Origin: a virus
Strand: one strand, 5' to 3'
DNA length: 29,736 bases
Virus record (IMG/VR): IMGVR_UViG_3300033571_005825
Location: 1 to 29,736 of that record
Shown: positions 1 to 29,736 of the stretch, piece by piece
How positions within the stretch are numbered: position 1 is the first letter of the stretch
Layout: each line of letters starts with the position of its first letter
Made by a program: the position numbers and the translations under genes
The notes under the pieces: model-generated
What the model saw: only the letters and a program-made list of their open reading frames with translations
Told to the model about the DNA's origin: nothing
The model's database searches: none

Positions 1-1
1 A

Positions 2-79
2 AACTCAGAGGTTAAGAAAATAAAAAAAGTAGATCTTGACTTTTGGATTAGTAAAGGATATAATAAAGGTAGAAAATAA
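2..79 (+). CDS. 3' end of an unidentified gene (partial)
   Basis: An open frame enters from the left edge and stops at TAA 77-79, giving a 25-residue C-terminus that is rich in lysine and ends in KGYNKGRK. The stop is followed at once by the Shine-Dalgarno of the next small ORF, so it looks like the end of a gene in the same plus-strand operon. In T4 the genes upstream of 33 are rnh and dsbA, but this tail is too short for me to assign it to either. Confidence 0.5.
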   Translation, partial: NSEVKKIKKVDLDFWISKGYNKGRK

Positions 80-89
80 GGAGAACTCA

Positions 90-200
90 ATGTCAAGACA
101 TAATCACTGGCTTTGGAATAGTTCTTTCGTTAATGCGATTCATCAAAAACTACTACGCTTGACTTCTTGGATCTGGAAAAAACAGAACCATAATCACTAA
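90..200 (+). CDS. 36-aa basic, Trp/His-rich small protein
   Basis: ATG at 90 follows a clear Shine-Dalgarno AAGGAG (78-83) with a 6-nt spacer, and the frame stops at TAA 198-200. The product is 36 residues, begins MSRHNHWLWN and ends KKQNHNH. It has four Trp and five His residues, several Lys/Arg, and no membrane segment or known motif. Its stop overlaps the AAGGA that serves the L,D-transpeptidase start at 210, so the two are probably translationally coupled. It could be a leader peptide rather than a functional protein. I recognise no family. Confidence 0.5.
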   Translation: MSRHNHWLWNSSFVNAIHQKLLRLTSWIWKKQNHNH

Positions 201-209
201 GGATATATT

Positions 210-614
210 ATGCGCCTATTGTTGATTGTTGCCGCTGCAGTTTTATTTTCAACTTCAGCGTTTGCAGAATATCATGTTGTTGTTTCAAAACACCATCAAA
301 CGATGAATATTTACGAAGATGGCGAGTTAATCGAACGTTGGCCAGTTTCTACTGCACGTAGAGGTTATTATACGCCAGTAGGAACTTTTCATCCTTATTC
401 TTATCAACCTATGCACTATTCAAAGAAATTCGATAATGCTCCGATGCCTCATTCTATTTTTTTCAGCGGAGGTTATGCTATTCATGCTACTCCGCACGTT
501 GGGAACCTTGGCCGACCTGCCTCTCACGGATGCGTTCGGCTTAGTCCTTCTAATGCTGCTACTCTTTATAATATGACGAAAGGTGTATCTACTACAATCT
601 CTATCAAGGAATAG
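210..614 (+). CDS. Secreted L,D-transpeptidase (YkuD family)
   Basis: The 134-residue product starts with a typical Sec signal peptide (residues 1-19, MRLLLIVAAAVLFSTSAFA). The mature part is a minimal YkuD catalytic domain: a K-HHQTMNIYEDGELIERWPVS core strand region, H92, and the active-site block SHGCVRLS with catalytic Cys108. Known family members cross-link meso-diaminopimelate residues of peptidoglycan in the periplasm, attach proteins to it, or, rarely, act in reverse. No LysM or substrate-binding module is present, so the enzyme is about as short as the fold allows. AAGGA (199-203) supports the ATG at 210. It opens a small operon leading to gp33, gp59 and gp32. Role in the phage is inferred: wall remodelling during infection, lysis or exclusion. 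Function class is confident, biological role is not. Confidence 0.88.
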   Translation: MRLLLIVAAAVLFSTSAFAEYHVVVSKHHQTMNIYEDGELIERWPVSTARRGYYTPVGTFHPYSYQPMHYSKKFDNAPMPHSIFFSGGYAIHATPHVGNLGRPASHGCVRLSPSNAATLYNMTKGVSTTISIKE

Positions 615-618
615 TTAT

Positions 619-804
619 ATGGAACAAAATAAAGAGTCTTACACTTATTCACACGCTAGCGCAGTAATGTGGTCATTACAACAGGAATTGAATAGGCATA
701 AGGCTCGAAGATTAAATGATAGTCATATACAACAATATCTCGAAAAGAGAATTGCCGAATTGAAGGAATATGAAAAACAATGCTTAAAAATTCAGGCTTC
801 GTAG
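619..804 (+). CDS. 61-aa helical protein upstream of gp33, unknown function
   Basis: I take the ATG at 619, which lies 4 nt after the transpeptidase stop and has AAGGA at 606-610. A farther ATG at 583 lies inside the transpeptidase and has no Shine-Dalgarno. The 61-residue protein is hydrophilic and probably all helical, with a charged C-terminal half (YLEKRIAELKEYEKQ) of coiled-coil character. Its last 25 nt overlap the start of gp33 at 780, suggesting coupled expression. In T4 the slot before 33 is occupied by dsbA, a small DNA-binding protein, but I see no sequence resemblance strong enough to claim it. Confidence 0.65.
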   Translation: MEQNKESYTYSHASAVMWSLQQELNRHKARRLNDSHIQQYLEKRIAELKEYEKQCLKIQAS

Positions 805-998
805 AGGAAGTAGAAAAACTCTGTCGAGATAAAAATATAGAATATATCGATGCTGTTGTTTTCTGGTGTGAGAAAAATAATCTGGAAATTGAGACTGCAG
901 CATACTGGATTAAAAAAGACCCCGCCATGAAATCCAAGATCCAGGCAGAAGCAGAGAATATGAATATTTTAAAAAGAGGAGCCAGACTTCCTATATAA
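780..998 (+). CDS. gp33: Late-transcription coactivator gp33
   Basis: The 72-residue protein resembles the conserved core of T4 gp33, the coactivator that bridges RNA polymerase (beta flap) and the sliding clamp at late promoters. The matching stretch runs from FVEEVEKLCRDKNIEYIDAV through FWCEKNNLEIETAAYWIKK to IQAEAENMNILK, comparable to the YLEATTAFLEENSIPETQFAKF region of T4 gp33. The T4 protein is about 112 residues, so this is a short version without the N-terminal extension. It ends in a hydrophobic RLPI that may replace the T4 clamp-binding tail. Synteny supports the call, because 59 and 32 follow. Start ATG 780 has GAAGGA at 762-767, a rather long spacer. Assignment rests on similarity recalled from the family plus gene order. 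Confidence 0.75.
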   Translation: MLKNSGFVEEVEKLCRDKNIEYIDAVVFWCEKNNLEIETAAYWIKKDPAMKSKIQAEAENMNILKRGARLPI

Positions 999-1001
999 AT
1001 A
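994..1001 (+). promoter_or_regulatory. T4-type late promoter TATAAATA
   Basis: An exact TATAAATA overlaps the gp33 stop codon and ends 28 nt before the metallopeptidase ATG at 1030. This is the canonical T4 late -10 element recognised by the gp55 sigma with gp33. An 8-mer of only A and T will also occur by chance a few times in a window this AT-rich, so position is the main support. Confidence 0.55.
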
Positions 1002-1029
1002 CTACGTTCAACCATTGTTGGAGGCGTTC

Positions 1030-1539
1030 ATGCGTATAAAAACAATAGGTCGACCATCGCATGTATCTGTAAATATGATAAAAAAAGCGGCTTACTTTTA
1101 TGGAAAATATCTTATTGGAGGCGGCAAATTATTCAATAATATCCGTTTGACAATCAGATTCGAGAAATTAGAAAACGATGAGGGCGATTATGCGTACTGC
1201 GACTGGACAGACGACAATAATAATTGCAGAGAGTTTTTAATAGGTATTGACCGTGTTCTTTCTAAGAAAGAAACGCTTCTCGCTCTTGCTCACGAAATGG
1301 TCCATTTAAAACAATATGCCAAAGGAGAAATGAAAGATATCTGGCGTCCTGTACGTATGGTTAAATGGCAAGGAGAAAAATATTTACACGAAAAAATGGA
1401 TTATTGGGAATGCCCTTGGGAAATCGAGGCATATGGTAGAGAAAAAGGATTATATTTCAAATTTTTGACATACATACAATATGGAGAACCTGAAGAATTA
1501 TGTCGGCGTTCGAAGCATATAAAGAGTATATCGCCCTAA
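1030..1539 (+). CDS. HExxH zinc metallopeptidase (SprT-like)
   Basis: I choose ATG 1030 because GGAGG (1020-1024) sits 5 nt before it; an in-frame TTG at 1015 lies upstream of that site. The 169-residue protein carries a HEMVH zinc motif (H88, E89, H92), followed by LKQYAKGEM. A downstream PWEIEA stretch contains E131 and E133, likely supplying the third zinc ligand, as in gluzincin-type families. The general arrangement resembles SprT/Wss1-like domains, but it lacks an obvious C-terminal zinc ribbon. No signal peptide, so it would act in the cytoplasm or in virions. It is inserted between gp33 and gp59, which are adjacent in T4, and has its own late-type promoter. Its 3' end overlaps gp59 by 40 nt. 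Substrate unknown; a role in processing phage proteins is inference only. Confidence 0.7.
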   Translation: MRIKTIGRPSHVSVNMIKKAAYFYGKYLIGGGKLFNNIRLTIRFEKLENDEGDYAYCDWTDDNNNCREFLIGIDRVLSKKETLLALAHEMVHLKQYAKGEMKDIWRPVRMVKWQGEKYLHEKMDYWECPWEIEAYGREKGLYFKFLTYIQYGEPEELCRRSKHIKSISP

Positions 1540-2075
1540 AAAATCATTTCACCAAAGCAGATTACGACTACATCAAGTATAACGGAAAAACAGGGTTAAA
1601 ATATACTTCTTTCGAAAAACGTAAAGATAAGGTGTTTTTTGAAAAACTATCTAAAATTGAAAATGTGTGCGATTTTCTTGTTGCTAATTTTAGTATTGAT
1701 CCTAAACTTTGGATCCGAGACCTTGCATACTCAGAATCTGCTCAAATAACATATCAAAACTGGAAAAAACGTAACCAGTCTCTAACTTATATCTATAAAA
1801 CAGATTTCAAAAAAATTGTAGAAGAACCAGGAGGGCGGCAACATCCGGCTGCTCTTAGGTTATACCTTGGTAAAGAGATCAGTTTAGAATCTCTTTGTAT
1901 ATTTGCAGTTATGACTAATGCTGTGAAAACTTGGGACTCTAAACTTGAATATGATCCTATTTGGGAAGACATCCGAATGAGGATTGTGAAATATACTCCA
2001 TTCATAAAATTTGAACGTGATAAGATTAAACAAATTATGCTTGACATTATGAGTGATATGGAGTATACTAAATAA
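1500..2075 (+). CDS. gp59: Helicase-loading protein gp59
   Basis: The 191-residue protein matches T4 gp59, which loads the gp41 replicative helicase onto gp32-coated forked DNA. Landmarks are an N-terminal AYKEYIALKNHF helix, then DYDYIKYNGK, and the block KRKDKVFFEKLSK, paralleling IKYNW and KRRDKYFFQKLS in T4. The length is a little below the T4 217 residues. A conserved-looking internal helix block LRLYLGKEISLESLCIF corresponds to the C-terminal domain of the family. It begins inside the end of the metallopeptidase gene (40-nt overlap) and lies just upstream of gp32, its physical partner, as in T4. GAAG precedes the ATG at 1500 by only a few nucleotides. Confidence 0.85.
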   Translation: MSAFEAYKEYIALKNHFTKADYDYIKYNGKTGLKYTSFEKRKDKVFFEKLSKIENVCDFLVANFSIDPKLWIRDLAYSESAQITYQNWKKRNQSLTYIYKTDFKKIVEEPGGRQHPAALRLYLGKEISLESLCIFAVMTNAVKTWDSKLEYDPIWEDIRMRIVKYTPFIKFERDKIKQIMLDIMSDMEYTK

Positions 2076-2106
2076 TGTTGGGTGATACAAATGCCCATCA
2101 TACAAT

Positions 2107-2124
2107 TGTTATACACTGTTATAC
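2107..2124 (+). promoter_or_regulatory. Direct repeat TGTTATAC x2 in the gp32 leader
   Basis: TGTTATAC occurs at 2107-2114 and again at 2117-2124, a 10-bp period, directly before the gp32 Shine-Dalgarno GGAG (2125-2128). T4 gp32 represses its own translation by binding an A/U-rich unstructured leader nucleated by a pseudoknot. The repeats are a candidate operator of that kind, or a pair of -10-like elements. No convincing pseudoknot was found by eye. Confidence 0.35.
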
Positions 2125-2135
2125 GGAGAAAATAT

Positions 2136-3035
2136 ATGGTAGATTTTAAGTCCCTCAAAGCAGCTTCAGGTAAGAAGTCCCTCGAATCCCTAACATCAGA
2201 ACTCAATAAGCTGTCAAGCGGCGAAGGTAAAACTTCGGACGATCGTTTCTGGACGCCAACAGTCGATAAAGCTGGTAATGGTTATGCTGTAATTCGCTTT
2301 CTTCCTCCACCAGCTAACGAAGATGTTCCATTCGTTCGTGTTTTCGATCATGGTTTCCAAGGTCCAGGTGGATGGTATATTGAGAACTCTTTGACTACTC
2401 TTGGTAAGAACGATCCAGTTTCAGAATATAATTCTAAACTCTGGAACTCTGGTATCGAAGCAAATAAGGAAATTGCCAGAAAGCAGAAGCGTCGCCTTCA
2501 TTTTATCTCTAACATCTATGTTGTTAGTGATTCTGGAAATCCTGCTAACGAAGGTAAGGTTTTTCTTTACAAGTATGGTAAGAAGATCTTTGATAAGCTG
2601 AAGGAAGCAATGGAACCACAATTTGCTGATGAAGAAGCAGTAAATCCATTTGATCTTTGGGCTGGTGCTAATTTTAAACTTAAGATTCGTAATCTTGAAG
2701 GTTATCGTAATTACGATAAGTCTGAGTTTGATAAGTCAGGTCCACTTCTTAAGGATGACGAAGAGCTAGAAAAGGTTTGGAAGTCCGAACATTCACTTCA
2801 GGAGTTTCTTGCTCCATCTAACTTTAAGTCATATGAAGAGCTTCAGGCTCGTTTGTCAAAGGTGCTCGCAGAAGATTCTGCTCCGGCCAAGCGTAAGGCA
2901 GCCGAGAATACAGAAGTTCCTTGGCAAGAAGAATCTGCTCCATCTTTTAAGGCTACTCATGCGCCAAAGTATTCTGGTGATGATGAGGATGAAGATGAAT
3001 CTCTTGAGTTCTTTAAGAAACTCGCTAATGACTAA
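2136..3035 (+). CDS. gp32: Single-stranded DNA-binding protein gp32
   Basis: Start ATG 2136 has GGAG 7 nt upstream and begins the family-typical MVDFKSLK. The 299-residue protein has the three-part layout of T4 gp32: a short basic N-terminal cooperativity region (about 1-20), an OB-fold core (about 35-225), and an acidic C-terminal tail (DDEDEDESLEFF) that recruits replication partners. Core landmarks are RFWTPTVDKAGNGYAVIRF, the HGFQGPGGWYIENSLTTLGK loop, and NEGKVFLYKYGKKIFDKL. It coats ssDNA in replication, recombination and repair. The protein contains no cysteine at all, so the T4 zinc-binding His-Cys3 site is absent and replaced by the sequence following GGWYIENS. Transcription ends at the hairpin 5 nt downstream. 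Confidence 0.95.
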   Translation: MVDFKSLKAASGKKSLESLTSELNKLSSGEGKTSDDRFWTPTVDKAGNGYAVIRFLPPPANEDVPFVRVFDHGFQGPGGWYIENSLTTLGKNDPVSEYNSKLWNSGIEANKEIARKQKRRLHFISNIYVVSDSGNPANEGKVFLYKYGKKIFDKLKEAMEPQFADEEAVNPFDLWAGANFKLKIRNLEGYRNYDKSEFDKSGPLLKDDEELEKVWKSEHSLQEFLAPSNFKSYEELQARLSKVLAEDSAPAKRKAAENTEVPWQEESAPSFKATHAPKYSGDDEDEDESLEFFKKLAND

Positions 3036-3039
3036 AATT

Positions 3040-3063
3040 AAGGGGACTTCGGTCCCCTTTTTT
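3040..3063. terminator. Bidirectional intrinsic terminator with UUCG loop
   Basis: GGGGAC (3042-3047), TTCG loop (3048-3051), GTCCCC (3052-3057), then six T (3058-3063), with AA at 3040-3041 extending the stem. It lies 4 nt after the gp32 stop and 1 nt past the stop of the convergent 666-aa gene. On the minus strand the hairpin is followed by TTAATTTT, so it can plausibly stop both transcripts. Confidence 0.92.
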
Positions 3064-3064
3064 A

Positions 3065-5065
3065 TTATCCCCAAGACATATTTTTCTTATAATTTTTCAT
3101 TTCTTCCCAGTGATTACCACCAAGCATACCAGCCCAATCTGGCCACTCAATATCTCCTGGCATATTATAGGCAAACCCTGATTGATTCATATTACTCATT
3201 TTATTTGGTTCTGAGTTTACTGTAGGATTAAAAAACGAACCTTGTGCTTCTTGTACGGTTTGTTCGGCTGCTTGAGAAGATACTGCTGCCTGATTTACAA
3301 CTTGGGTGTTTAACGCTGGCATCGATGGTGTTGAAACCATTTCAGATTGAATTGTAGATGCAATCATTGGTAAAAGCATACCAGCAATTCCACCAATACC
3401 TCCGCCCATACCCATCATACCCATCATATTCATCATTTGACCCATCATATTTCCTCCTGCAGGACCTCCGACAATTCCAGGAGTCATTGGAGAATGTGCT
3501 ACTGGTTCTGCCATAGCTGCTGGGGAAGGAGATGAAGTTGGTGGTGGGCTTGCGCCAACAGAAGGAGTTGCTCCTTGCATTGCTCTTTGTTCTGGCGAAC
3601 CTGCTATTTGATATGTGTCTGGAACTGATGGTGCACCACCTTTTGGTATTTCAGCATGTAAATGGTTACTATGACCAGCTGCAGCATATGGTCCGCTTTC
3701 TCTCCAATAAACTTTATATCCTAGTCTAGTCAATTGTTCGGCTAGTTGATCGAACTTGGCTCCCATAACAGGATCTCTTGCTTCAACATTACCTTCTCCA
3801 AAATTGATGTCAATTGCTCTACCTTCATAATGAGCTTTGCCTTTATGAACTGGTTTTACGCCACCAAATTGAGGATGTTCAGAGATACGCATTCCCATTT
3901 TTTCTAGAGCATGACCAAGAGCAACAACATCACCAGAAGGTAAAGAAGCGCCAACTTGTTCGCCATGTCCATGACCTTCGTGAGCAGCGCCGCTTATTGG
4001 CCCATGCCCGCCTTCTTTACCTATACGTTCTACTCTTGGATCGTTTGCTGATGGAATTACTTCAGGGGTTGAAACTGGAGTTGCTGAAGGTGTTGTAGGC
4101 GCAGCGGCCGGAGTAGTTGGAGTTGTAGGAACTTGAGTTGCTGCTGCAGTCATGGCAGCTTGTCCGCCATGTTTAGAAAAATCTTTTAACCATTTTGCTT
4201 GATATGATTCTGCTGTAACACCAGGATTAGCTGCCTGTTGTTTTGCTGACATACGACCTTGTAGATTACCAGTGAACCATTCTAAAGGAACTTTCGAAAC
4301 ATCTCCGCCTGCACGCTTTAGAATATCAGCGACATAAGCATCAGCAACTTTATCTTGAATTTCTGGAGGAGCATCTTTTGCTCTAGCGTAATTTGTTCCT
4401 ACGCCAGATTTTCTTTGCCAAGTTTGCCAAGTTTCATCAATGAATTGATATGCGCCACTAGCAGAACTTGTTTTTGCTTGCGCTTGATAGTTGTTACTAG
4501 ATTCTCTTTCTTTAATTGTATCAAGAATTGGTTTATTTGGACCGCTGAAAGGTATTGCCTGACTCATACCTCCGCCACCACCAAGCATTCCAGCACCAGC
4601 CATTGCTCCACCAGCAACAGCAGCGCCAATTCCCATTGTAGCTAATTGTTTAGCGAAATCAGAACTTAAATTAGTGATACTTCCTAGCAATCCGCTGCTA
4701 GTGTTATTCATAATATTACGGTTTAAATTTTCAATATCGCTACTAAGAATACGAGTGTTTCTGGTAACATTACCCATTTCAGATCGCATAGAATTTTGTA
4801 TTTCTAAAGATTCTCTGAAAAGAGCGTTTAGACTATCAATTTTATTACCAGTTTGTTGGGATTCTGAAACCATTTCTTCAAGCACATTACGAAGATCAGC
4901 GATATCTTCTCTTTGTGCTTTAAATGTTGTAGAAATATCCTTGACTATTCTAATTAAATTGGCGTTACTGGCATTAGCTGCTTGACGGAATTCTCCTGCA
5001 GTTTCTACTCCAGCACTTCTAATGCTTCTTGATATCGCCGATAATTCTTCCGCTTCTATAGCCAT
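3065..5065 (-). CDS. Tape-measure-like tail protein with lysozyme and M15-type peptidase domains
   Basis: This 666-residue protein starts with a long helical, coiled-coil-like segment (about 1-140). A Gly/Ala-rich hydrophobic stretch (about 141-166) follows, then a transglycosylase/lysozyme-like domain (about 178-300) with likely catalytic Glu188 and the SGAYQF block. After a Pro/Thr/Ala linker (about 310-340) comes a peptidase M15-like domain (about 375-475) with H412 and D419 in AHYEGRAID, plus HLH (H468, H470). The C-terminus has a Met/Gly-rich segment and an aromatic end. M15-type enzymes cleave peptidoglycan peptides. It is the last gene of the minus-strand tail module, downstream of gp26 and its -1 extension, which is the position of tape-measure genes. 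It probably supplies the wall-digesting activity that T4 carries in gp5. ATG 5065 has only a weak GGA upstream. Domains are fairly sure; the tape-measure role is inferred. Confidence 0.75.
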   Translation of the reverse strand: MAIEAEELSAISRSIRSAGVETAGEFRQAANASNANLIRIVKDISTTFKAQREDIADLRNVLEEMVSESQQTGNKIDSLNALFRESLEIQNSMRSEMGNVTRNTRILSSDIENLNRNIMNNTSSGLLGSITNLSSDFAKQLATMGIGAAVAGGAMAGAGMLGGGGGMSQAIPFSGPNKPILDTIKERESSNNYQAQAKTSSASGAYQFIDETWQTWQRKSGVGTNYARAKDAPPEIQDKVADAYVADILKRAGGDVSKVPLEWFTGNLQGRMSAKQQAANPGVTAESYQAKWLKDFSKHGGQAAMTAAATQVPTTPTTPAAAPTTPSATPVSTPEVIPSANDPRVERIGKEGGHGPISGAAHEGHGHGEQVGASLPSGDVVALGHALEKMGMRISEHPQFGGVKPVHKGKAHYEGRAIDINFGEGNVEARDPVMGAKFDQLAEQLTRLGYKVYWRESGPYAAAGHSNHLHAEIPKGGAPSVPDTYQIAGSPEQRAMQGATPSVGASPPPTSSPSPAAMAEPVAHSPMTPGIVGGPAGGNMMGQMMNMMGMMGMGGGIGGIAGMLLPMIASTIQSEMVSTPSMPALNTQVVNQAAVSSQAAEQTVQEAQGSFFNPTVNSEPNKMSNMNQSGFAYNMPGDIEWPDWAGMLGGNHWEEMKNYKKNMSWG

Positions 5066-5068
5066 TTG

Positions 5069-5251
5069 TTATCCGTTGCTTTTCTTTTTAGCTTCCTCTA
5101 CTTCTTTCAAGTAGTTTACCAGCATTTGAACATATATATCTCTTTCAAAAGGTGTCATAGATTCTATTTCACTAATTGAGTATTTATGGTGCTGAACCAT
5201 AGAGAATATTGTCGCATAATAGTTAGATAAAGTATTATGACTCAGCGCCAC
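5069..5251 (-). CDS. 60-aa -1 frame extension of gp26 (tail chaperone/hub assembly; gp51-like slot)
   Basis: The 60-residue frame begins at a GTG (5251-5249) within the end of gp26 and runs to TAA 5071-5069. It reads ALSHNTLSNYYATIF and then KYSISEIESMTPFERDIYVQ, followed by a charged C-terminal helix. No purine-rich ribosome binding site precedes the GTG; the upstream sequence is a run of seven T. The frame is -1 relative to gp26 and the T run forms a perfect slippery heptamer, so it is most likely expressed as the C-terminus of a gp26 fusion of about 294 residues. It sits between gp26 and the tape-measure-like gene, the place of the T half in G/GT chaperones. An independently initiated gp51-like hub assembly protein is the alternative. 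Confidence 0.65.
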   Translation of the reverse strand: MALSHNTLSNYYATIFSMVQHHKYSISEIESMTPFERDIYVQMLVNYLKEVEEAKKKSNG

Positions 5252-5952
5252 GTAAAAAAATCATTTAACGAACACAATACGATTTCGCGATCGTTCCCAA
5301 GCTCGTTTTGATAAATAATTTTATATTCCATTCTAGGAACGTTCAATAAAAAATTTTGAACTTGTTCAAACACTTTAATATTAAGATTTTCAATAAACTC
5401 GTTCAACTCTTCTTTTTTATAATCTTTACTTTCGTAAATCTGATCTTCGAAATAAACAGACTCTATACATCTAATTATAAGTTCGAACATATAATCTTTT
5501 TCTAAATTCAAAAAATCTTTATCGTCATATAAAGCTGCAGAAGGGTATTTCATTATAATACCAGACTGCGGAGTTATTTTTATTTTATTATCCATTTTCT
5601 TTGGATATTTTATTTTTACTTCTTCTAGATTTATATCAAACTCGTAGACTTTTTTGTCCTCTGAATCTCTGTATGAAACCTTAACAATATTATCTACAGA
5701 AACAGAACGAAGTTTTAGAAAAATATATTCTAAATCAAATAATGCTAACTTACTCACATCTAATTTTGGGTCAACAGAACAATTATTTACAACTTGTTTT
5801 ATGGCTGAAAGAATATCAGCAGAATTTTCGCTTTCTTTAGCCATCAAAAGTAGTTTTTCTTCTTTAACTAAAAAAGGTCTAAACTGAAAATCTTTTTTTA
5901 AAGAAGGAACATTTATTTTATAAACAGGGTAATCAATTTTAGGTAATGACAT
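5242..5952 (-). CDS. gp26: Baseplate hub/tail-assembly protein gp26
   Basis: The 236-residue protein resembles T4 gp26 (about 208 residues; Pfam T4 baseplate protein family). It shows the family-typical N-terminal beta region with FRPFLVKEEKLLLMA, then a helical segment with VNNCSVDPKLDVSKLALFDLEYIFLKLRS, written here in two parts because of length limits: VNNCSVDPKLDVS and LALFDLEYIFLKLRS. The C-terminal part ends LNDFFTWR. T4 gp26 is needed for hub assembly but its exact place in the virion is uncertain. GGAG lies 7 nt before ATG 5952. The stop TGA (5244-5242) lies beyond a run of seven T at 5260-5254 that fits a -1 slippery heptamer in this frame. By gene order it occupies the position of tail chaperone G. 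Confidence 0.8.
   Translation of the reverse strand: MSLPKIDYPVYKINVPSLKKDFQFRPFLVKEEKLLLMAKESENSADILSAIKQVVNNCSVDPKLDVSKLALFDLEYIFLKLRSVSVDNIVKVSYRDSEDKKVYEFDINLEEVKIKYPKKMDNKIKITPQSGIIMKYPSAALYDDKDFLNLEKDYMFELIIRCIESVYFEDQIYESKDYKKEELNEFIENLNIKVFEQVQNFLLNVPRMEYKIIYQNELGNDREIVLCSLNDFFTWR
5254..5260 (-). other. Candidate programmed -1 frameshift site T TTT TTT
   Basis: In gp26 frame the minus strand reads GAT TTT TTT ACG TGG CGC TGA, so the heptamer T TTT TTT has the X XXY YYZ form with the correct phase. Slipping back one base gives TAC GTG GCG CTG and enters the 60-aa open frame exactly at its annotated first codon. No downstream stem was evident by eye. Confidence 0.65.
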
Positions 5953-5967
5953 TAATAAACTCCATCA

Positions 5968-6633
5968 TTAATTTGTTACAATATCTCTCGCGCTTCCTGT
6001 TGTTAGATTATTTCTTTGTTGAGAATTTGTTGGCTGCATAGTAGAATTTTCTATCGAATATTCAGTGTAAGCAATTGAAACATTGATTTTTAAAAGATTT
6101 GTATCGCCCCATGAAAGAGGGAATTCTCTAATAGCTGTAGGAAAAGCGTCGAATAAATTAATTTTTTGAACTATATTTCCATAATGATCGTATATGAAAA
6201 TACTCATTGTTGATGCATAATTTTCTTTATAATCAGCAGTATAATTTGGTGTTGAATTATTTGTAGTAGAACCATTGTATTGAAAAATAGCTCTAGTCCA
6301 TTGATACCAATATTGCCAGAATTCGCAATAATGATCTCCTAACATAGATATATTAACTTCTTGGAATTGGGCGTTAATTGGCATTTTCTGAGTTGGACCT
6401 ATGCCAAATCTGTTTATATCAGCGGTCATAATGGAAATACCAGGAGCTCTTACCTGGTCTATTCTAAATTCCATATTTTTAGCTATTTTATAAACTGCTG
6501 TTGGTGTGCCTTGATTACTGAGGACTGCGTTAGATAAAACTCTTGGAGTCTGTATTAAAACAGAAAAAGAATTGTTATCTAGATACCCAAAATCTCTAAG
6601 GTTAGTTTGATAGGCGTTTATATTAAATGGCAT
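5968..6633 (-). CDS. Tail-tube-like protein (gp19/gp54 superfamily)
   Basis: The 221-residue protein has the look of a T4-type tube subunit or tube initiator. It has an N-terminal LIQTPRVLS strand pair, a central KNMEFRIDQVRAPGISIMT region, and a C-terminal block ending INLFDAFPTAIREFPLSWGD, followed by LLKINVSIAYTEYS. That end parallels the LWPTNVGELQLDWDSNNEI motif of T4 gp19. T4 gp19 is 163 residues and gp54 is 320, so length does not decide. The gene precedes gp26 and the tape-measure-like gene, where a tube or tube-initiator gene is expected. AGGA (6643-6640) supports ATG 6633. I favour tube initiator or hub-proximal tube paralogue, because the major gp19 normally lies with the sheath gene outside this window. 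Confidence 0.55.
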   Translation of the reverse strand: MPFNINAYQTNLRDFGYLDNNSFSVLIQTPRVLSNAVLSNQGTPTAVYKIAKNMEFRIDQVRAPGISIMTADINRFGIGPTQKMPINAQFQEVNISMLGDHYCEFWQYWYQWTRAIFQYNGSTTNNSTPNYTADYKENYASTMSIFIYDHYGNIVQKINLFDAFPTAIREFPLSWGDTNLLKINVSIAYTEYSIENSTMQPTNSQQRNNLTTGSARDIVTN

Positions 6634-6641
6634 TTTTCGTC

Positions 6642-7217
6642 CTAATAAGGTGGTGAACCAGCGTATCTTCTGTTACTATTAATTTTCCATCTATGAAGCG
6701 GTAACACAGCAGCTTTTTCCCAATCAGAAGGATTAACTTCATGAAAAGAACTTCTAACGTGTGCAAAAAGATATCTCTTTATGCAACCCTCAACGCCTTT
6801 CAGTTGGTTTGAATATCCTTTCATATATTCATAAGATATACTTAATCTTTTATTCTTATTATATTTATTTTCGTCTGTTAACTGGATCAGAGAATTTAGT
6901 ATTTTAATTCTAGCCAATGGAGGTAGATAATGTAAATTTAACCCTAAAAACCCATCCATATACATTTCGACTGGTAATGTCAATGGGAACATATCATAAA
7001 AAGGTAAAGTCGCTTTATATTTTGGGTCATATAGATAAAGAAACATACCACCGATAAAAGGCATAGAGGATTTTTTGAAGATCTTATTAGGATCGCCTTT
7101 TGTTTTGTTTGATTTTAAATCTTCTACTGAAGAAGAGAACCAATCTTGCGCAGAAGTTGATTTGTCTGCTATTGCTCTGGAGCTCGCTCTCAGGAGATCA
7201 TTAAAAGTGTTTGGCAT
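6642..7217 (-). CDS. Conserved T4-superfamily protein of unknown function
   Basis: The 191-residue protein starts with a Ser/Ala/Lys-rich, probably disordered N-terminus (1-50). A compact aromatic region follows, containing FLYLYDPKYKATLPFYDMFP and then GFLGLNLHYLPPLARIKIL, which reads like a folded beta domain. The C-terminus ends WEKAAVLPLHRWKINSN plus a Pro/Tyr tail. No enzyme motif, signal or membrane segment is visible. Its ATG overlaps the gp4 stop as TAATG, so it is translationally coupled to gp4. The context, between head-completion gp4 and a tube-like protein, suggests a virion or assembly protein. I have a sense of similar proteins in other T4-like phages but cannot name a characterised one. 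Confidence 0.7.
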   Translation of the reverse strand: MPNTFNDLLRASSRAIADKSTSAQDWFSSSVEDLKSNKTKGDPNKIFKKSSMPFIGGMFLYLYDPKYKATLPFYDMFPLTLPVEMYMDGFLGLNLHYLPPLARIKILNSLIQLTDENKYNKNKRLSISYEYMKGYSNQLKGVEGCIKRYLFAHVRSSFHEVNPSDWEKAAVLPLHRWKINSNRRYAGSPPY

Positions 7218-7663
7218 TAAAACATAAGTCCTAGTTCTTTTTCCGTTATTATTTCAAACTCATAACCTCGGTCTTTACAAAATTCTTTTGCAGCCTTCCA
7301 TTTGGCAGAATTGACGCCCCAGGTCATTACTTCGTTAATATACTTACGAGATTTTCTTTTACTCTCGGTAATAGCTGGAGGCATTGTCTGCGCATAAGGT
7401 TTTATTTCTACAACTATTGTTTTTGTTCCTTCTTTGGTCTTTTTTCTTATAACAAAATCTGGATAATACCTGTGGATTCTGTTGTCTACTGGAGACCTAT
7501 AGGGAATTATAGTTTCTTCGCTCTGCCACCAAAGGACTTCTGGATCTTTGTCTAATCTAGCCATGTAAACAAATTCCCATCTACTTCTGTACACAATGTT
7601 AGAAGAATCGCCTTTGTATTTATCGGGATTTAATGGTTTAAAATAACCTTTATACGTCGCCAT
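7217..7663 (-). CDS. gp4: Head completion nuclease-fold protein gp4
   Basis: I start this at ATG 7663, giving 148 residues, matching T4 gp4 (about 150) and its N-terminus M-A-x-YKGxFKPxNPDKY. A longer open frame to 7765 crosses the promoter region and lacks support. Family landmarks include GDSSNIVYRSRWE, the IIPYRSPVDNRIHRYYPDF block, VVEIKPYAQTMPP, and KYINEVMTWGVNSAKWKAA. P68, D69, E86 and K88 form a PD-(D/E)xK nuclease-type site. T4 gp4 (gp50/gp4) is required to finish DNA-filled heads so tails can join. The gene opens the minus-strand block, with a late-type box 33 nt upstream. The ribosome binding site is weak (ATCAAG immediately before ATG). Confidence 0.92.
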   Translation of the reverse strand: MATYKGYFKPLNPDKYKGDSSNIVYRSRWEFVYMARLDKDPEVLWWQSEETIIPYRSPVDNRIHRYYPDFVIRKKTKEGTKTIVVEIKPYAQTMPPAITESKRKSRKYINEVMTWGVNSAKWKAAKEFCKDRGYEFEIITEKELGLMF

Positions 7664-7676
7664 CTTGATATAGTTT

Positions 7677-7684
7677 AATAAATA
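7677..7684 (+). promoter_or_regulatory. Late-type promoter AATAAATA facing gp48
   Basis: AATAAATA lies 37 nt before the gp48 ATG at 7722, in the 58-bp gap between divergent genes. It differs from the T4 consensus only at the first base. It would start the long plus-strand baseplate operon. It faces a mirror copy on the other strand 11 bp away. Confidence 0.5.
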
Positions 7685-7695
7685 AAGTAAAGTAA

Positions 7696-7703
7696 TATTT
7701 ATT
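7696..7703 (-). promoter_or_regulatory. Late-type promoter AATAAATA facing gp4
   Basis: On the minus strand this reads AATAAATA, 33 nt upstream of the gp4 ATG at 7663. It lies within the inverted repeat GTAATATTTATTAC (7692-7705). It would drive the whole minus-strand head-completion and tail module. Confidence 0.5.
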
Positions 7704-7721
7704 ACAAAATTAAGGGATACA

Positions 7722-8453
7722 ATGGCTCTTACACAGAATTTTCCACAGCCTCCTGGCAGATTCAACAGACAACAGAAAACCTTTCCTGAAGACCTAATTC
7801 AGTCAAACAGAGGGTTTTATACCAATATCAATTTGGTTAAATATGAATATAGTTTGGTTTCGAGTGGATTGGGGTCTATATCGTATGGTGGCGGATTCAA
7901 GCTACCAATTCCTAGAAGATTAAATGATAATGAAGTTATTTTATGGGAAGAGTGGAGCGCAACAGATGCTGTTTCTCGAGCCGTTTCTGGAACAGCTGGT
8001 CAATATTTGGGCGGTTTTGCTAACTCTTTACTCGCAGGGTTAGATTTAGGAATGAAAGGTGGAGAAATAGCGACAGGTAATGTCATTAATCCTTTCATGT
8101 TTATGATGTATAAAAGACCAGGATTTAAAGAATTTACATTGAGTTGGACTCTGGCTCCAAATACTCAGAGCGAATCTGATACTCTGTTGGATATTATTAA
8201 AGAATGTAAAAAAGCTGCTTTACCTAGTGTTACTGGAATTTGGGGATTACAGAAATATCCGAAAATAGCATTAGTTTCGTTCAAACCAGAAAAATATCTA
8301 TTTAAATTAAAACCTTGTGCAATAATTTCAGTTCAGGTGGATTATAATGGTTCAGGAACACCATCTTTTTTTAAAAGCGGAGCTCCAACAATAGTAAATC
8401 TTACTATGCAATTGAAAGAAATCCAACTCTGGACATCAGAAGAAATCACATAA
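7722..8453 (+). CDS. gp48: Baseplate tail-tube junction protein gp48
   Basis: The 243-residue protein matches the gp48 family, which caps the tube at the baseplate and templates tube polymerisation. Landmarks are SLVSSGLGSISYGGGFKLPIPRR, split here as SLVSSGLGSISYGG and KLPIPRR, then a Gly/Ala-rich helix region, NPFMFMMYKRPGFKEFTLSW, and a C-terminal ALVSFKPEKYLFKLKPCAI strand set. The end is APTIVNLTMQLKEIQLWTSE, comparable to the LEITMREI end of T4 gp48. It is shorter than T4 gp48 (364 residues). AAGGGA (7712-7717) supports ATG 7722. It opens the baseplate operon; gp53 follows after 10 nt. Confidence 0.8.
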   Translation: MALTQNFPQPPGRFNRQQKTFPEDLIQSNRGFYTNINLVKYEYSLVSSGLGSISYGGGFKLPIPRRLNDNEVILWEEWSATDAVSRAVSGTAGQYLGGFANSLLAGLDLGMKGGEIATGNVINPFMFMMYKRPGFKEFTLSWTLAPNTQSESDTLLDIIKECKKAALPSVTGIWGLQKYPKIALVSFKPEKYLFKLKPCAIISVQVDYNGSGTPSFFKSGAPTIVNLTMQLKEIQLWTSEEIT

Positions 8454-8463
8454 AGAGTAAGAC

Positions 8464-9339
8464 ATGCCACAAAGATATTTCGATAAATTCCCTGTTATAA
8501 GCTATGCTAATAATCAAGCCATAGATATTACCAGGCGTGTTACTGTTTTAGATAAGATTGAAAATATTCCTTTTGTTTATTATCCTTATGAGATCACTGA
8601 TAATGAAAGGGCTGACCAATTAAGCGCCAGATATTATGACGATCAGTATAAAAGTTGGATTCTATATCTTGTTAACAAAATTGTGGATCCATATTATGAA
8701 TGGTATTTACACGAAAACGAAATGGTTGATTTTCTAGATAAAAAATATGGTTCTTATTATAACGCTCAAACAAAAATTAAATATTATGTAAACGATTGGG
8801 TAGATAGCGATAAAATAACAATTGGTGGGTTTAATGCTCTGACAACAGGAATGCAGAGATATTGGGAACCTGAATATGGTTCTAATGGTAAAACAATGTC
8901 TTATAAAAGAAAACAGATTGATTGGAAAACAAATACAAATAGAATAGTCCAATACTCTGTAAGTAATACTTTTTTTATTAATGATGAAATATGTTATATA
9001 AATTTCGATAATCAAAATTATGGAAGAGGTCAAGTATTATCTGTTTCTAACAATTTAATTTCTATTTGTCATGTTAGTGGAATATATAAAAACAGTGCTG
9101 AAGTTTCTATTACATCAAGTAGTTACATATATGGTTCTGAAAGTAGCGTAAATACTGTATTTACTACTTCCACGTTAGTTTCATCTAATATACCTGCAGA
9201 GGAAGAAGCATATTGGAAACCTGTTACATACTTAGAATATGAAGAAGATAAAAACGAATTTAATAAAACATTGAGAGTTCTTGATAATAGATTAAAACAA
9301 GTAGCAGTTGATAATCTAACAGATTTATTGAAGGAATAA
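8464..9339 (+). CDS. gp53: Baseplate wedge protein gp53
   Basis: The 291-residue protein has the gp53 family N-terminus: MPQRYFDKFPVISYANNQA, then VTVLDKIENIPFVYYPYEI, and DERADQLS-type residues with YYDDQYKSWILYLVNKIVDP. That region positions the last wedge subunit, which in T4 links wedges around the hub. T4 gp53 is about 196 residues; the extra length here is a C-terminal Ser/Thr/Val-rich beta segment (about 165-245) before a final charged helix. It sits 10 nt after gp48 and 1 nt before the hub gene. Confidence 0.85.
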   Translation: MPQRYFDKFPVISYANNQAIDITRRVTVLDKIENIPFVYYPYEITDNERADQLSARYYDDQYKSWILYLVNKIVDPYYEWYLHENEMVDFLDKKYGSYYNAQTKIKYYVNDWVDSDKITIGGFNALTTGMQRYWEPEYGSNGKTMSYKRKQIDWKTNTNRIVQYSVSNTFFINDEICYINFDNQNYGRGQVLSVSNNLISICHVSGIYKNSAEVSITSSSYIYGSESSVNTVFTTSTLVSSNIPAEEEAYWKPVTYLEYEEDKNEFNKTLRVLDNRLKQVAVDNLTDLLKE

Positions 9340-9340
9340 T

Positions 9341-10597
9341 ATGGCTGCTGGAGATATTAAAATATCGAATGTTAAAGTCGGAAGTATGGAGCTAACCAAG
9401 GACAAAAAAGTTTCATTGGTTGGATTCAACGTATATGAAGACATTTTAAATCCATATGGTCCTGTTGGTGAAGTCAGAGTTATGGATCCTTCTGATGCAT
9501 TGGGTCAAAATAAAATTAACGGTTCATATGATCAAGACGTTGAAATAAAATTTTCTGGTGATGATAATATCTTTAGTTCTGGTGGTGGCGGTAATTTCAA
9601 ATTTAAAATGTTTCAGAATAAAAATCTAAACGATCAATCTCTGAACAATACAGGTTCTGGTCACCATAAACAATACGATATAAGATGTGTTTCTCCAGAA
9701 TTTTTAAACGCTCAAGGAAATCATATTGAAAAGAGTTTTAAAGGTAAAACAAGCGAAGTTGTTGAACATATCCTTAAAGAAGGGTTTAAAACTAAAAGAA
9801 AAATAGAAAAAGCTGAGACCAAAGGAAATCGAAGAATTGTAATTCCTAAAATGCATCCTTTAGATGCTCTTAAAAAAATGAATACAGAGCATGTTTCGGA
9901 AAAATATGAATCTTCTACATTTGCTCTTTTTCAACAGGGAGATAGCGCTGGAGAACACAAATATGTGTTTAAAACTTTTGAGGAATTATTTGAACAATCT
10001 TCTGTTGTTAAATTAAGGCAAACTACTAATTTGAATTTTTCCAAAGGAAATCAACAGGACAAGCAAAATTCTATTATGTGGTTCAAACCTTCTAAGAATT
10101 TTGATGCTGGACCTAGAGCTCTGGATAAAACAGAAGAATATGCAATAGATTTAACAAGTCACAAAGTTGTTGCAACAAACACACAAAGACAGAATAAATT
10201 TAAATTTGCTGATAGTCAGGGCGTATATGAACAATCGCCTTCATATGCCAAGTCATTGCCTGTTAGATATATACATGATAAAGCTAATAACAAAGATAAA
10301 CATACAACTTCAGAAGCCAAAACTAAAAGATCTGCATTTTTAGCTCATCTAGCTCAAAATTCGGCAGAACTAGAGGTATACTACAATCCAAAAATAAAAT
10401 TGGGTTCTATGATTGAACTTGATATACCAAAAAAATCTAATAGTGATTGGGAAGAAGGCGAATCGCAATTCAATGGAAAATGTTTGGTTGTTGCCATAAG
10501 AACAAAGTATAGAGTTGCAGCAGAACCACCAAATTGCACTATGATACTCAGGGTTGTTAAGGCTTCATATAAACGTGGCGGCGGAGGTCAGGGATAA
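9341..10597 (+). CDS. gp27: Baseplate hub protein, gp27-like
   Basis: The 418-residue protein starts MAAGDIKISNVKVGSMELT and contains the layout expected of a hub of the gp27/gpD/VgrG superfamily. It has two beta-barrel-like halves with a linking region: FNVYEDILNPYGPVGEVRVM early, GKTSEVVEHILKEGFKTKRK and MHPLDALKKMNTEHV in the middle, and a C-terminal barrel ending CTMILRVVKASYKRG. T4 gp27 (391 residues) forms the trimeric ring between tube and spike. The next gene overlaps its stop as TAATG and encodes an OB-fold spike protein, its expected partner. Identity is inferred from fold-like landmarks and gene order, not from close sequence identity to T4. Confidence 0.75.
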   Translation: MAAGDIKISNVKVGSMELTKDKKVSLVGFNVYEDILNPYGPVGEVRVMDPSDALGQNKINGSYDQDVEIKFSGDDNIFSSGGGGNFKFKMFQNKNLNDQSLNNTGSGHHKQYDIRCVSPEFLNAQGNHIEKSFKGKTSEVVEHILKEGFKTKRKIEKAETKGNRRIVIPKMHPLDALKKMNTEHVSEKYESSTFALFQQGDSAGEHKYVFKTFEELFEQSSVVKLRQTTNLNFSKGNQQDKQNSIMWFKPSKNFDAGPRALDKTEEYAIDLTSHKVVATNTQRQNKFKFADSQGVYEQSPSYAKSLPVRYIHDKANNKDKHTTSEAKTKRSAFLAHLAQNSAELEVYYNPKIKLGSMIELDIPKKSNSDWEEGESQFNGKCLVVAIRTKYRVAAEPPNCTMILRVVKASYKRGGGGQG

Positions 10598-11004
10598 TGT
10601 TTTATATTGCTGAAGTAAGAAATTTTGAAGACGATCCGACTAAATCTGGAAGAGTTAAAGTAAGATTGTATAATGAACATAACGACGAACAGTCTATTAA
10701 GGATGAAGAACTTCCTTGGGCGATGGTCGTTCAGCCAGTAACTTCTGCAGCAACATCAAGAATTGGTGTTTCTCCTTCTGGTTTAAAAGTTGGTTCTAGA
10801 GTATTGGTAACTTATTTGCCGCATGATACTGCTATGCAATATCCTATTGTTATTGGTTCATTGGCACGTGGAGATATGCCAGAAGGTCATGATGATAGTA
10901 ATGGCGGCGTTGGACAACAAACACAAGAAGCTCAAAGAAATTCTGGTGGTAAAATCAAAAAACCTGGTATTGATAATCCTGCTTGGACAAGGAAAAATAA
11001 CTAA
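10597..11004 (+). CDS. Spike OB-fold protein (gp5 N-terminal domain equivalent)
   Basis: The 135-residue protein begins MFYIAEVRNFEDDPTKSGRVKVRL and continues to DEELPWAMVVQP, SPSGLKVGSRVLVTYLPHD and YPIVIGSLARG. This is the OB-fold of T4 gp5 and of gpV/VgrG spikes, with the GRVKVR, LPWA and PIVIGSL signatures. In T4 the OB domain is followed in the same chain by lysozyme and beta-helix domains. Here the chain ends after a Gly/Asn/Gln-rich tail, and the other functions are separate genes. TAATG overlaps couple it to genes on both sides. Confidence 0.85.
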   Translation: MFYIAEVRNFEDDPTKSGRVKVRLYNEHNDEQSIKDEELPWAMVVQPVTSAATSRIGVSPSGLKVGSRVLVTYLPHDTAMQYPIVIGSLARGDMPEGHDDSNGGVGQQTQEAQRNSGGKIKKPGIDNPAWTRKNN

Positions 11005-12479
11005 TGGCAGAAAAGGCTTTTGAAAATAACAATAAAACTGTTAGTCCAAATCATCAGACATTAGGCGGCCAGAAACCTAAAATTAATGCTGAGGTAAAAT
11101 ATGCAGATTCACCAGCAGTAAAGCCAGACGATTCTAAGTCGTTGTCGGATGCAAGAGATAAATTTGCACCGAATGCGGATAAACCAACTTCTGCTTCTGC
11201 AGAAAAAGGGCAAAAAGATTTACCGCAATTGATGAAACAAATAGATCCACAGGGTAAAGCTCAAGTATTACCACAAATGTATCAACAATTGATGCAGATG
11301 ACAAACATTCTTGGTATGGGCAGTGGAATGATGGGTGGTATGGGTTCTGGTGGTTCAGGTCAAAATACTCCACAGGGAATTCTTCAAAATAGTGATCCAA
11401 TACCAGCTGGTATTACTGTTGTGATTAACGATTCTTTTACTGGAGCTTTAGCTTTATTGTCTTTAAAATATGGATTCGAGAGAGTTATACAAGTTTTTAC
11501 AACTCTTTTGGATGATGGTGGAATTGATGATATTGACTCTAGATTCCAAGAGATCGTTAAAAATTCTATAGCGAATCTTATTAAAGTTGCATTATATTAT
11601 GGACCACTGAATATTCCTGTTTCAGTATATGATGAAACAATTTACGGCGATATTGTTCCGGAACCAGTAGTAACAACGAGTAATGTTCCTGATGGTTACA
11701 TTAAACAATATTATGAAATTGCTGATGATCCATATCCAGGTTATATAGAATGGTTATCTGCTGATAAAACAGAAAAAGTTTATACCAGAAGAGAGCCAGG
11801 TTCTTTTGTTTATACTTCACCAAATGAAGAAACATATTCAGTATCAGAATTAGAAATAGCTACAGATTTAAAACCATATATTTGGGTTCAAATTCCACAA
11901 CCAATGTTGACAACAGATATATTAAATGAAATATTGGCTAAACAAGTAGTAAATGTTGAAGATAATATTACCAATAATAATACGGGAAATAATTCTAATC
12001 AAAATAATAATAGTAGTGGTGGTGGTAATATGGGAGGGCAGCTTCAATCTTTGATGCAAATGCTTATGTCTCAACAGTTACCAAAATCGGTTTTGAATCA
12101 AGGCGAAATACAACAAACAATGAACCAATTCACTAAAGATATGACATTCAACAATCAAATATTTGAATTGGGAAATCAAGCTATGGGTGGAGGAGTTGGT
12201 GGAGCTTTAGGTTCTTTAGGGAATATGGGAGGTATATCAAATATCATGGGCGGTTTTGGTGCTGGTGGTGGCGGTATTTCTGGAGTTTTAGGTAATCTAG
12301 GCGGCGGAAGTTTACTAGGAAGTTTTGGTGGTTTTGGTGGTGGATCTGGCGGTGGAGGTGGCGGCGCTGGTAGTGGTTTCCCAGGAGCTACTGGTGGAGG
12401 TTTTTATTCTGGTGGAGATGTTAGTGAAACGGGTAAGAAAAATATTACTCAGATGTTAACCTTATTGGGTGTAAGTTAA
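11004..12479 (+). CDS. 491-aa Gly/Met/Asn-rich hub-associated protein, unknown function
   Basis: The product has a disordered Lys/Asp/Ala-rich N-terminus (1-85). A Met/Gln/Gly-rich segment with GMGSGMMGGMGSGG follows at about 100-125, then a folded-looking middle (about 135-320). The middle contains ITVVINDSFTGALALLSLKY, a helix FQEIVKNSIANLIKVALYY and a Tyr-rich region. An Asn-rich linker (about 325-345) leads to a second Met/Gln stretch and then a long Gly-rich tail. It lies between the OB-fold and beta-helix spike genes with 1-nt TAATG overlaps on both sides, so it is very likely a spike or hub component. Similar Met/Gly segments occur in the 666-aa minus-strand tail protein. I recognise no catalytic motif. 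Confidence 0.7.
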   Translation: MAEKAFENNNKTVSPNHQTLGGQKPKINAEVKYADSPAVKPDDSKSLSDARDKFAPNADKPTSASAEKGQKDLPQLMKQIDPQGKAQVLPQMYQQLMQMTNILGMGSGMMGGMGSGGSGQNTPQGILQNSDPIPAGITVVINDSFTGALALLSLKYGFERVIQVFTTLLDDGGIDDIDSRFQEIVKNSIANLIKVALYYGPLNIPVSVYDETIYGDIVPEPVVTTSNVPDGYIKQYYEIADDPYPGYIEWLSADKTEKVYTRREPGSFVYTSPNEETYSVSELEIATDLKPYIWVQIPQPMLTTDILNEILAKQVVNVEDNITNNNTGNNSNQNNNSSGGGNMGGQLQSLMQMLMSQQLPKSVLNQGEIQQTMNQFTKDMTFNNQIFELGNQAMGGGVGGALGSLGNMGGISNIMGGFGAGGGGISGVLGNLGGGSLLGSFGGFGGGSGGGGGGAGSGFPGATGGGFYSGGDVSETGKKNITQMLTLLGVS

Positions 12480-13297
12480 TGGTTGATAATAATAAAAAAG
12501 TTCCAAAATCAGCATTAGATGAAAATGACATTGAACCAAAATATGGTTATGTTCATGGAGAATGGGATGCGCTTGGTGGTCATCATTTAACATATCGTAA
12601 TCCAGAAGAGCACGAGAAATCATATTCAGAGTCAATAACTCCTAGTGGTAGTTATCATATAACACATCATGATAAAAAAAAGAAAGAAATTCATACATCA
12701 GTAAATCCAGGCGAACATAGAGGTTATGTGGGCGGAGGAAAATCAGTTCAAGTTGATGGTCATTTTGATCATAATGGCGAAGGAACTGGTAGAATGGAAC
12801 ACGCAGCCGATTTTGGTCAATCTACTGGTAAAAATTATTATAGAGGAACCAGCAAAAAAGAATTTAAAATGTCTGGAGATTCCAGATACAGCGGCACTCA
12901 ACAAGGTTCTAAAGCTGTTTATTGTAGGGCGGATTCCGGAACTAATAGACATAGAGTAAAAGGCGATAGATTTGAAGCCACCGAAGGCGATTATGTATCT
13001 ATGGGCGAAAAGAAAAAAATAGAAGTATTCCAAAAAGATGTTTCTATGTATGCCGGATCTAATCATGATATTTTTATAAAGGAAAAAGGTAAAATAGAAA
13101 CAGGAAGTACCATGATGGTGCAAACTGGATCTACGGCTACTATTAATTCTGCCTCTTCTGTTATGGTTAAAGCGGCGCAGGAAATTACTTTGGATGCTGG
13201 TTCAAAAATAACTATAAAGGTTGGCGGTTCTAGTATTGTTATACAAAGCGGCACTATAACGATTAAATCTGCATCTATTAAGTTTGAACAAGGTTAA
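12479..13297 (+). CDS. Beta-helix spike protein (gp5 C-terminal/VgrG-like)
   Basis: The 272-residue protein has a His/Gly/Tyr-rich N-terminal half, and a C-terminal half made of short alternating beta strands. Examples are GKIETGSTMMVQTGSTATIN, SSVMVKAAQEITLDAG, SKITIKVGGSSIVIQSG and TITIKSASIKFEQG. That pattern is the triple-stranded beta-helix of T4 gp5C and VgrG needles, which pierce the outer membrane. No lysozyme or OB domain is present. A PAAR gene follows 8 nt later, as expected for the tip that caps the needle. A 1-nt TAATG overlap ties it to the preceding 491-aa gene. Confidence 0.85.
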   Translation: MVDNNKKVPKSALDENDIEPKYGYVHGEWDALGGHHLTYRNPEEHEKSYSESITPSGSYHITHHDKKKKEIHTSVNPGEHRGYVGGGKSVQVDGHFDHNGEGTGRMEHAADFGQSTGKNYYRGTSKKEFKMSGDSRYSGTQQGSKAVYCRADSGTNRHRVKGDRFEATEGDYVSMGEKKKIEVFQKDVSMYAGSNHDIFIKEKGKIETGSTMMVQTGSTATINSASSVMVKAAQEITLDAGSKITIKVGGSSIVIQSGTITIKSASIKFEQG

Positions 13298-13305
13298 ATA
13301 GTTAA

Positions 13306-13593
13306 ATGGTACAAGCGCATAGACAAGACGACCAAAGATCTTGTGGGGCTACTACGGTGGTTAGTGGTCAAAATTTTGTCACTATTGATAACAAGTTATG
13401 GGCAGTAGAAAACGATCAAAATACTCATGGAGCGGGTGGGTTAATCGCCAGTAAATCATATATTACGATTGGTGGTAAAAAAATAATAGTTGTGAATGAT
13501 AGCGCCAATCAAGATAATTTATGTCCATCGGCTGGAGGAGAACATTGTAATCCAAAGGCTTCTTCCGGTAGTAGCTTAGTAGACGTAGGTTAA
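13306..13593 (+). CDS. PAAR spike-tip protein (gp5.4-like)
   Basis: At 95 residues it is the size of T4 gp5.4 (97). It shows the PAAR-like pattern of short beta hairpins: SCGATTVVSGQNFVTIDNKL, then GLIASKSYITIGGKKIIVV. Candidate metal ligands are H5, C13, H41 and the late C and H residues of LCPSAGGEHC; PAAR tips bind Zn or Fe through His/Cys. It sharpens the beta-helix spike coded just upstream. gp25 follows after 1 nt. Confidence 0.82.
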   Translation: MVQAHRQDDQRSCGATTVVSGQNFVTIDNKLWAVENDQNTHGAGGLIASKSYITIGGKKIIVVNDSANQDNLCPSAGGEHCNPKASSGSSLVDVG

Positions 13594-13594
13594 A

Positions 13595-14023
13595 ATGGCA
13601 TTATCAAGAGCAGATACCTTTACAGGTTCAAAAAAACAGATAGAATATTTTTCAGATTTTATGACAAGTTTTGCTAAAACTCCAGTAGGAAATCAGTTAG
13701 CAAGAGTTACAAACGAACAAGCTGTTATGCAGTCTTTAAAAAATCTGATAAGAACAAACCTTGGTGAAAGATTATTTCAGCCAACAGTTGGTTCAGACGT
13801 TATGGCAACTTTATTTGAACTTAATACAGAAGAAGCAAGAGATTCTTTAGAATTATTCATCAGTAATACAGTAGAGAATAACGAGCCTAGAGTAAATTTG
13901 ATACAAACATTAGTTAATACTGATAATATTAATGAAAATCAAATTGAAATAACATTAATTTATAATCTAATAAATAATCCTACAGAGTTAACTCTTAATT
14001 TAATTTTAAAAAGAGTCCGATAA
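13595..14023 (+). CDS. gp25: Baseplate wedge protein gp25
   Basis: The 142-residue protein matches gp25/GPW/TssE proteins (T4 gp25 132 residues). It has the helical N-terminus with NEQAVMQSLKNLIRTNLGER and FQPTVGSDV, then the hallmark EPR motif (E97-P98-R99) in NTVENNEPRV, then C-terminal strands. gp25 is the wedge core component that contacts gp6 and the first sheath layer. ATG 13595 is 1 nt after the PAAR stop and the gp6 ATG follows directly on its own stop. Confidence 0.93.
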   Translation: MALSRADTFTGSKKQIEYFSDFMTSFAKTPVGNQLARVTNEQAVMQSLKNLIRTNLGERLFQPTVGSDVMATLFELNTEEARDSLELFISNTVENNEPRVNLIQTLVNTDNINENQIEITLIYNLINNPTELTLNLILKRVR

Positions 14024-15838
14024 ATGGCAAATAGTTCACTTAATCTAACTTCTCTAGATTTTGATACATTAAAGAGTAATTTTAAGGAATTCCTTAAATC
14101 TCAATCAGCCTTCAAAGATTACAATTTTGATGGTTCTAACATTAATGTTCTTCTTGACGTTATGTCTTATAATTCGTATTTAAATGCATTCTATTTGAAT
14201 ATGATAGCTTCTGAGATGTTTTTGGATTCAGCCCAAAAAATAGACTCTGTTATTTCTCATGCCAAAGAATTGAATTATACTCCACGTAGCGCTCATTCTG
14301 CGGTCGCTAATATTACTTTTACAATAGATACAACAGGTTTTACTTCGAATAAATTAACTATTCCAAAAGGAACCAGGTTTACTGGATTTAATTCTAATGG
14401 AACTTATACATTCGTAACAGACCTTTCCCAAACTTTTGTTTCATCAAATAACACTTATTTAGTAGAAAATATTCAAATAAATCAAGGAACATATTTTTCA
14501 GATTCTTTTGTTCTTGATTACGATATTGAAAATCAAAGATTCGTTTTGTCTAATGAAAATATTGACACAGAAAGTATTACAGTTCATGTTACAGAAAATG
14601 GTGTAAATACTGAATATTCTTTTGTCACAACCCTTTTCGGTTTAAATGATGTTTCAGCGGTTTATTTCGTTCAAGCAGTCGAAGGTGGAAAGTATGAAAT
14701 AAGATTCGGAGATGGACTATTTGGTAAAAAACCAATAAATGGTGCAACAATTAATATTGACTATATTGTAACTAATGGTTCAGATGGTAATGGAGTAGAA
14801 AATTTTGTCTTGGCCGATAATCTTGGTCCAGGTAATGGTGGCGAAGCGACTGCTTCTGATATAATTGTTATTACCAATTCCATACAAGGAGCAAATCAAG
14901 AAAGTTTAGAAAATATAAGATTTAACGCTCCTAGATATTTTGCCACACAACAAAGAGCTGTTTCTATTGACGATTATTATTCTTTAGTTAGAGCCAAATT
15001 TGGAGGAGCTGTTGACGACGTTATTATTTATGGAGGTCAAGATTTAGAACCTAAATTGTATGGAAGAGTCATTGTATCAGTAAAACCAACAGCTTCTGTT
15101 GTTGCATCTTCGTTATTAAAAAATGATATTGTTAATTATTTACAAGATTTTATTGCTTTACCAAATAGAGTTATAGTTACAGATCCAGATTATTTTTATA
15201 TTGACGTTAATACTACTGTGCAGTTTAATTCTAAATTAACAACAAAATATTCTACTGAAATTAAAAGTATGATTTTAGATGGTATAGTTGAATTTAGCGC
15301 CGATCATTTAGAAAAATTTGGCGACGATTTCAGATATAGTAGATTTGTTACTCATATTGATACTTTAGATGAAAGCATAACAAGTAATGATACTCGTGTA
15401 AAGATTATAAAAAGATTAACTCCAAAATTATTGTTTGCTACGTCATATGATGTAAGATTTAATAATGGGGCTATGCAAGAAGGTTATTATAACGGTATTG
15501 CCTATCCAGACGATAGAGTTTTGGCTAGTACATCTTTCTCGTATGTGGACGATGAAGATAATATCTATCCAAATTGTTATCTAGAAGATGACGCTTTAGG
15601 TAATGTTATTGTTTATACATTTTTAAAAGGAATAAAAACTGTTCTCAATTCTACAATAGGATTGATAGATTATGATACTGGTTCCGTTGCATTGACTAAT
15701 CTAAAAACTTCTTATTATAATGGATATATAGAATTGTCTTTGACTACAAAAAACAAAGATATTATAGCTTCAAAAAATATGGTTCTATTAATAGATCCAG
15801 TCGATGTTAATATAGAAATTATAGAAACAATAAAATAA
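14024..15838 (+). CDS. gp6: Baseplate wedge protein gp6 (baseplate J-like)
   Basis: The 604-residue protein (T4 gp6 is 660) carries N-terminal helices ending FLKSQSAFKDYNFDGSNINV. A J-type region follows with TIPKGTRFTGFNSNG, KYEIRFGDGLFGKKPINGA and a YIVTNGSDGNGVENF loop. Then comes the characteristic FNAPRYFATQQRAVSIDDYY block with VRAKFGGAVDDVIIYGGQD. gp6 dimers form the continuous iris ring that changes diameter on contraction. The ATG directly abuts the gp25 stop, and gp7 starts 1 nt after its own. Confidence 0.93.
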   Translation: MANSSLNLTSLDFDTLKSNFKEFLKSQSAFKDYNFDGSNINVLLDVMSYNSYLNAFYLNMIASEMFLDSAQKIDSVISHAKELNYTPRSAHSAVANITFTIDTTGFTSNKLTIPKGTRFTGFNSNGTYTFVTDLSQTFVSSNNTYLVENIQINQGTYFSDSFVLDYDIENQRFVLSNENIDTESITVHVTENGVNTEYSFVTTLFGLNDVSAVYFVQAVEGGKYEIRFGDGLFGKKPINGATINIDYIVTNGSDGNGVENFVLADNLGPGNGGEATASDIIVITNSIQGANQESLENIRFNAPRYFATQQRAVSIDDYYSLVRAKFGGAVDDVIIYGGQDLEPKLYGRVIVSVKPTASVVASSLLKNDIVNYLQDFIALPNRVIVTDPDYFYIDVNTTVQFNSKLTTKYSTEIKSMILDGIVEFSADHLEKFGDDFRYSRFVTHIDTLDESITSNDTRVKIIKRLTPKLLFATSYDVRFNNGAMQEGYYNGIAYPDDRVLASTSFSYVDDEDNIYPNCYLEDDALGNVIVYTFLKGIKTVLNSTIGLIDYDTGSVALTNLKTSYYNGYIELSLTTKNKDIIASKNMVLLIDPVDVNIEIIETIK

Positions 15839-15839
15839 A

Positions 15840-18800
15840 ATGGATATAAGAATAGAAAAAACAATCTCTAATTTTATACAAAATCAATTTCCTCAATTCT
15901 ATCAAGAAGAGGGCGAAAATTTTGTTTTGTTTGTTAAAACCTATTTTGAATGGATGGAGACCGAAGGTCAGCCAATTAGAGAAGCTCGAGAATTATTTGA
16001 ATATAGAGATATTGATACTACAATCGAAAGGTTTTTGGAGTATTTTCAGAAAAAATATTTATACGGAATTCCATTTAATATTATTGCTAATAAAAGATTT
16101 CTGTTAAAACATATTCTCGACGTATATCGTTCTAAAGGAACAATACAAGGATATAGACTTTTATTTAAGTTAGTTTATAACGAAGATGTCGATATTTATC
16201 TACCAGGTAAAGATGTTCTTAGAGTTTCTGATGGTAAATGGATAGAACCAAAATATTTAGAAGTTACTTGGAGTCCTGTTTTAGAATCTCTTGTTGGAAA
16301 AACAATTTATGGTATTTCTTCTCATTCTACTGCAGTAGTGGAAAGAATTGTCAGAGAATATTTTAATAAAGATGAAATATATGTTATGTATATCAACAAT
16401 GTTGCTCCAAAAGGCGGGGATTTTATTGTTGCTGAAAAAATTGTAGATATAAGATATAAATCGGATTCTGATATAATTGGTTTATCGCCAAGTATTCTTG
16501 GATCTCTTGATAGACTTGACGTTTTTAATAGCGGTAATTCTTTCAATGTCGGCGATATTTTAAAAATTGCATACAAAGACCCAGATACTAATGAAATTGA
16601 TTCTTTTGGTGATCAAGGTCTAATTGTTGTTAAATCTCTATTTCGTGGTTTTGGTTCTTTAAATTTTAATATTAAAAACGGCGGATTTGGGTTTGCTGCT
16701 AATGCTGCTGTTTTCTTATATAAAAATATATTAGATCAAACAGGATCCGACTCAAGTTTCGATATTAAAATAGCTGATACTAAAAGATTAACATATAACA
16801 CTGATTTATTTCTTGACTATATAGATTTACAGTTAGATGAAGTTTATGGTTTTGACAAATATCCAAACGCTAATGCTTCTTCGACTTTAGATGAATGTTT
16901 TACTTATGACACAAACGTATTTGGTAGAATTGCAGCCCTTACTAATGTTTTGGCTGGTAATGGTTATATTGCTCCGGCCAATGTTTTTATTCGTTCTACG
17001 TTTAGATCTAAAAAAGTTCCTGGAAAATTAACTTGGTATAACAGCAACGATTTCGTGAATGCTTATTCGAGTCAAATATATGTTAACACTGCATATATAG
17101 ATAATAATGTTATCCTCATAGCCAATGCTGTAAAACATTATGATGCAAACGCTTACGTTGATTATATAGTTCCAGCTGGTAATACAGCAATAAATGGTCT
17201 TACCGCTAACACAAGATATTATGTAAAAACAACAAACACATTAGGAATAACTCTTAGTGCTTCTCAAGGTGGCGCGACTTTAAATGTCAATACAGCTGTT
17301 ACTACTAGCACCACACAAAGACATTCGTTTATAACAAAATCTCTTACCAAAAGTTTTTATGCTAATACTACTTCAGTAAATAACGCTAGTTATTCTATTT
17401 TAATAGCAAACGCTGACATATATTTTTATACAGATGATTATGTTTATTATTTGGTTCCTTCGGGTAATACCGGAATACTTGGGCTAACTCCTAATACATT
17501 TTATTTCGTAGAATCTGTCAATACTACTTCTATAACATTAAGCGATACCTACACTGGAGACGCTGATCCAATAGAATTACAGACTAATAATATTTTCTCT
17601 GGAGAAACTCATTATATTTTAAATGACACTTTACGTAATATTTACCCTTATGTTAATGGTTATTCAACGCCAGTCTATTCTAATACGTATTCAATCAACA
17701 ATACAAGTTATGCAATTTTATTAGCAAATGCTGACATTTATTTCAGCGCTAACGATAAAATTTATTACGATGTTCCGGTTGGAAACACAGCTATAGCTAA
17801 TCTAAGGGCTAATTCTGTAGTTTATATTAAAACTTCTAATTCTTCAGCAATTACTTTAAGTAATACAGCTGGTGGATCGGTTATGCAAATTTATACGAGT
17901 ATTTCCAGCGCCTCGGAGACTCACTACATTAAAACAGCAAAATTCAGTAAATATTTTGCCAATGATGATGTAATTTATCTTCAATCTGATGCCGCCAATA
18001 ATAATACTTTAGAATTAGCAGTCATTAGAAATGTAATAAGCGACGTTTCTGTTCAACTTTATGGATTTACTAACAGTAGTTCAACTTCCAACTCTTTTTA
18101 TGGAAGAGCCGTTGTTATTATGCCATCTCAGTTTGATGATTCCGAATACACAGGAAGAAATATATTTTCTGGTCTTTCTGAACTTTTTAGTATTTTGTCA
18201 TATCAATACAGCACTGTTGATTATACTAATTTGGCTAATGTTATGAAAAGACTTGATGGAACAATCAATGGTATTAACGACGATATTGAAGCATTAAATT
18301 CTAGTGGTAATAGTATTGTTGAAACAGTTTCTGCTATTAATTCCGGAAGAGGATACGTAGAAGGCGAATCAGTGCACGCTTATAGGTATGGTATTCTGCA
18401 AGTTCCTACTGTTGTCAAAGGCGGAACTGGATACGTTAATGGAGATACTATTATTTTCTCTGGAGGTATCACAGAGACTCCAGCTAGAGGATCTATTTTA
18501 ACAAATTCGCAAGGAAATGTTGTTTCGGTTAATACTTATGAGGGTGCTTGGTATGGTGGAGTTGGATATAACGCTCTTCCTGAAATTACCATTAGATCTG
18601 CTAATAGTAAAGCTATTGGAGCGGTATTATACACACAATATATTGCGTTTGATACAGCTAATGAAATTAGAGGATTGGTTAGAAAAGGTGGAATTGGTAG
18701 AGGAATTGGTTACTGGGCCACAACAGATAGCCTTTTAAATACTGACAAAGTAATTCAAGATAGCTATTTTTATCAAGATTATTCTTATGAAATAAGAACA

Positions 18801-19160
18801 GGTCTTAGTTTAGAAACATATAAAGATGTATTTTATTCTACTTTCCATACAGCAGGTTCTGCGTTATTTGGAAAATATGAATTGCAACCATTTGTATTAC
18901 CAAGTAATATAGTATTGGATGTCGACTTTAAAGCGAATACTTCTTGGCCTCTGTGGTTAACTTGTGATATTGTAGATCCAAGAATTAGAGCGGACGTATA
19001 TTTAGAAGAATTGGTCGGAGGGCAGACCCTCCCAGGAGTCGTTTTAACGGTCGATCAGTTTACATTTTCTAATAATTATTTTGGGTGTGATATAAATACA
19101 ACATATTCAGATAATTTAATAATAACTTCTGATAGATTCTCGGAAGATTTACCAACCTAA
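15840..19160 (+). CDS. gp7: Baseplate wedge protein gp7, with repeat insert
   Basis: The 1106-residue protein (T4 gp7 is 1032) starts with the conserved MDIRIEKTISNFIQNQFPQF and FYQEEGENFVLFVKTYFEWM region. FKLVYNEDVDIYLPGKDVLR follows; this is the part that joins gp6 dimers. Residues about 405-700 are three tandem ~95-residue beta repeats. Towards the end are Gly-Tyr motifs (SGRGY, GGTGY, GGVGY) and a C-terminal region with an SLETYKDVFYSTFHTAGSAL block. It follows gp6 in the usual order. gp8, its T4 neighbour, comes only after a fibre gene here. Confidence 0.8.
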   Translation: MDIRIEKTISNFIQNQFPQFYQEEGENFVLFVKTYFEWMETEGQPIREARELFEYRDIDTTIERFLEYFQKKYLYGIPFNIIANKRFLLKHILDVYRSKGTIQGYRLLFKLVYNEDVDIYLPGKDVLRVSDGKWIEPKYLEVTWSPVLESLVGKTIYGISSHSTAVVERIVREYFNKDEIYVMYINNVAPKGGDFIVAEKIVDIRYKSDSDIIGLSPSILGSLDRLDVFNSGNSFNVGDILKIAYKDPDTNEIDSFGDQGLIVVKSLFRGFGSLNFNIKNGGFGFAANAAVFLYKNILDQTGSDSSFDIKIADTKRLTYNTDLFLDYIDLQLDEVYGFDKYPNANASSTLDECFTYDTNVFGRIAALTNVLAGNGYIAPANVFIRSTFRSKKVPGKLTWYNSNDFVNAYSSQIYVNTAYIDNNVILIANAVKHYDANAYVDYIVPAGNTAINGLTANTRYYVKTTNTLGITLSASQGGATLNVNTAVTTSTTQRHSFITKSLTKSFYANTTSVNNASYSILIANADIYFYTDDYVYYLVPSGNTGILGLTPNTFYFVESVNTTSITLSDTYTGDADPIELQTNNIFSGETHYILNDTLRNIYPYVNGYSTPVYSNTYSINNTSYAILLANADIYFSANDKIYYDVPVGNTAIANLRANSVVYIKTSNSSAITLSNTAGGSVMQIYTSISSASETHYIKTAKFSKYFANDDVIYLQSDAANNNTLELAVIRNVISDVSVQLYGFTNSSSTSNSFYGRAVVIMPSQFDDSEYTGRNIFSGLSELFSILSYQYSTVDYTNLANVMKRLDGTINGINDDIEALNSSGNSIVETVSAINSGRGYVEGESVHAYRYGILQVPTVVKGGTGYVNGDTIIFSGGITETPARGSILTNSQGNVVSVNTYEGAWYGGVGYNALPEITIRSANSKAIGAVLYTQYIAFDTANEIRGLVRKGGIGRGIGYWATTDSLLNTDKVIQDSYFYQDYSYEIRTGLSLETYKDVFYSTFHTAGSALFGKYELQPFVLPSNIVLDVDFKANTSWPLWLTCDIVDPRIRADVYLEELVGGQTLPGVVLTVDQFTFSNNYFGCDINTTYSDNLIITSDRFSEDLPT
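17061..17940 (+). repeat. Three tandem ~95-aa repeats inside gp7
   Basis: Approximate units are 17061-17340, 17341-17640 and 17659-17940. Shared pattern: a strand with ILIANADIYF, then VPxGNTAIxGLxxNTxYYVKT, xITLSxxxGG, and a THYI-like end. Units 2 and 3 are closest (LIANADIYF versus LLANADIYF). Boundaries were set by eye. Confidence 0.75.
19091..19098 (+). promoter_or_regulatory. Late-type promoter TATAAATA before the small fibre gene
   Basis: An exact TATAAATA lies in the 3' end of gp7, 84 nt before the TTG start at 19182. It could give extra transcription of the fibre gene and gp8. Confidence 0.4.
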
Positions 19161-19181
19161 TTTATTCATAGGGGAAAAAAA

Positions 19182-19766
19182 TTGACAAGACAAGTAGTTA
19201 ACGTCGGAAACAATCCAAATGATGGCACCGGCACTCCTCTAAGAGATGCTATGGTTATTATCAATGATAATTTTTTGGAACTTTACACAAATCCAGTTGT
19301 CAATACTTCAGTAACAGTCGGAAATTCTTCAGTAAATACTGTAGTTAATTCTACCTCTTTGGTATTTGGAAACAATTCCTCTACCATAAGAATAGGAAAT
19401 ACTTCTATAAATGCTGTTGCCAACAGTTCTGGGTTTTTCACAGGCAATGGAACTGTGACTGCTAATTCTATAAGTGTCACTTCTAACACAGTAAATATTG
19501 GTTCTTATACAGCTGCGGCCAATGGTTATACATATCTACCTAATGGATTTAAAATGAATTTTGGATATGTGCTCGCTAACTCTACTGTTGGGAACGCTAC
19601 ATTTGCTAATGCATTCACTACAGATCCATACGTTGTTACAGCAACAACTAATACAGCTACAGCAACTTATGAAGCTGCTGTTACTTTAACAAACACTACA
19701 GTTGCAGTTATCAGAACAGCAAACGCAACTTTATCTAATGTATATTACATTGCTATAGGAAGATAA
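19182..19766 (+). CDS. Small tail-fibre/receptor-binding protein
   Basis: The start is TTG 19182, supported by AGGGG at 19170-19174 and by the N-terminal motif NVGNNPNDGTGTPLRDAM, which begins many phage fibre proteins and would be lost at the next ATG. The 194-residue chain then has imperfect [VI]GNxSxN repeats (VGNSSVN, FGNNSST, IGNTSIN; about 45-110), typical of trimeric fibre shafts. It ends with a globular domain of about 80 residues containing GYTYLPNGFKMNFGYV. This LPNG-type end resembles gp53-like receptor-binding tips of podovirus and siphovirus fibres. It interrupts the usual gp7-gp8 order. Fibre nature is well supported; receptor specificity cannot be read. Confidence 0.75.
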   Translation: MTRQVVNVGNNPNDGTGTPLRDAMVIINDNFLELYTNPVVNTSVTVGNSSVNTVVNSTSLVFGNNSSTIRIGNTSINAVANSSGFFTGNGTVTANSISVTSNTVNIGSYTAAANGYTYLPNGFKMNFGYVLANSTVGNATFANAFTTDPYVVTATTNTATATYEAAVTLTNTTVAVIRTANATLSNVYYIAIGR

Positions 19767-19775
19767 GGTATTTAA

Positions 19776-21311
19776 ATGTCAGGAGTATTGAAACCTTCTT
19801 ATAAAAAAGCTCTAATTGATGAGATGTTTGACAATATTAGTTCAAACGCCTCTTATTATTATGCTGTTGCTTCTAATCCCATATCAATAGTTGGTTCTGC
19901 CTCTAATACTACAACTGACGATAAAAGTAGCCAATTTGATACTGATTGGTTAATGATGTTTGGCAAAAAATTATCAATATCTAATTTTGCTCCATTAGTT
20001 GATAATAATTTATGGTCTAATGGATTTGTTTATAGAACATATGATAATAACGATGTAGATTTATATTCTAATAATAAATTTTATGTTATATCTCCTCCAG
20101 AATACGATGGAGGTACTTATAATATCTATAAATGTATGGATAACGCTAATAATTCTCCTTCTACAATAAAGCCAGATATGGTTCAAGTTACTTCTTTTCA
20201 AACAAACGATGGTTATGTTTGGAGATATGTGACTTCTATACCGTATAGACTTTATAAAATGTTTGCTACTGGAGAATACGCCCCAGTATACGCTAATAGC
20301 GTTACTTCCTTATATGCTAATGCTTATTGCGGAGTTGAGAAAGTTGTTATTTCTAATAGTGGAACAGGTTATTCAGCGTACCACGATAGTACTATTTTAT
20401 CTGCAAATAGCACTGTGATTCAGATAGGCAATACAGCAAGTAATTCTACTGGATTTTATACAAATAGTGCTATATATATCTATAACACTACTGCTACCAC
20501 TTCTCAGATTTTTCAAATTTCAGATTATGTTTCCAATAGCGTTGGTAAATGGATTTATTTGAACGGAGAAGCTAATACAACTAATATTATTCCAGAAGCC
20601 ACTCAGTATAAAATTTCTCCAAGGGTTGTTTTTACAACTGACGGTGGAACACAACCTTCTGCATATAGCGTTGTAAATAATTCTACGAATTCTATTAATG
20701 AAATTGTAATTCTTGATATTGGAGCAGACATTTCATGGGCTAACGTCGAACTTACTTCCGCCGTAGGTTCTGGAGCTAATATTTATGCGATTGTTCCTCC
20801 TCCGGGGGGTCATGGTTCAGATCCTGTTTCAGAATTAAATGTTAAAGCGTTAGGTATTAATTTTCATTTCGCTAATAGCGAAGGTAGCACTATACCAGAT
20901 AACATTTTATATAATAAAATAGGAATAATTAAAAACCCATACGCATTGCACGCTAACGGTGCCAAAAGTAACTCCACTTATACTAGTTTAACTTTTAGTC
21001 AAGTTTTAAACGCTTCTCTTCTCAATCCAGTATTGTTTAGTGTTGGGGATAGAGTTTATGGCAACACTAGTAACGCTTATGGTATTGTTGCTTTCGCTAA
21101 TAATTCTAGAATTTATGTAGTTGGGGATAAGACTTTTGTTAATGGAGAGTTTGTTTTTTCTAGCGATTCCAGCATTAGTTCTGAAATAGAAATAATAACA
21201 AACGGCGGCATATATGCTAAGGACGTAAAACCTTTATACGTTCAAGATATAAATAACGTGAATAGGTCTAATTCTCAGACAGAATCATTTAAACTGATTA
21301 TTCAGGTTTAA
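19776..21311 (+). CDS. gp8: Baseplate wedge protein gp8
   Basis: The 511-residue protein keeps the gp8 landmarks: an N-terminal tube of FDNISSNASYYYAVASNPIS, YNIYKCMDNANNSPST and DGYVWRYVTSIPYRLY (T4: YRCLDV and DGYVWEYLFEIP), and a short beta end ESFKLIIQV. T4 gp8 is 334 residues. The extra length is mostly a central Ser/Asn/Thr-rich part (about 190-290) with SGTGY motifs, which looks like an inserted beta domain. gp8 dimerises and clamps gp6/gp7 in the wedge. It starts 9 nt after the fibre gene. Confidence 0.82.
   Translation: MSGVLKPSYKKALIDEMFDNISSNASYYYAVASNPISIVGSASNTTTDDKSSQFDTDWLMMFGKKLSISNFAPLVDNNLWSNGFVYRTYDNNDVDLYSNNKFYVISPPEYDGGTYNIYKCMDNANNSPSTIKPDMVQVTSFQTNDGYVWRYVTSIPYRLYKMFATGEYAPVYANSVTSLYANAYCGVEKVVISNSGTGYSAYHDSTILSANSTVIQIGNTASNSTGFYTNSAIYIYNTTATTSQIFQISDYVSNSVGKWIYLNGEANTTNIIPEATQYKISPRVVFTTDGGTQPSAYSVVNNSTNSINEIVILDIGADISWANVELTSAVGSGANIYAIVPPPGGHGSDPVSELNVKALGINFHFANSEGSTIPDNILYNKIGIIKNPYALHANGAKSNSTYTSLTFSQVLNASLLNPVLFSVGDRVYGNTSNAYGIVAFANNSRIYVVGDKTFVNGEFVFSSDSSISSEIEIITNGGIYAKDVKPLYVQDINNVNRSNSQTESFKLIIQV
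21248..21255 (+). promoter_or_regulatory. Late-type promoter TATAAATA before the DUF4815 gene
   Basis: An exact TATAAATA lies within the 3' end of gp8, 71 nt before the next ATG at 21327. Placement matches the one in gp7. Confidence 0.4.
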
Positions 21312-21326
21312 TAATAGGAACTTATA

Positions 21327-24300
21327 ATGCCATTAAAGACTGATTTCAATGTAGCGCCATATTATGATGATTACGATCCTGATAAAAACTATCATCGTAT
21401 TATGTTTAGACCTTCTGTGGCCGTTCAAGCTAGAGAATTAACACAATTACAGACTATTCTTCAGAATCAAATTGAGACTTTTGGTAACTGGTCTTTTAAG
21501 AGCGGAGATATTGTCAAAGGTTGCGATTTAGATCCTCTTCCAAAAGTTCCTTATATTCGATTGATGGATTTCGCTTCTAACGGTTCTGCTAATACAGCAA
21601 CACTAGATGTTACAGAATATATTAATGCTATTGCTACTAGTGTGACTAGTAATTTAACTGCAAAAGTTCTTTATGCTAATGCTGGTTTTACCACAAATTA
21701 TCCTGATAATAATATCCTTTATTTAAGATATCTAGATACAGGTGACGGAGGAGAAACTGTTTTTTCTAATTCAGAACTTCTTACGTTTCACCAGATAACT
21801 CCAGAAGGTAATGTTGCATTAGCTAATGTTTACACTATGTCGAACGTTTTAGCTGATACATATGCTTCTGGCAATGCGCACGGTATTACATCCAGTAATG
21901 GTATTATTTTCATTAATGGTTTCTTCATCAGAGTTCCAGCAGAAACTTTTGGATTAGTTAACAATTTTGGAACTTATGCTGGTAATAATGTAGTTGGTTT
22001 TACGTTAGTAGAACAGATCGTTACTGAGACTCAAGATACTTCTTTATTAGATAACGCTCTTGGTTATTCCAATGAAAACGCTCCTGGCGCACACAGATTA
22101 AAGTTAGTTCCTAAACTTGTTTCGTTATCTCAGGAACAAGCTGCTCTTACTAAAGATTTCAATCCATTAGGTTTTTATAACTATGGAAATTTTGTAAAAA
22201 AAGATACTCAGGATGATCCATATTCTATTGTAAATAATATTTTAGCAATAAGAACTTATGAAGAATCAGGAAACTACATTGTTAAAAATTTCGCTGTCGA
22301 CACTATAACTAATGTTGTAGGAAACGAAGCAGTACTTGGTGGTTATAGTAATGTTTTTGCTAGAGTTAGTTCAGGTATAGCTTACACTCAAGGTAATAGA
22401 GTAGAGCTTCTTAAATCCTCTCTTATTGAAATGCGTAGAGGAGTTGATACTGCTGTAAATAAGAGTCAACAGATAAGTTTCAATTATGGAAGTTATTTCA
22501 AAATAAATGAAGTTTCTGGAACATTTTTAACCGATAAAGCTCAGACAATAAAACTTTACTCTGTTCTTCAAAAATCAGTTACAAATAGAACATTTTCTTC
22601 TTTGACACCATCAGGAACTTATATTGGTACTGCTAAAACAAGATGTTTAACATATAATTCTGGCACTCCAGGAACATCATCTGCTGAATATATATTAAAT
22701 GTTTTTGATATTCAACTTTTATCAGGTTATAATATAAATCAGATTAAATCTCTTTATTATGATGGAACTAATAAAGCTGTAGCAGACGTTATTTCGAATG
22801 GTACAGTTGATTCTCAGAATAAATTGCAGTTATATAGTTTTGGTATTCCTGGCATTAAAAATTTAAGAGATGCTGGTAATATCATTAACACAGATTATAC
22901 ATATAGAACAACTAATTCTTCTTGTGTTATGACAACTGGAGGTCTTGTTGTAGTAAGAGCTCCGGAATCTCAAGCTGGTGGTTCTGATATATTACCTTAT
23001 GGAACAGGAACAACTCTTACTGATTCTTCGGCTTCTGAAATTATTTTAACATTTTCTTCGAACGCTGATTCTTCTGCATTGACAGGAACTGTTAATGTTT
23101 TTAGTGATTCTACTAACGTATTAGGATCTAGTACAACTTTTAATACTAATTTTAAACCAGGCGATGCTATTAGGGTTGGTGCTAGTGATGTGAGAATTGT
23201 ATCTAGTGTAACAAATGCAACATATCTTAATGTGGATGCAGCTTTTGGAGCTAATGCTACTGGCCAAAATCATTTCAAAAGATATCCAAAAGGTAAAATT
23301 GTTAAAATAGCCAGGTCTTCTATTGGACCAAACGCATATGTTACAGTAACAAATACTACATCATTCAATGTATATTCTGGAGAATTTCCGAGTTCTTCTG
23401 TAGGAGTTGAAGTTACTTTCAATATGCAAAGAACTGTTGCTAGTCCTGCAACTAAAAATATTAGAAAAAATAGATTTGTAAAAATAAATACCTCTTCAAA
23501 TCCAAAAGGTCCATGGTGTTTAGGTTTTAGCGACGTACATAAAGTAAATAAGATATATGGTTCTTCTACCAGTAGTTTTACTGGCGTTAATGGTATAGCA
23601 GCTATAGATTTAACTACCAGTTTTACTTATGATACTGGGCAACAAGACACTCATTATGGATTATCGTATTTGTATGCCAAATCTGGTTATAGTCCATCAA
23701 GTTATCCTTATCTTTTAGTAGATTTAGATTATTTTGTTGCTAATTCTTCGGCTGGAGTTGGTTTTTTCACAGTAGAATCTTATCCTATAGATGATGCTAA
23801 TACTGCAAATACAAATTCAATTCAGACAAAAGATATTCCTTTGTATGTTGCATCAACAGGTTCTAAGATTTATCTAAGAGATGTTATAGATTTTAGAACT
23901 CCTTGTGCAATCACAGCCAATGATACAGGAACTATAGTAGATACTTCAAATAGTGCACAAATTAATACTGCAGTTTCTTATGCTACTTTGAATCCATCAT
24001 CAACAGTTTCTCTCAGTATACCCACTGATGGTCTTAATTTTCCTTCTTATGGAAAAAATTTAGAAGCAGATTATACTTATTATTTACCAAGAAAAGATTT
24101 GATTTTAATTACACCAGAAGGATCATTAAAAGTCAAAGAAGGTGTTTCTAGCATTTCACCTCAGACTCCATTATATCCTGAAAATGCTATGGCTGTAGCA
24201 GTGTTGAATGTACCTGCTTATCCATCTCTTTCTGGAGATCAGCTTGATCAATTTCAGATAATAAATCAGAATACTCTTAATACTATAAGAGATACTTCTA

Positions 24301-25214
24301 CAGCAATAACTTCTAGTCTGGTTACAAACCGCCGTTACACTATGAAAGATATTGGCACATTAGATAAAAGAATTACTAATTTAGAATATTATGCACAACT
24401 TTCATTGTTAGAAAAAAAAGCCAAAGATTTAACTGTTACTGATGCGTTTGGATTAGATAGATTTAAAAATGGTATTTTCGTTGATCCATTTACAGATTTC
24501 AGTTTAGGAGAGGTTTCAAACCCTGAATACTCTATCGCTATTGATAGTCAAAAAGGCGTAGCTAGACCAAGAATAACAAGAGAAATTATAAATATTCGCT
24601 TTAATAGCGGAGCTTCTTCCAATGTCGTACAAACTGGCAGACTTGTAACTCTTCAATATACTTCTGTAGCTCATTTGACACAACAATTTGCAACAAAATA
24701 TCGTTCGTCAGCTTTGAAGGCTTATGCTTGGAATGGTAGAGCATTTTTGATACCTTCCTATGACAACAATATAGATTTGAATCAAACTGCTTCTGTCAAT
24801 TTAACAATAGATACTGCTACGCCATGGGTACAATTTGCAGATAGTCCATTTGGATCTTTATATGGAGATTGGCGAACCAGAACAGATGTTTCTAGTACTA
24901 CTATTGTAACAGGAACACAAAACAGTCTTGTATACGATTCAGCAGGAAATTTAGTCAGTTCTACTCCAATTACAGGACCTTCGAATAGAACTACTACATC
25001 GAGTTCTGGAGACACAACTACTGTTGGAAGTTCAGTAGCTCAGGCAGCTCTTGCAAGTTCCACTCAAGCGACAAATATGGCAACAACTTTAGGTTTACAA
25101 AACGGAACAACTGTTGGTGCAACTACAACTGCTACGGCAATTGGTACTGTTAGTACTCCATTAGGACAGCCTTTAAGATTTCAACCTGTCGGTATGAATA
25201 TCGGAAATCGATAA
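21327..25214 (+). CDS. Large virion structural protein, DUF4815-type (peripheral baseplate)
   Basis: The 1295-residue protein begins with the DUF4815 signature found in cyanophage and other exo-T4 virion proteins: NVAPYYDDYDPDKNYHRIMF, then SVAVQARELTQLQTILQNQI and GDIVKG. The chain is mostly beta, with a gp10-like TNLEYYAQLSLLEKKAKDL segment (about 1015-1035) and a Ser/Thr-rich end. A ~75-residue beta module at about 585-655 (nt 23079-23290) is shared with the following gene. It occupies the place of T4 gp9/gp10, so a peripheral, fibre-attaching baseplate role is inferred. ATG 21327 follows a weak AGGAA at 21317-21321. Confidence 0.75.
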   Translation: MPLKTDFNVAPYYDDYDPDKNYHRIMFRPSVAVQARELTQLQTILQNQIETFGNWSFKSGDIVKGCDLDPLPKVPYIRLMDFASNGSANTATLDVTEYINAIATSVTSNLTAKVLYANAGFTTNYPDNNILYLRYLDTGDGGETVFSNSELLTFHQITPEGNVALANVYTMSNVLADTYASGNAHGITSSNGIIFINGFFIRVPAETFGLVNNFGTYAGNNVVGFTLVEQIVTETQDTSLLDNALGYSNENAPGAHRLKLVPKLVSLSQEQAALTKDFNPLGFYNYGNFVKKDTQDDPYSIVNNILAIRTYEESGNYIVKNFAVDTITNVVGNEAVLGGYSNVFARVSSGIAYTQGNRVELLKSSLIEMRRGVDTAVNKSQQISFNYGSYFKINEVSGTFLTDKAQTIKLYSVLQKSVTNRTFSSLTPSGTYIGTAKTRCLTYNSGTPGTSSAEYILNVFDIQLLSGYNINQIKSLYYDGTNKAVADVISNGTVDSQNKLQLYSFGIPGIKNLRDAGNIINTDYTYRTTNSSCVMTTGGLVVVRAPESQAGGSDILPYGTGTTLTDSSASEIILTFSSNADSSALTGTVNVFSDSTNVLGSSTTFNTNFKPGDAIRVGASDVRIVSSVTNATYLNVDAAFGANATGQNHFKRYPKGKIVKIARSSIGPNAYVTVTNTTSFNVYSGEFPSSSVGVEVTFNMQRTVASPATKNIRKNRFVKINTSSNPKGPWCLGFSDVHKVNKIYGSSTSSFTGVNGIAAIDLTTSFTYDTGQQDTHYGLSYLYAKSGYSPSSYPYLLVDLDYFVANSSAGVGFFTVESYPIDDANTANTNSIQTKDIPLYVASTGSKIYLRDVIDFRTPCAITANDTGTIVDTSNSAQINTAVSYATLNPSSTVSLSIPTDGLNFPSYGKNLEADYTYYLPRKDLILITPEGSLKVKEGVSSISPQTPLYPENAMAVAVLNVPAYPSLSGDQLDQFQIINQNTLNTIRDTSTAITSSLVTNRRYTMKDIGTLDKRITNLEYYAQLSLLEKKAKDLTVTDAFGLDRFKNGIFVDPFTDFSLGEVSNPEYSIAIDSQKGVARPRITREIINIRFNSGASSNVVQTGRLVTLQYTSVAHLTQQFATKYRSSALKAYAWNGRAFLIPSYDNNIDLNQTASVNLTIDTATPWVQFADSPFGSLYGDWRTRTDVSSTTIVTGTQNSLVYDSAGNLVSSTPITGPSNRTTTSSSGDTTTVGSSVAQAALASSTQATNMATTLGLQNGTTVGATTTATAIGTVSTPLGQPLRFQPVGMNIGNR
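23079..23290 (+). repeat. Beta module shared between two structural genes (copy 1)
   Basis: The encoded pattern is LTGTVNVF, VLGSSTTFNTNFKPGD, SVTNATYLNV. It matches copies at about 27402-27620 (weaker) and 27672-27880 in the next gene. Over 30 bases (23132-23161 versus 27725-27754) 27 are identical by eye. Confidence 0.7.
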
Positions 25215-25252
25215 TCTATGGATATTTTTACAAATTTATTCAAATATACAAC

Positions 25253-25260
25253 TATAAATA
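25253..25260 (+). promoter_or_regulatory. Late-type promoter TATAAATA before the 912-aa gene
   Basis: An exact TATAAATA lies in the 66-bp gap after the DUF4815 gene, ending 20 nt before the TTG start and 9 nt before AGGAGA. This is the only real intergenic gap in the plus-strand block, and the promoter fills it. Best placed of the late-type sites here. Confidence 0.65.
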
Positions 25261-25280
25261 ATGGTTATTAGGAGAGAAAA

Positions 25281-28019
25281 TTGGCCGCTATAAGCACAAC
25301 ATCTACAACATCTATAGAAACTAGTACTAGAGATGGTATAAAATTAACTGTAACTCCTGTTACATCAACTGAACAGATTGGTAATTTTGTTACATCTGTT
25401 TCTAATCAACCATTTATTGCTAATAGAGTTGTATCATTTTGCGCATATAATATGCGACCAAATCAAAGAATGCATTTTTTCTTTGATAGTATTAATGTTG
25501 ATCAATATTGTGCTCCTGCTGGACGAATTACCGGATCAGGAGATTTAGCAAATACTTATGTAATTCCATTATATGCTGAGTGGGCCAGTACAATTCCTAA
25601 AGGCGGTAATTGGGGAGATCCAATTTATTCAGATAAATGGGGAAGAATTGCTGGTCAATTTAATATTCCTGCAGGAAGATTTAAAACAGGCGATAGAGCT
25701 TTTCAGATTACAGACGTAGATAGTCTTATTCTTGGCACTGACGCTCTAACAACATTAGCTTCTGCAGTGTTTACTGCTTCAAACCTAAGTGTTACAAAAC
25801 AGATTACAACTCTTACAACAATTTCTCCTGAGTTAGGATCTGTACCAGTAACAGAAACAGTAACTCAAAGTAATACCGTTACAACTGAAACAACTCTTGA
25901 AGATGTTATTACTATATTACCTCCGCCTCCGCCGCCTCCTCCAATTTTTTGGTTCTGGCTCGAACCAGTAGCTCAAGCTCTTTCAATTCAAACTCCACAA
26001 GGTCAAGCTGGAATATTTGCGACAGGGTTACGTTTGTTTTTTAGACAAAAATCCAAAGTAAGAGATTATGGAGTAACTGTGTATCTTTGTGAAACTGACA
26101 ACGGTTATCCAAACGGTAACGCCATTTTGCCTTATTCAACAGTTCATAAAGAATATGCAGATATTAATATCAGCCAAGATGCTAGCGTTCCAACGACATT
26201 TCTTTTCCCATCCCCAGTATTTCTTTTGAACAATAAAACTTATGCGTTCGTTATCAGACCAGACGCAAACGACCCTGACTATCAAGTTTGGACTTGTAGA
26301 CTTGGTGATGTAGACGTTGCTAGTGGATATCAGGTTTATAGTCAACCTCTTGCTGGTACAGCTTTTTATGGAGCTACTGATAAACAATGGACAGCTCTCC
26401 AAGACGAATATGTTAAATTTATTTTATACAGAGCAGAATTTAATTCACAAGAAGGCCAAGCTGTATTCTATAACAGCAATACTGAATACATTTCTGTATA
26501 TAATGTTGGTTATGTTAACACAACTGCTAGTATATTATCAGGAGATATAGCATTTCAATCTACTAATTCTTTATCAAACTCAACTGGCGGTACAGCAAAC
26601 TCTAGCGTCTATGCTAGAGTTGATTATTATGATTCAGTTAAAAATATTGTTTACTGCGATGATTCTACAGGTCAGTTTATTGATAATGCATTTGTTCAAA
26701 TACATAGATTTAGCAACACAACATATAGTCCTAATAATTTGACTTTAGTTGCTTATGCTAATACTGGACTTTTATATAACCCAGTAGTTGATGCTGTTAC
26801 TCCTCAGTTAGCTTTTATGACTCCTGCAGGAACTGTATTAGATGTTTATTATAAAGGAACAAGTAACAGTTATTCTTTGGATTCTTCGGATTTTAGAGTT
26901 ACGCCAGGATATGAATCAGAATTTTATGACAGAGAAAGAATTGTATCAAGTAAATCAAATGAAATTTATAACATGTCTGGAAATAAATCTTTTATTTTAA
27001 AAGGTAAAATGACTAGCGATACCTCTTTCTTGTCTCCTGTGATTGATGTTGTTAGAAATCAGCAGCTAGTAATTAAAAACGAAATTGACAATTTGTCTTT
27101 TCAGTATGATGAGTTTTTCAATTCCGGAAACGCGAAATCAAAATATGTTTCTAAAGTTATAACGCTAGCTCCAGGGCAAGATGCTGAAGATTTACAAGTT
27201 GTTCTTACTGCTTTTAGACCTGTTGGTTCGGAAATCGAAGTTTGGGTAAAATATTTAAACGGAGAAGACCCAGAACCAATATCTCAAAAAACATGGAGTC
27301 CATTATTAAATAATACTTTGGATTATTATTCGGATCCAAGTAACCCCAACGACTTTAAAGAATATGTTTTTTCTACGTCTGAAAATTACCCATTTATTCA
27401 ATTATCAGGAACTGTTACAGGAAATACAACGAATACTACTTTAACTGGAGTAAATACTTTATTTCAATCAGAAGTATATCCAGGATGGTACGTGGTAACA
27501 TTACCAGACTCTCCTACTACTAATACAGTTAATACTAGAAGAATTATTAGTATTGAAAATAACACAAGTTTGACGATATCTTCAAACAATTCAGTTAATT
27601 CTACAGCACAAACAGCATATTTGGCATTTCCTCCAACTACTGCTTATATGTCGCGACAGAGTACGACTCAATTGACTGGAACTGCTAGCGTTTATACTAC
27701 TAATAATTCTGTTGTTGGATCAGGAACAACTTTTAATACTGATTTTAGACCAGGAAGTATTGTTCAGGTTGCCAATGATTCGCAGATAATAGTTTCAGTT
27801 ACTAATAGTACTCATTTAACAGTGGGCACACCATGGAGCTCTACTGTTTCGGGAGCAAATGTGTTTATTGAAACTCCTCTTGGAGTGACATATTCTTCCC
27901 TAGATAATAAAATTTACACAACATTTAAACAATTCCAGATTAAAATTATTCTTAAATCTAATGATAGTTCTAAAGTTCCTATTATTGATGATTTAAGAGT
28001 TCTAGCTTTGCAGATGTAA
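25281..28019 (+). CDS. 912-aa peripheral baseplate/fibre-network protein
   Basis: The start is TTG 25281 with AGGAGA at 25270-25275. The 912-residue protein has an N-terminal domain (about 1-150). A Thr/Val-rich stretch is followed by eight consecutive prolines (about 212-219), then a domain beginning FWFWLEPVAQALSI. This includes TGLRLFFRQKSKVRDYGVTV, NGYPNGNAILPYS and the PTTFLFPSPVFL-LNNKTYAFVI region. I recall the same block in the C-terminal part of DUF4815 proteins of cyanophages, so here the function may be split across two genes. The last third holds two copies of the LTGT beta module shared with the preceding gene. Role inferred: outer baseplate and fibre attachment. Confidence 0.7.
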   Translation: MAAISTTSTTSIETSTRDGIKLTVTPVTSTEQIGNFVTSVSNQPFIANRVVSFCAYNMRPNQRMHFFFDSINVDQYCAPAGRITGSGDLANTYVIPLYAEWASTIPKGGNWGDPIYSDKWGRIAGQFNIPAGRFKTGDRAFQITDVDSLILGTDALTTLASAVFTASNLSVTKQITTLTTISPELGSVPVTETVTQSNTVTTETTLEDVITILPPPPPPPPIFWFWLEPVAQALSIQTPQGQAGIFATGLRLFFRQKSKVRDYGVTVYLCETDNGYPNGNAILPYSTVHKEYADINISQDASVPTTFLFPSPVFLLNNKTYAFVIRPDANDPDYQVWTCRLGDVDVASGYQVYSQPLAGTAFYGATDKQWTALQDEYVKFILYRAEFNSQEGQAVFYNSNTEYISVYNVGYVNTTASILSGDIAFQSTNSLSNSTGGTANSSVYARVDYYDSVKNIVYCDDSTGQFIDNAFVQIHRFSNTTYSPNNLTLVAYANTGLLYNPVVDAVTPQLAFMTPAGTVLDVYYKGTSNSYSLDSSDFRVTPGYESEFYDRERIVSSKSNEIYNMSGNKSFILKGKMTSDTSFLSPVIDVVRNQQLVIKNEIDNLSFQYDEFFNSGNAKSKYVSKVITLAPGQDAEDLQVVLTAFRPVGSEIEVWVKYLNGEDPEPISQKTWSPLLNNTLDYYSDPSNPNDFKEYVFSTSENYPFIQLSGTVTGNTTNTTLTGVNTLFQSEVYPGWYVVTLPDSPTTNTVNTRRIISIENNTSLTISSNNSVNSTAQTAYLAFPPTTAYMSRQSTTQLTGTASVYTTNNSVVGSGTTFNTDFRPGSIVQVANDSQIIVSVTNSTHLTVGTPWSSTVSGANVFIETPLGVTYSSLDNKIYTTFKQFQIKIILKSNDSSKVPIIDDLRVLALQM
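27402..27880 (+). repeat. Two tandem LTGT-type beta modules (copies 2 and 3)
   Basis: Copy 2 (about 27402-27620) reads SGTVTGNTTNTTLTG, TLFQSEVYPG and ISIENNTSLTIS. Copy 3 (about 27672-27880) reads LTGTASVY, VVGSGTTFNTDFRPG and SVTNSTHLTV. Copy 3 is far closer to the copy in the upstream gene than to copy 2. Confidence 0.65.
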
Positions 28020-28020
28020 A

Positions 28021-28236
28021 ATGGAAAATAAATACTATAAAACAGATTTTGAAGGAATCGTTAAAGACCCAACTAGCGGGGCTATACTTAATGTTGATAA
28101 TAAAAAACTTTCTGCATACAAAAAACAAAAACATATGATGATTGAAAATATGAAAAATGCTGAAAGAATTCAAAAAGTGGAATCTGATTTAGAAGAAATA
28201 AAAAATATGCTCGGTCAACTCCTAAAAAGAAGTTAA
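28021..28236 (+). CDS. 71-aa coiled-coil protein, conserved in exo-T4 phages
   Basis: The 71-residue protein starts 1 nt after the preceding stop. Its N-terminal part contains DFEGIVKDPTSGAILNVDN; the rest is a charged heptad-like helix (MIENMKNAERIQKVESDLEE followed by IKNMLGQLLKRS). I recall small ORFs with a comparable DPxSGAxxN motif plus coiled coil after the DUF4815 gene in other T4-like phages, but no experimental role. A small virion linker or fibre-assembly helper is plausible. The next gene starts 3 nt after its stop. Confidence 0.7.
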   Translation: MENKYYKTDFEGIVKDPTSGAILNVDNKKLSAYKKQKHMMIENMKNAERIQKVESDLEEIKNMLGQLLKRS

Positions 28237-28239
28237 TAA

Positions 28240-29736
28240 ATGACAGTAAATATTTCCAACGTAGGTACAAATAATACTTTTGATTTTTGGCGCAACAGAA
28301 CCAATGAATTAGCTTACACAATGTCTGTGTTAGCTGTTACAGCCAACGGTTCTAATGCTGCAGTTGGTAATGCTGCAATTACCGGCAAATTTACTGCTGA
28401 TTCTTTGGTAATCAATACCACAGCACAAGTTAATAACTCTTTATTGGTTGGTAATAATACTGTAGATGCTTTCAGTTTTACTTACGTAAATACAAGTGCT
28501 ATTTCAGTAGGTAATTCTACTGTTAACTCTTTCTTAGATTTTAATTCATTAAACACTTATGCTGTTTATGTTGGATCCAATGTTGTAGTAAACACGAATC
28601 AATTATATATTACATTTGGTACTGGTGGTACAACGACAAATTTGGTAGCAAACAGTACAACTTTATTATTCAGATCAAACAGTACTGTAAACACTATAGC
28701 TAATTCTACATTATTACAAATTACGAATGGTGCTGCATTAGCCGTAATGAATTATGACTCTTTATCTATTGGTAATTCGTTAGTAAACAGTACTTCTATT
28801 TCTATGGTTGGATCTAATAGCCTTTTTGCTAACACTCAGGCTGTTACTGTTGGTTCTAATGTGTTTATGAACACGTCAACAATTGTAATTGGTAATACTT
28901 TTACAAATGTATTATCTAACTCTAGTTCAATTCTTGTTGGTAACACAACAATAAACACTTTCGCTAATTCTTCATTAGTAAAAGTTGCTAACTCTACAAT
29001 TTCAGCTAATATTGAACCACATAGATTAATTGTAGGAACTTCAATAGTCAATAGCACAATTATAACAACTGGCGCTGGCGGACTGGTTGCTAACACTACA
29101 GCTATTACTGTTGGATCTAATGTTGTCGCAAATACTTCTCAATTTGTTGTCGCTGTTTCTACTTCAAATACTGTAATAAATGCAATTTCAGTGGATGTTG
29201 GTAATAGTACAGTTAACGCTCTATCTAATGCCACTTTAATAAGAATAGCTAATTCAACTGGTTCTGCCAACTTAAATCCTATAAGTTTAACTATTGGCAC
29301 TTCTCTTGTTAATAGTACAGTTTTTACTACTGGTTCTAATGGTATTATCGCAAATACCAGCGTTGTAAAAGTTGCTGCCAACATTCAGATCAATACTTCT
29401 TCTTATTTTGTTGGTAATAGTACGGTATATTCTGACAGAAACTCGTCTTTAATAACAATAGCTAATAATGCAGGTTCGGCGAATTTAAATCCAACTAGCC
29501 TTACTATCGGTACTTCAGTTGTAACTAACACAGTTCTTACGACTGGCGCTAGTGGGTTTACTGCTAATACAACTGCAATGCAGGTTACAACTTCAACTAT
29601 TGGTAATTCTAGTGGATTCTGGACTACTGGAACTGTAAATGCAGCCATTCATTCTGTTGGATCTAATACAATAGCGAATTCTTCTGGCGTATATGCTGGC
29701 ATTGTTAACGCTGCTACCCATTCTGTTGGATCTAAT
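28240..29736 (+). CDS. Repetitive tail fibre protein (5' part, runs off window)
   Basis: ATG 28240 opens a frame that I translated without a stop to the end of the window (499 codons). It begins MTVNISNVGTNNTFDFWRNR, then TNELAYTMSVLAVTA, a fibre N-terminus of attachment type. Most of the rest is low-complexity Asn/Ser/Thr/Val/Gly sequence built from [VI]G[NT]S[TL]VN units with NTT and ANS spacers. A larger unit with SANLNP, SLTIGTS and TTG repeats at 71- and 87-residue intervals. The same small motif occurs in the fibre gene at 19182. A trimeric beta shaft is inferred. Long antisense frames over it reflect the composition and are not called. Confidence 0.8.
   Translation, partial: MTVNISNVGTNNTFDFWRNRTNELAYTMSVLAVTANGSNAAVGNAAITGKFTADSLVINTTAQVNNSLLVGNNTVDAFSFTYVNTSAISVGNSTVNSFLDFNSLNTYAVYVGSNVVVNTNQLYITFGTGGTTTNLVANSTTLLFRSNSTVNTIANSTLLQITNGAALAVMNYDSLSIGNSLVNSTSISMVGSNSLFANTQAVTVGSNVFMNTSTIVIGNTFTNVLSNSSSILVGNTTINTFANSSLVKVANSTISANIEPHRLIVGTSIVNSTIITTGAGGLVANTTAITVGSNVVANTSQFVVAVSTSNTVINAISVDVGNSTVNALSNATLIRIANSTGSANLNPISLTIGTSLVNSTVFTTGSNGIIANTSVVKVAANIQINTSSYFVGNSTVYSDRNSSLITIANNAGSANLNPTSLTIGTSVVTNTVLTTGASGFTANTTAMQVTTSTIGNSSGFWTTGTVNAAIHSVGSNTIANSSGVYAGIVNAATHSVGSN
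29005..29736 (+). repeat. Long-period repeats in the tail fibre gene
   Basis: Copies of the unit anchored at SAN(L/I)(N/E)P start at about 29005, 29266 and 29479 (261 and 213 nt apart). A perfect 18-base direct repeat, encoding HSVGSN, lies at 29650-29667 and 29719-29736, a 69-nt (23-codon) period cut by the window end. Confidence 0.75.

Follow-up and report, generated by a model that had tools for sequence, protein, structure and literature searches.

The window (the whole stretch of 29,736 nucleotides analysed here, taken from a virus record) is DNA of a freshwater relative of phage T4, and T4-like genes for head closure, tube cap, baseplate wedge and single-strand binding proteins are found elsewhere on it. 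As listed in Table 1, gene 26 lies between a tail tube protein gene and a short open reading frame that is followed by a gene for a 666-aa protein. The order of tube, gp26, gp51 and long coiled-coil-like protein resembles that of V-G-T-H in phage lambda (tube, G, T, tape measure; PMC5009743). Judging from its position, the 666-aa protein would take the place of the tape measure protein; no tape measure family was matched by it in the family profile searches. In phage HTVC008M, a gene annotated as putative tape measure is located nearby downstream.

Table 1. Features of the gp26/gp51 locus and its neighbours in the window.
Feature	Position	Strand	Evidence or remarks
Gene 26, predicted short (G-type, TAC-N) tail assembly chaperone, 236 aa	5242..5952	-	Own ATG with GGAG Shine-Dalgarno; PF12322, phrog_150, fold
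Slippery heptamer T TTT TTT (X XXY YYZ)	5254..5260	-	80/80 distinct junctions
Predicted -1 frame extension (gp51, T domain), 61 residues from YVALSH after F-F	5069..5254	-	phrog_634 8.8e-26; phrog_150 C-terminus
Predicted downstream RNA stem	5191..5246	-	Follows the heptamer after a 7-nt spacer; 5246-5238 paired with 5199-5191, loop of 38 nt
Tail tube protein gene, directly upstream of gene 26 (lambda V position)	5968..6633	-	phrog_45 7.4e-23, PF23849 2.4e-9
666-aa protein, directly downstream	3065..5065	-	Coiled-coil-like N-terminus, transglycosylase-like region; PF06737 3.3e-5, below the curated cut-off

Two further observations were made on other genes of the window. Consecutive ORFs at 21327-25214 and 25281-28019 (+) matched positions 1-1201 and 1316-1603, respectively, of the 2056 positions of phrog_358, both being on the plus strand, and the gene may be split or may change frame between the two ORFs. 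The gp5-like hub protein (10597-11004, +) has only 135 aa and covers about positions 20-129 of the 868-position hub/lysozyme family. Given the transglycosylase-like region of the 666-aa protein, a lysozyme-type activity may reside there instead.

On the minus strand, gene 26 ends with ...AAT GAT TTT TTT ACG TGG CGC TGA, the stop being at 5244-5242. A reading of this DNA made from the sequence alone (the sequence-only reading) had proposed that the run of seven T's is an in-phase slippery heptamer and that a -1 slip on it enters an open 60-aa frame beginning with GTG. The heptamer was found exactly where and in the phase in which it had been described, ahead of the 0-frame stop, and the -1 ORF (5251-5069) is indeed open, with 60 aa and GTG as its first codon. 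No Shine-Dalgarno sequence was found in the 20 nt preceding this GTG (TCGTTAAATGATTTTTTTAC), while gp26 (GGAG) and the tube gene (AGGA) each have one. The -1 frame carries a TGA directly before the T run, and thus no start is possible upstream for this frame. Upon a -1 slip, base 5254 would be read twice, and the predicted fusion has 233 gp26 residues plus 61, or 294 residues, the length that had been estimated. Runs of seven T's are not rare as such in the window, whose minus strand has 13 and whose plus strand has 4. What makes this one significant is its conservation.

We compared the junction among environmental relatives, for which 158 loci were fetched and identical junctions were removed, leaving 80 distinct junctions, window included, with gp26 identities of 34-100%. 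All 80 kept the in-phase T TTT TTT, and gp51 was in the -1 frame in each. The codons GAT TTT TTT showed no synonymous change inferred on the gp26 tree, whereas 11-21 TTT/TTC changes were counted at each of eight other conserved Phe codons and 9-23 changes at each of six other conserved Asp codons. Elsewhere, TTC makes up 33% of the Phe codons, and GAC makes up 25% of the Asp codons. This absence of synonymous change argues that the heptamer is under selection beyond the residues it encodes. Conservation of the extension begins with the very first residue that follows the slip.

A second set comprised 22 sequenced phages, including Kyanoviridae, Straboviridae (e.g., KVP40, Aeh1 and 65.2) and rhizobial, Pseudomonas, Stenotrophomonas, Pelagibacter and methylotroph phages. 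Gene 26 of these isolates carries T TTT TTC, T TTT TTT or T TTT TTG near its end, and gp51 is in the -1 frame to gp26 in 22/22. S-PM2 and Aeh1 both have T TTT TTC, and their junction peptide would contain F-F-R, compared with F-F-Y-V-A-L in the window. The comparison of homologues that the sequence-only reading had called for gave a -1 overlap in 102/102 junctions and a slippery run that was never lost. Separately, near 2700-2750 of its locus in Pseudoalteromonas phage XG4, a gp26 relative ends in CGT TTT TTA GTA TAA, giving a T TTT TTA heptamer of the type used by HIV-1.

The same junctions bear on whether gp51 could instead be a 60-aa protein of its own, for which reinitiation or translational coupling downstream of the gp26 stop would provide a start at the GTG (5251). 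The GTG is present in the window, an ATG lies just after the gp26 stop in S-PM2, S-ShM2, P-SSM2, DLP6, S-SKS1 and S-SRM01, and many cyanophage GenBank records annotate gp51 in this way. However, neither the window's GTG nor the ATG that some cyanophages have at this place is accompanied by a Shine-Dalgarno sequence, and in most relatives the corresponding codon is CTT, GTT, ATT, GTA, CTG, TTT, TCT or another codon, most commonly CTT, GTT or ATT. In 50/80 relatives, 12 or more codons of the -1 frame follow the slip before any ATG, GTG or TTG, and no start was found before the conserved gp51 domain, with its predicted helices, in Aeh1, 65.2, Cronobacter S13, HTVC008M, ACG-2014b, IG49, Melnitz-3 and Astolliot. 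A conserved ATG with a ribosome binding site for the small ORF, which would have spoken for independent initiation, was not seen in the 102 junctions. Separate initiation also leaves the frozen heptamer unexplained and does not account for the fused form present in T4 (see below), and we consider it very unlikely. In GenBank, gp51 is omitted in Aeh1, Aeromonas 65.2, Cronobacter S13, ACG-2014b and S-WAM1 and shortened in P-HM2, as expected if a gene finder requires a start codon for a frameshifted extension.

Downstream of the heptamer, the stem of Table 1 was found in the lowest-energy fold of 73/77 relatives, and outer pairs of 5251-5248 with 5189-5186 are possible in the sequence of the window. 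The mean folding energy was -18.1 kcal/mol versus -14.0 when the halves were swapped between sequences, and the mean z of the stem region was -3.77 versus -0.40 for control windows inside gp26. Pair 5241/5196 was GC in 33, AU in 19 and GU in 16 sequences, both bases being second positions of gp51 codons. Two pairs of the stem covaried, and at several other positions the few changes mostly broke pairing. RNAalifold returned no consensus structure with default scoring and a 9-bp stem with ribosum scoring, and the stem was assessed by individual folds, ribosum scoring and pair counts. Together, these results give the predicted and conserved stem good support as a stable structure, with moderate support from covariation, and its 7-nt spacer would place a stimulator at a distance suitable for -1 frameshifting.

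In most isolates the heptamer is preceded, at a distance of about 12-15 nt, by a GAGG/GGAGG-like element, and in several it is followed by a stable hairpin. For example, S-PM2 has GGAGG 15 nt before its T TTT TTC site and a nearly perfect 14-bp hairpin (GTTCTATAATAAT / ATTATTATAGAAC; z -4.8) just after the gp26 stop. The upstream element was absent in 78/80 members of the window's clade and present in only 2/80. The chances are evenly balanced that the slip site was rebuilt in the freshwater clade, where the heptamer is U UUU UUU, the upstream SD-like stimulator of cyanophages and other relatives would have been lost and a long-range stem within the gp51 coding region would have taken over.

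Slippage of RNA polymerase on the T run, rather than of the ribosome, could also give a -1 product, and a seven-T homopolymer is present in the window and in all 79 close relatives. In most isolates, though, there are only six T's (T TTT TTC, in one case TTT TTG), always in the phase for tandem slippage, and the downstream stem and upstream SD-like element sit at ribosome-type distances and act on translation. Polymerase slippage is likewise very unlikely. A T run arisen by chance, or an indel from sequencing or assembly that breaks a single in-frame gene, is refuted by the relatives: homopolymer errors are generally common, but independent assemblies share this junction with cultured, annotated phages of several families.

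The proteins encoded on both sides of the junction were identified by profile and structure comparison. The gp26 protein matched PF12322 (T4_baseplate) with an E-value of 2.2e-52 and 178.3 bits against a curated cut-off of 24.5, and phrog_150 with 9.6e-54. The frame that had been treated as an anonymous 60-aa extension is the known gene gp51: its match is to phrog_634 ('baseplate hub assembly catalyst'), with a weaker one to the C-terminal part of phrog_150, the profile of the gp26 family. An AlphaFold2 model of gp26 had a pLDDT of 91. In the fold comparison, residues 1-95 matched 3FGX, 2OB9 and 3KLU with Z of 8.2, 7.4 and 6.9, respectively; Z below 8 can reflect a common arrangement, and here these three stand alone, the next match having Z 2.5 and the others at most 2.5. 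The matched structures are those of HK97 gp13, YqbN and RBSTP2171, and they are exactly the three solved ones given as tail assembly chaperones in PMC9603447. According to the model, the N-terminal domain of gp26 has the tail assembly chaperone fold as in HK97 gp13, in agreement with the earlier proposal that gp26 is the G-type chaperone. The likeness to tail chaperones came from fold comparison; searching the PDB with sequence profiles found no relative of either gp26 or the extension, and Foldseek with the gp26 model gave no significant match (2OB9 at E 1.6). The extension was predicted to form three helices (model pLDDT 73), and its model gave no useful fold match.

In T4, gp26 and gp51 both belong to PF12322. 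T4 gp51 matched PF12322 over residues 1-201 (3.9e-52) and the gp51 family phrog_634 at residues 147-246 (1.2e-23). It therefore consists of a gp26-type domain plus the gp51 extension, the C-terminal domain being the one that the -1 frame encodes in the window, and the fused form exists in T4 as one protein. Gene 51 of T4 is on the strand opposite to gene 26, and a full-length gp51 carrying the same C-terminus is also encoded separately in Aeromonas phage 31 and RB43. From these sequences, the short and long forms of T4, Aeromonas phage 31 and RB43 are two separate genes, with no frameshift needed in T4; in the window, the -1 frame would permit both forms. The gp26/gp51 tree has long branches and is unrooted; it is compatible with one duplication in the T4/RB43/Aeromonas 31 line but is no proof of it. 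T4 gp51 is required yet absent from the particle. For gp26, the listed role is that of a hub assembly chaperone, though some genetic work puts it in the hub (PMC3004832).

Taken together, the sequence, its conservation and the predicted structures make it very probable that programmed -1 ribosomal frameshifting yields a short and a long tail assembly chaperone in the window. Gp26 and gp51 would be one chaperone gene read two ways. Most ribosomes would end at the TGA of gp26 and release the short, G-type protein of 236 aa. A minority would slip back one base with two Phe tRNAs on U UUU UUU, aided by the stem 7 nt downstream, and continue in the -1 frame to give the GT-type protein (gp26 residues 1-233 followed by the gp51 residues). 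By analogy with lambda, the short form would coat the tape measure protein, the long form would recruit tail tube subunits, and both would depart before the virion is complete. The slippage, its level and the roles of both products are inferred from these comparisons. The heptamer of lambda G/GT is G GGA AAG, different from U UUU UUU in the window. Counting against slippage, ribosomes of E. coli slip less readily on U UUU UUU than on A AAA AAG (PMC5009743). The proposed device otherwise resembles lambda G/GT, in which a short chaperone is made together with a small fraction of a -1 frameshifted long form and neither G nor GT is in the virion (PMC5009743). No sequence similarity to lambda is expected, and the G-like domain of the window has about 140 further residues. 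The chaperone locus of Vandenendeviridae and Andersonviridae, phage families other than that of the window, is also similar: its short chaperone gene ends with a poly-T run (GTTTTT) at which a -1 shift is conserved (PMC12846349).

In 2016, T4 was named as the exception to the conservation of G-T frameshifting among long-tailed phages (PMC5009743). Vladimirov, Gautam and Davidson (2022, Virology 566:9-15), as represented in the papers citing them, described T4-like phages with one short and one long (fused) chaperone gene (PMC10885494, PRFect) and poly-T signals for a -1 shift in the TAC-N genes of such phages (PMC12846349). Our analysis of gp26/gp51 agrees with both points as cited. The tie between a T4 hub gene and the G/GT mechanism, put forward in the sequence-only reading, is thus supported, and it had already been published in outline by these authors according to the same two papers. 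In view of these citations of Vladimirov et al. (2022) in PMC10885494 and PMC12846349, the T4 duplication is not put forward as a new finding. The frameshift device of T4-like phages has been reported before; our addition is comparative evidence, which is strong, together with a conserved, predicted RNA stem behind the slip site. We document the freshwater clade with its U7 site, its predicted stem downstream of that site and its lack of the upstream SD-like element.

For a long time, T4 gp26 and gp51 were regarded as hub chaperones whose role was unclear. Our comparison shows that they are the T4 counterparts of the short and the long chaperone found in other tailed phages. Frameshifting appears to be how the long form is made in the remaining T4-like phages that we examined, and it would also account for databases missing or truncating gp51 in many phages. 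If the slip site was rebuilt in the freshwater clade, the frameshift would have been kept while its parts were exchanged. The locus also provides a compact slip site with exchangeable stimulators.
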